Source: Nitrospirota bacterium
Lineage (GTDB): Bacteria > Nitrospirota > Thermodesulfovibrionia > Thermodesulfovibrionales > UBA6898
Assembly: GCA_021814475.1 (NCBI GenBank)
Contig: JAKAIE010000003.1
Location: forward strand, 1 to 64,000
Length of the DNA stretch: 64,000 nt
Reading direction: 5' to 3'
Below, piece by piece: positions 1 through 64,000 of this stretch (the stretch's first letter is position 1; every line of letters begins with the position of its first letter). The notes under the pieces are model-generated. The model saw nothing but the letters and a program-made list of their open reading frames with translations, did no database searches and was not told the origin of the DNA. A program made the translations under genes and the position numbers.

Positions 1-41
1 AAATACGGCGAAAATTGAACTCGCGAATGAGGAGGTTGTAA

Positions 42-377
42 ATGGAAGGTATTGTCAAGCCATGGCATGGGATACAGAGAGAAGAGATCAGATGGAACCC
101 GGAGGTGGATGAAGAACTCTGCATCGGCTGCGGAATGTGTGTGACAGGATGCGGGCGGAGGGTGTACCGTTTTGACTTCGAAAAGAAAAAGCCGATTGTA
201 GCTGCTCCCCTGAACTGCATGGTCGCATGCGTCACCTGTGCAAACACATGTCTCAAAGACGCCATCAGTTTCCCTCCCGTAGAAGATGTGAGGGAACTCA
301 TTCAGAAGGAAAAGCTCCTTGCAAAGGCGATGAAGGAACTGAAGGAGAGGATGGAAGAGTTGAAAACAGGTCAGTGA
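42..377 (+). CDS. 4Fe-4S dicluster ferredoxin-like protein
   Basis: A 111-residue protein with two Cys quartets. The first is Cys27, 30, 33 and 37, the classical ferredoxin spacing CxxCxxCxxxC. The second is Cys59, 63, 66 and 70, spaced C-x3-C-x2-C-x3-C, so its first gap is one residue longer than usual. The C-terminal third is a charged helix rich in Lys and Glu. It is probably a cytoplasmic electron carrier or a small partner subunit of a larger oxidoreductase; no partner is visible. The start follows a strong GAGGAGG site at about 30-36. The stop is one base before the next start at 379, so the two genes are probably cotranscribed. The redox partner is unknown. Confidence 0.8.
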   Translation: MEGIVKPWHGIQREEIRWNPEVDEELCIGCGMCVTGCGRRVYRFDFEKKKPIVAAPLNCMVACVTCANTCLKDAISFPPVEDVRELIQKEKLLAKAMKELKERMEELKTGQ

Positions 378-378
378 A

Positions 379-654
379 ATGTTAAAGCTCATTCTTCAGA
401 TATCGAAGTCAGACGCTCAACTTGCTGGTTTTTTGAACGAAACCCGTGAGTATGCACAGATATATCTACTTGCAAAGCAGCGGCACAAGGGCTGTGAAGG
501 AACCGGCGAGCTTATGAGCCTAAAAGAAGAATTTAGGGATATTGTTGATAAAGTGATACGATATTCTCAAGAGAAGAAGTATATTTCTCAAGATGTATCA
601 TACGATATTGATTCGATTGCAGAGGAGATCGTCACAGAGCAGGATCCACAATGA
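379..654 (+). CDS. Hypothetical protein
   Basis: A 91-residue soluble protein that I do not recognise. It is mostly helical in appearance, with mixed charge, one Cys, no signal peptide and no membrane segment. It begins one base after the ferredoxin-like gene and its stop overlaps the next start (ATGA), so translation is probably coupled on both sides and the reading frame is likely real. The base composition is more A+T-rich than in the second half of the window, as in neighbouring island genes. No function can be assigned. Confidence 0.55.
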   Translation: MLKLILQISKSDAQLAGFLNETREYAQIYLLAKQRHKGCEGTGELMSLKEEFRDIVDKVIRYSQEKKYISQDVSYDIDSIAEEIVTEQDPQ

Positions 655-1046
655 AAATTGGGCTTGAGCCGATTGGCTTTGTTAAGACAGAGACAAAGAA
701 CGTGCCTCGTCACTGGACAATTTCCGATACTGAGGGTTCTTTGATAATTGAGGAGCAGTATAGTAAAGGGCTAAAAGACATTAAGGCCGGACAGCACATT
801 GTCGTAATTTTCTACTTCCATGAGAGCCCGCGGTTTACTCCCGACCTGCTTGTGCAAAGGCCTAAGCATCGTGATGAGCAATTGGGCGTTTTCAGCATAT
901 GTTCACCTGTCAGGCCCAATCCTCTCGGCATGTCGATAGTGGAGGTGCTTGGTGTTGAAGGTTGCACTATCCGTATCAAAGGACTGGACATGGTTGACGG
1001 TACGCCTGTCCTGGATATCAAGCCGGTGACAAAAAGAGATGATTGA
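651..1046 (+). CDS. trmO: TrmO/TsaA-family tRNA methyltransferase-like protein
   Basis: A 131-residue protein of the TsaA/TrmO (UPF0066) beta-barrel family. Members such as E. coli TrmO use S-adenosylmethionine to N6-methylate the threonylcarbamoyl group of t6A37 in tRNA. Visible family signatures are the SPVRPNPLG segment near residue 85 and a GTPVLDIKP segment near the C terminus, both part of the family active-site region. The length matches the short single-domain form; E. coli TrmO is much longer, with an extra C-terminal domain. The start overlaps the upstream stop by 4 bases. Small TsaA proteins are often found in metal-related or mobile clusters, so the substrate here may not be tRNA. 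Confidence 0.75.
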   Translation: MKIGLEPIGFVKTETKNVPRHWTISDTEGSLIIEEQYSKGLKDIKAGQHIVVIFYFHESPRFTPDLLVQRPKHRDEQLGVFSICSPVRPNPLGMSIVEVLGVEGCTIRIKGLDMVDGTPVLDIKPVTKRDD

Positions 1047-1294
1047 AGCTATTGTCAGTTATGTCTGTTTAGATGTCGATAATGCCTCTGTTGAGGTAAG
1101 ACAGTCTGTTTCATGTTTTCAATACTGACAAGAACGTGACCCTAACTGCGCTGCATTGATGCAGATAGGCAACGAGATAGCTCCGTGGATCGTTGATGAT
1201 GTCGCCGGAATTTTGAAAGGCCACCGGGCGAAGTGTTTCATTAGAGATTAGAAAGGCAAAAAGTGCGAAAGTTCAGATGACAAGGAGACGATAC
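1047..1294. other. Intergenic stretch with no convincing gene
   Basis: About 250 bases between the TrmO-like gene and the thioredoxin-like gene. Two very short open frames occur: 1039-1128, overlapping the trmO stop, and 1159-1251, 30 codons. Neither has a recognisable motif or a good ribosome-binding site. They may be remnants of a decayed gene, but I cannot name it. No terminator-like hairpin with a T-run was seen. Confidence 0.5.
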
Positions 1295-1528
1295 ATGAAG
1301 ATAGAAATTTGCGGTTCGGGCTGCAGTAAATGTGCGGAACTCGAAAAACGTGCAAAGGAAGCTGTTGCAATTGCAGGGATAGACGCAGCTGTTGAACATG
1401 TCTATGACATGACCAAGATAATCGAAAGGGGCATTTTTATGACTCCGGCACTTGTCATTGACGGCAAATCCGTGGCAAGCGGAAAAATACCGAGCGTCGA
1501 GGACATAGTCAAGCTCCTTGGGAGGTAA
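1295..1528 (+). CDS. Small thioredoxin/glutaredoxin-like protein (TM0996/MTH895 type)
   Basis: A 77-residue minimal thioredoxin-fold protein. Residues 6-13 read CGSGCSKC, giving a Cys10-x-x-Cys13 redox pair plus an extra Cys6. A TPAL segment supplies the expected cis-proline, and the end is a VDGK..ASGKIPS segment typical of the MTH895/TM0996 group. I chose the ATG at 1295 because AAGGAG at 1282-1287 lies 7 bases upstream; an in-frame ATG at 1277 would add six residues. The gene ends 2 bases before the permease start. Small thioredoxins of this type often neighbour DUF318 permeases, so the pair probably works together, perhaps in thiol or metalloid handling; the role is inferred. Confidence 0.8.
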   Translation: MKIEICGSGCSKCAELEKRAKEAVAIAGIDAAVEHVYDMTKIIERGIFMTPALVIDGKSVASGKIPSVEDIVKLLGR

Positions 1529-1530
1529 AA

Positions 1531-2574
1531 ATGAATATCTCCGTTTTGGTATCGTCAGGGCTTGCAGCGATCTACGACTATGTGCTTGCGCATACGCTTT
1601 TCTGTCTTGTCCCCGCTTTTTTCATTGCCGGGGCAATGGCAGCGCTTATTCCAAAAGACCTGCTGTTGCCATACCTTGGTAAAAAATCCCCTAAACATGT
1701 TGCCTATCCTATTGCCGTTGTTACGGGCCTGCTGCTAGCGGTCTGCTCATGCACGGTGCTTCCGCTCTTTGCGGGTATACGCAAGGGAGGGGCCGGCATA
1801 GGCCCGGCAATCGCCTTTCTTTATACGGCTCCAGCAACAAACATTGTGGCGATTCTCTACACCGGCAGCCTTATCGGCTGGGACATGGCGTTTGCCCGCA
1901 TATTCCTTTCCGTGTTGTTTGCCGTTGTCATTGGGATAATCATCAATGGGCTTTTCCGCGACGACGACGGGTCAAGCGCCGCCGATACCTTCGCGAAGAG
2001 CGATGTCAAATACGACACGAGACGATTATTCTATTTTTTTTCCACGCTCATCGGCATCCTGCTTGCGGGGACAAGGATAAGCGATCCGACTTTCAAATAT
2101 GCAACTGTTGGAGCGCTTATCGTGATCACCATAGTAATCACAAAGAAGTATTTCACAAAAGACGAAGTCCATAACTGGATGCTTGAAAGCTGGGGCTTTG
2201 CTAAAACGATAGCGCCGCTGCTTCTGGCCGGGGTCTTTGTGTCGGGAATCGTCAAGGTGATATTGCCGCAGGAATTTGTTGCTAAATATGTGGGTTCAAA
2301 TTCTCTTTCCAACATGTTTATCCCGGTTATCTTCGGCGTTCTTGTGTATTTCCCGACACTCGTCGAAGTGCCGATGGCAAGAACTTTCCTTGATCTCGGG
2401 ATGGCAAAAGGCCCTCTTTTGGCCTATCTCCTCTCAGATCCTGTACTTTCGCTCCCCAGTATCATGGTGGTCAGTAAAATAATGGGGGCAAAGAGAACCG
2501 CAGTATATGTGGCCTTGATTATTGTCCTTACCATTTCCGGAGGATATCTGTTCGGACTTATGCAGGGGAAATAA
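1531..2574 (+). CDS. ArsP/DUF318-type permease
   Basis: A 347-residue integral membrane protein with about eight to ten hydrophobic segments. The segment around Cys72-Ser-Cys74-Thr followed by LPLFAGIRKGGAG is the signature of the DUF318 (ArsP_1, YraQ) permease family; a second repeat near residue 275 carries the VPMA segment. ArsP members export trivalent organoarsenicals and related metalloids using conserved cysteines, but many DUF318 proteins have unknown substrates. A GGGAGGT ribosome-binding site precedes the ATG. The small thioredoxin gene lies directly upstream and the P-type ATPase 10 bases downstream, indicating one transcription unit. Substrate unproven. Confidence 0.82.
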   Translation: MNISVLVSSGLAAIYDYVLAHTLFCLVPAFFIAGAMAALIPKDLLLPYLGKKSPKHVAYPIAVVTGLLLAVCSCTVLPLFAGIRKGGAGIGPAIAFLYTAPATNIVAILYTGSLIGWDMAFARIFLSVLFAVVIGIIINGLFRDDDGSSAADTFAKSDVKYDTRRLFYFFSTLIGILLAGTRISDPTFKYATVGALIVITIVITKKYFTKDEVHNWMLESWGFAKTIAPLLLAGVFVSGIVKVILPQEFVAKYVGSNSLSNMFIPVIFGVLVYFPTLVEVPMARTFLDLGMAKGPLLAYLLSDPVLSLPSIMVVSKIMGAKRTAVYVALIIVLTISGGYLFGLMQGK

Positions 2575-2584
2575 GGGCGTTGTT

Positions 2585-5410
2585 ATGACCGATGAAGTCT
2601 ATCATTGCATAACCCGTGATGAGACTGCGGAGCGTCTGGGAACACACATTGAAAACGGACTGAGCACTGAAGAGGTCAAAAAGAGGATCAGGGAACACGG
2701 ATATAACGAGCTCACCGAGCGGCCCCGGCCGGGTTTCCTGAACATGCTGCTCCGGCAATTCAACAATTTCCTCGTGATCATTCTGATACTTGCCGCCTTG
2801 GTGTCTCTCGTGCTGGGCGAATATGTGGACGCCATTGCCATCATGGTCATCGTAGTCATCAACGCCATGGTAGGGGTGATCCAGGAGTCAAAGGCTGAAC
2901 AGTCCCTTGCGGCGCTCAAAAAAATGGCCGCCCCGAACGCCCAGGTCATCCGTGACGGACGCATGCAGACCATACCTTCGCGGGAACTCGTGCCCGGCGA
3001 CATCGTCTCAATCGAGGCAGGCAACTACGTGCCGGCAGACATACGATTAGTCGAAGGTCACAACCTGAAAGTGGGGGAGGCCTCTTTGACAGGGGAATCC
3101 ATGCCTGTCGAAAAGGAAGCCGCTGTAGTACTGGACAAGGAGATTCCCCTTGGGGACAGAAAAAATTCCGCCTTCATGAGCACCCTTGTTACCTACGGTC
3201 GCGGCAGGGGCATCGTCACCGGAACCGGCATGCACACTCAAATCGGGTTGATCGCGGACATGCTCCAGACCTACGAGGAAGAGCCTACGCCTCTTCAGAA
3301 CAAACTCGATCAACTGGCTAAGACGCTCGGCGTCGGGTGTCTTTCGATTTGCGGGATTATTTTTGTGTGGGGCCTCATACGGGATACTCACCTGGGTATG
3401 ATTTTTCGGGATGGTTTCCCCGTCTACTTTTTAGCTGAACAAAAGGACATCATAAACCTTTTCATGACTGCTGTAAGCCTGGCCATTGCTGCGGTTCCGG
3501 AAGGTTTGCCCGCAGTGGTTACAATTTGTCTCGCACTGGGCATGCAGAAAATGCTCAGACGCCATGCACTGATCCGCAAGCTTTCCGCTGTAGAGACGCT
3601 GGGATGCACGACTGTGATCTGTTCCGATAAAACTGGCACTTTGACGCAGAATGAGATGACGGTCGTCCAGGTTTGGGCCGGCGGCAATTTGTTCAAGGTT
3701 TCAGGAGAGGGATACGTCCCCGAGGGACAATTCTTCACCAACGACCAGCCCGTTGATCCCCTTAAGGATGTCGGGGTCGCCCTCTTGCTGCACGGAGCGG
3801 TGCTCTGCAATGACGCAAAGCTTGAAAACGTCGGGGGAGAAATAGGGGCGAAAGCGTGGCGTATGATCGGAGACCCTACGGAAGGAGCCATGGTTGTTGT
3901 CGCCGCAAAGGGCGGGCTCCAACGACACCAGCTTGAGGTATTGCTTCCGAGGATCTGCGAGATACCTTTTGATTCAGAGCGAAAGCGGATGACCACCCGG
4001 CACGAGCCTATGGAAAAAAACACCCTGAATATTGACAGTGGCATCGGAGACTCACCCGTGGTCGCTTTTGTCAAGGGTGCGCCTGAAATCTTGCTCCAGC
4101 TCTGTGATCATATTGTTGAGGATGGGAAGGCCGTACTCCTTGACGAGAAGAGGAAACAGGCAGTCTTGGAAATAAACCGGAATATGGCCGGACAAGCCCT
4201 CAGGGTGCTGGGAGTAGCTTTCAGGCCGATGGCTACGGTCCCTGAAGCCTGCAATGCTGATATAGTAGAACAAAAACTGACCTTTGTCGGACTCATGGGC
4301 ATGATTGATCCGCCACGACAGGAGGTCATGGAGGCAGTCAGGATCGCCCGGGGCGCCGGGCTGAAGAGCGTGATGGTCACAGGAGACTACAAGGAGACGG
4401 CAGAGGCCGTGGCCCGGAATATCGGTCTTTTAACCCCTCAGGGCAAAGTGCTCACCGGAGCGGAACTCGATGCCATGAGCGCGGAGGAAATAAGCAGCGT
4501 CATTGAACATGTGGATGTTTTCTGCCGCGTATCGCCCCAACACAAAACTACGATCGTGGAGGCCTTCAAGGCAAAAGGGCATGTGGTGGCAATGACCGGT
4601 GACGGAGTTAATGATGCCCCGGCTCTCAAGCTGGCGAACATCGGCGTGGCCATGGGAATCACGGGCACTGATGTTGCCAAGGAGACTGCGGACATGGTGC
4701 TTACGGATGACAATTACGCGAGCATTATTTCAGCCGTGGAAGAAGGCCGCATTATTTACTCGAACATACGGAAATTCGTTTACTACCTTCTCATCTGTAA
4801 TGTGGGAGAAATCCTGATCGTTTTTTTTGCCATGCTTTTAGGTATGCCAATCCCTTTGAGCCCGATCATGCTTTTATGGTTGAATCTGGTAACAGACGGG
4901 GCTCCTGCCTTGGCCCTTGGGATGGAAAAAGGCGATCCTGACATTATGAAACAACCTCCGAGACCAGCGAAGGAACCTGTGATCAACAGGGAAATGATGG
5001 CAGGGCTTCTCGTAATTCCTCTTGTAAGCGCTATGACAATGCTTTTTGTTTTCTCAATCGGACTCACCCGCCACCCGGAAAGCCCGGCCATAGCCCAGAC
5101 GATGGTTTTTGTATCTCTCTGTCTATCGGAGCTTTTAAGGGCATACACGTCCCGCTCGGAACATCACAGCATTCTGACAATCGGTGTGTTCAGCAATCGA
5201 TGGATGAACCTTGCGGTTCTGAGTTCTGTTTTGCTCATCCTCATTCCTGTTTATGTCCCATTCCTGAGTCCGATCTTCGGGACCGGGTTCCTGGGGCTGG
5301 TGGACTGGTTTATGATGATACCTTTCATATTCATGTCACCTGCGGCTGCCGAACTGGTCAAGATTTATTTGCGAAAAGCCTCAGGGAATGCTAAAAAACA
5401 AAGGGTATAA
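2585..5410 (+). CDS. P-type cation ATPase, Ca2+-transporting (PMR1/SERCA-like)
   Basis: A 941-residue P2A-type ATPase. An N-terminal cation-ATPase domain precedes the actuator TGES motif, then the phosphorylation motif DKTGTLTQNE with Asp at residue 348, an ATP-binding region, and the hinge TGDGVNDAPAL. About ten membrane helices are expected; the fourth carries AAVPEGLPA, typical of calcium pumps. The family expels Ca2+ (sometimes Mn2+) from the cytoplasm using ATP. I chose ATG 2585; an earlier in-frame ATG at 2522 would overlap the permease by about 50 bases. The downstream sufC-like gene begins at the stop, suggesting cotranscription. Ion specificity is by similarity only. Confidence 0.9.
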   Translation: MTDEVYHCITRDETAERLGTHIENGLSTEEVKKRIREHGYNELTERPRPGFLNMLLRQFNNFLVIILILAALVSLVLGEYVDAIAIMVIVVINAMVGVIQESKAEQSLAALKKMAAPNAQVIRDGRMQTIPSRELVPGDIVSIEAGNYVPADIRLVEGHNLKVGEASLTGESMPVEKEAAVVLDKEIPLGDRKNSAFMSTLVTYGRGRGIVTGTGMHTQIGLIADMLQTYEEEPTPLQNKLDQLAKTLGVGCLSICGIIFVWGLIRDTHLGMIFRDGFPVYFLAEQKDIINLFMTAVSLAIAAVPEGLPAVVTICLALGMQKMLRRHALIRKLSAVETLGCTTVICSDKTGTLTQNEMTVVQVWAGGNLFKVSGEGYVPEGQFFTNDQPVDPLKDVGVALLLHGAVLCNDAKLENVGGEIGAKAWRMIGDPTEGAMVVVAAKGGLQRHQLEVLLPRICEIPFDSERKRMTTRHEPMEKNTLNIDSGIGDSPVVAFVKGAPEILLQLCDHIVEDGKAVLLDEKRKQAVLEINRNMAGQALRVLGVAFRPMATVPEACNADIVEQKLTFVGLMGMIDPPRQEVMEAVRIARGAGLKSVMVTGDYKETAEAVARNIGLLTPQGKVLTGAELDAMSAEEISSVIEHVDVFCRVSPQHKTTIVEAFKAKGHVVAMTGDGVNDAPALKLANIGVAMGITGTDVAKETADMVLTDDNYASIISAVEEGRIIYSNIRKFVYYLLICNVGEILIVFFAMLLGMPIPLSPIMLLWLNLVTDGAPALALGMEKGDPDIMKQPPRPAKEPVINREMMAGLLVIPLVSAMTMLFVFSIGLTRHPESPAIAQTMVFVSLCLSELLRAYTSRSEHHSILTIGVFSNRWMNLAVLSSVLLILIPVYVPFLSPIFGTGFLGLVDWFMMIPFIFMSPAAAELVKIYLRKASGNAKKQRV

Positions 5411-5414
5411 CAGA

Positions 5415-6131
5415 ATGTCATTACTTGATATAAAAGGTCTCAGCTACGTGGCAGGCGATAAAAAAATCCTGGATGGTTTCTCCATGACCATCGAAGACTC
5501 GGAAGTCCATGCCCTGCTTGGTACAAACGGAACTGGCAAGAGTACCCTTGCCTATCTTGTAATGGGCTGTGAGGGATATCGGCCGACATCCGGAGAAATA
5601 GTATTTTACGGGAACTTGATCAATGACCTTAAAATCCATGAGCGGGCACAACTGGGCATAACCATGGCCTGGCAGGAACCGGTGAGGTTTGAGGGGATAT
5701 CTGTCAGAGATTATATAACGCTGAAAAAAACGGACGTCGATCCTGCTCATTCCCTTGAGATGGTTGGGCTTCATCCTGAGCTTTATCTGCACAGGATGGT
5801 AGACAAGTCATTGAGCGGCGGGGAGAGAAAGAGGATTGAGCTTGCATCCATACTTGCACTTCATCCTAAACTTGCCATCCTCGATGAGCCTGACTCTGGC
5901 ATCGACATGCTTTCCACTCAGGATATTGTCAATGTCATCAATGCATTCAAAGAACATGGTTCCTCGGTGCTGCTTATTACCCATCGCGAAGAGATTGTCA
6001 TAATTGCAGATAAGGCGTCGCAGATATGTAATGGCAAAGTAATCTGTTCAGGTAATCCTTCTAAGGTAGCCGAATACTACAAGTCGAGGAAATGTCTTGT
6101 TTGTAATGGGGAGGTATGTGCCTATGTCTGA
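5415..6131 (+). CDS. sufC: SufC-like Fe-S cluster assembly ATPase
   Basis: A 238-residue ABC-type ATPase without membrane segments. Walker A reads GTNGTGKST, the signature is LSGGERKR, and Walker B is LAILDEPDSGID, with a following H-loop ITHRE. The PDSGID segment and the adjacent SufB/D-like gene identify it as SufC, the ATPase of the SUF iron-sulfur assembly scaffold. ATG 5415 gives the usual SufC N terminus; an ATG at 5388, inside the upstream ATPase gene, is also in frame. The C terminus carries an unusual CLVCNGEVC pair of cysteines. The stop overlaps the sufB-like start by 8 bases. With no sufS or sufE here, it resembles the minimal SufBC (SMS) type. Confidence 0.88.
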   Translation: MSLLDIKGLSYVAGDKKILDGFSMTIEDSEVHALLGTNGTGKSTLAYLVMGCEGYRPTSGEIVFYGNLINDLKIHERAQLGITMAWQEPVRFEGISVRDYITLKKTDVDPAHSLEMVGLHPELYLHRMVDKSLSGGERKRIELASILALHPKLAILDEPDSGIDMLSTQDIVNVINAFKEHGSSVLLITHREEIVIIADKASQICNGKVICSGNPSKVAEYYKSRKCLVCNGEVCAYV

Positions 6132-7059
6132 GCTCAATGCATTGATGAAAGCATTCGGAGAGGCCGGGGGCGATAAGGCTATTCTTGAAAATAATGAGAT
6201 AGCGCATATTGCTGTAGACGGTCATAAGTTGTTGAGCATGAATAGTGTTGAAGGTCTTGTTGTTGACGCAAAAGAGACGATGACAGGAATCAGTGCTAAG
6301 GTTACCGTAATAGAAGGAATAAAAATAAAGAACCCTGTGCATCTATGCTTCGGAGTGCTTCATAAAAAGGGCACGCAGAAGATTAAGATGGATGTGAGAC
6401 TCGAAAAAAATTCATCTGCCCATTTCATCGCACACTGCGTATTTCCAAATGCCGAGAAGGTACGGCATATAATGGACGCGGTGGTTGATATAGGAGAAGG
6501 CGCTGAGATGAGATACTCTGAAACGCATTACCACGGACTTTACGGTGGCATTGAGGTAATCCCGAAGTCGGTCGTGAAGATTGGAAAGAACGGTCGCTAC
6601 TTTACCGATTTTACACTGACCACGGGAAGGGTCGGAAAACTAGGAATGGACTATTCGGTTGAGGCTGGAGAAAACGCTGTAACTGAGTTGACAGCCCGAG
6701 TCTTCGGCCATGCAAATGACGATATAAATATAAAGGAAAAAGTTGTTCTGTCGGGTAAAAACTCGCGAAGTATTATAAAAACCAGGGTCGCCATCGAAGA
6801 TGATGCACAGGCGGAAGTCACGGGCATTACCGAAGGAAATGCAGAAGGTGCAAGGGGCCATGTGGACTGTATGGAGATTGTGAAAGACAGGGCAATAGCA
6901 AAAGCGATCCCTATCGTAAATGTTACAAATCCACTTGCAAAAGTTACCCATGAAGCTGCTATCGGCAGCGTTGACAAACGACAGGTGGAAACCCTCATGG
7001 CACATGGTCTAACTCCAGAAGAGGCCGTTGATATCATTGTGAAAGGTATATTGAAATAG
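6124..7059 (+). CDS. sufB: SufB/SufD-like scaffold protein (minimal SufBC type)
   Basis: A 311-residue SufBD-family protein, shorter than classical SufB (about 480 residues) because it lacks most of the N-terminal domain. The C-terminal half has the family beta-helix core and the HEAAIGSVD motif, with the alpha-helical HGLTPEEA tail that binds SufC. It presumably builds Fe-S clusters with the upstream SufC in the cytoplasm. The ATG at 6124 follows GGGGAGG and overlaps sufC by 8 bases; an in-frame start at 6097 is less well placed. Two-gene sufCB operons of this length are common in archaea and anaerobes. Here they may support the Fe-S-rich enzymes on the island. Confidence 0.85.
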   Translation: MSELNALMKAFGEAGGDKAILENNEIAHIAVDGHKLLSMNSVEGLVVDAKETMTGISAKVTVIEGIKIKNPVHLCFGVLHKKGTQKIKMDVRLEKNSSAHFIAHCVFPNAEKVRHIMDAVVDIGEGAEMRYSETHYHGLYGGIEVIPKSVVKIGKNGRYFTDFTLTTGRVGKLGMDYSVEAGENAVTELTARVFGHANDDINIKEKVVLSGKNSRSIIKTRVAIEDDAQAEVTGITEGNAEGARGHVDCMEIVKDRAIAKAIPIVNVTNPLAKVTHEAAIGSVDKRQVETLMAHGLTPEEAVDIIVKGILK

Positions 7060-7158
7060 ACTTCGTCATTCGCCGATCCTAGACATGTCCTTAAAAAGGA
7101 ATAAATGACGGGAAATTACTTGCTTGTTTCAGTGTCGCGCTTTGTGGTAGTTTTAAAG

Positions 7159-7593
7159 ATGAATGGAGAAATTGTCACACTCAATATCAGTGAAAAGAAG
7201 GTTGTCGGAAATAAACCGGTAAAAGAGATAAAATTCAGGTTATGACCGGCTATGGCATTGAGGGAGATGCCTATGCGTCCTCTGAATGGCCACAGACAGG
7301 TGAGGCTTCTCTATGTTGAAAGCATCAAAAAGATTCGGAAAAAGGGTCTTGACCTCAAGCCCGGCGAATTTGCGGAAAATCTTACCACGAAGGGCATAGA
7401 CCTTCTTGGTCTTCCGGCTGGAACACAACTGACGATTGGAGAGAATATCAAGGTTGAAGTGACCCAGAGCGGCGAGGAGTGCCATACCGGGTATGCGATA
7501 TTTATGAACCGCCGATTTTTAAATGCATCGAATCTCTCGCGGCAAGCGGAACGACGACGTTGCAGGCAGTCACCTGTCACCCAAAGGTCATAA
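7159..7593 (+). pseudogene. Frameshifted MOSC-domain protein gene
   Basis: Three reading-frame segments together spell a MOSC-domain protein. The first, 7159-7245, begins MNGEIVTLNISEKK and stops early. The second, about 7242-7289, has GYGIEGDAYASSEW in another frame. The third, about 7290-7593, returns to the first frame with HRQV, VESIKK, KPGEFAENLTT, GIDLL and the EECHTG segment containing the MOSC cysteine. Removing one C in TGGCCACAG at about 7287-7289 would restore the usual W-H-R-Q sequence. After CHTGYAIF the match is lost, so the C-terminal part is missing or replaced. MOSC proteins act in molybdenum-cofactor sulfuration or binding, which fits the neighbourhood. Assembly error is an alternative. 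Confidence 0.7.
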
Positions 7594-7700
7594 TCCCAAT
7601 TATTCCGAAATCTCTTGCCTATGCATGGACGAATGTGAATACTCATTCAGAATGGGAGAAGACCGTTAAGCTGCATATGGAGAATGAGGTGAATGCTTGA
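7479..7700 (+). other. Open frame following the MOSC remnant, unidentified
   Basis: In a different frame from the MOSC fragment, an open frame of up to 73 codons runs to a TGA at 7698-7700 that overlaps the TTG start of the next gene. Its product (start CDIYEPP, end MENEVNA) has a CHP motif and several Trp/Asn residues, but I do not recognise it. The overlap with the next start suggests it may be the true C-terminal end of the ancestral upstream gene, now separated by a frameshift. Coding status is uncertain. Confidence 0.35.
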
Positions 7701-9436
7701 ATAAAAAGCTCAAACGAGCAATTTCCCTGATTCTGTTATTAACTTCCATTGCTGTTATCTTTTTCTTTCAGGAAGTATATTCTGCAAAGCATGAGCCAGG
7801 TTTAAACAAGTCTGCAGATCAGGCCCCTCTCAAAATCGGCGTTGCCTCGATGATCACACCTGTTGACGCTGTGAAGTACTACCAAGATGTGATCGACTAT
7901 ATAGGTGAGCAGATCGGCAGGCCTGTTCAGATGGTCCACAGGAGAACGTATGATGAGATGGACCAACTCCTCGAAAGGGGCGAAGTCAAGGTCGCGTTCA
8001 TCTGCTCCGCCCCCTATGTCAGGAACCGCGAACGTTTCGGCGTCGAACTTCTTGCAGCGCCGAGCATGCATGGAAAGTCGACCTATCATTCGTACATAAT
8101 TGTCCGGAACGACAGCCCTGTGAAATCCTTCCCGGAACTTAAGGGTAAGACCTTCGCCTTTACCGACCCGAAGTCCAATAGCGGAAAGCTCTATCCGTCC
8201 TACCTGCTAAAAACTATGGGATTAACTCCGGATAGGTTTTTCAAGCGATTCATCTACAGTTACAGCCATAACAAATCGGTCGAGATGGTAGCCAAGAGGA
8301 TAGTTGACGGTGCAGCAGTCGATAGCGTCGTCTATGACCATATGCTGAAAATCGGCTCTCCCTATGCCGTGCAGACAAGGATCATCAAGAGATCGCCGCC
8401 TTATGGCACCCCTCCCGTTGTCGTTACCAGGGACATCAAGCCTGAACTGAAGAAAAAATTGAAGGAAGCCTTTCTTGGAATGCAAATGACCGCCAAGGGA
8501 AGGGCGATACTGAACGAGATGATGATAGACAGGTTTGTAGAGGTCCCTGACCGGAACTATGAAACCATACGTAAAATGGAGAAGGTCGCCGTTGACAGCT
8601 CAAATGCTGCGGTGAAGGCCAAAGAAAAAAATACCGTATATTTCGCCGTCATACCGAGAGACAATCCGAGGATAATGTATGAAAAGTACCAGCCCCTTCT
8701 TGATTATCTTTCGGAAAAGACACCTTACAAGTATGAGCTTGTCTTAAAGAAGAATTATGAGGAGACGGTAACTGCCGTCGGTGAGGGTGAAGTGGATGTC
8801 GCCCTGCTCGGCCCGCTCACCTACCTTGAGGCCCGTTCAAAGTATGGGGCGATCTGCATATTGAAACCCAGGGGTGCCGACAACAATGCAGTTTATCGAA
8901 GCGTCATCATAAAGAAGAAGGATACTCCAGTAGAGACAATTTCTGATCTCAAGGGGAAAAGTATCGCCTTCGCCTCGACGAAATCCACCTCGGGCAATCT
9001 CATGCCCCGGCTCCTTCTTGCAAATGCGGGGATACATCTCGGCGATCTGAGCAGCTACGCAAATTTCGATTACCATGATTCGGTTGTTAAGGCAGTGCTG
9101 AAGGGACAGTATACAGCCGGAGCGGTGAGGGATTCGATTGCGAAAAAGTATATGAAGCTCGGCATAGGAGTTATTGCGGAGTCCAAAACTATCCCGACGG
9201 GACCACTCGTAGCTGGACCAGGTACGCAACCCGCTCTTATCGATAGGATAAAAAAAGCACTTCTAGAGTTAAATCCCCATAATTCTGACGACCGGAAGAT
9301 ATTGAGACATCTCGATGACGAGTTGAAAAACGGTTTTATAGAGGCAATAGACGAAAATTACGGCGATATACGGAAGAGTTTCAATGCGATCTCTCAAACC
9401 TGTGGCAGAGGGTGCCACCCCAAGGTGAGATTATGA
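7697..9436 (+). CDS. Tandem PhnD-like periplasmic binding protein (sensor component)
   Basis: A 579-residue exported protein with an N-terminal hydrophobic signal or anchor (residues 6-25) and two PhnD-like substrate-binding domains in tandem, about residues 45-300 and 310-560. PhnD-type domains bind phosphite, phosphonates and similar oxyanions, and also act as sensors: AioX with AioSR for arsenite, and the sensor domains of TtrS and ThsS for tetrathionate and thiosulfate. Cys103 lies in an FICSAPYV segment, and the C terminus carries Cys569-x3-Cys573-His574. The TTG start at 7697 is supported by GAGGTG 5 bases upstream and overlap with the previous stop. The stop overlaps the kinase start (ATGA). 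No transporter genes follow, so it is probably a sensor. Confidence 0.85.
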   Translation: MNKKLKRAISLILLLTSIAVIFFFQEVYSAKHEPGLNKSADQAPLKIGVASMITPVDAVKYYQDVIDYIGEQIGRPVQMVHRRTYDEMDQLLERGEVKVAFICSAPYVRNRERFGVELLAAPSMHGKSTYHSYIIVRNDSPVKSFPELKGKTFAFTDPKSNSGKLYPSYLLKTMGLTPDRFFKRFIYSYSHNKSVEMVAKRIVDGAAVDSVVYDHMLKIGSPYAVQTRIIKRSPPYGTPPVVVTRDIKPELKKKLKEAFLGMQMTAKGRAILNEMMIDRFVEVPDRNYETIRKMEKVAVDSSNAAVKAKEKNTVYFAVIPRDNPRIMYEKYQPLLDYLSEKTPYKYELVLKKNYEETVTAVGEGEVDVALLGPLTYLEARSKYGAICILKPRGADNNAVYRSVIIKKKDTPVETISDLKGKSIAFASTKSTSGNLMPRLLLANAGIHLGDLSSYANFDYHDSVVKAVLKGQYTAGAVRDSIAKKYMKLGIGVIAESKTIPTGPLVAGPGTQPALIDRIKKALLELNPHNSDDRKILRHLDDELKNGFIEAIDENYGDIRKSFNAISQTCGRGCHPKVRL

Positions 9437-10902
9437 GCAAAGTGCCTATATCATTATCATTCTCTCGGCTCGGTCTTCAGCATAAGTTTGTCATTCTTAC
9501 GACCTGTGCGATTATCTTAGTCATGAGTGTAGTAGGATATCTTGCCGTGGAAAGGGAAAAGGATCTCTTATATGCTGAAAATGAAAAACAGGGGAGATTG
9601 CTCGGGGAGACACTTGCCATCCCGATCATCAATGACCTCATTTATGAAAGACTAGGGCTTGTTGAAGAAGGAGGGCTCCTCGACAACTACATACTGGAAA
9701 TATTCAGCAGAAAGGATTTGTCGCTCCTGTACATTACGATCCTGGATGACGATGGCAAGGTGATATCTCACAATGATATCACGGAATATGGAAAGACATA
9801 TTCTGACTCAATAACGAAAAAGGCCCTTACCTCGGAAAATACCGTTGTTCAGCATTTTCCCGCTGGAGGTCATAACGCCCTTGATTTCGGAGTTCCCCTT
9901 TCCATCGGCAAAAAGCGGTGGGGCACGCTGAAATTCGGCATATCTCTCGAAAAGGCTGAGCATGAAATTCTTTCTACTGTTCAAAAGATTATCGCACTCA
10001 CCACTGCCCTTCTCCTTGTGGGGTTTGCGGTCATTCTCCTCTTGAGCAGAAGGTTCATCAACCCAATAACACAGCTTGCAAACACCATGGCGCAGGCACG
10101 GGGAGACTACCTTGATCTCATGGTTGACGTGAAGGGGCATGATGAACTCGCGGTCCTTGGCGAAAGGTTCAACGGCATGATCGAGAGGATCAGACAGGCA
10201 AATGAAGAACTCAGAAAGACCAACGAAAAACTTGTCCAATCGGAAAAACTGGCCTCTGTTGGTATACTTGCCGCCGGTGTTGCACATGAAATCAACAATC
10301 CGCTCGGCGGCATATTCAACTGTCTCCAGATGCTCAGGCAACATGGAGAGCATCCCAGCCTCAGAGAGAAGTATCTGTCTCTTTTAAACGAGGGGCTGGA
10401 CAAGATAGAAACCACGGTCAGTAAATTGCTCTGGATGTCTCGAAAGGCCGAGCACGCTCCAGTTGATATGAACATCAAGAACTCTGTGAACAGTGTTTAT
10501 GCCTTCCTGGAGTACAAGATGAAGAAGGGCAAGGTCACATTCAAGAACACTGTCCCTGAGGACCTTCGGTTTATGTTTGACGTGCATGATTTTCAGCAGC
10601 TCCTCCTGAACCTGTTTATCAATGCGATTCATGCCATGAAAGAAGGCGGCTTGCTTGAGGTCAGAGGGCACAGGGAAGAGTCAATGCTTACTATTGAGGT
10701 GTCGGATAGCGGCTGCGGTATTGTGTCGGAAGATGTCGGTAAAATATTCGACCCCTTCTTTACAACAAAACCTGTCGGCGAGGGCACCGGACTGGGGCTC
10801 TGGTTGACCTATGAGATAATCAAAAACTACAATGGTGAGATTGCAGTTGAAAGTGAGCCGGGAAAAGGAAGCAGGTTTATTATGCGATTTCCGGCGCCCT
10901 AA
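9433..10902 (+). CDS. Membrane sensor histidine kinase (HAMP)
   Basis: A 489-residue kinase. It has a transmembrane helix at about residues 17-40, a periplasmic sensor region to about 185, a second helix to about 210, HAMP, HisKA with His285 in the VAHEINNPLGG box, and an HATPase domain with DSGCGI (N/G1), FDPFFTTK and GTGLGL boxes. It presumably autophosphorylates when the upstream binding protein reports its ligand, and passes phosphate to the downstream regulator. The ATG at 9433 overlaps the binding-protein stop, and the regulator starts 5 bases after its own stop. Binding protein, kinase and sigma-54 regulator in this order match the AioX-AioS-AioR logic. Confidence 0.92.
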   Translation: MSKVPISLSFSRLGLQHKFVILTTCAIILVMSVVGYLAVEREKDLLYAENEKQGRLLGETLAIPIINDLIYERLGLVEEGGLLDNYILEIFSRKDLSLLYITILDDDGKVISHNDITEYGKTYSDSITKKALTSENTVVQHFPAGGHNALDFGVPLSIGKKRWGTLKFGISLEKAEHEILSTVQKIIALTTALLLVGFAVILLLSRRFINPITQLANTMAQARGDYLDLMVDVKGHDELAVLGERFNGMIERIRQANEELRKTNEKLVQSEKLASVGILAAGVAHEINNPLGGIFNCLQMLRQHGEHPSLREKYLSLLNEGLDKIETTVSKLLWMSRKAEHAPVDMNIKNSVNSVYAFLEYKMKKGKVTFKNTVPEDLRFMFDVHDFQQLLLNLFINAIHAMKEGGLLEVRGHREESMLTIEVSDSGCGIVSEDVGKIFDPFFTTKPVGEGTGLGLWLTYEIIKNYNGEIAVESEPGKGSRFIMRFPAP

Positions 10903-10907
10903 ATATC

Positions 10908-12245
10908 ATGAAAAAGACTGTTTTGCTCATAGAGGATGAAAAGATTATGCGCATTACCCTTGAGGATGCCCTTAGCAGTGCCGGGTATGAGGTGATGGCT
11001 TTTGATGCGGGCGGTCCTGCCTTGCAGACAATTAAAGACAATTCCATTGATGTTGTCGTGACTGATGTCAGGCTTCCGGATATTGATGGGTTCGATATAG
11101 TTAGACAAATAAATCAATATAGCGATACCCCGGTCATTGTCATCACCGCATATGGAACGATCAAAGACGCTGTTGAGGCCATGAAGCTCGGAGCGTTTGA
11201 TTACATTACCAAGCCCTTTGCTCTCGATGAATTTCTTCTGCTTATTGAACGGGCTCTCGAAATAAAAAGGCTGAAGGATGAGAATATACGACTTAGGCGA
11301 GATCTCAGCAAATGCTACTCCGGCCCTAATATCGTAGGCGACAGCGCAGAGATGAAAAAGGTCTTCTCTCTTGTCGAGAGGGTTGCCCCGGTGGATTCAA
11401 CAGTCCTCATACTTGGTGAAAGTGGGACCGGCAAGGAGCTCATCGCAACTACTATTCATTATCAGAGCGGTCGCAAAGACAAACCGTTCATCAAAGTCAA
11501 CTGCGCTGCATTGCCCGAGGGACTTATCGAGACCGAGTTGTTCGGACATGAAAAGGGAGCTTTCACCGGAGCGATTAAGAGGAAGCCGGGCAGATTCGAA
11601 CTTGCCGAGGGGGGGACCATCTTTCTTGATGAAATCGGTGATATCCCTCTTTCAACTCAATCTAAAATATTGCGAGTAATCCAGGAAAGGCAGTTCGAGC
11701 GGATAGGGGGAACGGCAACCCTAAACGTCAACGTCAGAATAATCGCTGCAACAAACAGTAACCTCGAAGAGGAAGTAAAGGCAGGGCGGTTCAGGGAAGA
11801 CTTGTTTTACCGCCTCAACGTTATACCGATTACTCTTCCGCCACTCAGAGACCGAAGAGAAGACATTCCAGCCCTGATAGAATTCTTTATGAACAGATAC
11901 AGGAGAAAACTCTCAAGGAATGTCCGTTTCTCAAAAGATGCGGTTGATCTGCTGATTGCCTATGAGTTCCCCGGCAATGTCAGAGAGCTTGAAAACATCA
12001 TTGAGCGGTACGTTACTCTATGCGCAGGTGAGATGATTGGCAAGGACGAACTGACGGGGATCCTACGGTTGGCAACATCTGAGTCAAAAAGTCTTCTCCT
12101 CTCCGTTATTGCAGCTGACGCCGAGAAGGCTCACATAATAAGGATTCTCCGGACAACGCAGGGAAATAAGACAAGGGCTGCGGAAATCCTTGGCATCAGC
12201 AGGAAGACGTTATGGGATAAGATGAATTCATACAGACTTGAATAG
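10908..12245 (+). CDS. Sigma-54-dependent NtrC-family response regulator
   Basis: A 445-residue three-domain regulator. The receiver has phosphoacceptor Asp53 in VVTDVRLPD and a Lys in the TKPF segment. The AAA+ domain has Walker A GESGTGKE, a canonical GAFTGA loop for sigma-54 contact, Walker B IFLDEIGD and an arginine-finger region. The C terminus has a Fis-type helix-turn-helix (AAEILGISRKTLWDKM). It should bind upstream activating sites and drive sigma-54 promoters. Two palindromes and a -24/-12 promoter lie immediately downstream, so the tatA-to-moeA operon is its likely target. It is the last gene of the sensor operon. Confidence 0.95.
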   Translation: MKKTVLLIEDEKIMRITLEDALSSAGYEVMAFDAGGPALQTIKDNSIDVVVTDVRLPDIDGFDIVRQINQYSDTPVIVITAYGTIKDAVEAMKLGAFDYITKPFALDEFLLLIERALEIKRLKDENIRLRRDLSKCYSGPNIVGDSAEMKKVFSLVERVAPVDSTVLILGESGTGKELIATTIHYQSGRKDKPFIKVNCAALPEGLIETELFGHEKGAFTGAIKRKPGRFELAEGGTIFLDEIGDIPLSTQSKILRVIQERQFERIGGTATLNVNVRIIAATNSNLEEEVKAGRFREDLFYRLNVIPITLPPLRDRREDIPALIEFFMNRYRRKLSRNVRFSKDAVDLLIAYEFPGNVRELENIIERYVTLCAGEMIGKDELTGILRLATSESKSLLLSVIAADAEKAHIIRILRTTQGNKTRAAEILGISRKTLWDKMNSYRLE

Positions 12246-12260
12246 CCTATCCATCATCAA

Positions 12261-12282
12261 GGTGTTACCTTAAGGTAACACC
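12261..12282. promoter_or_regulatory. Distal palindromic activator site
   Basis: A perfect 22-base palindrome with arms GGTGTTACC and GGTAACACC around TTAA. It is followed 92 bases later (centre to centre) by a second palindrome with closely similar arms, and then by a -24/-12 promoter. Position and symmetry fit an upstream activating sequence for the NtrC-type regulator encoded just before it. No T-run follows, so it is unlikely to be only a terminator of the regulator gene. Confidence 0.7.
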
Positions 12283-12352
12283 GATGTTATGCCACCCTCT
12301 TTCCTGAAAAAGATCGATAAATCAGTAAGTTAAGCTGATTGTCTTTTCCCCT

Positions 12353-12374
12353 GGTGTTTCCTTATCGAAACACC
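12353..12374. promoter_or_regulatory. Proximal palindromic activator site
   Basis: An inverted repeat with arms GGTGTTTC and GAAACACC separated by CTTATC. The outer GGTGTT and AACACC halves are shared with the palindrome at 12261-12282. It is centred about 50 bases upstream of the -24 element at 12413. The pair of matching sites argues for cooperative binding of the adjacent sigma-54 activator. Confidence 0.7.
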
Positions 12375-12412
12375 CCAGAACTAACAATTCAGTGAAATCA
12401 GTAGGTTATCGC

Positions 12413-12428
12413 TGGCATTAAAACTGCA
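12413..12428 (+). promoter_or_regulatory. Sigma-54 (-24/-12) promoter of the molybdoenzyme operon
   Basis: TGGCATTAAAACTGCA has the GG and GC dinucleotides at the exact spacing of the consensus TGGCACG-N4-TTGCW; it differs at the first T of TTGC and in the CG after TGGCA. Transcription would start near 12440, about 40 bases before tatA. Two palindromes upstream and an upstream gene for a GAFTGA-type activator support the call. Confidence 0.75.
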
Positions 12429-12481
12429 TCATTGGTTTGGGTGTATTATTGCAGCCATTATAGCGCTATTGAGGAGGGATA

Positions 12482-12667
12482 ATGTTTGGATTAGGATTGC
12501 CGGAACTGGGAATTTTGGCTGTCGTTGGTATGCTGCTATTCGGTCCTTCAAAACTTCCACAGCTCGGCAAAGGGTTGGGGGAGGCTATATCCGGTTTCAG
12601 GAAGGAACTGAAGGAGACCGAGCATAACGCCGGTGAAATAGAGAATGCCGAGAAGAACAAAACCTGA
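12482..12667 (+). CDS. tatA: Twin-arginine translocase subunit TatA
   Basis: A 61-residue TatA/E-family protein. It has a short N terminus, one transmembrane helix (about residues 4-18, LGLPELGILAVVGMLLFGP), the FGP hinge motif, then an amphipathic helix (KLPQLGKGLGEAISGFRKEL) and a short charged tail. TatA oligomers form the pore that exports folded cofactor-containing proteins. It is the first gene of the molybdoenzyme operon, with a GAGGAGG site before the ATG. A dedicated copy here makes sense because the catalytic subunit two genes downstream carries a Tat signal. TatC is not in the window, so it must use the general translocase. Confidence 0.93.
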   Translation: MFGLGLPELGILAVVGMLLFGPSKLPQLGKGLGEAISGFRKELKETEHNAGEIENAEKNKT

Positions 12668-12683
12668 AAAAGGAGGAAGAAAG

Positions 12684-13037
12684 ATGAAGAAGATTCTTGT
12701 TGTCTGTGTTACCTTGTTGTTCGCCTCAACCGCGATTGCGGCAGAACAGAATCTCGTCGAGCTGCACAGGAATGCAAGCAAAATGAGCAACAAGGAATGT
12801 CTGTCATGTCATGCGAAAATCATGAAGGAAGTGTCACTCAACAAAAAGTACAAAATGTTTCACAGGGTGCATCTCGAATCGAAACTCGCAACACCAAAGA
12901 AATGTGCGGACTGTCACCAGTCAGTTGACCTGAGGAACGGCTCCGCGGCTTCGTTGAGAAAACAGGTTGATCCGCAGATTTGCGCCGGATGCCATAGCGG
13001 TGGTGTCAAGGGCGCAAAAGTGCTGTTTGCACAATAA
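12684..13037 (+). CDS. Periplasmic triheme c-type cytochrome
   Basis: A 117-residue exported protein. A Sec signal peptide ends near the AIA-AE site at residues 17-21. Three CxxCH heme-binding motifs are present at Cys39-His43, Cys74-His78 and Cys100-His104; His60, His63 and His28 are candidate axial ligands. It probably carries electrons between the quinone pool or other cytochromes and the molybdoenzyme encoded next, since no NrfD/PsrC-type membrane anchor gene is present in the operon. I chose ATG 12684, preceded by AAGGAGG, over an upstream in-frame ATG at 12645 that lies inside tatA. Confidence 0.9.
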   Translation: MKKILVVCVTLLFASTAIAAEQNLVELHRNASKMSNKECLSCHAKIMKEVSLNKKYKMFHRVHLESKLATPKKCADCHQSVDLRNGSAASLRKQVDPQICAGCHSGGVKGAKVLFAQ

Positions 13038-13050
13038 GAGGAGGAACAGA

Positions 13051-15381
13051 ATGAGCCAAGGAAGAGATATCACAGACGAAGAAAAAAGCCTGTTTGAAAG
13101 TTCTACGGGAAAACAGTTCACTAGACGCTCGTTTCTGAAATGGACGTCGGCCCTCGCCGGGGCAGCTGTTGCAAGCGGTCTCCTCTGGGATGATAAACTC
13201 GGCCTCTTCAGAGAGGCGAGCGCAGAGGAAAAAATGGCCGGAAAAGGAGAATGGATATATACAACATGCCAGATGTGCGGCGGCACATCAGGGATAAAGG
13301 TTCATGTCGTTGATGGGAGGGTGGTAAAGATAGAGCCGAGTGAGTATAACCCCATCGGAGTGGCAAATATCTCTTCCGATTATGCTAAATTCAAGTCGCT
13401 AGGCGGGAAGATGTGTGCAAAAGGCAACTCCGGAACAAGGGCTCTTTATGACCCCGACAGATTGAAAAAGCCGATGAAACGGGTGGGCGAAAGAGGCTCT
13501 GGAAAATGGAAGGCCATTTCGTGGGAAGAGGCCCTTGATGATGTGGCAAAGAACCTGCTGAGTATAAGGGATAAATACGGCCCTGAAGCGATGTTCTGGT
13601 GTACAGAAGATTCATCTTTTACTGACATGCAGGGAGACTTCAATCTCCTGTACGGCTCTCCGAATTACTCGATGCATTCAAATACCTGCGATGTTGCGAG
13701 GAAGGCGTCGTTCAAGCTCGTGATGGGCGATGACAGGCCCCTGCCCGATTTCGCCAATACAAAATACGCCCTTGTATTCGGATGGAATCTCCTTGCAGCT
13801 ACGAAGTGGGCGCACTTGCCGGGTATCTGGAATCTGGGAAGGGCAAAGGGCGCAAAGATGGTCTATGTCGATCCCTTCTATAATCAGACCGCAGCAAAGG
13901 CGGATGAATGGGTGCCAATCAGACCCGGCACGGACGGCGCCTTTGCGCTGGCGCTGGGGCATGAAATAGTGAAGAACAAATGGCATGATGCAGATTTTGT
14001 TAAGGACTATAGCGTAGGATTTGATAAATACGCAGACCTTGTCGGGGATAAAACTCCAGAATGGGCCGAGAAGATCACCTCTGTGCCCGCGGAGACCATA
14101 AAAAGGATAGCGAAAGAGCTCGCATCATCGAAACCCTTTGTGGTCGATACGTGGAGCGGACCGGGACATCATACCAATGCAACTGACGGTGGAAGAGCTA
14201 TAGCGATGCTGCCGGCCCTGCTGGGACAGTATGACAGGCCTGGAACAATGATGAGCAGGCAGGCAAAGGGTGGAAAGAGAAGGGCCTTCAATGTCGACAA
14301 ACCAAAGGCGGCGAGAATTGACGGTCTGGGGACAAAATATCCCTTTGCTCATGCGTCCGGCATATACACCGAGGCGAGAGATGCGATGATCTCCGGGAAG
14401 CCATACCAGCTCAGGGCCGGCGTGTTCATGTTCCAGAACTTTGTAATGTCAGTCCCAAATACGGCAAAGAATATCGAGGCGCTGAAAAAACTTGAATATA
14501 TTGCAGTCCTCGATACCATGATGAGCGAAACGGCAGAGCTTGCCGATATCGTCATACCCGGGAGCCATTACCTTGAAAGATGGGAAATAAACGTCAACTG
14601 GGTCACCTTCCCTGCCACAGCCATAAGGCGGCCTGCGGTAAAATCGGTGATAAACGGCATGACGGAACAGGAGTTCATTCTCGCACTTGCCAAAAAGATG
14701 GGACTTAAGGACAAGGATGGAAAGACCCTGCCGGACACTTACCCAGAATACATGTCCGACCAGCTTAAGAACGGCCCCATAGGCAAAACGCTGGATGAGA
14801 TGATGGCGCTTCCGGGCGGCGTATTTATCGGTGGCGAAACAAATTACGAAAAATATAAGAAGAGCGGCTTCGCAACTCCGTCCAAGAAAATTGAGTTTTA
14901 CTCTGAGCAGATGGAGAAGAAGGGATTGAACCCTCTGCCGGACTTTGTCGAGCCGATTTACAAGCCTACGTTGGAATTCCCGCTTTACCTCATAAACTAT
15001 AAGCAGGCTGAGCACACTCATTCACGGACGTTTAATAACGACTGGCTTATGGAGATGAAAGCGGACAATCCGCTCCTGATGAATTCGGCTACTGCAGCAA
15101 GACTCGGACTCAAAGACGGAGACGCTATCTGGATCGAATCTCCTTATGCGAAGGCGAAGGCTACGGTGCAGGTGACCGAGAGGATCCATCCGGAAGTCGT
15201 TGCCCTTCATCACGGCTATGGACATACGGGCTTCGGAAAGATAGCGAGGGGAGCCCTGAACAAGACCAACCAGTGGTCCCCCGCAGGCACAAACGACGGG
15301 CAATTCCTTGCCGGAGTTTCTGAAAAAGCCTCGGGAATGGCCGTACATAAAGAAATCGGCGTCAAAGTGATAAAGGCATAG
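13051..15381 (+). CDS. Tat-exported molybdopterin oxidoreductase, catalytic subunit (PsrA/PhsA/ArrA-like)
   Basis: A 776-residue DMSO-reductase-family enzyme. A Tat signal (TRRSFLK, Arg25-Arg26) is followed by a hydrophobic stretch, so it acts in the periplasm. Near residue 73 the Fe-S motif reads C-x2-C-x3-S, with Cys73, Cys76 and Ser80, and the fourth ligand Cys122 in MCAKG; the third Cys is thus replaced by Ser. Cys213 in the GSPNYSMHSNTCD segment is the likely Mo ligand, as in polysulfide, thiosulfate and arsenate reductases. Length fits PsrA/PhsA better than ArrA or TtrA. Bis-MGD binding and dinucleotide-binding domains cover the rest. ATG 13051 follows GAGGAG. The substrate cannot be decided from sequence; a sulfur compound or metalloid oxyanion is likely. 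Confidence 0.88.
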   Translation: MSQGRDITDEEKSLFESSTGKQFTRRSFLKWTSALAGAAVASGLLWDDKLGLFREASAEEKMAGKGEWIYTTCQMCGGTSGIKVHVVDGRVVKIEPSEYNPIGVANISSDYAKFKSLGGKMCAKGNSGTRALYDPDRLKKPMKRVGERGSGKWKAISWEEALDDVAKNLLSIRDKYGPEAMFWCTEDSSFTDMQGDFNLLYGSPNYSMHSNTCDVARKASFKLVMGDDRPLPDFANTKYALVFGWNLLAATKWAHLPGIWNLGRAKGAKMVYVDPFYNQTAAKADEWVPIRPGTDGAFALALGHEIVKNKWHDADFVKDYSVGFDKYADLVGDKTPEWAEKITSVPAETIKRIAKELASSKPFVVDTWSGPGHHTNATDGGRAIAMLPALLGQYDRPGTMMSRQAKGGKRRAFNVDKPKAARIDGLGTKYPFAHASGIYTEARDAMISGKPYQLRAGVFMFQNFVMSVPNTAKNIEALKKLEYIAVLDTMMSETAELADIVIPGSHYLERWEINVNWVTFPATAIRRPAVKSVINGMTEQEFILALAKKMGLKDKDGKTLPDTYPEYMSDQLKNGPIGKTLDEMMALPGGVFIGGETNYEKYKKSGFATPSKKIEFYSEQMEKKGLNPLPDFVEPIYKPTLEFPLYLINYKQAEHTHSRTFNNDWLMEMKADNPLLMNSATAARLGLKDGDAIWIESPYAKAKATVQVTERIHPEVVALHHGYGHTGFGKIARGALNKTNQWSPAGTNDGQFLAGVSEKASGMAVHKEIGVKVIKA

Positions 15382-15395
15382 GGAGGTGGAGATAC

Positions 15396-15971
15396 ATGGC
15401 TAAGAATCCAAATCAAATCGGCTGGTACTTTAACGAGAATAACTGTATAGCGTGCAGGGCCTGCGAGGCAGGATGCAAACAGGAGTTCGACCTCCCTGTG
15501 GGGGTCAGGCGCAGAAGGGTCATAATCAGGGAAGAGGGAAAATATCCGAATGTCAATGCCCGGTATATTTCAGCGGCCTGTAACCACTGCGCAGAGCCCG
15601 CATGCATGAAGGCCTGCCCGTCCGGGGCTATTACCAAGGAACCGAAGTTCGGAGTTGTACTGATCGACCAGGACAAGTGCATAGGATGCAAACGGTGCGC
15701 GGCGGCATGTCCGTATGGAGCGCCCACTTTCGACGAGAAGAAAAAGAAGATGGACAAATGTACTCTCTGTATTCACAGGCTCAAGGTAGGGTTGCCGCCT
15801 GCATGTGTGAGAACGTGCATGGGGTATGCACTATGGAGCGGAAAGCTGACGGATATAGAGGAGAATAAAACACCTGATGAACTTTTCAGAAGACCTATTA
15901 AAGACAGGCTGCCTGATTTTGCCGATCCCAAATTGACCATGCCTTCAGTGCGATTTTCAGAGAAAAAGTAA
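15396..15971 (+). CDS. Four-cluster [4Fe-4S] electron-transfer subunit (PsrB/DmsB-like)
   Basis: A 191-residue protein with four Cys quartets: Cys17/20/23/27, Cys62/65/70/74, Cys95/98/101/105 and Cys122/125/137/141. This is the pattern of the B subunits of DMSO-reductase-family enzymes, which pass electrons between the catalytic subunit and a cytochrome or membrane anchor. It has no signal peptide and would be co-exported with the Tat-bearing catalytic subunit. It starts 14 bases after that gene with a GGGAGGTGG site. No membrane-anchor gene follows, so the triheme cytochrome is the likely electron partner. Confidence 0.93.
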   Translation: MAKNPNQIGWYFNENNCIACRACEAGCKQEFDLPVGVRRRRVIIREEGKYPNVNARYISAACNHCAEPACMKACPSGAITKEPKFGVVLIDQDKCIGCKRCAAACPYGAPTFDEKKKKMDKCTLCIHRLKVGLPPACVRTCMGYALWSGKLTDIEENKTPDELFRRPIKDRLPDFADPKLTMPSVRFSEKK

Positions 15972-15979
15972 AGGAGATC

Positions 15980-16004
15980 GGAGGGGCAGGCTCGCTGCCC
16001 CTCC
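15980..16004 (+). promoter_or_regulatory. Intra-operon hairpin between Fe-S subunit and chaperone genes
   Basis: A perfect 10-base-pair stem, GGAGGGGCAG and CTGCCCCTCC, with a 5-base loop, lies in the short gap between the Fe-S subunit and the TorD-like gene. No T-run follows, so it is more likely a stability or attenuation element than a terminator. It could keep chaperone output below that of the enzyme subunits. The torD-like start has no clear ribosome-binding site of its own. Confidence 0.55.
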
Positions 16005-16014
16005 GCAAAAAGAT

Positions 16015-16605
16015 ATGCTGACAGAGGAGATGGTAACACCGTCAGAAGTTCTGGGGATTTTAAGCAGTATGTATCTCTGCCAACCCTCCGGTACGGTTAT
16101 TGAAAATTGGAAAAACGCGCTGGGGAAAGACTCCTCGATTTTCATTGATGACTTGAAGAAGGCGATTAATGGAATAGATTTTACATCAGAAAAACAGATA
16201 GAGGGGATATTATGGGAATTTACTAGGCTATTCATCGGACCCTATAGATTACCGTGCCCGCCATGGGAATCAGTATACACTTCGCCCAAAAGGCTGATGA
16301 TGCAGGAATCGGCCGATCAAGTCCTTTCAATCTATAGAGAAGCTGGTTTGATGCTGAACACTGCCGACGTGCTGCCGGATCATATAGGGGCGGAACTTAA
16401 TTTTCTAGCGGTGTTGCTTCAAAAAGCGCACTCAGAGACAGATCAGAAGGACTATTTCATGGGCATGGCCGGAAGATTGCTGGCCGAGCATCTTTTGAAA
16501 TGGGTTCCTGAGTTTACGCGGGATATGGAAAATGCGGCGGAGACTCTGCTCTACAAGGCATTGGCAAAGACGACCAGAAACATAATAGATTTTATAGGGA
16601 GGTAA
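16015..16605 (+). CDS. TorD/DmsD-family molybdoenzyme chaperone
   Basis: A 196-residue all-helical cytoplasmic protein of the TorD/DmsD/NarJ family. Visible family features are the FTRLFIGPYRLPCPPWESVY segment (residues about 70-90) and an EL(N)FLAVLL helix near residue 130 where the family usually has E-x2-HL. These chaperones bind the Tat leader and hold the apo-enzyme until cofactor is inserted. Its partner is clearly the catalytic subunit two genes upstream. The ATG at 16015 lacks a clear ribosome-binding site; an in-frame ATG at 16030 would remove five residues. Confidence 0.85.
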   Translation: MLTEEMVTPSEVLGILSSMYLCQPSGTVIENWKNALGKDSSIFIDDLKKAINGIDFTSEKQIEGILWEFTRLFIGPYRLPCPPWESVYTSPKRLMMQESADQVLSIYREAGLMLNTADVLPDHIGAELNFLAVLLQKAHSETDQKDYFMGMAGRLLAEHLLKWVPEFTRDMENAAETLLYKALAKTTRNIIDFIGR

Positions 16606-16609
16606 TGGG

Positions 16610-17233
16610 ATGAGGACGGTATCAGAATCTGGCAGCATAAGCGATTTCGATTTGCTTCTTAATGCATCCGCAGGAATTCACGGCCACCTGTGCCCCGGCC
16701 AGGTGCTTGGGGTGAAGATGTCCATGCTTGGACTTCGGGAAATAGGTATTTCTGATCCGAAGGGAAAAGACAGAAAGAGCATAATAGTCTATGTCGAGAT
16801 GGACAGGTGCGCAACCGACGCCGTCCAGTCTGTCACCGGCTGCAGTCTTGGCCACAGGACCATGAAATTCATGGACTATGGCAAGATGGCGGCTACGTTC
16901 ATGAATCTCAAAACCGGCAAGGCGGTACGCGTCATTGCAAGGGAGGATTCACGGCAGAAGGCCAAGGAATACTTTCCCGGGATCGCGAACAAATATGAGG
17001 CCCAGCTTGAGGCATACAAGATAATGCCTGACGACGAGCTGTTTGACGTAATGGATGTTCGTGTCAAGATAAATCCTGAGGATATGCCCGGGAGACCGCT
17101 CAAGAGAGTCCCTTGCGTGCGATGTGGAGAATTCGTGCAGGATATGCGCGAGGTATATAAGGGCGGTGATGTCTTCTGCAAGCCCTGTGCCGCCGCCGGA
17201 TATTACGAGACTGTCGGGGAAACTATTTTTTGA
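16610..17233 (+). CDS. FmdE-family protein
   Basis: A 207-residue protein of the FmdE family (formylmethanofuran dehydrogenase subunit E-like). The N-terminal domain has the signature GIHGHLCPGQVLGVKM near residue 24, a DRCATDAVQSVTGCS segment near residue 64, and a C-terminal zinc ribbon with CVRCGE and CKPC pairs. Family members occur beside molybdenum or tungsten enzymes in non-methanogens, where they may handle metal or cofactor; the biochemical function is not established. It lies 4 bases after the chaperone gene with a GGGAGG site, so it is cotranscribed with the molybdoenzyme. Confidence 0.85.
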   Translation: MRTVSESGSISDFDLLLNASAGIHGHLCPGQVLGVKMSMLGLREIGISDPKGKDRKSIIVYVEMDRCATDAVQSVTGCSLGHRTMKFMDYGKMAATFMNLKTGKAVRVIAREDSRQKAKEYFPGIANKYEAQLEAYKIMPDDELFDVMDVRVKINPEDMPGRPLKRVPCVRCGEFVQDMREVYKGGDVFCKPCAAAGYYETVGETIF

Positions 17234-17274
17234 GCTGTCGCTATGCAAATATCCCATAACGGAGAAAGAGCATA

Positions 17275-17610
17275 ATGGAGATAAAATCAAAACTCTGGAT
17301 CGAATCGGAAGGGAAGCCCGTCTTCGGCAGAGGCCGGAGGTTTCTCCTTGAGGCTATAGACAGGCATGGCTCTATCAACCAGGCTGCCAAAGAGATCAAT
17401 ATCTCTTACAGAAAGGCCTGGGGATACATAAAGGCGATGGAGGAAAGGCTCGGATTCAAGCTTGTTGAGCGGCAGACAGGTGGCAAAAACGGGGGAGGCG
17501 CAACACTCACCCGGGAGGCGGAAAAGTTTCTCAAAAAATATGAGGCACTGGAGATGGGGATAAGAGAGCTAGTTGACGAGAGATTCAGAAAGATATTCAA
17601 GGATAACTGA
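17275..17610 (+). CDS. ModE-type winged-helix DNA-binding protein
   Basis: A 111-residue protein matching the N-terminal LysR-like winged helix of ModE (GRGRRFLLEAIDRHGSINQAAKEINISYRKAWGYI..., GGKNGGGATLT wing). It lacks the C-terminal molybdate-binding (TOBE/Mop) domains of E. coli ModE (about 260 residues). ModE proteins repress molybdate uptake and adjust Mo enzyme expression. A short form cannot bind molybdate through Mop domains, so its signal is unclear. It is in line with the molybdoenzyme operon, about 40 bases after the FmdE gene, with GGAGAAAG before the ATG. Confidence 0.88.
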   Translation: MEIKSKLWIESEGKPVFGRGRRFLLEAIDRHGSINQAAKEINISYRKAWGYIKAMEERLGFKLVERQTGGKNGGGATLTREAEKFLKKYEALEMGIRELVDERFRKIFKDN

Positions 17611-17627
17611 TTATACAGGAGGTTTCT

Positions 17628-18686
17628 ATGTGTGAGTCGTCCCAGGAAAATCATAACCCAAGAACAAGGAAGCTGGCAGTTACTGAAGCGGTAGGCACTG
17701 TCCTTGCCCATGATATCACGGAGATCAGGCCCGGAGAGTTCAAGGGAAGGGCATTCAGGAAAGGCCACATAATCCGTGAAGAGGATGTCTGCCACCTTCA
17801 ACGCCTGGGCAAGGAAAATCTCTTTGTGCTGGATATCGCGGATGATGAGATGCACGAAGACGACGCGGCGTATGCGCTTGCCAAAGCGCTCATGGGGGAA
17901 GGCGTGACGATCAAGGGAGAGCCTAAGGAAGGGAAGATAAATATCATTGCAGAGACAGATGGACTTCTCAGAATCAACAGGGACGCACTCCTTTCTTTCA
18001 ACATGCTCGGCGACATAATGTGCGCCACGATTCACAATAATACTGTTGTGAAGAAAGGGCAGACTGTTGCGGGCACGCGTGCTATCCCGCTGATCGTAAA
18101 AAAAGCCGTTGTGCAGGCAGCGGTCCGCATTGGCGCAGATGCCGGCAAGATTATCCGGGTTAAGGCAATCAGAAAGCCGAAGGCCGGCGTGGTCATCACC
18201 GGCAACGAAGTGTATCACGGCAGTGTAAAGGACGCATTTGCGCCAATCATTACTGAAAAGATAAAGGCCGTCGATGGAGAGGTTGTCGGAATATATTATG
18301 CACCCGACGATGAATCTTATATCGAGGCAAGGCTGCGGGAACTGATCAATGCCGGGGCTGATCTGCTGATTACAACGGGCGGCATGTCCGTTGATCCGGA
18401 CGACGTGACACGGTTTGCGATAAGAAATCTCGGGGTGGAGCATATCACCTACGGTTCGGCAGTTCTTCCCGGCGCAATGTTTCTGGTTGCCTATTGCGGG
18501 GACATACCGATCCTGAGTATACCGGCCTGCGGTATGTATGCAAAGACTACCATCTTTGATCTGATGCTGCCGAGGGTCCTTGCCGGCGAGAAAGTGGGCA
18601 GAAGGGAACATGCCGAACTCGGGCATGGTGGTCTCTGTTTGAAATGCGCGGAGTGCAATTATCCAGTATGTCCGTTTGGTAAGTAG
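17628..18686 (+). CDS. MoeA-like molybdopterin-binding protein with C-terminal Cys cluster
   Basis: A 352-residue protein. An N-terminal region (TEAVGTVLAHDITEI..., FKGRAFRKGHII) resembles MoeA domain I, and a MoCF_biosynth domain lies at about residues 190-330 with ITTGGMSVDPDDVT and ALPG-like VLPGAMF segments. Classical MoeA is about 410 residues and inserts molybdenum into adenylated molybdopterin. This shorter type lacks the C-terminal domain IV and ends instead in CLKCAECNYPVCPFGK, four closely spaced cysteines that could bind a metal or cluster. It is the last gene of the molybdoenzyme operon, 17 bases after the ModE-like gene. It may be a dedicated Mo-insertion factor or a sensor-like paralogue. 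Confidence 0.82.
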   Translation: MCESSQENHNPRTRKLAVTEAVGTVLAHDITEIRPGEFKGRAFRKGHIIREEDVCHLQRLGKENLFVLDIADDEMHEDDAAYALAKALMGEGVTIKGEPKEGKINIIAETDGLLRINRDALLSFNMLGDIMCATIHNNTVVKKGQTVAGTRAIPLIVKKAVVQAAVRIGADAGKIIRVKAIRKPKAGVVITGNEVYHGSVKDAFAPIITEKIKAVDGEVVGIYYAPDDESYIEARLRELINAGADLLITTGGMSVDPDDVTRFAIRNLGVEHITYGSAVLPGAMFLVAYCGDIPILSIPACGMYAKTTIFDLMLPRVLAGEKVGRREHAELGHGGLCLKCAECNYPVCPFGK

Positions 18687-18708
18687 GAACTTCCGAGGTC
18701 ATTGAAAA

Positions 18709-18730
18709 CGTGACAAAAACGTGACAAAAA
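18709..18730. repeat. Tandem 11-base repeat near the att site
   Basis: CGTGACAAAAA occurs twice head to tail directly after the MoeA-like gene, about 120 bases inside the tRNA fragment. Short direct repeats at this distance resemble arm-type binding sites of tyrosine integrases, but no integrase gene is in the window, so the role is inferred. Confidence 0.45.
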
Positions 18731-18848
18731 ACGACTGAAAATTTGATAAAACGGTATAAATCATATAGATGGAAAATTGCATATTATTCTGATAAATCAA
18801 ATGCATTAGCTGTATTTTCAGGCACTTGCAGTGACCCTCTTTAAAGAA

Positions 18849-18893
18849 CTACGAATCCGCAGGTCGGGGGTTCGACTCCCTCAGGGCGCGCCA
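18849..18893 (+). other. 3' fragment of tRNA-Arg(ACG), probable attachment site
   Basis: About 45 bases match the 3' part of a bacterial tRNA-Arg: an anticodon loop reading CTACGAA (anticodon ACG), the 3' anticodon-stem strand TCCGC, the variable region, a T-arm with GGTTCGACTCC, and an acceptor strand ending GGGCGCGCCA. The 5' half is absent: the bases before the anticodon loop do not pair with TCCGC, and no D-arm is present. A T-run terminator follows. This is the usual footprint of an integrative element that entered the tRNA gene, leaving the native 3' end here and an intact copy at the other end, beyond the left edge of the window. Confidence 0.82.
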
Positions 18894-18927
18894 GTAAATA
18901 GCGCAGTAGATTCAAGCAGTGAGAAGA

Positions 18928-18967
18928 GAGGTTGCAGGTCTTAGACAAGGCTTGCAGCCTCTTTTTT
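18928..18967 (+). terminator. Rho-independent terminator of the former tRNA gene
   Basis: A stem of GAGGTTGCAG with TTGCAGCCTC (one G-U pair and some end mismatch), a loop of about 14 bases, then six T residues. It lies 35 bases after the tRNA 3' end and is probably the native terminator of that gene. Confidence 0.75.
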
Positions 18968-19017
18968 GTGCTGTAAATGTGCACTTGGATTCAAAGTCCC
19001 GCCAAGTCAGCCATATT

Positions 19018-19033
19018 TCTTGACAAGTCAAGA
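19018..19033. promoter_or_regulatory. Palindrome over a TTGACA box
   Basis: TCTTGAC-AA-GTCAAGA is a perfect palindrome. It includes TTGACA at 19020-19025; a CATAAT lies 15 bases after it, so this may be a promoter with an overlapping operator. The nearest intact downstream gene, the antitoxin, is about 250 bases away, and the decayed ATPase remnant lies between. It may be the leftover control region of that lost gene. Confidence 0.4.
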
Positions 19034-19109
19034 ATTCTAGCATAATCTATATTTATGCAAGCAAGGCGATATGAAAAGTCGGAGTCGCTTGATGGGTTAT
19101 TGACGTTGA

Positions 19110-19265
19110 ACGTTGCGTTCCGGCAGCACTGATAGTCTTGAACGCAACGCACAAAAGTTTTTTGAGCTGACCTACCTTACAGAGGATCTGCACATGGTAC
19201 TTCGGGGTCTCAGTCGCCGCTTCAACGGGGAGGGGCCTGGAACTGTACTGGCGCCGAGAGGATAG
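19110..19265 (+). pseudogene. N-terminal remnant of a DUF499-type ATPase
   Basis: An open stretch from 19110 to the TAG at 19263 encodes a peptide with KFFELTYLTEDL followed by VLRGLSRRFNGEGPG. This matches the conserved segment just before the Walker A region of DUF499-family large ATPases, where family members continue with a QLQTxFGGGKT motif. Here it changes to LAPRG and stops, and no intact upstream start exists (a TGA lies at 19107). The rest of the gene, usually about 1000 residues, is absent. DUF499 genes are common in defence-like mobile loci. The identification is from memory of the family motif. Confidence 0.55.
19111..19149. repeat. 10-base inverted repeat with 19-base loop
   Basis: CGTTGCGTTC at 19111-19120 pairs perfectly with GAACGCAACG at 19140-19149. 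It lies across the start of the DUF499-like remnant. It has no T-run and could be a recombination scar, a structured RNA or chance. Function unknown. Confidence 0.45.
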
Positions 19266-19287
19266 CTATAAAGAGAGGAGGAACCTC

Positions 19288-19530
19288 ATGAAGCAGAAAG
19301 TGGGAACATTGATTGAGGAGGACATAATGCGTAAGGCCAAGCGTCGCGCTGCAGATGAAGGGCGACCGCTGAGTGACCTCATTCAGGATGCTCTGGCCAC
19401 CTATTTATCTGACAGAGTCGTAGATCCGGCGCTGCGTGAAGCTGCTTACCAGCTTTACTGCGAGCGGCCGATGAAGCTTACTCCGTCACAGTTCAAGACT
19501 ATACTTGAAGAGGATGTATGGGACCTGTAA
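19288..19530 (+). CDS. Antitoxin-like protein (VapB-type)
   Basis: An 80-residue protein beginning with a short beta strand (QKVGTLIEEDI) and two helices (MRKAKRRAADEGRPLSDLIQDALATYLSD), the layout of ribbon-helix-helix antitoxins. The C-terminal half (RPMKLTPSQFKTILEEDVWDL) is the likely toxin-wrapping tail. It has a strong AGAGGAGG site. It overlaps the PIN-domain gene by 13 bases, which is the usual antitoxin-first order. It should neutralise the PIN toxin and autorepress the pair. The location right beside a tRNA insertion scar fits a mobile origin. Confidence 0.78.
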   Translation: MKQKVGTLIEEDIMRKAKRRAADEGRPLSDLIQDALATYLSDRVVDPALREAAYQLYCERPMKLTPSQFKTILEEDVWDL

Positions 19531-20045
19531 ACCTTGACGATATCCCCGGCGGCAGCCTATGCGTGATCGATACTAATGTTCTGCTCTACGCAGAGCAGGG
19601 AGTTTCAGCTCAGGCCCAGAGGCTGCTCAGACGATGCGCACGGGGTGAGCTATCCGCCATTCTGCCGCAGACGGTCTGGCAGGGGCTTACTCACAAGCTC
19701 ATGCTTGCCGAGGCCATGACAAAGAGGCTTATTGCCGGAGGCAATCCGGCCGGTCGTCTTGCCGCAAAACCGGATGCTATACGAGGCTTGAGTCTGCACA
19801 GGGCCAAGGTGCAGGCGCTTGTTGATCTTGGGATCGGGTTTGAGTCCTGCACACTCACAGATTTGACCAAGACCGCCTTCGGGCTGCAGGAGAAATACGG
19901 GCTTCTCACGAACGATGCGATGGTGCTGGCGGTAACGATACGGCTGAAGGCGGATGCGCTTGTATCTGGTGACAAGGCATTTCATGAGGTGACAGAGGTG
20001 GCGGTTCATGCGCCGACGGATTTGAGGGTGGTATGGCCCCAATAA
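19518..20045 (+). CDS. PIN-domain toxin-like protein (VapC-like) with altered active site
   Basis: A 175-residue PIN-domain protein. Asp18 in the VIDTNVLLY motif, Asp133 in LLTNDAMVLA and Asp152 in VSGDKAF are three of the acidic residues that bind Mg2+ in PIN ribonucleases. The usual Glu in the second motif (family pattern ...xE[LV]xHxLMLAEA) is Gly56 here, in VWQGLTHKLMLAEA, so activity may be weakened. VapC toxins cleave tRNA or rRNA and stop growth until antitoxin is restored. It is longer than small VapC proteins (about 130 residues) because of an insertion at residues 70-110. The gene overlaps the antitoxin by 13 bases. Confidence 0.8.
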   Translation: MGPVNLDDIPGGSLCVIDTNVLLYAEQGVSAQAQRLLRRCARGELSAILPQTVWQGLTHKLMLAEAMTKRLIAGGNPAGRLAAKPDAIRGLSLHRAKVQALVDLGIGFESCTLTDLTKTAFGLQEKYGLLTNDAMVLAVTIRLKADALVSGDKAFHEVTEVAVHAPTDLRVVWPQ

Positions 20046-20296
20046 AACGGACATGGAGCTTTCGCAGGACATCGACCACTGCCATACTGCGTGTTTATCC
20101 GCCTGACATGTGCCCGCGTGCGAGTCCTTCTGTATGAAGGGCAGGGGATATGCAAGGCAGTAATTTCAACGGTTGTTGAGGCGGACCTTCAGGCCGGTGT
20201 CAGCAGGAGGTGCTAAGATTGCAGAATGTCTGACGTATGCGTATGCTGATATGGTAGTGTAAGAGATCATTAATAGAGGAGCGAGGTGAGGCGCTT
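20046..20296. other. Intergenic region without recognised genes
   Basis: About 250 bases between the toxin and the ribonuclease gene. Short open frames are present but have no recognisable motifs or ribosome-binding sites. The composition is mixed. It may be another decayed segment of the junction zone. Confidence 0.5.
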
Positions 20297-21781
20297 ATGC
20301 AGACAGACGAGGGAAAACACCGTGCAATTTTACAGCGAATCGCTCACAGGGCGATGCTGCAGAGGGGACTACTCCCCGACTTTTCAAGTGAAGCGCTTGC
20401 TGAACTCGGCGGGATTCATGCTCCCGCATCAGTGGGGGGCGCAGAGGTTCGTGACCTAAGGGACCTGCTATGGGCATCTATCGATAACGATGATTCCCGC
20501 GACCTGGACCAGCTTACCGTTGCCGGGGCTATGCCGGGAGGAAATGTAAAGATATTCGTTGCGGTGGCCGATGTGGACGCGCTGGTGAACAGCGGCTCGG
20601 CAATAGATGGACACGCCCGCCATAACACCACCTCTGTTTATACCGCAGGCAGGATATTCCCGATGCTCCCTGAAAAACTTTCCACCGACCTCACCTCCCT
20701 GAATCCCGATGAGGACCGGATGGCGATCGTCGTCGAAATGGTGATCGCCGCGGACGGCTCTTTAGTGGATTCCGATATCTACAGGGCGAGTGTCCGCAAT
20801 CGCGCAAAGCTTGCCTATCACAGCGTCGCGGAATGGCTTGAAGGACATGGAAATGTTCCTGCTGCGGTTGCGGCGGTAAAGGGCCTTGAGGAGAATCTGC
20901 GCCTGCAGGACAGGGCGGCGCAGGGCATGAAGAACCTCCGGCATGTTCACGGCGCCCTGAGTTTTGAGACCGTGGAGGCGAGGCCGGTGTTTGACGGCGA
21001 TGAAATCCGTGATCTCGAAGTCGAAAAGAAGAGCCGGGCAAAGGACATTATAGAGGATTTCATGATAGGGGCAAACGGCGTGACCGCACGGTATCTCCTG
21101 TCAAAAAAATTCCCCTCCATCCGCCGTGTAGTCCGCACTCCGAAACGCTGGGAGCGGATCGTAGAGCTTGCTGCGGAGCATGACTTCACACTTCCCAAGG
21201 TGCCGGATTCAAAGGCCCTGGAGGAGTTCCTGACCAGGGCGAAGGCGGCCGATCCTGTCAGGTTTCCCGACCTCTCCCTTGCCGTGATCAAGCTTATGGG
21301 AGCGGGTGAATATGTTGCGGAGCTTCCGGGAGACACTGCCCCGGGACACTTTGGTCTTGCGGTCAGGGACTATACCCATTCCACGGCCCCTAACCGGCGG
21401 TATCCCGATCTTATCACCCAGCGCCTGTTGAAGGCCGCAATAGCAGGAAGTCCTTTGCCGTATGGCAACGATGAACTGGAGGCCCTGGCGAAACACTGCA
21501 CGGAAGAAGAGGACGCCGCAAACAAAGTCGAAAGACAGGTAAGAAAATCCGCGGCGGCGATGCTCCTGGAAAACAGAATCGGGGAACAGTTCGATGCCAT
21601 CATTACCGGCGCCGCGGAAAAAGGCACCTGGGCCCGGCTTCTCGCTATACCCGTCGAAGGGCGGGTGGCCCATGGTTTCGAGGGCCTCGATGTCGGCAAC
21701 AGGATACGCGTTCAACTTATATCTGTAGACGTTGACCGGGGATACATCGATTTCAGGAAGATCGGGGGAGGGAAGGCATAG
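20297..21781 (+). CDS. RNB-domain exoribonuclease (RNase R/II family)
   Basis: A 494-residue protein made mainly of an RNB catalytic domain (about residues 55-390). DNDDSRDLDQL near residue 65 holds the acidic cluster that binds Mg2+, and DYTHSTAPNRRYPDLITQR near residue 360 is the family signature region. A short C-terminal S1-like segment follows. It lacks the full N-terminal cold-shock domains of RNase R and RNase II (about 640-810 residues), so it is the compact form. It degrades RNA from the 3' end. The start follows GAGGTGAGG. It is the first gene with clear core-type composition after the junction. Confidence 0.87.
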   Translation: MQTDEGKHRAILQRIAHRAMLQRGLLPDFSSEALAELGGIHAPASVGGAEVRDLRDLLWASIDNDDSRDLDQLTVAGAMPGGNVKIFVAVADVDALVNSGSAIDGHARHNTTSVYTAGRIFPMLPEKLSTDLTSLNPDEDRMAIVVEMVIAADGSLVDSDIYRASVRNRAKLAYHSVAEWLEGHGNVPAAVAAVKGLEENLRLQDRAAQGMKNLRHVHGALSFETVEARPVFDGDEIRDLEVEKKSRAKDIIEDFMIGANGVTARYLLSKKFPSIRRVVRTPKRWERIVELAAEHDFTLPKVPDSKALEEFLTRAKAADPVRFPDLSLAVIKLMGAGEYVAELPGDTAPGHFGLAVRDYTHSTAPNRRYPDLITQRLLKAAIAGSPLPYGNDELEALAKHCTEEEDAANKVERQVRKSAAAMLLENRIGEQFDAIITGAAEKGTWARLLAIPVEGRVAHGFEGLDVGNRIRVQLISVDVDRGYIDFRKIGGGKA

Positions 21782-21806
21782 TGGCGGTGCCTTCTGGAAT
21801 AAAATT

Positions 21807-22286
21807 ATGGAACGTGAGCATGTAAAAGGCGGTCTTCGCATCGTGTCTCTCTTTGAAGCGGCGAAGGGACTGCTTGTAATGCTGACGGGATTCAGGTTGT
21901 TGGCGTATATTCATAAAGACCTTCACCTCGCTGCAGAGCGGCTCGTCCGTCACTTCCATTTGAATCCGGCCAGCCGCTATCCCCAGATATTTCTCGATCT
22001 GGCCGATCGCGTGACCGACGGGCAGCTTTGGATAATGGCGCTCTCTGCCCTCTTCTACGCAGGGGCCCGCTTTGTCGAAGCTTACGGACTCTGGCACGAA
22101 CGGCAGTGGGCCGAATGGTTCGGTCTTCTTACCGGATGGATTTATGTTCCGCTGGAACTATTCGAGATGGCACGCGGGGTAACGTGGCCGAAAACCGTTA
22201 TCCTGATCGTGAATGCCGGTGTCGCCGGATATCTCTCAATCGTCGTTTACCAGGCGAGACAAAGGCAAAACCGCCCTATACAATGA
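21807..22286 (+). CDS. DUF2127-type membrane protein
   Basis: A 159-residue integral membrane protein with about four hydrophobic segments. The opening GGLRIVSLFEAAKGLLVML, the RLVRHFHLNPASRYP segment and the later EAYGLWHERQWAEWFGLLTG segment are typical of the DUF2127 family, whose function is unknown. The ATG at 21807 lies 25 bases after the ribonuclease stop; no strong ribosome-binding site precedes it. It is probably cotranscribed with the ribonuclease gene. Confidence 0.75.
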   Translation: MEREHVKGGLRIVSLFEAAKGLLVMLTGFRLLAYIHKDLHLAAERLVRHFHLNPASRYPQIFLDLADRVTDGQLWIMALSALFYAGARFVEAYGLWHERQWAEWFGLLTGWIYVPLELFEMARGVTWPKTVILIVNAGVAGYLSIVVYQARQRQNRPIQ

Positions 22287-22391
22287 AATATCGAATTGCG
22301 GCAGGCAATCTGCCGGGGTTCGAACCACACAGGAAAAGGGGGTGCCACGGCCAGACTGCAGCAGAAGGGAGTCCTTATTGCTTCCCCATTT

Positions 22392-22961
22392 TTACACCCA
22401 CTTGACGACCGGCCCCTTCTTGGGCGGCCGGTCCGGATATCCCTTCGGGTGTCCGATCAGGATCGGGCCGTAGATCTTCTCTTCCGGGAGCAGGTCCAGG
22501 AGCTGGACGATCTCGGGGGTCTCGGTCACCATCGAGCCGAACCCGACCCAGCAGCTTCCGAGCCCGAGCGCATGGGCGGCCAGCATCATGTTCTCGCAGG
22601 CGAGCGGGCATGAATGGTCCGCGTATCTGCCGGAGCCGATGACGAAGATGACCGCCGGGGCGGAATAGTAGACAGGGTCCGGCTGCTCGTCGAGCCTCTT
22701 CATAATCGCCGCATGTCTTTCAGGATCGCTGTCCTTCACGAGGTCGAGGATCTTTTTCGCGTTCGGGAGGGCGGCTCTTAGCAGTTTCTTCTTCGCCTCC
22801 GCATCCTGTACCACGACAAACCGCCACGGCTGACTGTTCATCGCGGAGGGTGCCTCGTTTCCCGCCTCTATGATCTGTTCGATCGCTTCTTTCGTGACCG
22901 GCGTCCCTTCATATGCCCTTACGGATCTTCTCTTGTTGATTGCATCGATTACCGCGTTCAT
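22392..22961 (-). CDS. Nitroreductase-family flavoprotein
   Basis: A 189-residue protein of the nitroreductase superfamily, which binds FMN and reduces nitro, quinone or other substrates with NAD(P)H. It has the N-terminal RRSVRAYEG motif, EAPSAMNSQPWRFVVV for FMN binding, and the GLGSCWVGF segment typical of the family. Length is normal for the short single-domain type, which acts as a homodimer in the cytoplasm. A GGAGG site precedes the start, and it is transcribed away from the MidA-like gene. The physiological substrate is unknown. Confidence 0.9.
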   Translation of the reverse strand: MNAVIDAINKRRSVRAYEGTPVTKEAIEQIIEAGNEAPSAMNSQPWRFVVVQDAEAKKKLLRAALPNAKKILDLVKDSDPERHAAIMKRLDEQPDPVYYSAPAVIFVIGSGRYADHSCPLACENMMLAAHALGLGSCWVGFGSMVTETPEIVQLLDLLPEEKIYGPILIGHPKGYPDRPPKKGPVVKWV

Positions 22962-23050
22962 GCCTTCCTCCTTGGTGGTGATACTATACCTTACCCTGAT
23001 CAGCGATCAGAGACAAGCTAAAAAAATAGCTCTCAACTCTCAGCTGCTTG

Positions 23051-23080
23051 TTGCCCCCCCGGCCATGACAACGATATAAT
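23051..23080 (+). promoter_or_regulatory. Promoter of the MidA-like gene, probably leaderless
   Basis: TATAAT at 23075-23080 is preceded by TTGCCC at 23051-23056 with an 18-base spacer. The ATG at 23088 begins 7 bases after the -10 box, where transcription would start, and there is no Shine-Dalgarno sequence. Confidence 0.6.
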
Positions 23081-23087
23081 CACTGTC

Positions 23088-24209
23088 ATGGATACACCCC
23101 TCGAAAGAAAGATCATCGGCCGCATCAGAAGGGAAGGCAGCATCACCTTCGAGGCCTTCATGGCTATGGCGCTCTATGATCCGGAGTACGGCTATTATTG
23201 TTCAGAGGACCTGGCGATAGGGAAGGCCGGGGATTTTTACACCAGCGCCCATCTCCATCCCGTCTTCGGCGCGATGCTCGGCAGGCAGATGCGGGAGATG
23301 TGGGAATTCATGGGAAGTCCGGCTTTCTTCACTCTCGTCGAGGTCGGCGGCGGGGAGGGGCATATCTGCAGGGATATGCTCGACTCTCTCCGCAGCAGCG
23401 TTTTTTTCGACTCCCTGCAGTATCTGATCGTCGAGATAAATCCGGCGATGCAGAAGAAGCAGGCCGCCCTGCTCGGCGACCTCGCCGTGAAGGTCCGCTG
23501 GGTGTCTTCCCTTGCGGAGGCCGGGCATGTCAGGGGCTGCATATTTTCGAACGAGCTCCTCGACGCCTTTCCTGTTCATCTCGTCGAGATGCAGGAGACC
23601 CTGCAGGAGATGTATGTAGCAGTGAAGAACGGAGGTCTTGCGCTTCAGGCCGGTCCTCCCTCCTCTCCCCTGCTGGAGAAATACCTTGCCGCGGGCTCAG
23701 TAGTTCTCGAAAGGGGATACAGGACAGAGATCAATCTCAGGGTCAGGGACTGGCTCCGTGATGTGGGCGCCTGCCTGGACCAGGGGTTTCTCCTGACGAT
23801 TGATTACGGTTATACGGCACGCGACTATTACAGCGAGGACCGGAACAGGGGGACGCTGGTATGCTATTACCGCCACCAGATGAATGAAGACCCTCTGGAG
23901 CATCCGGGTTCTCAGGATATCACAAGCCATGTGGATTTCTCCGCGGTGAAAAGAGGGGGCGATGAGTTCGGGCTGAGGAGCCTGGGTCTCAGCAGCCAGG
24001 GGGCATATCTCGTTTCGCTCGGCATCGACGAGGAGATACAGAGGCTCGCCGCGACCTCGGCCGACTACCCCACTGAACTCGCGAGGATCAAGAAGCTGAT
24101 CATGCCGCAGGGCATGGGGGATTCACATATGGTGATGGCCCAGTACAAAGGGCCGGGGGATCCCGTCCTCAGAGGTTTTGCCCTGAGGAATCAGCTCAGA
24201 TACCTGTAA
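23088..24209 (+). CDS. SAM-dependent methyltransferase, MidA/NDUFAF7 family
   Basis: A 373-residue protein of the DUF185 (MidA) family. The N-terminal segment ITFEAFMAMALYDPEYGYYCSEDLAIGKAGDFYTSAHLHPVFGAMLG is characteristic, followed by the SAM-binding VEVGGGEGHICRDML and the FSNELLDAFPVHLVE segment. The eukaryotic member NDUFAF7 methylates a complex I subunit; bacterial substrates are not known. It has its own TATAAT-type promoter 7 bases before the ATG. The 3' end overlaps the convergent TIM-barrel gene by 14 bases. Confidence 0.88.
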   Translation: MDTPLERKIIGRIRREGSITFEAFMAMALYDPEYGYYCSEDLAIGKAGDFYTSAHLHPVFGAMLGRQMREMWEFMGSPAFFTLVEVGGGEGHICRDMLDSLRSSVFFDSLQYLIVEINPAMQKKQAALLGDLAVKVRWVSSLAEAGHVRGCIFSNELLDAFPVHLVEMQETLQEMYVAVKNGGLALQAGPPSSPLLEKYLAAGSVVLERGYRTEINLRVRDWLRDVGACLDQGFLLTIDYGYTARDYYSEDRNRGTLVCYYRHQMNEDPLEHPGSQDITSHVDFSAVKRGGDEFGLRSLGLSSQGAYLVSLGIDEEIQRLAATSADYPTELARIKKLIMPQGMGDSHMVMAQYKGPGDPVLRGFALRNQLRYL

Positions 24210-24957
24210 TATTAGCATGATACTGAATGCTCCTGAGGGCATGCTCCTGCGTATGGGCCTCAAGGGTATGAATGCAGTCCCGGTTTTTCAGCAGGCCGAA
24301 GAAGAGTCCGAAATCGAAGCTGCCGTCTCCCATCGGCAGATGCTGGTCCGCTGTTCCATCGTTATCGTGCAGATGAAGCTCGACTATGTAGGGGTTCAGG
24401 GCCTCCATCCAGTCTTCAAGAGGCGTCTTCGAAAAGAGGTTGAAATGGCCGGTGTCGAAGCAGATGCCGAAGTGCCTCGAACCGAGCCGCTCCATGAGCA
24501 TCCTGAGGTTGACAGGATCTTCCTCGAAGATGTTTTCGATCGCGATCGAGATGCCGAGGGCAGCGGCGGTTTCTATGAAAGGTTCCCAGGTGAGAAGGCT
24601 TTTTTCCAGCCAGAGTTCAGTGTGAAGACCATACTTCCATTTCTCATATCCGGAGTGAAAGACTATCGCCCTCGGCCTGAGGATTCCGGCGATATCGAAT
24701 ACCTGCCGGAACCGCTCCGTCGTGGCATTGCGTACCAGGCTGTCGACGGCCCCGGGGGAGAGGTCCATGAACGGGGCGTGGATCGAGAGCGCAGGCCCGT
24801 AATCCAGAGTTTCCCTCAGCCCCCTGACCGCTCCGGCTGTCAGACCGTCAAGGGCGGCCCCGCCGAAATACAGCTCCAGGTCCAGTCGGTGTTTCCTCAG
24901 GAAGGAGATGTGTTCGGTCAGCAGCGGATAGGGGATATGGATATGCGGGGCAGGCAC
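24196..24957 (-). CDS. TIM-barrel sugar phosphate isomerase/epimerase-like protein
   Basis: A 253-residue protein of the AP-endonuclease-2 TIM-barrel superfamily. Visible signatures are the SIHAPFMDLSPG segment near residue 58, VFHSGYEKW near 98, IAIENIFEEDP near 139, CFDTGHFNLF near 168 and ELHLHDNDG near 193, which together supply the usual His/Asp/Glu metal ligands. It is probably a divalent-metal isomerase or epimerase; the substrate is unknown. It begins with GTG overlapping the FmdB-type stop by one base (TAGTG), so the two genes are translationally coupled. Confidence 0.82.
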   Translation of the reverse strand: MPAPHIHIPYPLLTEHISFLRKHRLDLELYFGGAALDGLTAGAVRGLRETLDYGPALSIHAPFMDLSPGAVDSLVRNATTERFRQVFDIAGILRPRAIVFHSGYEKWKYGLHTELWLEKSLLTWEPFIETAAALGISIAIENIFEEDPVNLRMLMERLGSRHFGICFDTGHFNLFSKTPLEDWMEALNPYIVELHLHDNDGTADQHLPMGDGSFDFGLFFGLLKNRDCIHTLEAHTQEHALRSIQYHANITGI

Positions 24958-25286
24958 TACGAAGAGACCGCTGGTTTCTCCGTGGATTTCGGGGAAGACT
25001 CCGCATCGGTTTTCGTCTCAGTGCCCTTGGTGTCCGCTGCAGGGCCATCTGCCTTTTTGTCGCCGGACTTCGTGGTTTTACCCTGCTTTTCAGAGCCCCT
25101 CTTTTTGTCCGGGGCATAGTCTGTCACATACCAGCCGGTGCCTTTCAGGACGAACGAGGTGTTGGAGATCTTTTTTTTCAGCAACCCGCCGCAGTCCGGG
25201 CACGCGGTCAGGGGCTTTTCGGTGATCTTCTGCATAATCTCGTGATGTTTGCCGCATTTGCTGCAGCCGTATTCATAAATAGGCAT
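24957..25286 (-). CDS. FmdB-family zinc ribbon protein
   Basis: A 109-residue protein. The first 60 residues ([16 protein letters not shown]..., [16 protein letters not shown]) are the FmdB-type zinc ribbon with two CxxC pairs. The last 50 residues are a low-complexity Lys/Ser/Thr/Glu tail. Such proteins are widespread, of unknown function, and named after a putative regulator beside a formamidase/amidase gene. It is the first gene of a two-gene leftward operon with the TIM-barrel gene, and has an AGGAGG site. It is divergent from coaE. Confidence 0.85.
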
Positions 25287-25427
25287 ATCGGAAAACCTCC
25301 TTTGCGGTCCCTGCTATCTGCACAGGGGGACCGGGTCTGCATTGCGTATGTCCCGCCGAGCCAGGCGGGGAGAATTACTTCGCAATATTTATAATAACGC
25401 AGACCCGGAAAAAGCGTCAATTTTGGC

Positions 25428-25433
25428 TATAAT
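25428..25433 (+). promoter_or_regulatory. -10 box of coaE
   Basis: TATAAT ends 8 bases before the coaE ATG at 25442. There is no clear -35 box at 17 bases, and only a weak AGGG between. A leaderless or near-leaderless mRNA is likely. Confidence 0.5.
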
Positions 25434-25441
25434 AGGGTGTA

Positions 25442-26041
25442 ATGTTCCTCGTGGGGCTGACCGGCAATTACGGCATGGGAAAGAGCACGGTCCTGGCGAC
25501 CTTCGGGTCTCTCGGGGCGGTCGTGATGAGCGCCGACGCGATCGTCGGGCGGCTTCTGGAAGATGAAAGGGTGCGCGACCGCATCAGGGGGATGTTCGGT
25601 GACGACGTCATCGGGAACGGTGGCCGGCTGGATAAAAAAACCGTTGCCTCCAGGATCTTTTCCGATCCCGAACAGAGGAAAAGGCTTGAGGCCCTCCTTC
25701 ACCCTCTTGTTTTCGCAGAGATTGAGGCTGCGGCCAGCAATCCGGACTATGCTGACAGGGTTATTGTCGTAGAGGTTCCGCTCCTCTTCGAAAGTTCGGC
25801 TGAGCTCAAATTCCGGAAAACGATCACGGTGCATACCTCTGAAGAAAAAGCGGTCGGGCGGCTGGAGCGGAAGAGCATATCGCGTGAAGAGGCCCTTGCG
25901 CGTCTGGAGGCACAGATGCCGATCAGTGAAAAGATAAAACGCGCGGACTATGCGATCGATAACAGTGACAGCGAGGAGGAGACCGAAAGGCAGGTCGGGA
26001 AAATCTACCGCGACCTCGTCAGTTTATCCCGTACTTCCTGA
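25442..26041 (+). CDS. coaE: Dephospho-CoA kinase
   Basis: A 199-residue P-loop kinase that phosphorylates the 3'-hydroxyl of dephospho-CoA, the last step of coenzyme A synthesis. It has the Walker A segment GNYGMGKST (residues 8-16), SADAIVGRLLE, a HPLV segment near residue 80 and VVEVPLLFES near 105, all typical of CoaE. The usual GLTGGIGSGKS is altered to GLTGNYGMGKS but keeps the P-loop. The 3' end overlaps the end of the convergent response regulator gene by 23 bases. Confidence 0.9.
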   Translation: MFLVGLTGNYGMGKSTVLATFGSLGAVVMSADAIVGRLLEDERVRDRIRGMFGDDVIGNGGRLDKKTVASRIFSDPEQRKRLEALLHPLVFAEIEAAASNPDYADRVIVVEVPLLFESSAELKFRKTITVHTSEEKAVGRLERKSISREEALARLEAQMPISEKIKRADYAIDNSDSEEETERQVGKIYRDLVSLSRTS

Positions 26042-27350
26042 GCTTGTGGTAGAGGGTCTTCCGGTCGATGCCGAGGATCTGGCTTGTCCTTGACTGGTTG
26101 CCGTTAGTCTCCCGGAGCACCTTCAGGATATATTCCCGTTCCATGGCCTCAAGGGAGGCATGTTCTTTCGATTCCCCTGCTGCCCGGCCGACCGGCACCG
26201 AGAGGTCTCCGACCCCGATCTCAGGCGCCTCGCAGAGGATGACAGCCCGTTCGATGACATTTTCGAGTTCACGCACGTTGCCTGGCCAATGATACTGCAG
26301 CAGTTTCTCTAGGGCCCCCGGGTCGAGCCCTCTGATATTTTTCGAAAGTTTCCGGCCGTATTTCCCGATGAAGTAGGAGGCGAGTTCCGCTACGTCGTCG
26401 CGCCTCTCCCTCAGGGGCGGAAGGGAGACCGTGATGACATTCAGGCGGTAAAAAAGGTCCTCCCTGAACGCCCCTGACCTGACCAGTTCCGTGAGGTCCT
26501 TGTTCGTGGCCGCAAGGACCCGGACATCGACCTCGAGAGTCCTGTTGCTGCCGATTCTCCTGAATTCTCCTGAATCGAGGAACCGCAACAGCTTCGCCTG
26601 CAGTGAGAGGGGCATCTCCGCAATCTCGTCGAGAAAGAGAGTCCCCTTGTCCGCAACCTCCACGATGCCGTGTTTGGTCTGGTACGCGTTCGTGAATGAG
26701 CCCTTTTCATGACCGAAGATCTCCGACTCGATCAGGTTCTCCGAGAGCGTGGCGCAGTTCAGTGCGATGAACGGATATCCGGCCCTCCTGCTGTGGTGCC
26801 AGACCGTGTTTGCTACAAGCTCCTTGCCTGTGCCGCTCTCCCCCAGGATCAGGACCGCAGAGTCGGTCGGCGCGATCTTCCGGATAAGGGCCAGGATCTC
26901 CTTCATCTGGCGGCTCCTGCTCACGATCTCGAAAGGAGATTCCTTCCTGACCAGTTCCTGCTGCAGAAGCTGACTCTTGATGCTCAGCTTTCCGTACTCA
27001 TACGCCCTGTTGATCACGATCACAAGTTCGTCGAGCTTGTACGGCTTTGTGAGATAGTCGTAGGCCCCATGCTTCATCGCGTCCACCGCGGTCTCGACCG
27101 TCGCCTTTCCGGTCAGCACGACTATCACCGGCGAGGCGGGATCAAGATGCAGTTTCTTCATCAGGGCCATCCCGTCCATGCCCGGCATCATGATGTCCAG
27201 GAGGATGACATCGAAGACCCGCTCCGTCATGATGCCGAGTGCCTCCTGTCCGTCTGAGGCGGTTTCGACGCCGAAGCCCTTGCGCGTCAGTTCCTTTCTG
27301 AGAAGGCGGCGTATCGGCTCTTCGTCGTCGACGACCAGGACGCTAATCAT
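26019..27350 (-). CDS. NtrC-family response regulator with variant GSFTNA loop
   Basis: A 443-residue regulator: receiver with Asp52 in VILLDIMMPG, AAA+ domain with Walker A GESGTGKE and Walker B LFLDEIAE, and a Fis helix-turn-helix (SQILGIDRKTLYHKL). The loop that touches sigma-54 reads GSFTNA instead of the nearly invariant GAFTGA; the Thr is kept, but the Gly that follows is Asn. It may still use sigma-54 with altered efficiency, or act differently. I chose ATG 27350, which gives a normal receiver start and overlaps the kinase stop by 8 bases; an in-frame start further upstream, inside the kinase, is unlikely. Confidence 0.9.
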   Translation of the reverse strand: MISVLVVDDEEPIRRLLRKELTRKGFGVETASDGQEALGIMTERVFDVILLDIMMPGMDGMALMKKLHLDPASPVIVVLTGKATVETAVDAMKHGAYDYLTKPYKLDELVIVINRAYEYGKLSIKSQLLQQELVRKESPFEIVSRSRQMKEILALIRKIAPTDSAVLILGESGTGKELVANTVWHHSRRAGYPFIALNCATLSENLIESEIFGHEKGSFTNAYQTKHGIVEVADKGTLFLDEIAEMPLSLQAKLLRFLDSGEFRRIGSNRTLEVDVRVLAATNKDLTELVRSGAFREDLFYRLNVITVSLPPLRERRDDVAELASYFIGKYGRKLSKNIRGLDPGALEKLLQYHWPGNVRELENVIERAVILCEAPEIGVGDLSVPVGRAAGESKEHASLEAMEREYILKVLRETNGNQSRTSQILGIDRKTLYHKLRKYGIN

Positions 27351-28968
27351 GCCGGAGTTGTGCGGGGAACTGTATGCTGAAGGCGGTCCCCTTTCCCTCT
27401 TCGCTTGCAACGTCGATGCTGCCATTGTGGTCTTCCACTATCTTGTGGCAGATCGAAAGGCCGAGGCCCGTGCCCTCACCGACGGGCTTGGTGGTAAAAA
27501 AGGGATCGAATATTTTTTCGATGATGGCGGGGGAGATGCCCGAACCGGTGTCCGAGACCGAGACCGTGATGCTCGGAATGTCCTCGAGAAACCTCTTGCC
27601 GTGAATCCCATGGCTCATCCCGCTCGTGATCACGATGCTCCCGCGTTCGGGCGTGAAGTACATCGAGTTCATGATGATATTCATGAAGAGCTGGCGAAGG
27701 CTTCCGGGGTCGGCAAAGATCCTCGGCAGGTCCCTGTTCAGCCTGAGTTCGATATTATGGTTCAGCCTCTTGGCCCGGTGGTTGACCAGGAGGATGACCT
27801 CCTTGATCAGTTCGTTGATGTCGATCTCCCGGCAGGTGCCGGCCGAGGGCCGTGCGAAGTCCAGGAGACTCCTCAGGATGTCTTTGCACCGGAAGATCTC
27901 GTTGTGGATCGTCTCCAGGTATTCGGGGAAGTCTTCGAACTCCGGGACGTCGCGGAGCCGCTTGTCTCCGGCCCGCTCCAGCAGGGCTTCCGAATAACCG
28001 GCGATGATGCCGAGGGGGTTGTTTATCTCGTGGGCGATGCCGGCGACAAGGGTCCCGAGGGAGGCGAGCCTGTCAGACCTGATCAGCTGCTGTTCGAGCC
28101 CCTTCTGCGCGGAGACGTCCTTGAGATAATGGACCGCGGCATAGAGTTTTCCCTCCTCGTCGGTCAGGGGGTAGGCCCAAAAGTGAAATATGCTGCCCCC
28201 TGTGCCTTTCAGTTCGCGGAAGGACTGCCGCATGCCGCTCATCGTCGCCGCGCACACAGGCTCCCTGATCGCTATCCCGATGCGCCCAAAGATCTCGTCG
28301 CACCGCCGCCCCGCGATCTGGACCGCAGACAGGCCGACCTTTTTCAGAAGTGTGTGGTTTGCACGGATCACCTCCTGGCGGTTGTTTTCGATCCAGACCA
28401 TGTCCGTGATCGAGTCGAAGGTCCGCTCCCATTCCTTCTTCTCGCGGGATATCTCCTGGAAGAGGAGCGCGTTTTCGAGCGCGATCGATATATGTTTGGC
28501 AACAGGCAGCAGGATCTGGAGGTCCTTTTCCGAGTATTGCTCCGGATGGATGCTGTCGAGGTTGAAGACGCCGAGGATCTTGTCATGGACCAGCGGGATG
28601 CTGATCGTGGAGCGGATGCCCTCGTCGCGGAGCTTTCTGTCGAGCGGGAATGCGAGGTTGTCGAGGTCCCTGTTGATCCAGGGCTGGTTATGCCTTATCA
28701 CCCAGCCTGCGCTCGTGCCCTCGACAGGCGCCTTGACGCCTTTCTTCATGATCGTATTCATCTCGGTGTCGAGGGCGAAGATCAGGAGGTTGTTCTCCTT
28801 TTCGTTGAAGAGGAGGAGGCTCGCCCTGTTGTAGCCTATCAGTTTGCGGATTTCGGAGACCATGATCCGGAAGACGGTGCCGATGCTGAGGCTCGAATTG
28901 ATGATCCCGCTGAGTTCGCTGATCAGATTGAAGATGGCGAGGTTGTCTTTTTCGCTGGCAGTCTCCAT
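27343..28968 (-). CDS. Soluble GAF-PAS sensor histidine kinase
   Basis: A 541-residue kinase without membrane helices. An N-terminal GAF domain (about residues 10-165) is followed by a PAS-like domain (about 185-300), HisKA with the GIAHEINNPLG box, and an HATPase domain with DTGSGI, FDPFFTTK and GTGLGL. It would sense a cytoplasmic signal, possibly redox or a small ligand, and phosphorylate the overlapping downstream regulator. The ATG is 5 bases after a TATAAT on the minus strand and has no Shine-Dalgarno sequence. Confidence 0.93.
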   Translation of the reverse strand: METASEKDNLAIFNLISELSGIINSSLSIGTVFRIMVSEIRKLIGYNRASLLLFNEKENNLLIFALDTEMNTIMKKGVKAPVEGTSAGWVIRHNQPWINRDLDNLAFPLDRKLRDEGIRSTISIPLVHDKILGVFNLDSIHPEQYSEKDLQILLPVAKHISIALENALLFQEISREKKEWERTFDSITDMVWIENNRQEVIRANHTLLKKVGLSAVQIAGRRCDEIFGRIGIAIREPVCAATMSGMRQSFRELKGTGGSIFHFWAYPLTDEEGKLYAAVHYLKDVSAQKGLEQQLIRSDRLASLGTLVAGIAHEINNPLGIIAGYSEALLERAGDKRLRDVPEFEDFPEYLETIHNEIFRCKDILRSLLDFARPSAGTCREIDINELIKEVILLVNHRAKRLNHNIELRLNRDLPRIFADPGSLRQLFMNIIMNSMYFTPERGSIVITSGMSHGIHGKRFLEDIPSITVSVSDTGSGISPAIIEKIFDPFFTTKPVGEGTGLGLSICHKIVEDHNGSIDVASEEGKGTAFSIQFPAQLRHD

Positions 28969-28973
28969 GAATT

Positions 28974-28979
28974 ATTATA
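28974..28979 (-). promoter_or_regulatory. -10 box of the GAF-PAS kinase gene
   Basis: On the minus strand TATAAT is followed by AATTC and then the ATG at 28968. Transcription would start at or next to the start codon. The matching -35 is weak (TTCTGC at 18 bases). Confidence 0.55.
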
Positions 28980-29065
28980 CCAGACCTGTGCGGTGCGGCA
29001 GAAAACGCCACCCCGGAAATAGTAGACTATAGAACGCGGTGAACGATTATTCCGGAGGTCTTTTG

Positions 29066-29809
29066 ATGAAACGCATGAACTGGTATATCCTGCTTGCCCT
29101 GTCGCTGGTCCTGCTTTCTTTTGTGACCTATGGCATACAGCTGGCCGTATTTCGCAGGACAGAGGACACCTTCTTTTATATGGTGCAGGACCTTGCGTTC
29201 GTGCCGGTCCAGGTGCTCCTGGTTTCGCTGTTCATCGGAAAGCTGCTCAACGAGCGTGAGAAGGGGGCGCTCCTGAAGAAGATGAACATGCTGATCGGGG
29301 CTTTTTACAGCGAGGTGGGAAGCGGTCTGATCACGCGCGGCGTTGCATTCAGCGGCGACCTGACGGAACTCTCCGGCCACTTGCTCGTGACGCACCAGTG
29401 GACGCACAGGGATTTTGAGAAGGCGAAGTTCCTGATAGCCCGCGCGGACCCTCTCCTTGACGCACGGCGCGGAGATCTCGGAAGGCTGCAGGTTTTCCTT
29501 GAAGGCAAAAGGGAATTTCTCCTGAGCCTGCTGGCAAACCCGAACCTGCTTGAGCATGATGCCTTTACCGACCTCCTCTGGGCGGTCTTTCATCTTATGG
29601 AGGAACTCAGCTTCCGTGAGGACTTCGCGGACCTGCCTTCGGCGGATTACGACCACCTTTCAGGAGATATGAAAAGGGCCTTTATCCAGCTTCTTTCTGA
29701 GTGGCTTTCGTATATGCAGCATCTGAAGCAGGACTATCCCTATCTCTTCTCCCTGGCGGTGCGGATGAATCCCCTCGACCGGGAGGCGAGTCCTGTGATC
29801 CGGAAGTGA
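29066..29809 (+). CDS. Hypothetical membrane protein with cytoplasmic helical domain
   Basis: A 247-residue protein with two N-terminal transmembrane helices (about residues 6-27 and 38-60) and a 185-residue helical soluble region that includes MEELSFREDF and QLLSEWLSYMQHLKQDYPYLFSLA. I do not recognise a family name, though the sequence looks like a conserved hypothetical protein, with a helix-rich region rather than an enzyme fold. The ATG at 29066 follows GGAGGT at a good distance; the start at 29039 lacks one. It is divergent from the kinase gene. Confidence 0.65.
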   Translation: MKRMNWYILLALSLVLLSFVTYGIQLAVFRRTEDTFFYMVQDLAFVPVQVLLVSLFIGKLLNEREKGALLKKMNMLIGAFYSEVGSGLITRGVAFSGDLTELSGHLLVTHQWTHRDFEKAKFLIARADPLLDARRGDLGRLQVFLEGKREFLLSLLANPNLLEHDAFTDLLWAVFHLMEELSFREDFADLPSADYDHLSGDMKRAFIQLLSEWLSYMQHLKQDYPYLFSLAVRMNPLDREASPVIRK

Positions 29810-29998
29810 GGCACAGCCCGGAAGGCTCCGGGCGGCCGGTTTCACTTTTGAACAGTCATCCCGTTGGTTAAAGTTCCTGCGCGTACCTGCCGAAAAAATA
29901 CCATAGCTCGGCCGCGTTATTATTCCGCGTCGTCCGGCCTCTTTGAACTGATATAAATAATACAGTCACAAAGGAATGGGGCAACCCGGGAGGGAACG

Positions 29999-32900
29999 AT
30001 GCTGCAGAAGAGAGTTATATTTGTTGTTGTCGTCTTCACACTTCTTTTCGGAGGAGAGGTCCATGCTGCCGTATCATTCGTGCAGCCGCGGCCGCTGCCC
30101 CTCACATTCACCAGTGACGGCTCCGTCGCCGGGCTTGCGAAGGCCGACGTCAACGGAGACGGCCGGCCCGATATAGCGGTCACGTACTCTGCGGGCGGGG
30201 CAGGATATATCGGCCTGCTCCTCGGAGACGGCAACGGTCAGTTCAAGGCTCCGATAGTCATAGCCCTGCCGACAGGCGCCTATAACACGTTCGGCGGGGG
30301 AATCATCGCAAAGGACTTTGACATGGACGGTGTCGCCGACCTCGCGGTGGCGGCCTCGGACGGTCACGGAAATAACAGTGTCCTCTTCTTCAAGGGCAGG
30401 GGAGACGGGACATTCAATTCCCCTGTCCCCTCTGCGCTCTCCACTGCCGGCAACGGCGCCCCGGGCCAGTTGCAGTCGTCAGACCTGAACGGCGATGCCA
30501 TACCGGACATTGTTACCCTTGATAACGGCGAGAACAAGATCGCTGTCCTGATAGGAAACGGGGACGGCACATTCAGGGCCCCGGTATATTACGCCACAGG
30601 CGCAAATCCGCAGGATATGGCAATCACGGACCTCAACAACGACGGCAAGCCCGATATTGTGGCGGGGAGTTACAACGATCAGAATCTGACTGTCTTCATC
30701 AATGACGGCACCGGCGTTTTCGCGTCCGCCCAGTACCCGGCCCGGATCCAGTTGACCGGCCTGTATATCGGCGACTTCAACAAGGATGGCAATAACGACC
30801 TTGTGATGACCGGATTCGGCGGACCGAACTGTGGGACAAATTGCCTGGTTTTCGTCCCCGGCAAGGGCGACGGCACCTTCGATCCGATACCCGACGGCAA
30901 CTTCAGTCCCATGATCGACTGGCTTTCCTCCAGTAACAGCCAGAAGGAGATCATGGACATCAACGGCGACGGCAATCCCGACATTGTGGTCCCTGTGGCG
31001 AATGGCTCGAACGAGGTCCTCGTCGGCCTCGGCAGGGGCGACGGGACCTTTTCCCCTTATGTCTACGCAGCTGCCTCTGCAACCACAGGGAACAACAGCG
31101 CCAATGTAGACGGAGGGACTCCGGCGTCCGTGATCGCCGGGGATTTTGACGCCGATGGCAATCCGGACATTGTGGTGGGCGAATCCTTGAACAATACCCG
31201 CAACGGCGGCCTTTCCTACCTGCCCGGGGATACGCAGGGACGGTTCAGATCCCCCCGCCTTTTTCAACTCGGACACGGATTATCCTCTACGACGAAGAGC
31301 ATCGTTGGCGGAGATTTCGACAACGACGGCAAGGCGGACGCTGTTGTCATTACCGATGCGCTCGACTTCATAAAGGGAAACGGCGACGGGACTTTCGCTC
31401 CGTCGACTGTCGCCCTGGGCCACATTTCAGGACCGGGTGAGTTCTATAATACGTTGAGAACAGCCGATTTTGACAGAGACAACAATCTTGACGTTGTCTG
31501 GCTTGCAACAGGGGGTGTCCAGGGCGGCTATGCCCCGAGGAATATTGCAGCCTTCGGAAACGGCGACGGTACATTCCCTGCGTATACGGTCTTTTCGAAT
31601 TCCGGAAGCTGGGCGGGGGTGAATCTTGTTATTGCGGATTTCAATAATGACAGCTACCCCGATATTGCCGTCTGGGCCTCGAACCCGGGATCGAACAACG
31701 GGCGAATCGAGGTTTTTCTTTATAATACAGCCTCCCCCCGGACGTTCGTAAGCCCTGCAGGCTTTTCTCCCATGAGCCTCGATCCCCTCTCTTATTATCC
31801 GGGGCATGCCCTCGGAACCGGCGATTTTGACGGGGACGGGAATGTCGATATCATCGCCCATTCCACTGCGGGCGGGTCGCCTGACCGGCTGCTCTTCTTC
31901 AGGGGAAACGGCGATGGGACCTTCGCTGCACCGACTTCTGCAAGCTTCGGCCTGCCGGAGATGAACGATTTTAAATCTGCAGACCTCAACAAAGACGGGA
32001 AGCTCGACCTTGTGGGGTTCGGGGGCGGAGGTGCGTATGTCTTCCTCGGCAATGGGGATGGCACGTTCGCACCGCCTGTCTATTACGACGCAGGGCCGTA
32101 TCCCGCCGAGATCAGGTTGGTCGACATGGATGGAGATGGAAACATTGATATCGTTGCCGCCACCGGCCGGTCTACCGTGGTATTACCCGGGAAAGGCGAT
32201 GGTACATTCGGGCCTGCGGTGAGGCTTGCGATAGGCAATGCCTCGAACTTTGCCCTCGATACCGCTGACCTCGACGGTGATGGAAAGCCGGATATCGTCG
32301 CCGGGCAGAACTCGGGGAGCAGGTACTCGGTCACGTCTCTCCTGAATGACTCCGGGGCGAGGTCCGATATCAGGATCACCGCCGCGCAGAGCCCCTCCTC
32401 AACCGATGTCGGACAGCCGGTCACGTTTACCGTAACGGTGACAAACGACGGACCCGACACGGCAACAGGCATTGTGGTGAACCTGACCGTGCCGCTCAAC
32501 GGGATGATCACCTCCATCACCGCCGGACAGGGCAGCTGCACAGGCACGAACACGGCCTCCTGCAGCGTCGGAGACCTCGCGAATGGGGCCAATACCACCA
32601 TTACGGTCGTTGCGGTCCCCGCCCTTGCGGGCATGCCCCTCTGGATCGCAGCCGACGGATACAGCACCTCTTCAGAGGCAAACTTCATCAACAATGGTTC
32701 GTCAGTATCGACCGCGATAAACTCCGAATACCTGAAGCTTTATTTCCCGCAGGTGGTCATGGTAGGAGACACCGTCGACTTTGTGGTCAGGTATGCGAAT
32801 ATTTCGGGCGTCGCCCTGCAGGACGTGGTCGTTGTCCTTGACCTTCCGCTCCTGGAGTACGTAAGCTCGAACAACGGCATCTACAATGCGAACAAGGGCC

Positions 32901-35900
32901 AGGTCTTCTGGAAGCTCGGAAGCGTTCCGGCCTCGACGAGCGGCGACCTGACCGCAAAGGTGAAGATCCCGTGGGGGATCCCCGGCCATACGCCCTTCGG
33001 TGCCCATGCATGGATGGGCTGGACCGGGCCGATACCCACTTCTCATGATATCACCGGCTATCTGTCGTTTACGCCGAATGATCTAGTGTCACAGCGCGCC
33101 CTCGCCCCGGTTGAGATAACCGCACTGCTGCAGGACAGCAGCGTGAAGGCCCTCTATGACTATGCCGTTCAGCAGGGATACATGGATTTTGGCGTGGGCA
33201 CAGCCCATACGTTTTCAGGCGCGTCCGATGAAAAGCGGGTGCTGCTGCTGAATCCCGCGGATGGCAAAGTGGCGGCCGTTGTTTCGTCGGCTGACGGCAA
33301 CTTCCTGCAGTATATGGAAAAGGGGAAATACGGGTTCGGCAATACCATGGGTGAGGTCCTGATGAACTACGACTCCTCATCGTATGAAGTAGGAGGAGAC
33401 TGGGCAAAGATCCACAGCCCCTCGATGGGGCAGTGCATGTGGCAGTGTTCCATGCAGAACGGCACGGGATGGATGCTCGGCGACATACCTGCCCTGGGGA
33501 CAATAACGAATACCATCACAAACGGTGTGGGCTGCGCAAGCTGCCTCTCCAACCCCAAACAGAATACTGCGGACTGTAATTCCTGTCTCAGCCTTCTCAC
33601 CGACAAGCTCCCCGGGCTTGGGACCGCCACGGGGATCGCCAAATGCTACAATGACTGCCTCTCGTGTGTTGCTCAGGATCCTGGCGCGAACTGTTATCAC
33701 TGCACGCAGGATTTCAAATGGTGCCAGAAAGGCGGCCTGCAGACAGGGCAGGTCCCTGTCTCGACCCACACGCATACCTGCGACACCTCAACCGGACTCT
33801 ACATGCTCGGAGAGGAGATCGTCGCCTGTCCTCTGGACACCTGCCTGCCCAGCGAAATGGTCTGCCGGGTGAACGCACAGGGAGTAAGCGAGTGCAGTTG
33901 CTGCAGGCCCGAACTCGGGGAGGTCTGCTCCGGCGGGGAGATTAAGACATCTCACGATCCTAATATGCTGACCGGGCCGGGGGGAGATGTGGTGCGAGGG
34001 CAGACGCTTACGTACACCATCGAGTACCAGAACGTGGGGGCCGGGACCGCCTACGGGGTATATGTGACGGCAGAGCTGGATCAGCATCTGGATGACAGCA
34101 CACTTCTTATTCAGAACGGGGGAACCTATTACGCCGGCATAAGGACGCTGCACTGGCTGATCGGAGATCTTCCTCCGGGACAGGGCGGTACCGTTTCGTA
34201 CAGCGTGAACGTAAAGAGCGACGCAGCAATCGGCGCTCAGATCGTGGGGCTCGCAAAGGTCTATTTCCCGAGCGTTCCGGAGATCACGCCAACGAACCCT
34301 GTCGTCTCTTTTGTAAGGCCCGTCACCGCGCTGCCCCAGACAATTGATGCGTATTCAGGCACTGCGGTGGCGGTCACGCTTGCGGGCAGCGACCCTACAG
34401 GCAATCCTCTCACCTATACTCTCCGGACAGGACCCTCGATGGGTGGGCTCACAGGGACTCCCCCGAATCTCAGCTACACATCGGCAGCGGCCTTTTCCGG
34501 CATCGACTCATTCACGTATACGGTTACTGACGGCATCACCGAGAGCGACCCTGCCACGGTGTCGATACGCGTGAACCCGTCACCCGCCGATACCACGCCG
34601 CCTCAGGTTACAGCGGTCACCCCCCGAGATGGCACCAGTATCGCCGTCTCGATGGTGGAGTATCCGCCGTCATCCTTTTATCCGCTGATCAGGGCCTATT
34701 TCAACAAGCCCCTGGATCCCGCGACGGTCACTGCCGGCAATTTTGTTGTGACAGCCGGCGGCGTCCCCGTGTCGGGCACTGTCAGCTTTGACGGCTCGGA
34801 CAACAGTATTATATTTGCCCCTTCGGGTCCGCTTTCGTATTCGACAGTGTATTTGGTCACACTGAATACCGGTATAAAGGACCTCGTCGGCAATGGTCTC
34901 GCCATGCAGTATTCCTGGAGCTTTACGACCTTTGGTGCGGCGGCGATAAACGCCAGTCCCCTGATGACCGACTTCGGGACGATCGGGACGCACACTGAGA
35001 AGGTGCTGACCGTCTCGATATTCAACACCGGCGCGGATTACCTGCATATAACCTCGGTCAGTCTCGGCGGAGCAGACAGTGCCATGTTCTCGATCGTGTC
35101 GGATCTCTGCTCATCATCCATCATCATCCCGGGGGGGTCCTGCACAGTGGATGTGAGCTTCCTTCCGACCGTCACCGGGCCGAAGTCAGCAACCCTCAGC
35201 GTGGAGAGCAGCAGTTCGCCTCTGTTGACCTCGCTGAGCGGCAGCGCCTTATTGTCGCAATGGACGATCGGCGTGAACAGGTCCGGCAGCGGAAGCGGCA
35301 TAGTCACCAGCAATCCGGCCGGCATAAACTGCGGGGCGGTTTGTTCGGCGACGTATGACGACGGGATCACCGTCGAACTCTCCGCGCTGCCGGATCCGGC
35401 ATCGGACTTTGGCGGCTGGTCCGGCAATTGCGCCGGGAATGCAAGCCCCTGTTCGGTCCTTATGGAAGGCCCCAGGACGGTGAATGCGCCTTTCAACCTG
35501 ATCGCGAATTTTACGGCCGACCCGCTCTCGGGAGGAGCGCCCCTGGTGGTGAACTTTACCGACCTGTCTTCCGCGGGCAGTTCTTCCTGGTTATGGATCT
35601 TCGGTGACGGCGGATCGGGTGCGACAAAGAATCCGACCCATGTCTACCTGGATCCAGGCTCCTATCCCGTCTCCCTCGTGGCGTGGGGAGGCGGCGATGT
35701 CTACAGCATCACCAGGGACAATTACGTGACTGTCACCGCGTGCCAGGACAGGTATGCCCGTTCAGGCAACGGGGTGTTTACGCCGTATGACCTGATCCAG
35801 GATGCGTACGATAACGCCGGCCCGGGGGATTACCTTGACACCCTCGGGATCGGGATCGTGGAAAGCCCGCGCTTCGACCTTGGCAAGGATATCATTTTCA

Positions 35901-36013
35901 GGGGAGGGTGGGACTGCGGATTCAATACCAATGCGTGGTTGAGGACGGTTGTCCACGGGGTACTCACCATCAGCGGAGGTCCGGTTACCATAGAAGGGCT
36001 GTCGATACAGTAA
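29999..36013 (+). CDS. Giant secreted FG-GAP/DUF11/PKD multidomain protein
   Basis: A 2004-residue secreted protein. After a signal peptide (about 1-22) come some 14 FG-GAP (VCBS-like) repeats to about residue 790, each with a D-x-[DN]-x-[DNS] calcium loop such as DVNGDGRPD. Two DUF11 domains follow (about 800-1030), then a Cys-rich segment at about 1143-1315, another DUF11 domain (1320-1440), a cadherin-like stretch, an Ig-like fold (about 1530-1645), a DUF1573/choice-of-anchor-D-like domain, a divergent repeat with GINCGAVCSATYDDG, and a PKD domain at about 1840-1920. It ends in a short beta-helix-like region. It is probably a Ca2+-stabilised surface or extracellular protein. No sortase or clear anchoring signal is visible. 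The Shine-Dalgarno is GGGAGGG. Confidence 0.88.
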   Translation: MLQKRVIFVVVVFTLLFGGEVHAAVSFVQPRPLPLTFTSDGSVAGLAKADVNGDGRPDIAVTYSAGGAGYIGLLLGDGNGQFKAPIVIALPTGAYNTFGGGIIAKDFDMDGVADLAVAASDGHGNNSVLFFKGRGDGTFNSPVPSALSTAGNGAPGQLQSSDLNGDAIPDIVTLDNGENKIAVLIGNGDGTFRAPVYYATGANPQDMAITDLNNDGKPDIVAGSYNDQNLTVFINDGTGVFASAQYPARIQLTGLYIGDFNKDGNNDLVMTGFGGPNCGTNCLVFVPGKGDGTFDPIPDGNFSPMIDWLSSSNSQKEIMDINGDGNPDIVVPVANGSNEVLVGLGRGDGTFSPYVYAAASATTGNNSANVDGGTPASVIAGDFDADGNPDIVVGESLNNTRNGGLSYLPGDTQGRFRSPRLFQLGHGLSSTTKSIVGGDFDNDGKADAVVITDALDFIKGNGDGTFAPSTVALGHISGPGEFYNTLRTADFDRDNNLDVVWLATGGVQGGYAPRNIAAFGNGDGTFPAYTVFSNSGSWAGVNLVIADFNNDSYPDIAVWASNPGSNNGRIEVFLYNTASPRTFVSPAGFSPMSLDPLSYYPGHALGTGDFDGDGNVDIIAHSTAGGSPDRLLFFRGNGDGTFAAPTSASFGLPEMNDFKSADLNKDGKLDLVGFGGGGAYVFLGNGDGTFAPPVYYDAGPYPAEIRLVDMDGDGNIDIVAATGRSTVVLPGKGDGTFGPAVRLAIGNASNFALDTADLDGDGKPDIVAGQNSGSRYSVTSLLNDSGARSDIRITAAQSPSSTDVGQPVTFTVTVTNDGPDTATGIVVNLTVPLNGMITSITAGQGSCTGTNTASCSVGDLANGANTTITVVAVPALAGMPLWIAADGYSTSSEANFINNGSSVSTAINSEYLKLYFPQVVMVGDTVDFVVRYANISGVALQDVVVVLDLPLLEYVSSNNGIYNANKGQVFWKLGSVPASTSGDLTAKVKIPWGIPGHTPFGAHAWMGWTGPIPTSHDITGYLSFTPNDLVSQRALAPVEITALLQDSSVKALYDYAVQQGYMDFGVGTAHTFSGASDEKRVLLLNPADGKVAAVVSSADGNFLQYMEKGKYGFGNTMGEVLMNYDSSSYEVGGDWAKIHSPSMGQCMWQCSMQNGTGWMLGDIPALGTITNTITNGVGCASCLSNPKQNTADCNSCLSLLTDKLPGLGTATGIAKCYNDCLSCVAQDPGANCYHCTQDFKWCQKGGLQTGQVPVSTHTHTCDTSTGLYMLGEEIVACPLDTCLPSEMVCRVNAQGVSECSCCRPELGEVCSGGEIKTSHDPNMLTGPGGDVVRGQTLTYTIEYQNVGAGTAYGVYVTAELDQHLDDSTLLIQNGGTYYAGIRTLHWLIGDLPPGQGGTVSYSVNVKSDAAIGAQIVGLAKVYFPSVPEITPTNPVVSFVRPVTALPQTIDAYSGTAVAVTLAGSDPTGNPLTYTLRTGPSMGGLTGTPPNLSYTSAAAFSGIDSFTYTVTDGITESDPATVSIRVNPSPADTTPPQVTAVTPRDGTSIAVSMVEYPPSSFYPLIRAYFNKPLDPATVTAGNFVVTAGGVPVSGTVSFDGSDNSIIFAPSGPLSYSTVYLVTLNTGIKDLVGNGLAMQYSWSFTTFGAAAINASPLMTDFGTIGTHTEKVLTVSIFNTGADYLHITSVSLGGADSAMFSIVSDLCSSSIIIPGGSCTVDVSFLPTVTGPKSATLSVESSSSPLLTSLSGSALLSQWTIGVNRSGSGSGIVTSNPAGINCGAVCSATYDDGITVELSALPDPASDFGGWSGNCAGNASPCSVLMEGPRTVNAPFNLIANFTADPLSGGAPLVVNFTDLSSAGSSSWLWIFGDGGSGATKNPTHVYLDPGSYPVSLVAWGGGDVYSITRDNYVTVTACQDRYARSGNGVFTPYDLIQDAYDNAGPGDYLDTLGIGIVESPRFDLGKDIIFRGGWDCGFNTNAWLRTVVHGVLTISGGPVTIEGLSIQ

Positions 36014-36061
36014 ACAGATCTGCGGATTGCTCTGCTGCGGGTATGCCGTTCATTTCCGGAT

Positions 36062-36089
36062 GTTTGGGTCCGGCCGTTTGGGTCCGGCC
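36062..36089. repeat. Tandem 14-base duplication
   Basis: GTTTGGGTCCGGCC occurs twice in direct tandem in the gap between the FG-GAP protein gene and the convergent DUF512 gene. It is followed by a G+C-rich inverted repeat around GCCGG. It may be part of a bidirectional terminator, though no T-run is present. Confidence 0.6.
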
Positions 36090-36115
36090 GGCATTCCCGG
36101 CTATGAGCCGGAGCG

Positions 36116-37417
36116 TTACCCGGCGGAGGCGCCGGCTAATGCATCGACCAGTCCCTGCGGTTCCGATGAGATCCTCAGCGTCCTGAGGCCAGTCGCCTCT
36201 TCCAGGTCCTTCAGGGTTACGTCGTCGAGGAAGATATCCTCGTCTTCCTTCAGGGTGACGTCGGGGATGAGGAGGGTGTCAAATCCGTCAGACTGTTCAT
36301 GCAGGGTCCTGATGATGTCGCGGCCGGTAAGGAGCCCGGTGACTGTCACCGACTGCCCGAAGAAATTGTTGTTGACCGGCATCACCTCGATCGAAAGGTC
36401 CTCCTTTTCACGAAGGCGGTCAACAAACTTTTTCAGGAACGGGTGGAAGGACGTGCCGGTGACGGTGACACACCTGCCGATGGATTTCCGGTCCTTCTGA
36501 ACCCTGACCTTTTTTGCCTGGCTCAGGAAAAGGGGTACCATCCCCACCCCGTTTTCGATCTGGGGAAGAGTCCCATAGTCGCGAAGGGGCGGGAACGCTA
36601 TGCCGGCCTTTATGAACATCTCGTCGGAGCAGAAGACGACCGGATCCCCGTGCTTCTTCATGAACCGTTTCTGGAACACCTGGACCATCTGGATCGTCTT
36701 TGCGGCATCCTCGGCCGTCACCGGAGCCAGCTGCTGCCGGCGGTGCATTGTCAGGCCGACCGGCACCACGGCGACCGACGCTACATAGGGGAAGAAGCGG
36801 TAAAGGTCCCTTATTGTGTTATGCAGTTCCTTCCCGTCATTGTAGCCGGGGCAGAGGACGATCTGGGTATGCATCCTGATCTTGTGAGACGAGAAGAAGT
36901 CGAGTTCCTTCACGATGTCGCAGCCTGCCGCGGTGCCAAGCATCCGGTTGCGCAGTTCCGCATTGGTGGTGTGGACCGATATATAGAGCGGGCTCAGCCG
37001 CTGTTCGACAATCCTCTTTCTTTCCAGGTCGTCGATATTCGAGAGCGTCATATAGTTTCCGTAGAGGAACGAGAGCCGGTAATCCTCGTCCTTGACATAT
37101 AACGATTTTCTGAGCCCCTTCGGAAGCTGCTTCACAAAACAGAAGATGCAGTTGTTCCTGCAGGTCTTGACCTTGAACGATTTGATCGTGAGCCCGAGGT
37201 CCTCATCTTCACAGGGGATATTGAGTTCGTGCCTGACGCCGTCGCGGGAGTAGACAAGGTTGAGAGCATCGTACCCGCGGTGGAACATCAGGTCGATCGC
37301 GTCCTGGAGCTTCTGTCCCTCCACCGATATCAGCCTGTCCCCCGGCCTCAGCCCTGCGCGGTCCGCGGGACTGCCCCCAGAGACCTCTTCTATCTCGATG
37401 CCGTGCTTACCCGCCAT
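36116..37417 (-). CDS. DUF512 radical-SAM-like protein with PDZ domain
   Basis: A 433-residue protein. The N terminus is a PDZ-like domain (about residues 5-75, GSPADRAGLRPGDRLIS), followed by a Cys motif CRNNCIFCFVKQLPKG near residue 91 that resembles the radical SAM C-x3-C-x2-C pattern, and then the DUF512 domain. A related cyanobacterial group is annotated as an Fe-S oxidoreductase, but no reaction is known. The 5' end overlaps pgsA by 11 bases, making it the last gene of a leftward operon. Its product is probably cytoplasmic. Confidence 0.8.
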   Translation of the reverse strand: MAGKHGIEIEEVSGGSPADRAGLRPGDRLISVEGQKLQDAIDLMFHRGYDALNLVYSRDGVRHELNIPCEDEDLGLTIKSFKVKTCRNNCIFCFVKQLPKGLRKSLYVKDEDYRLSFLYGNYMTLSNIDDLERKRIVEQRLSPLYISVHTTNAELRNRMLGTAAGCDIVKELDFFSSHKIRMHTQIVLCPGYNDGKELHNTIRDLYRFFPYVASVAVVPVGLTMHRRQQLAPVTAEDAAKTIQMVQVFQKRFMKKHGDPVVFCSDEMFIKAGIAFPPLRDYGTLPQIENGVGMVPLFLSQAKKVRVQKDRKSIGRCVTVTGTSFHPFLKKFVDRLREKEDLSIEVMPVNNNFFGQSVTVTGLLTGRDIIRTLHEQSDGFDTLLIPDVTLKEDEDIFLDDVTLKDLEEATGLRTLRISSEPQGLVDALAGASAG

Positions 37418-37982
37418 GTGCCTGTCTTAACCCCCTGTAGAGATACTGGATGCCCGAGACCGCGGTCAGCGAGGCGGTGATTATGATGAAACCCGTAGGG
37501 ACGGGCGGCAGTGACGGTTCCGTGACGCTCAGGAGCACATATGCCAGGAGCGCCAGTTGGGACGCGATCGCCGCCTTGCCGAGAAAGACCGGCTCCACCT
37601 TCGATTTGTTGTAGATCAGGGTCAGCAGCAGCCATCCGACCACCACTATGAGGTCCCTGCTGATGACCGTGATCGTGAGCCATTTCGGTATCCATCCATA
37701 GACCGAGAAAAGGACGAAAGAGGTCACGAGCAGGAACTTGTCGGCGAGCGGGTCGAGGAAGGTCCCTAGCCTGGTCTGCTGGCCGGTGAGCCTGGCGAGG
37801 AGCCCGTCGAGTATGTCCGTTACCGAGGCCAGGACGAAGAGATACAGCGCATGCCTGAGCCTCCCGTAGATGACCGCGGTCACAAAGAGGGGGATGATCA
37901 CGATTCTGGTGATCGTCAGCGTGTTGGGTATATTCAGAAGATGTTCCCCCCTTTCTTTTTCCGATCCGGCCGAAATGTTCAT
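37407..37982 (-). CDS. pgsA: CDP-diacylglycerol-glycerol-3-phosphate 3-phosphatidyltransferase
   Basis: A 191-residue inner-membrane enzyme of the CDP-alcohol phosphotransferase family, which makes phosphatidylglycerol phosphate. The diagnostic motif DGLLAR...G...D...D is complete: Asp59, Gly60, Ala63, Arg64, Gly73, Asp77 and Asp81. About four to five helices are visible. The upstream start at 37982 gives 15 extra residues before the usual LLNIPNTLTITRI N terminus; an alternative CTG start after AGGGGGG would match other PgsA proteins better, so the exact start is uncertain. Confidence 0.85.
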   Translation of the reverse strand: MNISAGSEKERGEHLLNIPNTLTITRIVIIPLFVTAVIYGRLRHALYLFVLASVTDILDGLLARLTGQQTRLGTFLDPLADKFLLVTSFVLFSVYGWIPKWLTITVISRDLIVVVGWLLLTLIYNKSKVEPVFLGKAAIASQLALLAYVLLSVTEPSLPPVPTGFIIITASLTAVSGIQYLYRGLRQAHGG

Positions 37983-38005
37983 GCCCGCGTTACAGGATTT
38001 CCGGG

Positions 38006-39079
38006 TCAGGGGATGTTGAACGGAGGTTCCGTAAATGCGAGTGCCAGGCCGAGCTTCCTGTAGCAGCCAGGCTTCATTCTGCCGACGAGGTAGGACCTTA
38101 ATACCTCCGCATGGCAGCGTTCGACCATGAAGCCGTGCTGCAGGGCCTCTGCCACTGCGCCTTCGGCAAGCCGGAGCGCTGTTTTCTTCCTTCCCTCAAG
38201 CAGAGCCACTTCCGCCATCCCGAGCCGCGCATAAATCATCCCCCGCGGGTCTTTTGTCTGTCTGAAGAACGATTCCGCCTGTTTGAAATATTCTGTGGCC
38301 TCCTTGTGTTTGCCGAGCATCTTCTGTGTTGTTCCCATGCTCCAGACAGTATAGGCATAGCTGACCCTGTCCCCAATCCTGTTGTAGATCGTGGAGGCCC
38401 GTTTGAAATGGGCCATGGCGCTTTTGTAGTCCCCGAGCATCCGGTAGGCGTTGCCGGTGCCGCAGTAGGAGTAGGCCATGCCGAAGCGGTCCTTGATCCC
38501 GGCAAAGAGCCTGTTGGCGGACTGATAATATTTCAGCGATTCACGGAACAGTCCCGCGATCCGGTGTGTGCCGCCAAGCCCGCAGAGACAGTAGCCTGTC
38601 GAGGGCTTCGACTTCAGTTTTTTGAAGAGTTCGAGAGCCTCGTTATAGGTCCTGATCGCAGAGGGTATGTCGCCCTTGATCCTGAACGTTCCGGCGATCG
38701 CCCAGAGCGCAAAGGCTGTTGCGGGAGCGTCCTTTCTCTTCATATAAAAGCCGAGCGCCTTTTTCGAAAAGGCGAGGGCGTTCCTCCAGTCGCCACGGCC
38801 CCGGAACGAAAGGCCGATGTTGATCTGCGCATCGGCGATTGATACCGGATCCCCAAGAAGACGCGCGGTTTCTATCGCCCTGATATAGTGTTCAAGTGCC
38901 TTGTCGAAGTCCCCCGTCATCCTCGAAACGTCGCCGATCGCCATCTGGCAGTCGAGTATGCCCTGGAGGTCTTTTTTCGAACTGAACCCCTTCAGGGCCT
39001 TCCGGAACAGTTCAAGCGATTCCATATACTGGCTTTTCTTTCTCAGGCCTTCCGCCTTTGTGAATATCTTCTTAGGCAT
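38006..39079 (-). CDS. TPR-repeat protein
   Basis: A 357-residue protein composed of about seven tetratricopeptide-like repeats of 40 residues, with recurring G(D/N)(F/Y)..A...Y..A, as in GDFDKALEHYIRAIETARLLGD and GDYKSAMAHFKRASTIYNRIGD. No signal peptide or catalytic domain is present. It is probably a cytoplasmic adaptor or scaffold. The start overlaps the rpe stop by 8 bases, showing translational coupling in the rsmB-PASTA-rpe-TPR operon. The binding partner is unknown. Confidence 0.8.
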   Translation of the reverse strand: MPKKIFTKAEGLRKKSQYMESLELFRKALKGFSSKKDLQGILDCQMAIGDVSRMTGDFDKALEHYIRAIETARLLGDPVSIADAQINIGLSFRGRGDWRNALAFSKKALGFYMKRKDAPATAFALWAIAGTFRIKGDIPSAIRTYNEALELFKKLKSKPSTGYCLCGLGGTHRIAGLFRESLKYYQSANRLFAGIKDRFGMAYSYCGTGNAYRMLGDYKSAMAHFKRASTIYNRIGDRVSYAYTVWSMGTTQKMLGKHKEATEYFKQAESFFRQTKDPRGMIYARLGMAEVALLEGRKKTALRLAEGAVAEALQHGFMVERCHAEVLRSYLVGRMKPGCYRKLGLALAFTEPPFNIP

Positions 39080-39731
39080 CGCCGAATGCCCTCCTTATCT
39101 TTTCCATCGTGGCCCTGTAATCGCCTGACTTGAAGAATGCCGACCCCATGACGAGTATGTCTGCGCCGGCATCTGCCACCTCGCGCGCATTCTCCGGCTT
39201 GACGCCGCCGTCGACCTCTATCTCGGTCTTCAGGCCCCTGTCGGAGATCAGTTTTTTGAGCTGCCGGAGCTTGGTGAGGGAATAGGGGATGAAATCCTGC
39301 CCTCCGAAACCCGGGTTGACAGACATCAGAAGGACCATATCCGTATCCTGGATTATATCTTCGAGGAGACGGACCGGCGTGGCCGGGTTGATCGATACCC
39401 CCGCCCTGACCCCGCGTTCCCTGATGCTCTGCACCGAGCGGTGCAGGTGCGCCGTCGCCTCGAGGTGCACGGTAAGGATGTCTGCGCCGGCCTTGATAAA
39501 ATCAGGTATGTAGCGGTCGGGGTCGCTGATCATCAGGTGCACGTCGAGAGGCACTTTCGCGACCTTTTTGAGCGCCTCGACGACTACAGGTCCGATGGTG
39601 ATGTTCGGCACGAAATGGCCGTCCATCACATCGACATGGAGCATCGCCGCCCCGGCCTCCTCCGCCGCCCTGACCTCCTCCGCGAGTCTCGAAAAATCCG
39701 CTGATAAAAGTGATGGAGATATCCTGATCAT
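39072..39731 (-). CDS. rpe: Ribulose-phosphate 3-epimerase
   Basis: A 219-residue TIM-barrel enzyme that interconverts ribulose 5-phosphate and xylulose 5-phosphate. It has the signature LHVDVMDGHFVPNITIGP (residues about 35-52), HLMISDPDRYI, and the GFGGQDF and EVDGGVKPENA segments. Length and motifs are typical. It overlaps the upstream PASTA gene by 4 bases and the TPR gene by 8 bases. This placement between envelope and tRNA/rRNA modification genes is seen in several bacterial groups. Confidence 0.95.
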   Translation of the reverse strand: MIRISPSLLSADFSRLAEEVRAAEEAGAAMLHVDVMDGHFVPNITIGPVVVEALKKVAKVPLDVHLMISDPDRYIPDFIKAGADILTVHLEATAHLHRSVQSIRERGVRAGVSINPATPVRLLEDIIQDTDMVLLMSVNPGFGGQDFIPYSLTKLRQLKKLISDRGLKTEIEVDGGVKPENAREVADAGADILVMGSAFFKSGDYRATMEKIRRAFGDA

Positions 39732-40435
39732 GGTGTGCTCACCTCTTTCAATTCAAAATAGACCTTCTCTCCGCCCTTGACCGTTGTCCCGGCCTTCGGT
39801 TTCTGTCCGGAGACCACTGTCCCGGCGCCTTTCGTCTCGACCGTGAGACCCATCCTGGAAGCGAGCTCCTTTGCCTCGTCGAGCGGTTTATTCACAAAAT
39901 CCGGCAGGGTATAGGGCACCTCGTGCGGGCCTGCACTGACCAATACCGTGATACTGTCTGTCAGGCGATCGTCGGCTTCGGGTCTCTGGGCCACGATCTT
40001 CCCCTTCTCTACAGCGTCCGAGTGGACGGTGATGATGCCGCCGATCCTGAGCCCTTTCTGCAGCAGGAGAGACTCGGCATCCGCAAGGGGCATGTTCACG
40101 AGGGAGGGAACAGAAAGGACCCTCGGTCCCTTGCTCACGACCACCTTGATGGCGTGCCGTTCCTTTACCTTGTTGCCTGCGGGAACGTCCTGCCGGATTA
40201 TCTTTCCGGTCGGGATCTCGGCGTCGTAGTCTTCCCCCTCGATCTTGAGATACAGACCTTCCTTGCTCAGGACCTCATTGGCCTCGACCAGCGACTTGTT
40301 CACCAGTGAGGGCACCTCGACGGTGCGGCTGAAGCTCAGGATGCTGAAGGTGACATACCCGAAGACAAGACCTAGGAGCACGAACGCGGCGAGCGCGAGG
40401 GGTATCCTCAGCAGGCGGATCAGTCCCTTCGGCAC
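39728..40435 (-). CDS. PASTA-domain membrane protein
   Basis: A 235-residue protein with a short cytoplasmic N terminus, one transmembrane helix (about residues 12-34) and three PASTA domains, each beginning near VPSLVN, SVPSLVN and YTLPDFVN. PASTA domains bind peptidoglycan fragments or beta-lactams in kinases and penicillin-binding proteins. No kinase domain is present, so it may be a wall-sensing or wall-binding accessory. It overlaps rsmB by 16 bases at the 5' end and rpe by 4 bases at the 3' end. Confidence 0.83.
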   Translation of the reverse strand: MPKGLIRLLRIPLALAAFVLLGLVFGYVTFSILSFSRTVEVPSLVNKSLVEANEVLSKEGLYLKIEGEDYDAEIPTGKIIRQDVPAGNKVKERHAIKVVVSKGPRVLSVPSLVNMPLADAESLLLQKGLRIGGIITVHSDAVEKGKIVAQRPEADDRLTDSITVLVSAGPHEVPYTLPDFVNKPLDEAKELASRMGLTVETKGAGTVVSGQKPKAGTTVKGGEKVYFELKEVSTP

Positions 40436-41742
40436 AGCGCTGCCCCGAAAAATCCATCCATTGTATGTATATGTGGAAATGTCCTCATGAAACCCTCTGA
40501 GAGAAACTCCTTCAGCAACGGCACGTCAGCATCTATAATACGGAATTCCCCTTCGGGCTTCAAGAAGTCGGCGATCACCATCTCACCCTCTTCAGGTTCC
40601 GTGGAGCAGACCGCATAGACCAGCCTGCCGCCGGGCTTCAGCAGGCGGGAGACCCTTCTGAGCAGATGCAGCTGTTTTTCCCTGAAACGCAGCAGATCCG
40701 CGGCCGTATGCCGGTATTTCACATCGGGGTTCCTCCTGATCACGCCGGTGGCGGAGCAGGGCGCATCGAGCAGTATCCGGTCGAATGTCCCCGCACTCTC
40801 CATCTCCGCGGCATCGCCGTTGACGATGGCGACACTCCGGAGACCGAACACCGCCACGTTTTCACGGAGCTGGTTCGTCCTGGCGAAGTCCCGCTCGACC
40901 GCGACCACCTCACCCTCGTCGCGCATCAACTGGGCGATCTGGGTCGCCTTTCCGCCAGGGGCTGCGCAGGCATCGAGGACCCTCTCTCCGGGCAGAGGCC
41001 CCAGAAGATAGGGGATAAGCTGGGAGGCCTCATCCTGGACCGCGAACAAGCCGTGTGCAAACGAGAGGTCCTCGTACGAGATCTGGCCTTCAAGGACGAT
41101 CCCATCGGGGGCATGACGCGTCGGGGCCGCGGCGATCCCGTTCCTGAGAAAGAGGGCTGTCAGTTCCTCCCTTGTCGTCCTCAGGGTATTCGTCCTGACG
41201 GTAAAAGGCGGCCTCATATTATTCGCCTCGGCCAGGCGGAGGGCTTCCTCTTCCCCGAAACGGGAGATCCAGCGGCTGACCAGCCATCGGGGATGAGACG
41301 TGTTCAGCGCGATGACGGAGGCCGGGTCGTCCATTCTGACCGGCAGTACAAAACGCTCCTTCTGCCGGATGACGTTCCGCAGAACCGCATTGACCAGCGA
41401 AGGTTTCGCGGTCCTGTCTTTTCTGCCGATCGCCTTTTCCAGTTCAACCGATTCATGGACGACCGCCCAGTCCGGTACGCGCATGAAATAGAGCTGGTAC
41501 AGCGCGGTCCTCAGGTTGTTGACCGTCATCGTCCCGAGTTTTGACGGCTGCTTCAGAAAGTGTCCGAGTATCCAGTCAAGGGTGTCGCGGTATCTCAGGA
41601 CGCCGTAGACGATCTCCATCAGGAACCCCCGATCGCGCCGGTCTAGATCCTTAGCGGTGAGGTCGATCGCGGGTTTCGGCCGCGTGTCTCCGGCGAATAT
41701 CAGGGAAAGGGCTTCTGCAGCCTGAAGGCGCGCGTTCGGCAT
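40420..41742 (-). CDS. rsmB: 16S rRNA m5C967 methyltransferase
   Basis: A 440-residue protein with an N-terminal NusB-like helical domain (about residues 1-140) and a C-terminal Rossmann-fold methyltransferase. The SAM site is DACAAPGGKATQ, motif IV is DAPCSATGVIRRNPDVK and motif VI includes VYAVCSTEPEEGE, supplying the two cysteines of m5C enzymes. It methylates C967 of 16S rRNA in E. coli. It lies on the strand opposite def and fmt; the def-fmt-rsmB grouping is widespread and here is split divergently. Confidence 0.93.
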   Translation of the reverse strand: MPNARLQAAEALSLIFAGDTRPKPAIDLTAKDLDRRDRGFLMEIVYGVLRYRDTLDWILGHFLKQPSKLGTMTVNNLRTALYQLYFMRVPDWAVVHESVELEKAIGRKDRTAKPSLVNAVLRNVIRQKERFVLPVRMDDPASVIALNTSHPRWLVSRWISRFGEEEALRLAEANNMRPPFTVRTNTLRTTREELTALFLRNGIAAAPTRHAPDGIVLEGQISYEDLSFAHGLFAVQDEASQLIPYLLGPLPGERVLDACAAPGGKATQIAQLMRDEGEVVAVERDFARTNQLRENVAVFGLRSVAIVNGDAAEMESAGTFDRILLDAPCSATGVIRRNPDVKYRHTAADLLRFREKQLHLLRRVSRLLKPGGRLVYAVCSTEPEEGEMVIADFLKPEGEFRIIDADVPLLKEFLSEGFMRTFPHIHTMDGFFGAALCRRD

Positions 41743-41750
41743 GTCGTCCG

Positions 41751-42884
41751 TTACCGATCTTCTTTCCTGACAGAGGAGATCTTCAGCGTTCCGTCTTCGA
41801 GGATGAAGGTCGAGGCGAGTCTCGACCTGACCCTGCTCACCGGGCCGCCCTTCACTGGTTTAAGCTCGATATCCCAGATAATCACCGCATCCGCCCCGGT
41901 GCCGGCTATATGGACGTCTGCGAGTTCGTAGCGGAGCGACTTGTAATCGAACTGCTTCCACTGTTCACTGATGCTTCCGGCCCTGCCTTTCTTTTCGAGA
42001 TAACTCTTGGAGTATCTCGATTCCCACAGTTTCAGATTTTTTGTCAGATTTGCCGTCCGGATGTCTTCGAGCAGAAGGAGGACATCCTGCCTGTTCACCG
42101 GGTGGCCGCCCTGTCCGGTCTCAGTCGCGACCGTGATGTGGGCCGGTGCCGTCTCGGGGTCCCGTCCCTGCGACACGACCAGCCACGACAGGAACAGGGC
42201 AGCGCAGACCCCCACGCTTCCGAGGGCGGCCATCCTTGCCAGCCGCTTTTGCCTGAAATAGGTTCGGGGCAGCTCGCCTTTTATGATCCGGAGGAGCACT
42301 GTCTTGATCTTCAGTTCGGAGTCGATCAGGCGGTAATAGCGGCCAGAGGGGCTGAAGCGTCGAAAAAGTGCGGGTTGCTCCAGGCCTTTGTGCGTTTTCT
42401 GAAGGCCCGCTATGTCCGAAGATATCTTCTTTTCGAGGGTGTCGAGGACCAGCTCGATCTTCGTGATCCGCGTCAGGATCTCCTCGCTCTCGGACTCGGC
42501 CCTCCCAGTGCGGCTGACGAAATCGACGTGCGCCAGGGAATCCTGTTTCTCCTGGAGTCCCGAAAGAAGCTCCTCTTTCTTCGAAAGCCTCTTTTTAAGC
42601 TGGTCGAGCTCCAGCAGCAGGGCGAAGAGGAAACGGTTTTCGATGTCAGCCTTGAGGGAGTCTATCCGGATGTCCTCGATAGTTTCGTCGCTGACCGGGG
42701 AGGGCGCTCCCGCCTTCTGTATCGGGCCCGCTGCCGCAGCTTCCCCTGACGGGTCCTCTGAGGGTGTCCCGGAGAGTTCGACCGGCTCGAGCATTGCCGA
42801 ACACTCCTCACAATGGGTTGCATCGAAGGGAAAGTCCTTCCCGCACTTTGGGCACTGCATTTTGAAGTTCGGGGTCCCTCCCAT
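41751..42884 (-). CDS. Zinc-ribbon, coiled-coil, single-pass membrane protein
   Basis: A 377-residue hypothetical protein. Residues about 9-40 form a zinc-ribbon-like segment with CPKCGK and CEEC. A helical coiled-coil region with LDQLKKRLSKKEELLSGLQ lies at about 90-180, a transmembrane helix at about 230-250, and then a soluble domain resembling the SnoaL/NTF2-like group (VLLLEDIRTANLTKNLKLWESRYS...). It may be an envelope-associated scaffold. A second possible start at 42860 (MQCPKCGK) is in frame; the upstream start has only a weak ribosome-binding site. It precedes rsmB by 8 bases. Confidence 0.6.
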   Translation of the reverse strand: MGGTPNFKMQCPKCGKDFPFDATHCEECSAMLEPVELSGTPSEDPSGEAAAAGPIQKAGAPSPVSDETIEDIRIDSLKADIENRFLFALLLELDQLKKRLSKKEELLSGLQEKQDSLAHVDFVSRTGRAESESEEILTRITKIELVLDTLEKKISSDIAGLQKTHKGLEQPALFRRFSPSGRYYRLIDSELKIKTVLLRIIKGELPRTYFRQKRLARMAALGSVGVCAALFLSWLVVSQGRDPETAPAHITVATETGQGGHPVNRQDVLLLLEDIRTANLTKNLKLWESRYSKSYLEKKGRAGSISEQWKQFDYKSLRYELADVHIAGTGADAVIIWDIELKPVKGGPVSRVRSRLASTFILEDGTLKISSVRKEDR

Positions 42885-42895
42885 ATCCTGATATC

Positions 42896-43642
42896 CTACA
42901 TTGGGCTGATTGTTTCGGGGGCCAGGGACGGCCTGGGCCTGCGCAGCCTCTTTTCAGGCCTGGGGGGGGCGTCGTGTCTCGGAAGCGGCTCTGACGGCTC
43001 GACCGCCGGCTGCGGCTTCGGTACTTCCCTGGGAGGGACGACGACCGGGGCCGGTCTCTGCCTCTTTCCCGCCCGTTCAAGCACCGGGCCAAGCATCTCT
43101 TCAAGGACAGCCTTCTTTGCCGCGTGGTCGATCGGGCCGTCCTTCGGAGACAGATCGACCGACTGCCAGAACAATATCCTGCCGTCGGTCAGGGAGATGA
43201 GCTGGATGATCAGTTCGGCACGATCGTCTCCCGGGAGAATCATTCCGTTCATGACCGCATCAGCCTTGAGCGCGGTGCGCAGTCCCGCGAGTGCGGCTCC
43301 CCTGTCCTGAGACTGAAGAGATCCGAAGCCCGGGAGTGTCTTCCTGATCGCGGCGTCGACCCGGTCGGGCGGAACGACGGTCACCCTTTTGGAGGGAAAG
43401 ATCACCTCATAGGCGACCTCTTTCCAGTTCCTGCTGTCGCCGTAAAACGCGGGAATCGCGATAGTATGCACCTCTTCCAGCATATCAGGGGCGGTGACCG
43501 GAAGGCTGTTTTTGATCGCCCCGGCCTTCATCCCCGGAGTGACGCAGCCGATGGGAGCAGAGAGGATCGCCAGGGCAAGGATTGCTGGCAGCATATGCAG
43601 TACATGCAGTATATATTGTATGGCCGGTGTATTTCTGGGCAT
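42896..43642 (-). CDS. Putative exported lipoprotein, Pro/Arg-rich C terminus
   Basis: A 248-residue protein with an N-terminal hydrophobic stretch (about residues 16-32) ending at Cys33 in SAPIGC, a possible lipobox. The middle (about 45-180) includes VHTIAIPAFYGDSRNWKEVAYEVIF and LTALKADAVMNGMIL-like stretches that recall GNA1162/LpoB-type outer-membrane lipoproteins (TolB-N-like folds). The last 60 residues are rich in Pro, Arg and Glu. A second start at 43594 would give a shorter, more standard signal. It is the first gene of the leftward operon and is divergent from def. Confidence 0.6.
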   Translation of the reverse strand: MPRNTPAIQYILHVLHMLPAILALAILSAPIGCVTPGMKAGAIKNSLPVTAPDMLEEVHTIAIPAFYGDSRNWKEVAYEVIFPSKRVTVVPPDRVDAAIRKTLPGFGSLQSQDRGAALAGLRTALKADAVMNGMILPGDDRAELIIQLISLTDGRILFWQSVDLSPKDGPIDHAAKKAVLEEMLGPVLERAGKRQRPAPVVVPPREVPKPQPAVEPSEPLPRHDAPPRPEKRLRRPRPSLAPETISPM

Positions 43643-43745
43643 CGTTGATATTCAATAATGCCACTGTCCGGCATAAATTGCAACCTTAGCACAGGGCATT
43701 GTCACCATGCAGCCGGATTTCGCAAATTTTGCAAACCAAATGATT

Positions 43746-43751
43746 TATAAT
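43746..43751 (+). promoter_or_regulatory. -10 box of def
   Basis: TATAAT ends 6 bases before the def ATG at 43758, so the transcript would begin at the start codon. No Shine-Dalgarno sequence and no strong -35 box are visible. Confidence 0.55.
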
Positions 43752-43757
43752 AATTAT

Positions 43758-44267
43758 ATGGCTCTCCTGGACATAAAGAAATATCCTGCAAAGGTGCTGA
43801 AACAGAAGGCCGCCCCGGTGGCGGAGATCGATGAGGGGTTGCAGCGCCTGATTGACGACATGATCGAGACGATGTATGCGGCCCCGGGCGTCGGCCTTGC
43901 CGCGCCGCAGGTCGGCGTTTCGAAGCGGCTGGCGGTGATAGATATCAGCGCAAAGGAAGAGTCCGTCCCGCTCCTGGTCCTGATCAACCCGGTTATTCTC
44001 CACACGGAGGGTGAAATCGAGTTTGAGGAAGGATGCCTGAGCATCCCCGATTACACCGCGAAGGTGACACGGGCCGAGAGTCTGGTGCTACGTGCGCTCG
44101 ACCGGTCGGGCCGGCAGGTCGAGGTCGAGACAGGAGGACTGCTGTCGGTCGCGATCCAGCATGAACTCGATCATCTCGACGGCATATTGTTTATCGACCG
44201 GCTCAGCCCTGTCAAACGGGAGTTTATCAGGAAGAAATTCAGGAAAAAGCAGAAGTCCGCAGACTGA
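43758..44267 (+). CDS. def: Peptide deformylase
   Basis: A 169-residue metalloenzyme that removes the formyl group from nascent proteins. All three motifs are intact: GVGLAAPQ (residues 44-51), EGCLS (91-95, with the metal-binding Cys) and HELDH (135-139). I chose ATG 43758, which gives the usual MALLDIKKYP start, rather than ATG 43707. It has a TATAAT box immediately upstream and is followed by fmt with a 1-base overlap (TGATG), the classical def-fmt pair. Confidence 0.96.
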   Translation: MALLDIKKYPAKVLKQKAAPVAEIDEGLQRLIDDMIETMYAAPGVGLAAPQVGVSKRLAVIDISAKEESVPLLVLINPVILHTEGEIEFEEGCLSIPDYTAKVTRAESLVLRALDRSGRQVEVETGGLLSVAIQHELDHLDGILFIDRLSPVKREFIRKKFRKKQKSAD

Positions 44268-45202
44268 TGAGGATCGTGTTCTTTGGAACGCCTGCCTTTG
44301 CCGTACCGTCCCTCAGGGCGCTTGCCGATTCGGATATGGACATCGTCGCGGCGGTGACACAGCCGGACCGCGTCAAAGGCAGGGGCCATCTCCTTGCCGC
44401 TCCCCCGGTGAAGGAATTCGCACTGCAGAGGGGAATCCCTGTGCTGCAGCCCCCGAAGATCCGTACCGCAGAATTCCTGTCTGAACTGACCGCCCTGAGG
44501 CCCGACCTTATGGCGGTTGTTGCCTACGGGAGGATACTGCCCGGCCCGGTGCTTGGTCTCCCCCGGCTCGGTTGTGTGAATGTCCACGGGTCGCTGCTTC
44601 CGAAATACCGCGGCGCCGCCCCGATTCAGTGGGCGATCATCAACGGTGACGACAGGACCGGGATCACGACTATGTTGATGGACGAGGGCCTCGACACCGG
44701 CGACATGCTGCTCCGGGAGGAGACGCGGATCAGTGATGAAGACACGGCAGAGTCCCTCGGTGTCCGGCTTTCCGGGATTGGGGCTTCCCTGCTGCTGAAG
44801 ACGATCGCGGGGCTGAAAGACGGTACGATCCCGCCGGTCCCGCAGACGGGCGAGCCGAGTTTCGCCCCTCCCCTCAAAAAAGAAGATGGCCGGATCGACT
44901 GGCAATGGCCTTCCCGAAGGATATTTAATCTTGTCAGGGGGACCTACCCGTGGCCCGGGGCCCATTGTTCTCTCAACGGGGAGAGGATCGTCGTCCTCAG
45001 GGCCTCCGTGTCTGCGGGGGCGGCGGCAGGCAGTGCAGGGGCAGGCACCATCACCGCAGCGGGGGGCGGGATGCAGGTGATGACCGGCGACGGGGCGCTC
45101 ACAATAATCGAACTGAAGCCGGAGGGGAAGAAGGCGATGCGCGCGGCCGATTTTGTCAACGGCAGGCGGGTGAGGGCGGGGATGCGTTTCGATGCCCTAT
45201 AG
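44267..45202 (+). CDS. fmt: Methionyl-tRNA formyltransferase
   Basis: A 311-residue enzyme that formylates initiator Met-tRNA with 10-formyltetrahydrofolate. The N terminus MRIVFFGTPAFAVPSLRAL, the catalytic SLLPKYRGAAPIQWAI segment (Asn-His-Asp centre: VNVHGS and the later DEGLDTGDM), and the C-terminal OB-like domain are present. The gene overlaps def by one base and the DUF116 gene by 11 bases. It is typical in length. Confidence 0.95.
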   Translation: MRIVFFGTPAFAVPSLRALADSDMDIVAAVTQPDRVKGRGHLLAAPPVKEFALQRGIPVLQPPKIRTAEFLSELTALRPDLMAVVAYGRILPGPVLGLPRLGCVNVHGSLLPKYRGAAPIQWAIINGDDRTGITTMLMDEGLDTGDMLLREETRISDEDTAESLGVRLSGIGASLLLKTIAGLKDGTIPPVPQTGEPSFAPPLKKEDGRIDWQWPSRRIFNLVRGTYPWPGAHCSLNGERIVVLRASVSAGAAAGSAGAGTITAAGGGMQVMTGDGALTIIELKPEGKKAMRAADFVNGRRVRAGMRFDAL

Positions 45203-45716
45203 GTTCATGCGCGGGGTTGTGCTGAAGGTCCTCTATCCTCTCCTGATGCTCCTCAGTGCCTTCATGAAGGGCCGAAAGGAGCGTTTTCAGAGGCTGATCA
45301 TAGACCTGAACAACCGCCTTGTGAAGAAGGGCCGCTACGGCACCAGGAAGATCCTGCTGCTCCTGCCCCACTGCATTCAGATAAACGACTGCCAGATCAG
45401 GTTGACCCACAACATCTTCAACTGCAAGAGGTGCGGGCGTTGCGAGGTGAAGGACCTCATCGGCATTGCCGAAGAGCAGCACCTGAATCTCTTTGTCGCC
45501 ACCGGCGGGACGCTGGCCAGGAAGATCGTGATGGAGGCAAGACCCGAGGCGATTGTGGCGGTCGCCTGCGAGCGCGATCTTTCCAGCGGTGTAGTAGACA
45601 CCTACCCCATGCCTGTCATCGGTATACCGAACGAACGTCCCTTCGGACCCTGTTTCAATACCCGCGTCGATCTCGACAGGGTGAAGGCGGCGATAGAGTT
45701 TTTTGTGAAGGGCTGA
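45192..45716 (+). CDS. DUF116 family protein
   Basis: A 174-residue protein with an N-terminal hydrophobic stretch (about residues 8-25) and a conserved Cys-rich core: LPHCIQINDCQIRLTHNIFNCKRCGRCEVKDL, followed by VACERDLSSGV and PVIGIPNERPFGPCFNT. This pattern defines DUF116, common in anaerobes and archaea and often near lipoate or cobalamin genes; function unknown. The cysteines probably bind a metal or Fe-S cluster. It overlaps fmt by 11 bases and so is likely in the def-fmt transcript. Confidence 0.85.
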   Translation: MPYRFMRGVVLKVLYPLLMLLSAFMKGRKERFQRLIIDLNNRLVKKGRYGTRKILLLLPHCIQINDCQIRLTHNIFNCKRCGRCEVKDLIGIAEEQHLNLFVATGGTLARKIVMEARPEAIVAVACERDLSSGVVDTYPMPVIGIPNERPFGPCFNTRVDLDRVKAAIEFFVKG

Positions 45717-45761
45717 GGGCATTTCGCGGCACGGAAAGGCAGTCCGGCCCGGGCATTGCCC

Positions 45762-45791
45762 TTGACAGCTTCAACACCCCGGAATTATTAT
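45762..45791 (+). promoter_or_regulatory. Sigma-70 promoter of the lipoprotein gene
   Basis: TTGACA at 45762-45767 and TATTAT at 45786-45791 are 18 bases apart. The expected start is within a few bases of the ATG at 45800, again giving almost no leader. Confidence 0.65.
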
Positions 45792-45799
45792 ATAAAGTC

Positions 45800-46495
45800 A
45801 TGCGGAAATCCCTGAGGCTGTCTGCAATATCCCTTCTGGTGCCGGTTGTCCTGTCACTGGTCCTGTCTTCCTGCGCCACCGGGGGCCGGAGGCAGGCGGC
45901 GGAGACGCCGGAGGCCGTTCCCTCAAAAGGCCCGACCCTGTCGAAGGCAGAACAGGTGGCAAAGGCCACAGAGCTCTTCCGGCAGGTGGTCGACATTCTG
46001 GGGGATTCTGACAGAAAGACCGCCGTGCCGAAGATGGAAGTGCTCTATAAAAAGATTATCGATGATTACCCGGAGGCTCCGGTCGCACAGGAATGTTATT
46101 GGCGCCTTATCCTCATATATCTCCGCGACTATACTCCGCCCCAGTTCGGGAAGGCGGAGGAGTATCACCGCCGGTTTGTCGGAAGGTATCCGGATTCCCA
46201 GTTCAGGCGCGAGATCGAGGATTCGATGGCAAAGGCCTATTACACCGGCGGGAAATGGTCGAGCCTGCTTGCCCTTTACACCCCCGAGGTGAAACGCTAT
46301 ATCGAATCCGGGAAACTCGACCGGCCGCAGGAGATGTTTCTCTATGCGGAGGCGAAGATGAACCTGGGCGATCTCGTCGAGGCCGAAAAAGGATACAGGA
46401 TTGTCGTCTCTCTCTTTCCGGCCACGCGGGAGGGTTCTTTGGCAAAGATGCGGCTCGAAAAGATCGCGAAAGCGAAAGAGACAGGCAGAAAATAA
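45800..46495 (+). CDS. TPR-like outer-membrane lipoprotein (BamD-like repeat protein)
   Basis: A 231-residue lipoprotein. The signal peptide ends in LVLSSC, a lipobox with the acylated Cys at about residue 25. The mature part holds TPR-like helices: YKKIIDDYPEAPVAQECYWRLILIYL, AEEYHRRFVGRYPDSQFRREIED and AEKGYRIVVSLFPATREGSLAKMRL. These resemble YbgF/BamD-type helical repeats used in outer-membrane assembly or trafficking, but BamD itself is not claimed. It is transcribed from its own TTGACA/TATTAT promoter and precedes yebC. Confidence 0.78.
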   Translation: MRKSLRLSAISLLVPVVLSLVLSSCATGGRRQAAETPEAVPSKGPTLSKAEQVAKATELFRQVVDILGDSDRKTAVPKMEVLYKKIIDDYPEAPVAQECYWRLILIYLRDYTPPQFGKAEEYHRRFVGRYPDSQFRREIEDSMAKAYYTGGKWSSLLALYTPEVKRYIESGKLDRPQEMFLYAEAKMNLGDLVEAEKGYRIVVSLFPATREGSLAKMRLEKIAKAKETGRK

Positions 46496-46519
46496 CTATT
46501 ACGGTACTGGAGGTTTTTC

Positions 46520-47275
46520 GTGTCCGGACATTCCAAATGGTCTCAGATCAAGCATAAAAAGGCCAACACTGATGCAAAGAGGGGTAAGATCTTTACGAAG
46601 ATCGTCAAGGAGATCTCCATCGCGGCGAGGATCGGCGGAGGCGACCCGGGGGGCAACCCCAGGCTCAGGTCCGCCATAGAGAGCGCGAAGGAAGTGAATA
46701 TGCCCCATGACAATATCAAGAAGGCGATCATGAAGGGCACCGGCGAACTGCCGGGAGTCACGTATGAAGAGTTTGTGTATGAAGGCTACGGACCAGCAGG
46801 CGTCGCGATCATCATGGAGGTGATGACCGACAACAAAAACAGGACCCTGCCGGAGATCAGGCATCTCCTCGGCAAAAACGGCGGGAATCTCGGCGAGACC
46901 GGCTGCGTCGCCTGGATGTTTGACAAGAAGGGGTATATCCTGCTCAACAAGGCCAAGGCCTCGGAAGACACCGTCATGACGGTTGCGCTCGATGCCGGCG
47001 CCGAGGATATGAAGAATGACCCCGGGGAGGAGAACTTCGAGGTCATCACTGCCCCCGAGGACTTTGCCGCGGTCAGAGAGGCCCTGGAAAAAGCGGCGCT
47101 GCCTGTCGAATCGGCCTCGGTGACGATGCTGCCGAAGAACTACATCGTCCTCGATGAAAAGGCGGCGGAGCAGATGCTCAGGCTTATGGATGCACTCGAA
47201 GAGCATGACGATATCCAGAACGTGTATGCCAACTTCGACATACCTGACGATGTTGCTGACAAGCTCGGCAAATAA
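46520..47275 (+). CDS. yebC: YebC/PmpR-family transcriptional regulator
   Basis: A 251-residue protein with the family-defining [27 protein letters not shown] opening, the [28 protein letters not shown] segment and acidic C-terminal lobes. Members bind DNA or help ribosomes translate polyproline stretches in some species. It starts with GTG at 46520 after GGAGGT. It is often near ruvC, which is not present here; the DUF502 gene follows. Confidence 0.95.
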
Positions 47276-47293
47276 TCATTCTTCCCCGACGCA

Positions 47294-47917
47294 ATGATGG
47301 CATCGACTATTACCGCCACGTTCAAGCGGAAGTTCATCGCGGGGTTGTTCGTCTCTATCCCGGCGATCATCACGGTCCTCGTGATCGGCAAATTTGTAGC
47401 CTTTGTCGACAGTCTGCTCGAACCCGTCTACTTCAGCATACTGGGCTACCACACACAGGGGCTCGGTTTTGTCTCTGCCATCGTCCTGATCTTTATCGTC
47501 GGTATCATCTCGACGAATGTCTTTGGCAAGAAGATCATCGGGAGGCTAGAGGGTCTTTTTCTGAAGCTTCCGGTCTTCAAGGGGTTCTATACCGCGGTCA
47601 AACAGCTTGTCGACGCCTTCTCACCGGAGAGCAAATCCGAATCGTTCAAGAGGTTCGTGGTGATCGAATATCCGAGACCGGGGATGTACGCCTTCGGTTT
47701 TCTCACGAAGGAGAGTACTGTGCTCGCCTGCAAAAGCGGCACAGAGACGAGTCTTCGTGCCGTCTACGTGCCGACGAACAACCTCTACCTCGGCGAGATC
47801 GTACTGGTCTGCGACAGGGACGTCTTCTATACCGATATCCCGATCGATGAGGGGATCAAGGTCATCCTCTCGGGCGGCATCGCTGCGCCTAACCGGATAG
47901 GGGAGGCACACGAGTGA
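47294..47917 (+). CDS. DUF502 membrane protein
   Basis: A 207-residue protein with two N-terminal transmembrane helices (about residues 14-36 and 55-77) and a soluble C-terminal domain containing KRFVVIEYPRPGMYAFGFLT and VPTNNLYLGEIVLV, typical of DUF502, whose function is unknown. It is encoded between yebC and glmU and overlaps glmU by 4 bases (the GTG start lies in its last codons). No clear ribosome-binding site precedes the ATG. Confidence 0.85.
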   Translation: MMASTITATFKRKFIAGLFVSIPAIITVLVIGKFVAFVDSLLEPVYFSILGYHTQGLGFVSAIVLIFIVGIISTNVFGKKIIGRLEGLFLKLPVFKGFYTAVKQLVDAFSPESKSESFKRFVVIEYPRPGMYAFGFLTKESTVLACKSGTETSLRAVYVPTNNLYLGEIVLVCDRDVFYTDIPIDEGIKVILSGGIAAPNRIGEAHE

Positions 47918-49290
47918 AGACCGCCGTGGTCATCCTTGCCGCAGGCGAAGGGACGCGGATGAAGTCCGGACTGCCGAAGGTGCTGCACAGGATATGCGGG
48001 CAGACGATGCTCGGTGCGGTGATACAGTCCGTGAGGCGGATGCGGCCTGACGGGATCGTGGTCGTTGCGGGGCGGCATCTCGGGCGTATCCGGGATGAGG
48101 TGGGGACGGACGGACTTACGTATGCGCTCCAGGAGGAACCTTTGGGAACCGGCCACGCAGTTGTCTCTGCGATGTCTTCTCTTGAGGGATTCAGCGGCGA
48201 CCTGGTCGTGCTGAACGGCGACTCGCCCCTTGTGACGGCCGGGACGCTCAGAAAGTTCCTGAGACTGCACAGGCAGAAGAAGAACGACCTCTCTGTGCTT
48301 TCGTTCATAGCCGGAAATCCGGAGGCCTACGGCAGGGTCGTGAGGCAGCAGAACGGCGCTCTGGAGGCGATAGTCGAGGAGAAGGACGCAGACCGGTCCC
48401 AGAAGGAGATCACCGAGGTGAACAGCGGCGTGTACGTCCTCGGCCCAGGGGCGGTCGGTCTCCTCGGTGCGATCCGGGTGAACCCGCTGAAGAAGGAATA
48501 TTACCTTACGGACATCGTTTCGCTTTCCGCTCGAAAAGGCCTGAGGTCCTCGGCCTTCTGTATCGGCAGGGAAGAGGAGTTCATGGGGATCAACACACGC
48601 GACGAACTCCGCAGGGCGACGCGCATCATGAGGCGGGATATCATTGCGGATCTGACCGGAAAGGGGGTCGAGTTTGTGGACCCTGAAACCGTGTATATCG
48701 ACCGGGCGGTCAGGATAGGCTCCGGAGCGGTGATCTATCCGAACGTCTGCCTTCAGGGAGAGACCTCTGTCGGCAGGGAGGCGGTGATCTATCCGAACGT
48801 GAGGGTTGCGGACAGCAGGATCGGCAACCGTGCAGTGATCAAAGACTCGACGGTGATCGAGAAGTGCGAGGTCGGAGAGGCTGCGGCGGTCGGACCGTTC
48901 GCCCATCTCAGGCCCGGCTCGGTCGTCGGGCCTGATGCCCGCATCGGCAATTTCGTCGAGCTCAAGAAGACGGTCATCGGACGCGGCAGCAAGGCCTCGC
49001 ATCTGAGCTATCTCGGTGACGCGGCAATAGGCAAAGATGTCAATATTGGCGCCGGTACGATCACCTGCAATTATGACGGTTTTCACAAGCACCTCACGGT
49101 TATCGAAGACGGTGTCTTTATCGGGAGCGACTCGCAGCTCGTGGCGCCTGTCAGGGTCGGCCGCGGCGCATATGTCGGGGCGGGGTCCACGATTACGCGG
49201 GATGTGCCCGGGGAGGCACTTGCGCTCAGCAGGGTTGCGCAACAGCATGTGCCGGGATGGGCGGGGAAGAGGAAGTCTAAAAAAAAGTGA
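47914..49290 (+). CDS. glmU: Bifunctional GlcNAc-1-P uridyltransferase/GlcN-1-P acetyltransferase
   Basis: A 458-residue enzyme making UDP-GlcNAc for peptidoglycan and lipopolysaccharide. The N-terminal pyrophosphorylase has LAAGEGTRMKSGLPKVLH and NGDSPL. The C-terminal left-handed beta-helix has hexapeptide repeats and the ITCNYDGFHKH acetyltransferase site. It begins with GTG at 47914. It is directly followed by glmS, so two steps of the same pathway are encoded together. Confidence 0.96.
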   Translation: MKTAVVILAAGEGTRMKSGLPKVLHRICGQTMLGAVIQSVRRMRPDGIVVVAGRHLGRIRDEVGTDGLTYALQEEPLGTGHAVVSAMSSLEGFSGDLVVLNGDSPLVTAGTLRKFLRLHRQKKNDLSVLSFIAGNPEAYGRVVRQQNGALEAIVEEKDADRSQKEITEVNSGVYVLGPGAVGLLGAIRVNPLKKEYYLTDIVSLSARKGLRSSAFCIGREEEFMGINTRDELRRATRIMRRDIIADLTGKGVEFVDPETVYIDRAVRIGSGAVIYPNVCLQGETSVGREAVIYPNVRVADSRIGNRAVIKDSTVIEKCEVGEAAAVGPFAHLRPGSVVGPDARIGNFVELKKTVIGRGSKASHLSYLGDAAIGKDVNIGAGTITCNYDGFHKHLTVIEDGVFIGSDSQLVAPVRVGRGAYVGAGSTITRDVPGEALALSRVAQQHVPGWAGKRKSKKK

Positions 49291-49314
49291 TACCGGGGGA
49301 GGGTTAAGCGGATT

Positions 49315-51141
49315 ATGTGCGGGATCATCGGATATACTGGCAGGAGAAATGCGGTTTCGGTCGTCATCGAAGGGCTGAAACGACTGGAGTACAGGGGGTA
49401 TGACTCTGCCGGCGTTGCCTTTTTTTCCGGCAACGGGATAGACGTCCGCAGGTGCAAGGGAAAGATCAGGGACCTGGCTGCGATCGTGGAGGCCGAAAGG
49501 CTCTCCGGGACGACCGCGATTGGGCACACCCGCTGGGCAACGCATGGAAAGCCCTCAGAGGAGAACGCTCATCCTCATCGCTCCGGGGGCATCGTGATCG
49601 TCCATAACGGGATCATCGAAAACTACCTCAGCCTCAGGCAGCAGTTGGCCGATAAGGGTTACACGTTCACTTCCGACACTGATACTGAGGTCCTTTGCCA
49701 TCTCATCAGGGACTATGCCGAGAGGATGCCGACCGAGGAAGCGGTCAGGGAGGCTCTCAGGGAGGTCCGGGGGGCCTATGCCCTTGCGGTGATCAACGAG
49801 AAGGAGCCGGGCAAGATCGTCGGCGTCAGAAAGGACAGTCCCCTCGTGGTCGGCCTCGGCGACGGCGAATACTTCATTGCCTCGGACGTCCCCGCATTTC
49901 TTAACTACTCCCGGGATGTCATATTTCTTGACGAAGGAGAGATGGTCGTCCTTACCGACGACGGCGTGGTCGTCTCGACCCTGGAGGGCGATCCCGTGCA
50001 GAAGGAGGTCGTGTCGATCACCTGGAGCCCTGCCATGGCAGAGAAGGGCGGTTACCGTCACTTTATGCTCAAGGAGATTTTCGAGCAGCCCCGCGCAGTG
50101 AGCGATACGATCAGGGGGCGGTTTTCGGTCGAGACCGGGGAGGTCAATATCGAGGAGTTCGGCCTGTCGCAGGAGATGCTGAGGGGGATCAAAAAGATAT
50201 TCATCGTGGCCTGCGGAACGTCGTGGCATGCGGCCCTTGCCGGCAAGTACATGATCGAGGAGTTGGCGCGGATACCGGTCGAGGTCGATATCGCCTCGGA
50301 ATTCCGGTACCGGAACCCTCTTATCAATGCCGACAACCTGATGGTGGTGATTACCCAGTCCGGCGAGACCGCGGACACGCTCGCGGCCCAGCGCGAGGCC
50401 AGGAGGCTCGGCGCCCGAGTGCTGAGCATCTGCAATGTGGTGGGGTCCACTTCCGCCCGGGAGGCCGATGCGGTCTTTTATACGCATTCCGGACCTGAAA
50501 TCGGTGTCGCCTCGACCAAGGCCTTCCTGACGCAGTTTACCGCGGTGTATCTCCTGTCGATTGCCTTCGGCCGGATGAACGGGATGCTCGATGCCGGCCG
50601 CTCGCGGAGGCTCCTTGAGGACCTGCTTATGCTTCCCGGCAAGATAGAAACGGCGCTCTCGGCGGATGACGCGGTGCTGTCGGTCGCCCGGGAGTACAGC
50701 AAGGCGAGGGGGTTCATCTACCTCGGCAGGGGGATCAACTTCCCCATGGCGCTCGAAGGGGCGTTGAAACTCAAGGAGATCTCCTACATCCACGCGGAGG
50801 GATACCCTGCGGGCGAGATGAAGCACGGGCCGATCGCCCTTATAGATGAAGACCTGCCGGTGGTCATCCTCGTTTCGAAAGACGCACTTTACGAAAAGAT
50901 GCTGACCAGCATACAGGAGGTCAAGAGCAGGGGGGGCAATGTGATTGCGCTGGCCCTCCAGTCCTGTGACGAGGTCTGCAACGTTTCTAAGCGGTGTATC
51001 CTGGTCCCCGAAACGAATCCCTTCCTGTCGCCCGTACTGCTGGCGGTGCCTCTGCAACTGCTCGCGTATCACATCGGTGTGCTGCGGGGTTGCGACGTGG
51101 ACCAGCCCAGGAATCTGGCCAAGAGCGTGACCGTCGAATGA
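49315..51141 (+). CDS. glmS: Glutamine-fructose-6-phosphate aminotransferase
   Basis: A 608-residue enzyme converting fructose 6-phosphate and glutamine to glucosamine 6-phosphate. The N-terminal Ntn amidotransferase starts MCGIIGYTG with catalytic Cys2. Two SIS domains follow, with CGTSWHAALAGKYMIE and SQSGETADT-like (TQSGETADT) motifs, and it ends with DVDQPRNLAKSVTVE, the family C terminus. The upstream gap is only 24 bases with a GGGAGGG site, so no glmS ribozyme is present. It is in the same operon as glmU. Confidence 0.97.
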   Translation: MCGIIGYTGRRNAVSVVIEGLKRLEYRGYDSAGVAFFSGNGIDVRRCKGKIRDLAAIVEAERLSGTTAIGHTRWATHGKPSEENAHPHRSGGIVIVHNGIIENYLSLRQQLADKGYTFTSDTDTEVLCHLIRDYAERMPTEEAVREALREVRGAYALAVINEKEPGKIVGVRKDSPLVVGLGDGEYFIASDVPAFLNYSRDVIFLDEGEMVVLTDDGVVVSTLEGDPVQKEVVSITWSPAMAEKGGYRHFMLKEIFEQPRAVSDTIRGRFSVETGEVNIEEFGLSQEMLRGIKKIFIVACGTSWHAALAGKYMIEELARIPVEVDIASEFRYRNPLINADNLMVVITQSGETADTLAAQREARRLGARVLSICNVVGSTSAREADAVFYTHSGPEIGVASTKAFLTQFTAVYLLSIAFGRMNGMLDAGRSRRLLEDLLMLPGKIETALSADDAVLSVAREYSKARGFIYLGRGINFPMALEGALKLKEISYIHAEGYPAGEMKHGPIALIDEDLPVVILVSKDALYEKMLTSIQEVKSRGGNVIALALQSCDEVCNVSKRCILVPETNPFLSPVLLAVPLQLLAYHIGVLRGCDVDQPRNLAKSVTVE

Positions 51142-51228
51142 CCGCCGGATCCTTTACAGGACTGGATTTCAGAGGCCCGGATCTGCTATTCTATAGGCAC
51201 ACGGATCACCACGGAGCAAATACAACAG

Positions 51229-53340
51229 ATGTCTAAAGAAGGGTTAATGCAGGATCTCAATCCGCAGCAGAAAGAAGCCTTGCAGCACATCGATGGCCCC
51301 CTGTTGGTACTCGCCGGGGCTGGTAGCGGGAAGACAAAAGTAATAACCCACAAATTCGCGTATCTAGTCAAGACGCAGAAAAAACCGGTCGACTCGGTCC
51401 TCGCGGTCACCTTTACCAACAAGGCCGCCGAGGAGATGAAGGGGCGAATCTCCGGCCTTCTCAATAACGACATACGCAGCGCCTGGATCGGAACGCTCCA
51501 TTCGCAGTGCGGTAAAATCCTCAGGAAGGAGATCGGTCATCTCGGGTATACCTCCGATTTTTCGATCTATGACGAGGACGACCGCTGCAACCTCATCCGC
51601 CATATCCTGAAAGACTTCAGGATCTATGAGGCCCTCTATAAAGGGGTTTCATCCCGGATCAATTTTCTCAAGGCTTCGCTCGTCGGGCCGGACCAGTTCC
51701 TGACGTCCGGCGACGGATTCGGTTTCGACGAGAAACTGGCCAAGGTATACGTGCGGTATCAGGACGAGTTGCAGCGTTCGAACGCGCTGGATTTCGACGA
51801 CCTCATCATGCTGACAGTAAAGCTGTTCCAGGAGCACCCGAAGGTGCTGAAAAAGTATCAGCAGCTCTTCGGCTATATCCTTGTGGATGAGTTCCAGGAC
51901 CTGAACTATTCGCAGTACCAACTCGTAAAACTGATGGCGAAACAGCACAGGAATATCTGTGCCGTGGGCGATGACGACCAGAGTATCTACCGGTTCCGGG
52001 GAGCCGATGTCCAGCATATCCTCAATTTTGAGAAGGATTTCCCCGGCGCCCGGGTTGTGCGACTCGAAAGGAATTACCGGTCGACCCAGAACATCCTTGA
52101 CGCCTCGCATGCGGTCATCTCGAAGAACGCCAACAGGAAGGACAAGAAGCTCTGGACCGACAAGGGGCCGGGCGAAAAAGTTCATTTCTGCTGGCTGAAC
52201 AATGAAGAGGAAGAATCCAGGCATGTGGCGAAGATCATAAAGGAGCTGTATCTCAAGGGGGCATTTGCCTATAAGGATGTGGGCATCCTCTACCGGGTGA
52301 ACCTCCAGTCCCGCGCACTGGAAGAGGCCCTCAGGGATACGGGCCTGCCCTACAAGGTGATTGGCGGGGTCAGCTTTTACCAGAGGAAGGAGATCAAGGA
52401 CCTGATCGCCTATGCGCGTCTGGTCTTTAACCACGGCGACAACGTGAGCCTCAGGCGGATTATCAACTGTCCGCCGCGCGGCATCGGCGCCGCGACGATC
52501 GCGAAGATCGAGAGCGAGGCGAAGAAGAAGTCCGCGTGTCTTTTCGAAAGCCTCAAGGCCTGTATCAAAAGCAGCGGGATTGTGGCTGCCACGAGGGAAA
52601 AGCTTGGGGGCTTCGCGGCCCTTGTCGAAGAGCTGGCGCCGGCGAATACGGGGAATGCCGCGGCCATCCTGAAGGACATCTCCGAGAGGACCGGATTGAA
52701 GGAATCCCTGGACGAAGACCGGAAACAGAATATCCAGGAGCTGATCTCCTCCGCCGAAGGAAGGGAGATGCAGGATTTCCTTGACAGGGTGTCGCTGCTG
52801 ACGAACCTCAGCGAGGATGAATCCGGGGACCAGATCTCCCTGATGACACTCCATAATGCGAAGGGGCTCGAATTCCCGGTGGTCTTTGTAACCGGCATTG
52901 AGGAAGGTGTCCTGCCGTATTTCAAGGCGATCGGGAAGGAAGACGAGATCGCCGAGGAGCGGCGGCTCTTCTATGTCGGGATGACCCGGGCGCGTGATCT
53001 CCTCCTGCTTTCAGGGGCGCGCAAACGCCGGCTTTATGCCAGGGTGCAGGAACAGGAACCATCAAGGTTTCTGAAAAACCTGCCGAGAGATTATTGCCAC
53101 TGGATCGAGAAGGTGACCGAACATCAGCCGGTCAGGAACAACAGGGACAACAGGAAGGTCGAAGTAGTAAAGATGAAGCCTCTTTTCGCCTCCGGCTGCC
53201 GGGTGAAGCATCCGGTCTGGGGTATCGGGGTCATTCGCGACTGTTATGGAGACGGAGAGGACCAGAAGGTGATGGTCAACTTCCCGAACATTGGACTGAA
53301 GAGGCTCTCGCTGAAGCTGGCCAATCTCACGAAGATTTAG
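51229..53340 (+). CDS. UvrD/PcrA-family DNA helicase
   Basis: A 703-residue superfamily 1 helicase. Motif I is LAGAGSGKTKV, motif II is LVDEFQDLN, motif III is GDDDQSIYRFRGA, motif IV has RLERNYRSTQNIL and motif V is LMTLHNAKGLEFPVVF; motif VI is RRLFYVGMTRA. The last 50 residues (VKHPVWGIGVIRD...NFPNIGLKRLSLKLANL) are the tudor-like PcrA C-terminal domain. It unwinds DNA in repair and replication. Two in-frame starts exist, 51229 and 51247. It is followed by gatC. Confidence 0.94.
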   Translation: MSKEGLMQDLNPQQKEALQHIDGPLLVLAGAGSGKTKVITHKFAYLVKTQKKPVDSVLAVTFTNKAAEEMKGRISGLLNNDIRSAWIGTLHSQCGKILRKEIGHLGYTSDFSIYDEDDRCNLIRHILKDFRIYEALYKGVSSRINFLKASLVGPDQFLTSGDGFGFDEKLAKVYVRYQDELQRSNALDFDDLIMLTVKLFQEHPKVLKKYQQLFGYILVDEFQDLNYSQYQLVKLMAKQHRNICAVGDDDQSIYRFRGADVQHILNFEKDFPGARVVRLERNYRSTQNILDASHAVISKNANRKDKKLWTDKGPGEKVHFCWLNNEEEESRHVAKIIKELYLKGAFAYKDVGILYRVNLQSRALEEALRDTGLPYKVIGGVSFYQRKEIKDLIAYARLVFNHGDNVSLRRIINCPPRGIGAATIAKIESEAKKKSACLFESLKACIKSSGIVAATREKLGGFAALVEELAPANTGNAAAILKDISERTGLKESLDEDRKQNIQELISSAEGREMQDFLDRVSLLTNLSEDESGDQISLMTLHNAKGLEFPVVFVTGIEEGVLPYFKAIGKEDEIAEERRLFYVGMTRARDLLLLSGARKRRLYARVQEQEPSRFLKNLPRDYCHWIEKVTEHQPVRNNRDNRKVEVVKMKPLFASGCRVKHPVWGIGVIRDCYGDGEDQKVMVNFPNIGLKRLSLKLANLTKI

Positions 53341-53350
53341 GTGCGCATCC

Positions 53351-53629
53351 ATGAAGATTTCGATAGATCAGGTATCCAGGCTCGCACGTCTTTCGCTCTC
53401 CGGTGACGAGAAAGAGACCTTCGGCCGGCAGCTCGACAGCATCCTCAGCTATATGGAAACCCTGAACGCACTGCAGACGTCAGATATAGAGGCTACCTCT
53501 CATGTGCTGGCGATCAGCAACGTCGTCAGGGAGGACGCCCCGGCCGCGTCTCTGCCCAGGGAAGCTGCGCTCCGCAATGCGCCGGACGGCGCCGGCGAGT
53601 TCTACCGCGTCCCGAAGATAATAGAATGA
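53351..53629 (+). CDS. gatC: Aspartyl/glutamyl-tRNA amidotransferase subunit C
   Basis: A 92-residue subunit of the GatCAB amidotransferase, which converts misacylated Asp-tRNA(Asn) or Glu-tRNA(Gln). The N-terminal SIDQVSRLARLSLSGDE and middle LDSILSYMETLNALQTSDIEATSH segments and the FYRVPKII end are typical. GatA and GatB are not adjacent, since panD follows, so they must be encoded elsewhere. Confidence 0.9.
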   Translation: MKISIDQVSRLARLSLSGDEKETFGRQLDSILSYMETLNALQTSDIEATSHVLAISNVVREDAPAASLPREAALRNAPDGAGEFYRVPKIIE

Positions 53630-53645
53630 AAGGAAGACACGTGTC

Positions 53646-53996
53646 ATGTTGAGATGTATGCTCAGGACCAAGCTCCATATGGCGACGGTTACGGAATCGA
53701 ACATCGCCTACGAAGGGAGCATCACGATCGATGCCTCCCTCATGAAAGAGGCGGGGATAATCCCGTATGAGCAGGTGATGATCAGCAATGTCAACAACGG
53801 AGAGCGCTTCGAAACCTATGTGATCGCCGGCAGGAAGGGGTCCGGCGAGATATGCCTCAACGGTCCGACGGCCCGAAAAGGCGTGGTCGGGGACAAGGTT
53901 ATCATCTTCTGTTACGGCTACCTGGAAGACGGCAAGGCGAAGGTCCTGAAGCCGAAGATTATCAAGCTCGACGACAGCAACCGTATTAAACGCTGA
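53646..53996 (+). CDS. panD: Aspartate 1-decarboxylase
   Basis: A 116-residue pyruvoyl enzyme precursor that makes beta-alanine for coenzyme A. Self-cleavage between Gly24 and Ser25 (YEGSITID) would give the pyruvoyl group. It also has Lys9 and the GDKVIIFCYG and NNGERFETYVI segments. The length is short but normal. It lies 16 bases after gatC, with AAGGAAG before the start. coaE at 25442 is the other pantothenate/CoA gene in the window. Confidence 0.95.
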   Translation: MLRCMLRTKLHMATVTESNIAYEGSITIDASLMKEAGIIPYEQVMISNVNNGERFETYVIAGRKGSGEICLNGPTARKGVVGDKVIIFCYGYLEDGKAKVLKPKIIKLDDSNRIKR

Positions 53997-54139
53997 CCCC
54001 TCCGGGGAGCCTGCGGTACGTCCGCAGAAAAAGAAGGATCTCCCTTAACCCTTCCCCGCCCCCCGGTTTCATACTTGCCGGACTGTATATGCTATAGTGT
54101 AGATATCGCCTGATTTGATCATATTTTAGCGAGGGCAGG

Positions 54140-54853
54140 ATGCAGACAAAGAGAAAGTATCCCCGGTTCAGCGTGGACATCATGAACATAACCGGCAGAA
54201 TAGTCGTCAGCAGTATCGTGGAGATTGAGGAAATCGACCGCGAACATATAGTCATCTCGACTGATGCCCGCATGAACCTCAACCGGGAATACAGCCTGAA
54301 GATCGAGGACAACGGCGGCAGTCTTAGCGTCAGCGGAGTTGTCGAATCTTCATCAATAGGCAGCTCCGCGGTCTCGCCGGACGGTGAGGCAATCCCCCTT
54401 TATCGCGCGAAGATACGGTTCGGCGCCGGGTCCGGCAGGGGACATGACGACATAGACGGATTTATCCGGAGGCTGCGGGAAGAGAGCCCCGCACAGGTGA
54501 GCGGTGTAGGCCTGCGGGCAGGCCTCGCCCGGGAGAGCGGCGCCCCGGTGACCGAGTCGTGCCGGGTGAAAAAGATCAGCCTCGGCGGTATGCTGATGGA
54601 ATGCGCGAACCGGCAGGAGACGGAGCGCATACTCCCCGTCCTGCTGACCCTCCCTGACGGCACCCCACTGAGTGTAAGGGCGCGGGTCGCCTCCTGCATC
54701 CCTGTCTCTGGCGGAGACGCTGAGTTGTTCGATGTCGGTGTGGCGTTTGCCGATATGCCGGAAAATGACTGGCAGAGGCTTCAGGCCTTTGTCAAGCTTC
54801 TCGAGGTGATGGAGGGTGACAGTTCCGATTTATGGAGGCAGGAGAAGAGCTAG
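54140..54853 (+). CDS. PilZ-type protein with two PilZ-like halves
   Basis: A 237-residue protein. The N terminus has RKYPR, an RxxxR c-di-GMP-binding motif, followed by a beta-rich segment. A second half contains VKKISLGGMLMEC, recalling the D/NxSxxG part of a PilZ domain, with further strands to about residue 220. It may be a c-di-GMP receptor with a split or duplicated PilZ fold. It has a good AGGGCAGG site and its own transcription unit. Confidence 0.65.
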   Translation: MQTKRKYPRFSVDIMNITGRIVVSSIVEIEEIDREHIVISTDARMNLNREYSLKIEDNGGSLSVSGVVESSSIGSSAVSPDGEAIPLYRAKIRFGAGSGRGHDDIDGFIRRLREESPAQVSGVGLRAGLARESGAPVTESCRVKKISLGGMLMECANRQETERILPVLLTLPDGTPLSVRARVASCIPVSGGDAELFDVGVAFADMPENDWQRLQAFVKLLEVMEGDSSDLWRQEKS

Positions 54854-54929
54854 GCCATAGCCTTTTCCCTGCCTGGATTCCCTGCTCACCGCGCTGCGCG
54901 CACTGCGCAATGCGGGTACAAGAGACTAT

Positions 54930-55565
54930 ATGATCGACTGGACAGTACATATCAAGATATTTACCACTCTGCTTGCGATCGTGAACCCTCTGGGAATCAT
55001 TCCTTTTTTTGTCGGGCTTACTGCCGGCATGGGCGAAACAGAGAGGAAAAGGACCGCGCATACGACGAGTATAGCTGTTGCGGTTGTCCTGACGGTGGCG
55101 ACGCTGCTCGGCAATCCTGTGCTGAAATTCTTCGGGGTCAGCATCGCATCGTTCAAGGTCGGCGGCGGTATCCTCCTCATGCTGATGTCGATCGACATGA
55201 TGCAGGCGAGGTATAAACACACCAACCAGACCCCTGAAGAGGCCCAGGAGGCGGAGGAAAAAGAGAGCATTGCGGTGGTGCCGATTGCTGTGCCTCTTCT
55301 GGCCGGTCCGGGCGCGATATCCACCGTCATCATTTATGCGGACCAGTCTTTTCACCCGCTGCATATCGGCCTGATTATTCTCAGTTGCCTGCTTGTCGCG
55401 CTGCTGACATGGGCTTCTCTGACTGTCGCTGCCCCTGTCAGCCGGCTGATGAGCAGGACCTCGATCAATATCGCCACTCGCCTCATGGGGTTGCTCCTGG
55501 CCGCCATTGCCGTCGAGTTCATAAGCGGCGGAATCGCTCAGCTGCTTCCCGGGATGGCGAGATAA
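54930..55565 (+). CDS. MarC-family integral membrane protein
   Basis: A 211-residue protein with six predicted membrane helices in the two-repeat MarC arrangement: NPLGIIPFFVGLTAGM near residue 17 and GPGAISTVIIYADQS near residue 125, both with the conserved NP/GP turns. The family's role is unknown; it is not a proven antibiotic exporter despite the name. No strong ribosome-binding site is seen. The following gene begins 15 bases after its stop. Confidence 0.9.
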   Translation: MIDWTVHIKIFTTLLAIVNPLGIIPFFVGLTAGMGETERKRTAHTTSIAVAVVLTVATLLGNPVLKFFGVSIASFKVGGGILLMLMSIDMMQARYKHTNQTPEEAQEAEEKESIAVVPIAVPLLAGPGAISTVIIYADQSFHPLHIGLIILSCLLVALLTWASLTVAAPVSRLMSRTSINIATRLMGLLLAAIAVEFISGGIAQLLPGMAR

Positions 55566-55579
55566 AGGGTATCGGAGAT

Positions 55580-56035
55580 ATGCCGGAGTGGCCGGCCCCT
55601 CCTGTTTTCGCAAGGCAGGCCGGAAATTTGAAGATGCCTGCCGCGTTTGCTACAATATCAGGCGTGAGCAAGGTTACCGCATATAAAAATACCGATAGGC
55701 ACTGCTTTTGTCAGATCAAATTCGACAGCAGGGAACGCATACTCGTGTCAGTTGCAGGCGTTCCCGCTCATGGCATCAGGGTGATTGAGCTGCTGTTTGG
55801 ATTCATCCCGTATAAGACGATATGGGAATATAATGCGAGGGCAGAGGAACAGGAAGCCGCTTACAGGGAACTGATCGATCTTTTCACGGGTCAGACTGGG
55901 GAAAAAGCCGGCCATCCGCTAGACGCGATCATCCTCAGGCTTCTCACCTGCAGGTCCTGCTTCGAGGCCGCTGACATGCTGCAGTGCGCGGAGCACGAAG
56001 CGTCATCCTCCCGGCAGCAACCCGCCGGTCTATAG
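55580..56035 (+). CDS. Hypothetical protein
   Basis: A 151-residue soluble protein that I do not recognise, with a mixed alpha/beta appearance and Cys residues scattered through the middle (HCFCQ and CRSCFEAADMLQC). It begins 15 bases after the MarC gene with GGAG a few bases upstream; a second in-frame start at 55634 would remove 18 residues. It is followed by a strong hairpin. No function can be assigned. Confidence 0.5.
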   Translation: MPEWPAPPVFARQAGNLKMPAAFATISGVSKVTAYKNTDRHCFCQIKFDSRERILVSVAGVPAHGIRVIELLFGFIPYKTIWEYNARAEEQEAAYRELIDLFTGQTGEKAGHPLDAIILRLLTCRSCFEAADMLQCAEHEASSSRQQPAGL

Positions 56036-56048
56036 TCCTCAATCGCAT

Positions 56049-56075
56049 GGAAGTGCGGCTGTTTGCCGCACTTCC
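56049..56075. terminator. Convergent hairpin between hypothetical gene and dapA
   Basis: A perfect 11-base-pair stem, GGAAGTGCGGC and GCCGCACTTCC, with a 5-base loop, lies between two convergent genes. There is no T-run on either side, so it may be a stability element or a weak terminator for both. Confidence 0.5.
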
Positions 56076-56119
56076 GGAAGAAAAACCTGCCCCCTGCACA
56101 TTAATCAGCCCCCCCGCCG

Positions 56120-56995
56120 CTATTTTATAAGTTTCATGCCCTTCAGGATCTTTGCAAGCTTCTCCCTGTTGGCCGGCGCCATCTCGCAGAGAGGCATCCT
56201 GAACTCTTCCTTTATCTTGCCCATCAGAGCCAGGGCGGTCTTGACGGGGATCGGGTTTGTTTCGATGAACATCGAGCCGTTCAGCGGCTCCAGCTGGAAG
56301 TGCAGTGCCCTTGCCTCGTCGTGTCTTCCCGCTGCCCAGAGGCTGCACATGTCGGCGACCATCTTCGGGGCGACGTTGGCAGTGACTGAGATGACCCCTG
56401 TGCCGCCAAGAGCCATGAGCGGGAGGGTCGTGAAGTCGTCGCCCGAGAGCACGGACAGCCTGTCGCCGCAGAGCCTTATCAGATCGCTCACCTGCCTCAG
56501 GTCCCCGGTTGCTTCCTTGATCGCAACGATATTCCTTATCTCCGCGAGCCGCGCCACCGTTGCCGGAAGCATATTCACCGCGGTCCTTCCCGGGACGTTG
56601 TAGAGCACGATCGGGATGTTGACCGCTTCGGCGACCATCTTGTAGTGCCTGAAGAGACCTTCCTGCGTCGGCTTGTTGTAGTACGGGGCGACGATCAGCG
56701 CAGCGTCGGCCTTCGCCTTCTTCGCCTCTTTCGTGATCATGATCGTCTCGTCCGTCGAGTTGGCGCCGGTGCCGGCGATGACAGGCACTCTTTTGGCGAC
56801 AGCCTCGACCGAAAAGCGGACAACGCGGTAATGTTCCTTATAATCGAGCGTGGCAGATTCGCCTGTTGTCCCGCACGGCACGATCGCGCTAGTCCCCTGT
56901 TTTATATGCCAGTTGATGAGGTCCCCGAGGGCCGTTTCATCGACCTTGCCTTTTTTGAATGGTGTGACGATCGCTACGATCGAGCCTTTAAACAT
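56120..56995 (-). CDS. dapA: 4-hydroxy-tetrahydrodipicolinate synthase
   Basis: A 291-residue TIM-barrel enzyme that joins pyruvate and aspartate semialdehyde in lysine and diaminopimelate synthesis. Markers are CGTTGESATL, the catalytic Tyr in LYNVPGRT, and the Schiff-base Lys in AIKEATGDL. It ends the leftward lysA-dapF-PilZ-dapA operon and has a GAGGAGG site. A TATAAT lies inside the preceding PilZ gene and could give an internal start. Confidence 0.96.
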   Translation of the reverse strand: MFKGSIVAIVTPFKKGKVDETALGDLINWHIKQGTSAIVPCGTTGESATLDYKEHYRVVRFSVEAVAKRVPVIAGTGANSTDETIMITKEAKKAKADAALIVAPYYNKPTQEGLFRHYKMVAEAVNIPIVLYNVPGRTAVNMLPATVARLAEIRNIVAIKEATGDLRQVSDLIRLCGDRLSVLSGDDFTTLPLMALGGTGVISVTANVAPKMVADMCSLWAAGRHDEARALHFQLEPLNGSMFIETNPIPVKTALALMGKIKEEFRMPLCEMAPANREKLAKILKGMKLIK

Positions 56996-57005
56996 TGCGT
57001 CCTCC

Positions 57006-57305
57006 TCAAAAACAGTTTATATCATTATACAGGAGAACCCCGACCCTCAGTCTACCGTCCAGTTCCCCCACCCATTGAACCTCTGCCGTCCGTACTGAGC
57101 CGTCCTCCTGCCTGATCTCTATCACGAAGCCGGGTTCGAGCTTGAATGACGTCACGAACCCCAGCCCGTTTTCCGATCTGTCGATGCCGCGCCCGGTAAA
57201 ACTCACAGGGTTCGGGCTGCCGAATTCCAGGACATTCATCGAAAATTCGATCGGCATGTCATACCCGATCCTGGGATGTTTTCTTTTCTCAGAGAACGAT
57301 CCCAT
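57006..57305 (-). CDS. PilZ-domain protein
   Basis: A 99-residue single PilZ domain with RKHPR (RxxxR) near residue 8 and DRSENGLG (D-x-S-x2-G) near residue 43, both needed to bind c-di-GMP. It probably senses c-di-GMP and acts on another protein. It is embedded between dapF and dapA, 3 bases after dapF and 10 bases before dapA, which is an unexpected place for a signalling gene. Confidence 0.85.
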   Translation of the reverse strand: MGSFSEKRKHPRIGYDMPIEFSMNVLEFGSPNPVSFTGRGIDRSENGLGFVTSFKLEPGFVIEIRQEDGSVRTAEVQWVGELDGRLRVGVLLYNDINCF

Positions 57306-57308
57306 CAG

Positions 57309-58127
57309 TCAGATACCGAACCGGCCTTCGAAGACCTCGACCGCGGGTCCGGTCATATAGACATGGTTGTTGCCGGCCCATTCTATCAGCAGGTCACCGC
57401 CGAGAAGGTGGATGGTTGTTTTCCTGCCCGACAGTCCCTTGAGATGGGCAGCCACGCCGACCGCCGACGCCCCGGTGCCGCAGGCCATCGTCTCTCCGGA
57501 TCCCCGCTCCCAGACGCGCATGCTGATCTCCCCGGGACCTGTCTTCTGGATGAACTCGACGTTGATCCTCTTCGGGAAAAGGGGGTGCCTTTCGATGAGC
57601 GGGCCGTATCTGTGGACATCGAAGTCCTCGACATTGTCCACCACGATCACTGCGTGGGGGTTTCCCATCGAGACGCAGGTGACGCTGAATTCGCGGCCGT
57701 CGACGGTAAGGGGCATGTCCTTCACCGTACCGTCGACCGCAACCGGGATCTGTCTGCCCTCGAGCACCGGTTCTCCCATGTCGACCTTCACCAGGGCTCC
57801 ATCGCGTTCCGGTCTTATGATGCCTGCGGGCGTTTCTATTCCGAGGATATCCTTGCCTGACAGTCCCCTGTCCCAGATATACTTTGCCAGACAGCGGATG
57901 CCGTTGCCGCACATCTCGACCTCGCTTCCGTCGGCGTTGAATATCCTCATTCCGAAATCGGCCGAGGCTGACGACTCCAGAAGAAGGATCTGGTCGGCCC
58001 CGATCCCGAACCTGCGGTGGCAGAGCCTTTGCGAGAGACCTGGAAGGTCGTCGAGAAGCAGGTCCCTCATATCTATGACAATGAAGTCATTTCCGAGGCC
58101 GTGCATTTTTGTGAAGGAGATATTCAT
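57309..58127 (-). CDS. dapF: Diaminopimelate epimerase
   Basis: A 272-residue epimerase converting L,L- to meso-diaminopimelate. Both catalytic cysteines are present: MCGNGIRCLAKY near residue 72 and MACGTGASAVG near residue 215. The N terminus SFTKMHGLGNDFIVID is typical. It overlaps lysA by 4 bases. Confidence 0.96.
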   Translation of the reverse strand: MNISFTKMHGLGNDFIVIDMRDLLLDDLPGLSQRLCHRRFGIGADQILLLESSASADFGMRIFNADGSEVEMCGNGIRCLAKYIWDRGLSGKDILGIETPAGIIRPERDGALVKVDMGEPVLEGRQIPVAVDGTVKDMPLTVDGREFSVTCVSMGNPHAVIVVDNVEDFDVHRYGPLIERHPLFPKRINVEFIQKTGPGEISMRVWERGSGETMACGTGASAVGVAAHLKGLSGRKTTIHLLGGDLLIEWAGNNHVYMTGPAVEVFEGRFGI

Positions 58128-59380
58128 TTGAGGAATTTCGGGGTGATCTCGTTCCTTACCAGGTCGCCGTATGTCTCCCTTGACCTGACAAGGCCGTGGT
58201 CCGAGCCGTGCACCATCACCTCGGCGATCCTCGGCCGGCTGTTATACGTCGAGCTCATCGACATGCCGTAGGCCCCTGCGCTCATCACCGCGAGGTATTC
58301 TCCCTGGGAGACCTTTTCTAGCTTTCTTTTCTTTGCGAGGAAGTCTCCGGATTCGCAGATCGGGCCGACGATGTCGGCTATAATTGTTGCCCTCTTCCTC
58401 CTGACGACCGGCACGATATGGTGGTAGGCGTCATACAGGGAAGGCCTCATCAGGTCGTTCATCCCTGCATCCACGATTACGAATTCCTTGCCTTCTCCCT
58501 TTTTCAGGTAGAGGGTCTTTGTGACGAGCACACCGGCATTGCCGACGATCGAACGTCCCGGCTCCATGATCAGAGTGAGTTTCCGTCCGTCCACCAGCGG
58601 CAGCAGTTTCTTTGCGAGGTCGGCCGGGACCGGGGGTTTTTCGTCGAGGTAGGAGATGCCGAGCCCTCCTCCGATGTCAAGATACCGGATGTCGAATTTT
58701 TTTCTGTTCAGTTCGTCGAAGAGGAGGAGGATCCGCTCCATTGCATCCACATACGGGCGTATCTTTGTGATCTGGGACCCTATGTGCTTCTGGACGCCGA
58801 CTACCTCTATATTCCTCAGACTCATGGCGAGCCTGTAGTTCTTCAGCGCGTTGTCGATCGAGATGCCGAACTTGTGCTCCTTCATTCCTGTCGAGATATA
58901 CGGATGCGTCTGCGCATCGATGTCCGGGTTGATTCTCAGGGAGATCGGGGCCTTCACCCGCATCGTGCCGGCGACGCGGTCGATCGCCCTGAGTTCGTCC
59001 TCAGATTCGACATTGAACATCAGGATCTTCTTCGAAAGGGCCAGCCGTATCTCGTCATCGGTCTTGCCGACACCTGCATAGACTATCTTCTTCGGGGATA
59101 TGCCCGCCCGTAGCGCCCGGTAGAGCTCGCCGCCCGAGACGATATCGGCCCCTGAGCCCTGCTTTGCAAGAAGCCGGAGCACCGCCCCGTTGGTGTTCGC
59201 CTTCAAGGCGTAGCAGATGATATGCGGGAATCCGGCAAAGGCCTCGTCATAGGCGTTGAAATGACGCTGCAGCGTTGCGGCGCTGTATATATACAGAGGC
59301 GTCCCGTAGGTTGCTGCCAGTGTCCTGACCGGTACGTCCTCGGCATATAATTCGTTGCCCTTATACGTAAAAAAATGCAT
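58124..59380 (-). CDS. lysA: Diaminopimelate decarboxylase
   Basis: A 418-residue PLP enzyme of alanine-racemase fold that makes L-lysine from meso-diaminopimelate. PLP Lys lies in CYALKANTNG near residue 58; the HIGSQ, GGGLGI and EPGRSIV motifs and the C-terminal CESGDFLAK segment are present. It is the first gene of the operon; a GGAGAG site precedes the ATG, and a TTGACT lies about 70 bases upstream as a possible promoter element. Confidence 0.96.
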   Translation of the reverse strand: MHFFTYKGNELYAEDVPVRTLAATYGTPLYIYSAATLQRHFNAYDEAFAGFPHIICYALKANTNGAVLRLLAKQGSGADIVSGGELYRALRAGISPKKIVYAGVGKTDDEIRLALSKKILMFNVESEDELRAIDRVAGTMRVKAPISLRINPDIDAQTHPYISTGMKEHKFGISIDNALKNYRLAMSLRNIEVVGVQKHIGSQITKIRPYVDAMERILLLFDELNRKKFDIRYLDIGGGLGISYLDEKPPVPADLAKKLLPLVDGRKLTLIMEPGRSIVGNAGVLVTKTLYLKKGEGKEFVIVDAGMNDLMRPSLYDAYHHIVPVVRRKRATIIADIVGPICESGDFLAKKRKLEKVSQGEYLAVMSAGAYGMSMSSTYNSRPRIAEVMVHGSDHGLVRSRETYGDLVRNEITPKFLK

Positions 59381-59697
59381 GATCGCTCTCCGGATGCGTG
59401 TTTTCCCTTGATTTTACTATATTTTTTAACATAGGCCTTGGGATAAAGTCAAAAAATGGGAACCCCGGGGCCCGTCTCAGAAATGTTCTTTGTCCTCTGT
59501 TGGCCCAATGGGCTTTTGCCTTTTTCCATCCATAATTGGATTAAAACCCTCGACCCTGATCCAGAGTCAAGCTCTTTTCAGATAACCCCGCAGCAGGGGG
59601 CTTAATGCCCAGTGCTGTCTTTCCTTGATTCGTATAAATACGGACGGGTAAAATAACATCTGAATCCGGATCATCAATAAATCTTCGTGAGGTATAT
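59381..59697. other. Divergent intergenic region between lysA and aconitase
   Basis: A 317-base A+T-richer stretch with no gene. It should hold the leftward lysA promoter (minus-strand TTGACT near 59450) and a rightward aconitase promoter at 59625-59654. A short GCCC-AAT-GGGC hairpin followed by TTTT is near 59505. No known riboswitch or lysine element was recognised. Confidence 0.55.
59625..59654 (+). promoter_or_regulatory. Candidate sigma-70 promoter of the aconitase gene
   Basis: TTGATT and TAAAAT are 18 bases apart, about 45 bases before the ATG at 59698, which has a good GAGGT ribosome-binding site. Confidence 0.5.
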
Positions 59698-61641
59698 ATG
59701 GGAAAAAATATTGTCGAAAAGATCTTTGAAGCGCATCTGGTCTCCGGGGAACTGAAGGCCGGTTCGCCTGTCGGCTTGAAGGTGGACCAGGTCTACACCC
59801 AGGACGCCACCGGCACGATGGCCTGGCTCCAGTTCGAGGCGATGGGCCTCGACCGGGTGAAGGTGCCGCTTGCGGTCTCCTATATCGATCACAATATGGT
59901 CCAGTCCGATTTCATGAACCCCGATGACCATCTCTTCCTGCAGACGGTCGCGGCGAAATACGGTGCATATTTTTCGAGGCCCGGAAACGGCATCTGCCAC
60001 CAGGTCCATCTCGAACAGTTTGCGGCCCCCGGCAGGATCGCCCTCGGCACGGACAGCCATACGCCGACCGGCGGAGGCATCGGCATGATCGCGATCGGCG
60101 TCGGAGGTCTTGATGCCGCGACGGTGATGGGCGGCTCACCCTTTGAGGTGAATATGCCCCAGGTGGTGAAGATCAACCTCACGGGGAAACTCCCGCGTCC
60201 TTATGTGACGGCGATGGACGTTATCCTCGAGGTCCTCAGAAGGCTGACGGTCAAGGGCGGTGTCGGCAGGATCATGGAATACGGCGGTCCCGGTGTCAGG
60301 GACCTCAATGTCACCGAGAGGGCGACGATCACGAACATGGGCGCCGAACTCGGGGCTACGACCTCTGTCTTCCCGAGTGACAAACGGACTAAGTTTTACC
60401 TTGATGCGGTCGGCAGGCCTGACGCGTGGGTCGAGCTTTCGGCTGACAAGGGCGCAAAATACGCGGAGGTGATCGCGGTGGACCTCGGCCAGGTTGAGCC
60501 GATGATCGCCCAGCCCCACAGTCCCGACAACGTCGTCACGGTCAGAAGCCTCGGGGGGACGAAGGTCAACCAGGTCTGCATCGGGAGCTGCACCAACTCG
60601 TCATACCAGGCGATGAAGGCGGTCGCCTCGGTTCTCAAGGGCAATACGGTTTCGGAAGGAGTCAACCTCCTTGTCAACCCCGGCTCAAAGCAGGTCTACG
60701 AGATGATCTCCAGGGAGGGGCTGACCGCCGACATGATCGCCGCCGGAGCCCGACTGCTTGAATCCTCCTGCGGTCCCTGCATCGGCATGGGCGGGGCGCC
60801 CGGCTCGGGGCAGGTCTCTGTGCGTTCCTACAACCGGAACTTCAAGGGCAGAAGCGGCACAAAGGACGCGAGCGTCTTTCTCGCCAGCCCCGTCACCTGC
60901 GCGGTCTTCGCGGTGAAGGGTGAGATGGTTGACCCGCGGGATGCCGGGATCGAAATCAAACCCTTTAAAGAGCCGAAGAAATACCTTGTCAACAGGTCGT
61001 CGATCATTCCGCCGAAAGACGATACCTCGGGTGTGCGGGTGATCAAGGGCCCGAATATCAGGGAGGTGTCGGTCAAGGAGCCTCTTTGCGGCGTGATAGA
61101 GGCGGAGGTCCTGCTGAAACTCGGCGACAACGTCACGACCGATGACATCATGCCTGCAGGGTCGAAGGTGCTTCCTTTCCGCTCGAACATCCCCGCGATA
61201 TCCGAGTTCGTCTTCAGCAACCTCGATAAGACGTTCAGTGCGCGCGCGGCGGCGGCCAGGGGGCAGGGCGGCGGCATCATCGTCGGGGGAGAAAACTATG
61301 GCCAGGGCTCCTCCCGTGAGCATGCGGCGATCGCGCCGATGTTCCTCGGTGTGCAGGCGGTCCTGGTCCGTTCCTTCGCGCGGATTCACCGGTCGAACCT
61401 GATCAACTTCGGCATCCTGCCGCTTCAGTTCGAGAAGGCTGAGGATTACGGGAAGATAGAGAGCGGCGACCGCCTGAGACTGAAGGACATCATCTCCTCG
61501 ATGGAAGGCAGCCAGAGGTACCAGGTCGAAAATATGACGAAAGGCTATACGTTCGGGGTCGTCTCGACCCTGAACGAGCGCGAGCGCGAAGTGGTCAGGA
61601 AGGGCGGCCTGCTGCCGTATACGAGGGAAAAGGCGGGCTGA
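59698..61641 (+). CDS. Aconitate hydratase (short Aquifex-type)
   Basis: A 647-residue aconitase that interconverts citrate and isocitrate in the TCA cycle. The [4Fe-4S] ligands are in CIGSCTNSS near residue 298 and SSCGPCIGMGG near residue 358. Active-site motifs TDSHTPTGGGIGM and ENYGQGSSREHAA are present. It is much shorter than AcnA or AcnB (about 850-900 residues) and matches the compact bacterial/mitochondrial-type subfamily. It is monocistronic, with a GAGGT site and an upstream promoter; a G+C-rich hairpin follows. Confidence 0.93.
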   Translation: MGKNIVEKIFEAHLVSGELKAGSPVGLKVDQVYTQDATGTMAWLQFEAMGLDRVKVPLAVSYIDHNMVQSDFMNPDDHLFLQTVAAKYGAYFSRPGNGICHQVHLEQFAAPGRIALGTDSHTPTGGGIGMIAIGVGGLDAATVMGGSPFEVNMPQVVKINLTGKLPRPYVTAMDVILEVLRRLTVKGGVGRIMEYGGPGVRDLNVTERATITNMGAELGATTSVFPSDKRTKFYLDAVGRPDAWVELSADKGAKYAEVIAVDLGQVEPMIAQPHSPDNVVTVRSLGGTKVNQVCIGSCTNSSYQAMKAVASVLKGNTVSEGVNLLVNPGSKQVYEMISREGLTADMIAAGARLLESSCGPCIGMGGAPGSGQVSVRSYNRNFKGRSGTKDASVFLASPVTCAVFAVKGEMVDPRDAGIEIKPFKEPKKYLVNRSSIIPPKDDTSGVRVIKGPNIREVSVKEPLCGVIEAEVLLKLGDNVTTDDIMPAGSKVLPFRSNIPAISEFVFSNLDKTFSARAAAARGQGGGIIVGGENYGQGSSREHAAIAPMFLGVQAVLVRSFARIHRSNLINFGILPLQFEKAEDYGKIESGDRLRLKDIISSMEGSQRYQVENMTKGYTFGVVSTLNEREREVVRKGGLLPYTREKAG

Positions 61642-61651
61642 GCGGTTCGTC

Positions 61652-61682
61652 CCCGGCCCCTCGAGTCGCGCGGGGGGCCGGG
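61652..61682 (+). terminator. G+C-rich hairpin after aconitase
   Basis: CCCGGCCCC and GGGGCCGGG form a perfect 9-base-pair stem with a 13-base loop, 10 bases after the aconitase stop. There is no T-run, so any termination would be weak or factor-aided. The remaining bases to 61864 show no gene. Confidence 0.45.
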
Positions 61683-61864
61683 CAATTCATGCTGTGCTTG
61701 TCTCTGCACTCTCCTCTTTGCAGCTTCTTGTGCGGAAGTCCCTGCTATAATCCCCCTCTCTTCTAATGTTCTGTCGTCACCGCGTCGCCGTTTTTTGTTG
61801 AGACACCCGGCGGAACGCGATAAACTCTAAAAAAGGAAGATGAGCCGACGGAAGGGGTTTTATA

Positions 61865-62803
61865 ATGGACCGCCACATGACAAAGGTGTTGTTCCCGGCT
61901 TTAATCGTGTTTGTTGTTATCGGGCTTGCTGCCTGCAGAGGGAAGGAAAGTCCCAAAAGAATAAGTCTGGAGAAGAAGGAATCAGCAGCGGTTACGGCGG
62001 GAAGGGACAAGGAGAAACATCTGAGGATCGCTGTCGGCGGCATGATCACCCCAAAGGAAGGCCTCGCCTATTACAGGCAGTTTCTGGACTACATTGAAGA
62101 GAAACTCGGCATGAAGGTGGATTTTGTGGCCAGGGAAGACTATGCCGAGATCAATGACATGATCAGGGAGGGTAATCTTGAAGCTGCCTTTGTCTGCAGC
62201 GGGCCGTACGTCGACGGCCACAGAGAATTCGGCATGGAACTGCTGGTTGCGCCTCAGGTGTATGGGAAGACTGTGTATTACTCTTATATTATCGTTGCCA
62301 GGGCCAGTTCCATCAACCGTTTTGAGGATTTGAGAGGAAAAAGTTTTGCCTTTGCCGATCCGTTGTCGAACACAGGGAAGCTGGTACCGACGTACATGCT
62401 CGCGAAGATGAAGGAAAAACCGGATACCTTTTTCGGAAAATATGTATTCACGAACGCGCATGACAAGTCGATAAAGGCTGTTGCCCAGAATATCGTCGAC
62501 GGGGCGGCGGTGGACAGCCTGATATGGGAATATGAAAACAGTACCAATTCCGAGTTTACGTCAAAGACCAGGATCATAGAGAAGTCCGCTCCCTATGCGA
62601 TTCCCCCGGTGGTTGTTTCCCGGAACCTTGACCCGAGGCTTAAGGAACGGTTGCGTCAGATATTCCTGAACGCCGGTGCCGACCCCAGGGGCAGGGAACT
62701 GCTCGGGAAGATGAAGATAGACAAGTTTGTTCTGATCAATGACAGAGCGTACAATTCGGTAAGGGAAATGAAGTCCTGGCTTGCCAAACAGAGACAGGGA
62801 TGA
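61865..62803 (+). CDS. PhnD-like substrate-binding lipoprotein
   Basis: A 312-residue lipoprotein with lipobox LAAC (Cys24) and one PhnD-like domain. It closely resembles the first domain of the island binding protein at 7697: both share (I/V)xGMITP-like, AF(V/I)CS(G/A)PYV, GK.FAF.DP.SN.GKL and (V/I)VDGAAVDS segments, and the single Cys111 in FVCSGPYV is conserved. It has no neighbouring permease or ATPase but is followed by a sensor kinase, so it probably works as its ligand sensor. AAGGGG precedes the ATG; another ATG at 61877 is in frame. Confidence 0.85.
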   Translation: MDRHMTKVLFPALIVFVVIGLAACRGKESPKRISLEKKESAAVTAGRDKEKHLRIAVGGMITPKEGLAYYRQFLDYIEEKLGMKVDFVAREDYAEINDMIREGNLEAAFVCSGPYVDGHREFGMELLVAPQVYGKTVYYSYIIVARASSINRFEDLRGKSFAFADPLSNTGKLVPTYMLAKMKEKPDTFFGKYVFTNAHDKSIKAVAQNIVDGAAVDSLIWEYENSTNSEFTSKTRIIEKSAPYAIPPVVVSRNLDPRLKERLRQIFLNAGADPRGRELLGKMKIDKFVLINDRAYNSVREMKSWLAKQRQG

Positions 62804-62807
62804 CTCT

Positions 62808-64000
62808 ATGGTGAAAAGTTTCGGTTTACGGAACAAAATATTGCTCGGCCTCACGGTGATTGTCCTCCTCCAGGGGCTGACTGCGGTTATTTTTGCGAAG
62901 ACGGTATTCTATGACAAACTCCTCGTCAAACTCGAAAGGAGAGGCGTCTCTATAGCCAGGCACTTTGCCGCAGTCAGCGTCAATCCCATCTTGACAGAAA
63001 AATACCTTGACCTTCAGCTGATCGCCAAGGATTTCATGCGCAGTGAGGAAGACATCGAATACATTTTTGTCGTAGGCCACAGCGATGATGTCCTTGCGCA
63101 CACTTTTGATGACGGTTTTCCGGCCGCCCTGCGTGAGGTGAACAGGAGTGTCGGCTCACAAAAACAGGCCTTTCAGGATATATTGACGGAAAAGGGAGAG
63201 CTTCTCGACATAGCGGTCCCACTGCAGAACGGCGAAGCAGGTGTTGCGCATCTGGGTTTTGCCAAGAGACGCATCAGCGCGGAGATCAATTCAATTATAC
63301 GGATGGTGCTGTGGTTCATCGCCGCCATGGCGGCTGCGGGTGTCGGCATGGCTTTTTTTCTTGCGGGGATTATAGTGAAACCCGTTGCCGCACTTGCGAA
63401 GGCGGTGGAGGCTGTCCGCGGCGGGGACATGGACCAGAGGGTTGAGGTCCATTCAGACGATGAACTGGGGCAACTTGAGAAGACGTTCAATGCGATGATC
63501 AAGACCCGGAAAGAGAGTGAATCGGCACTGCTGGACAGCCAGAGATCCTATCAGGCTCTGGCGGAAAATCTCCCCGGCGTGGTCTACAGGGTTTTTGTGC
63601 GGGAGGAATACCGCGCGCAATTTTTCAACACATACGCCGAGGTGGTAACGGGTTATGCGCTTCAGGAACTGAAGGCTGGGGCCTGCTGCCTGCTGGAACC
63701 TATTGTCGTCGACGCGGACCGGGAGCATGTTGCGGAGGTCGTGGGAAAGGCGGTAGAGGAGCACAGGCGGTTTGAGGTGGAGTACCGGATCAGGCATAAG
63801 GACGGTCAGGTCCGGAACTGTCTTGAGCTGGGGACCCCGATATACGGAGACGATCTGCAGATCCTTCATATCGATGGTGTCATCTTTGACATTACCGGCC
63901 GCAAGAGGGCTGAAGAGGCTCTCAGGGAGAGCGAGGAGCGGCTGCGCGATGTCACCGCAAACCTTGGGGTGGGGGTCTATGTCCTCGACGGGGAGGGGAG
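62808..64000 (+). CDS. Membrane sensor kinase, N-terminal part (HAMP, PAS), runs off the window
   Basis: Open reading frame from ATG 62808 to the end of the window, 397 codons with no stop. It has a transmembrane helix (about residues 9-30), a periplasmic region to about 160, a second helix (about 163-187), HAMP (KPVAALAKAVEAVRGGDMDQRVEVHSDDELGQLEKTF...) and a PAS/PAC domain (AENLPGVVYRVF..., GDDLQILHIDGVIFDITGRKRAEEAL). A second PAS domain starts at the edge. Catalytic kinase domains are expected beyond the window. It begins 4 bases after the PhnD-like lipoprotein stop and is probably cotranscribed with it. Confidence 0.85.
   Translation, partial: MVKSFGLRNKILLGLTVIVLLQGLTAVIFAKTVFYDKLLVKLERRGVSIARHFAAVSVNPILTEKYLDLQLIAKDFMRSEEDIEYIFVVGHSDDVLAHTFDDGFPAALREVNRSVGSQKQAFQDILTEKGELLDIAVPLQNGEAGVAHLGFAKRRISAEINSIIRMVLWFIAAMAAAGVGMAFFLAGIIVKPVAALAKAVEAVRGGDMDQRVEVHSDDELGQLEKTFNAMIKTRKESESALLDSQRSYQALAENLPGVVYRVFVREEYRAQFFNTYAEVVTGYALQELKAGACCLLEPIVVDADREHVAEVVGKAVEEHRRFEVEYRIRHKDGQVRNCLELGTPIYGDDLQILHIDGVIFDITGRKRAEEALRESEERLRDVTANLGVGVYVLDGEG

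Follow-up and report, generated by a model that had tools for sequence, protein, structure and literature searches.

A predicted arsenic-type three-component switch and sigma-54 promoter upstream of exchangeable molybdoenzymes in Thermodesulfovibrionales

Genes and promoter elements of the locus

Three genes read in the same direction, here called X, S and R, lie upstream of a promoter region in the window, the whole 64,000-nucleotide stretch of Nitrospirota DNA that was analyzed. X (7697..9436, + strand) encodes a predicted periplasmic sensor with two PhnD-type domains, seen as two stretches matching Pfam Phosphonate-bd; its listed start is the TTG at 7697, and the actual start may be further downstream. 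S (9412..10902, + strand) encodes a membrane sensor histidine kinase with sCache, HAMP, HisKA and HATPase domains, and our reading of the sequence places its probable start at the ATG at 9433, which overlaps the X stop codon as ATGA. R (10908..12245, + strand) encodes a sigma-54-dependent response regulator with a receiver, an AAA+ domain carrying GAFTGA and a Fis HTH. The initial annotation had called this protein a GAFTGA-type activator with a Fis HTH, and the Response_reg, Sigma54_activat and HTH_8 domains found in it, in an NtrC/AtoC-type arrangement, agree with that description; rpoN, whose presence was also checked, was found in the genome. Because genes for a periplasmic sensor and a kinase stand upstream of the regulator, we read the three as a system of the AioXSR/ArxXSR/ArrXSR type.

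The promoter region is bounded upstream by R and downstream by an operon for TatA, a multiheme cytochrome and a PhsA/PsrA-like enzyme. Two unstranded putative activator sites, recognized from the sequence and from relatives, lie within it. UAS1 (12261..12282) is the 22-bp perfect palindrome GGTGTTACCTTAAGGTAACACC, beginning 16 bp past the regulator stop codon; its conserved core, GTTACCTTAAGGTAAC, occupies 12264-12279 and is centered at about -167 relative to the predicted transcription start. UAS2 (12353..12374) is the palindrome GGTGTTTCCTTATCGAAACACC, with its core at 12356-12371 and its center at about -75. These are followed by a candidate sigma-54 -24/-12 promoter, TGGCATTAAAACTGCA (12413..12428, + strand), from which a start near 12439 is predicted. 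Neither a sigma-70-like promoter nor a terminator-like site was found in 12200-12720.

Several properties previously ascribed to these elements were confirmed. The twin palindromes, with GGTGTT and AACACC halves and starts 92 bp apart, both match GGTGTTWC-N6-GWAACACC exactly, and a genome scan showed them to be the only exact matches in the whole 3.1 Mb assembly. The -24/-12 spacing is likewise present, as TGGCATTAAAACTGCA has GG-N10-GC and is the sole exact consensus match in the window. At one mismatch or fewer, the sigma-54 box has 10 matches in the window versus 12.3 expected, which is weak by itself; at that tolerance, consensus alone does not raise the box above chance in the window. The assembly has 7 matches to the shorter core GTTWC-N6-GWAAC versus 4 for a reversed control, and a wider regulon in the source genome was not indicated by the remaining core matches whose context was checked, all of which are inside ORFs. 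The best-supported interpretation, drawn from sequence comparison, is a sigma-54 promoter with two predicted sites for the product of the adjacent upstream gene.

IHF recognizes the consensus WATCAANNNNTTR, and two IHF-like boxes on the + strand each differ from it by one mismatch. Box 1, AATCAGTAAGTTA (12320..12332), lies between UAS1 and UAS2, and box 2, AATCAGTAGGTTA (12396..12408), lies between UAS2 and the -24 element. The genome encodes six proteins of the HU/IHF family, one of which exceeds the IHF-alpha cut-off while another falls slightly short of that for IHF-beta.

All genes of the downstream operon are on the + strand. The first, preceded by GAGGAGG, encodes a TatA/E-family protein (12482..12667; TatA_B_E, E 2.7e-17). 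It is followed by genes for a multiheme (c7-type) c cytochrome (12684..13037), a Tat-exported, PhsA/PsrA-like molybdopterin oxidoreductase of 776 aa (13051..15381), a DmsB/PsrB-type iron-sulfur subunit (15396..15971) and a TorD/DmsD-type chaperone (16015..16605). An FmdE-family protein with a zinc ribbon (16610..17233), which is retained beside different enzyme types, precedes two further members of the cassette, a ModE-like winged-helix protein (17275..17610; HTH_1) and a MoeA/MoaB-fold molybdopterin protein (17628..18686). The best NCBIfam family for the molybdoenzyme is PhsA at 451.7 bits, yet this is under the cut-off of 694 and does not make it a member by this test; its best PDB match is 2vpw_A, titled thiosulfate reductase (E 7.5e-87). 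As an ArrA it scores 225 bits versus an NCBIfam cut-off of 1600, and no ArrA elsewhere in the source genome is above the cut-off. Since the window enzyme is not an ArrA, the argument for an arsenic substrate comes from the sensor and from linkage only. Two molybdoenzyme frames of about 900 codons (G000:C14:1469-2206 and G000:C25:1578-2318), with one in-frame TGA each, are possibly selenocysteine formate dehydrogenases.

Conservation of the promoter in relatives

A search of 150 related genomes with X as the query yielded about 40 close orthologs, and 40 surrounding regions were mapped for genes, sites and promoters. Among the 41 oriented sensor loci, including the window, there are 59 sites of the form GTTNC-N6-GNAAC, versus 6.1 expected from a dinucleotide model, and 56 of the 59 are outside ORFs. 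At those loci where a sigma-54 box is found, its -24 element usually lies 143-151 bp downstream of site 1 and 56-58 bp downstream of site 2. Further promoters from named records give distances of 57-59 bp for site 2 and 144-150 bp for site 1; some of these records are the same contigs as earlier loci and so were not counted as new. This layout is repeated across the order Thermodesulfovibrionales, as judged by record titles, and in some MAGs titled Deltaproteobacteria, Syntrophaceae and Syntrophus. When 18 promoters are aligned, they share 74% identity with the window over the three elements versus 35% elsewhere. It is this comparison across loci that gives the sites their significance; the sigma-54 box alone is not convincing. 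The source bacterium has relatives that come from sediments of mines and groundwater.

The family core is GTTWC-N6-GTAAC, usually with a T before and an A after it, and the center between the half-sites is variable and T-rich. Hence the candidate motif proposed in the initial annotation was over-specified: its inner portion, GTTWC-N6-GWAAC, is conserved, whereas the outer GG...CC is local to the window. The same annotation had regarded the circuit as complete. A promoter with two sites for the adjacent regulator holds up, in that the pair, the distance and the linked regulator recur, but X, S, the IHF-like boxes and the kind of operon involved had been missed.

The pattern is not uniform. Some XSR loci, including L056 and L062, have no exact site within the stretch examined, and site distances deviate in L054, L060 and L070. 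Four other loci (L045, L050, L051 and L099) have two separate site clusters each, one after the regulator and one before an ArrA-like gene, an arrangement that suggests one regulator drives two promoters. Two related genomes, G060 and G136, are enriched throughout in the core GTTWC-N6-GTAAC, with 23 and 26 forward matches, respectively, versus 6 and 7 in the control. Because of this enrichment, another regulator may read similar 16-mers there. The matches in these two genomes are partly arranged in runs at 24-bp spacing, for example at G060:C33:401-464.

The IHF-like boxes are also conserved. The 18 promoters contain 28 such boxes at one mismatch or fewer, versus 6.1 +/- 2.5 expected, most of them at -90 to -94 or at -17/-18 from the first base of the -24 box. 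Box 2 forms a conserved column block in the alignment, and the position of box 1 is fixed in many relatives. These conserved blocks therefore yield the order UAS1, IHF1, UAS2, IHF2, -24/-12. As predicted from sequence, the promoter has the parts of an IHF-assisted sigma-54 promoter, with a -24/-12 element, activator sites and IHF consensus matches between them.

The sensor, related systems and the enzyme slot

The first domain of X has ArrX (6x6b) as its best PDB match (E 2.9e-49), with AioX next, and contains all of the AioX pocket residues (Tyr/Cys/Tyr/Ser/Asn/Ser/His/Asp) as named in PMC5908839. In a 40-row ortholog alignment, the equivalents of Y88, C106, Y131, S161, N162 and H192 are invariant where aligned, the S163 equivalent is S or T and the D210 equivalent is D or E; neither of these last two variations splits cleanly by enzyme class, and both were rejected as markers. 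The Cys that contacts arsenite in AioX is kept in 39 of the 39 orthologs in which the residue is aligned. The second domain mostly has Gly at this position, as in PhnD, and resembles PhnD-type/selenate-type binding proteins without the Cys. With its Cys106-containing pocket, X is nearer to AioX/ArrX than to transport PhnD. ArrX binds arsenate and AioX binds arsenite despite their common pocket (PMC5908839), so the pocket residues are not enough to fix the ligand. For X, the sequence points to arsenate or a similar metalloid oxyanion as the most likely ligand. A second ArrX/AioX-like PhnD protein, with a single domain 44% identical to X domain 1 and a Cys at the Cys106 position, is encoded near the window end (61865-62803; L179:866-4487) and is followed by a hybrid histidine kinase from 62781 onward; no UAS pair or sigma-54 regulator was found near this pair.

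The AioXSR/aioBA systems of Rhizobium NT-26, A. tumefaciens and pSinA have the same order of X-S-R followed by a molybdoenzyme operon, and they also have a cytochrome c, a MoeA-type gene, a sigma-54 promoter and paired GTTN10AAC-type sites. The AioR consensus GTTN10AAC and the mcp footprint GTTCGGATTTCCGAAC (PMC5335332) both fit the window core, and R is 37-38% identical to AioR and 39-40% identical to the regulators associated with two further molybdoenzyme clusters. In NT-26 and pSinA, two GTTC-N8-GAAC sites come after aioXSR, and the one closer to the sigma-54 box is 67-68 bp upstream of it; the two sites are 33 bp apart, in contrast to 92 bp in the window. Moreover, AioX has one PhnD domain whereas the window X has two, and the Aio output is the AioBA arsenite oxidase with its Rieske subunit rather than a PhsA/PsrA-like enzyme.

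Other systems overlap with the window in different ways. ArrX of ArrXSR is the closest solved structure to X domain 1, and orthologs of the window module precede ArrA-like genes in many relatives. However, the ArrR of Chrysiogenes is of the CitB/FixJ type and lacks an AAA+ domain, and a sigma-54 promoter was not detected there (PMC5908839), whereas the window has an AtoC-type R, a clear sigma-54 promoter and an enzyme other than ArrA. Azoarcus KH32C has, beside ars genes, a putatively arx-like molybdoenzyme cluster linked to XSR; this cluster has an AtoC-type R that is 39% identical to the window R and a GTTAC-N6-GTAAC sequence upstream of a sigma-54-like box, but differs in its divergent gene order, its NrfD membrane subunit and its single-domain X. 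The PhsA/PsrA family shares its catalytic and 4Fe-4S subunit types with the window; in place of an NrfD/PsrC membrane subunit the window has a multiheme cytochrome, and its control would be by an arsenic-type sensor.

With an AtoC-type R and a sigma-54 promoter carrying GTTN10AAC sites, the window circuit is placed, by the features tested, with the AioR/ArxR branch of XSR systems and would work like it. Known XSR members have a single-domain X, a shape that no stated rule makes defining, and we read the double-PhnD X as a variant because its first domain keeps the family pocket. What sets it apart from the branch is this second PhnD domain in X, a spacing of 86-94 bp between the sites, the conservation of IHF-like boxes and the output enzyme. 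Three features appear to be new: the sensor with its two PhnD domains, the promoter of UAS-IHF-UAS-IHF-sigma54 layout and the slot in which ArrA-, TtrA- or PhsA/PsrA-like enzymes are exchangeable; a literature search of incomplete coverage found no description of the double-domain sensor or of the module in Nitrospirota.

The enzymes encoded beside orthologous XSR genes are ArrA-like, TtrA-like, PhsA/PsrA-like or of one further PhsA/DmsA-like type. Those that are ArrA-like match an ArrA structure best (E 8.6e-266) and score 1016-1104 bits, below the strict cut-off of 1600; the TtrA-like enzymes score 489-585 bits versus a cut-off of 1750. Genes for the FmdE, ModE-like and MoeA-like proteins are often kept whatever enzyme type is present. 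On a tree of concatenated X+S+R, made by a quick method and with several open forks, the PhsA/PsrA-like group requires 2 changes and the ArrA-like group 5, and the three-member clade containing the window adjoins an ArrA-like clade. Badilla et al. noted that regulator and enzyme trees disagree, so the principle of exchange was already known; what is added here is its scale and the enzyme types involved. At L058:8527-12910, two GGDEF/EAL-type proteins are encoded between the regulator and the ArrA-like operon.

Related PhsA/PsrA-like operons, located by a search with the window enzyme, serve as natural controls. Twin sites are present at L144 and L147, and one site is present at L142, a second operon in G052 with its XSR on the same contig about 14 kb away. 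The operons L143 (in G021) and L145 (in G039) have no sites and no good sigma-54 box, and the X search found no full-length double-domain X in either genome, although the ModE-like gene is kept in both. The sites thus appear to track the regulator and not the enzyme, as judged from two genomes, of which G021 is 83% complete. The gene just before the L143 operon is of the SufD type and shares 89% identity with the SufD-type gene upstream of the window X. G021, which lacks X-S-R at this operon, belongs to one genus group with G017, in which the switch is present, indicating a natural loss or gain.

A proposed switch and its significance

We consider it probable that the locus, taken as a whole, is an X-S-R switch of the AioXSR/ArxXSR/ArrXSR type that drives the operon through UAS1/UAS2, IHF and sigma-54. 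The ArrX-like first domain of X would bind a periplasmic oxyanion, for which arsenate or another, similar metalloid oxyanion is the most likely candidate, and ligand-bound X would activate S, which would phosphorylate R. Phosphorylated R would then bind UAS1 and UAS2 at the core GTTWC-N6-GWAAC. IHF, or an HU relative, would bend the DNA at two boxes, one past each site, letting R contact sigma-54 RNA polymerase at 12413-12428. This would switch on TatA, the multiheme cytochrome, the PhsA/PsrA-like molybdoenzyme, its FeS subunit, the chaperone and the Mo-cofactor helpers. The switch would be a module, as comparison shows the same X-S-R genes and promoter preceding ArrA-, TtrA- or PhsA/PsrA-like enzymes in relatives. 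Comparison also shows the sites and their geometry, the IHF-like boxes, the homology of X, S and R and the joint occurrence of XSR and the sites, whereas DNA binding by R, the phosphorelay, bending by IHF and the identities of ligand and substrate are predictions.

Alternatively, the same circuit might respond to an oxyanion of sulfur, selenium or phosphorus (thiosulfate, tetrathionate, selenate or phosphite) and its enzyme be an ordinary sulfur/selenium oxyanion reductase. The best scores of the window enzyme, as PhsA and against the 2vpw thiosulfate reductase, are consistent with this, as are the TtrA-like enzymes in other slots and the resemblance of X domain 2 to Cys-free PhnD-type/selenate-type proteins. 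Nevertheless, we regard it as rather unlikely, given the arsenite-contact Cys in domain 1 of every aligned ortholog, the position of ArrX and AioX as the best structural relatives of that domain and the many relatives in which the same module would drive ArrA-like enzymes.

It is far less probable that the sites are read by another regulator, such as the ModE-like protein (17275-17610) or a different NtrC-type protein, with the adjacent R acting elsewhere. The abundance of a similar 16-mer in G060 and G136 does indicate that the protein reading a site cannot be told from the type of site alone. However, the site pair adjoins or is near R in most loci, GTTN10AAC is also the core read by the AioR family, and the sites are missing from the two sensor-less genomes that have a related enzyme operon and a ModE-like gene. 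That the palindromes are RNA hairpins or a terminator is scarcely credible and was rejected, for although UAS1 closely follows the regulator gene and is perfectly self-complementary, there is no terminator-like site in the region, what is conserved is a half-site pair with a variable T-rich center at a fixed distance from -24/-12, and the pair also stands before operons that do not immediately follow the regulator (the second copy in L045, L058, L144 and L147).

We put forward tentatively, at somewhat under even chances, that the conserved cassette, composed of the double-PhnD X, S, R, the UAS-IHF-UAS-IHF-sigma54 promoter and FmdE/ModE/MoeA, senses metalloid oxyanions and is a socket into which different molybdoenzymes have been exchanged. 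The window enzyme plugged into this socket would then be an undescribed respiratory enzyme that reduces arsenate, antimonate or a related metalloid oxyanion. The locus and its relatives would extend arsenic-type three-component regulation to Thermodesulfovibrionales (Nitrospirota) and to some MAGs titled Deltaproteobacteria or Syntrophus. The promoter signature is precise and usable for genome scans. As the regulator remains constant while the enzyme changes, the signature flags substrate-unassigned molybdoenzymes as candidate metalloid-oxyanion reductases, among them the 776-aa PhsA/PsrA-like enzyme of the window, for which the switch suggests what the enzyme may respire. The substrate of a molybdoenzyme is hard to predict by sequence, and a prediction based upon its regulation is directly testable.
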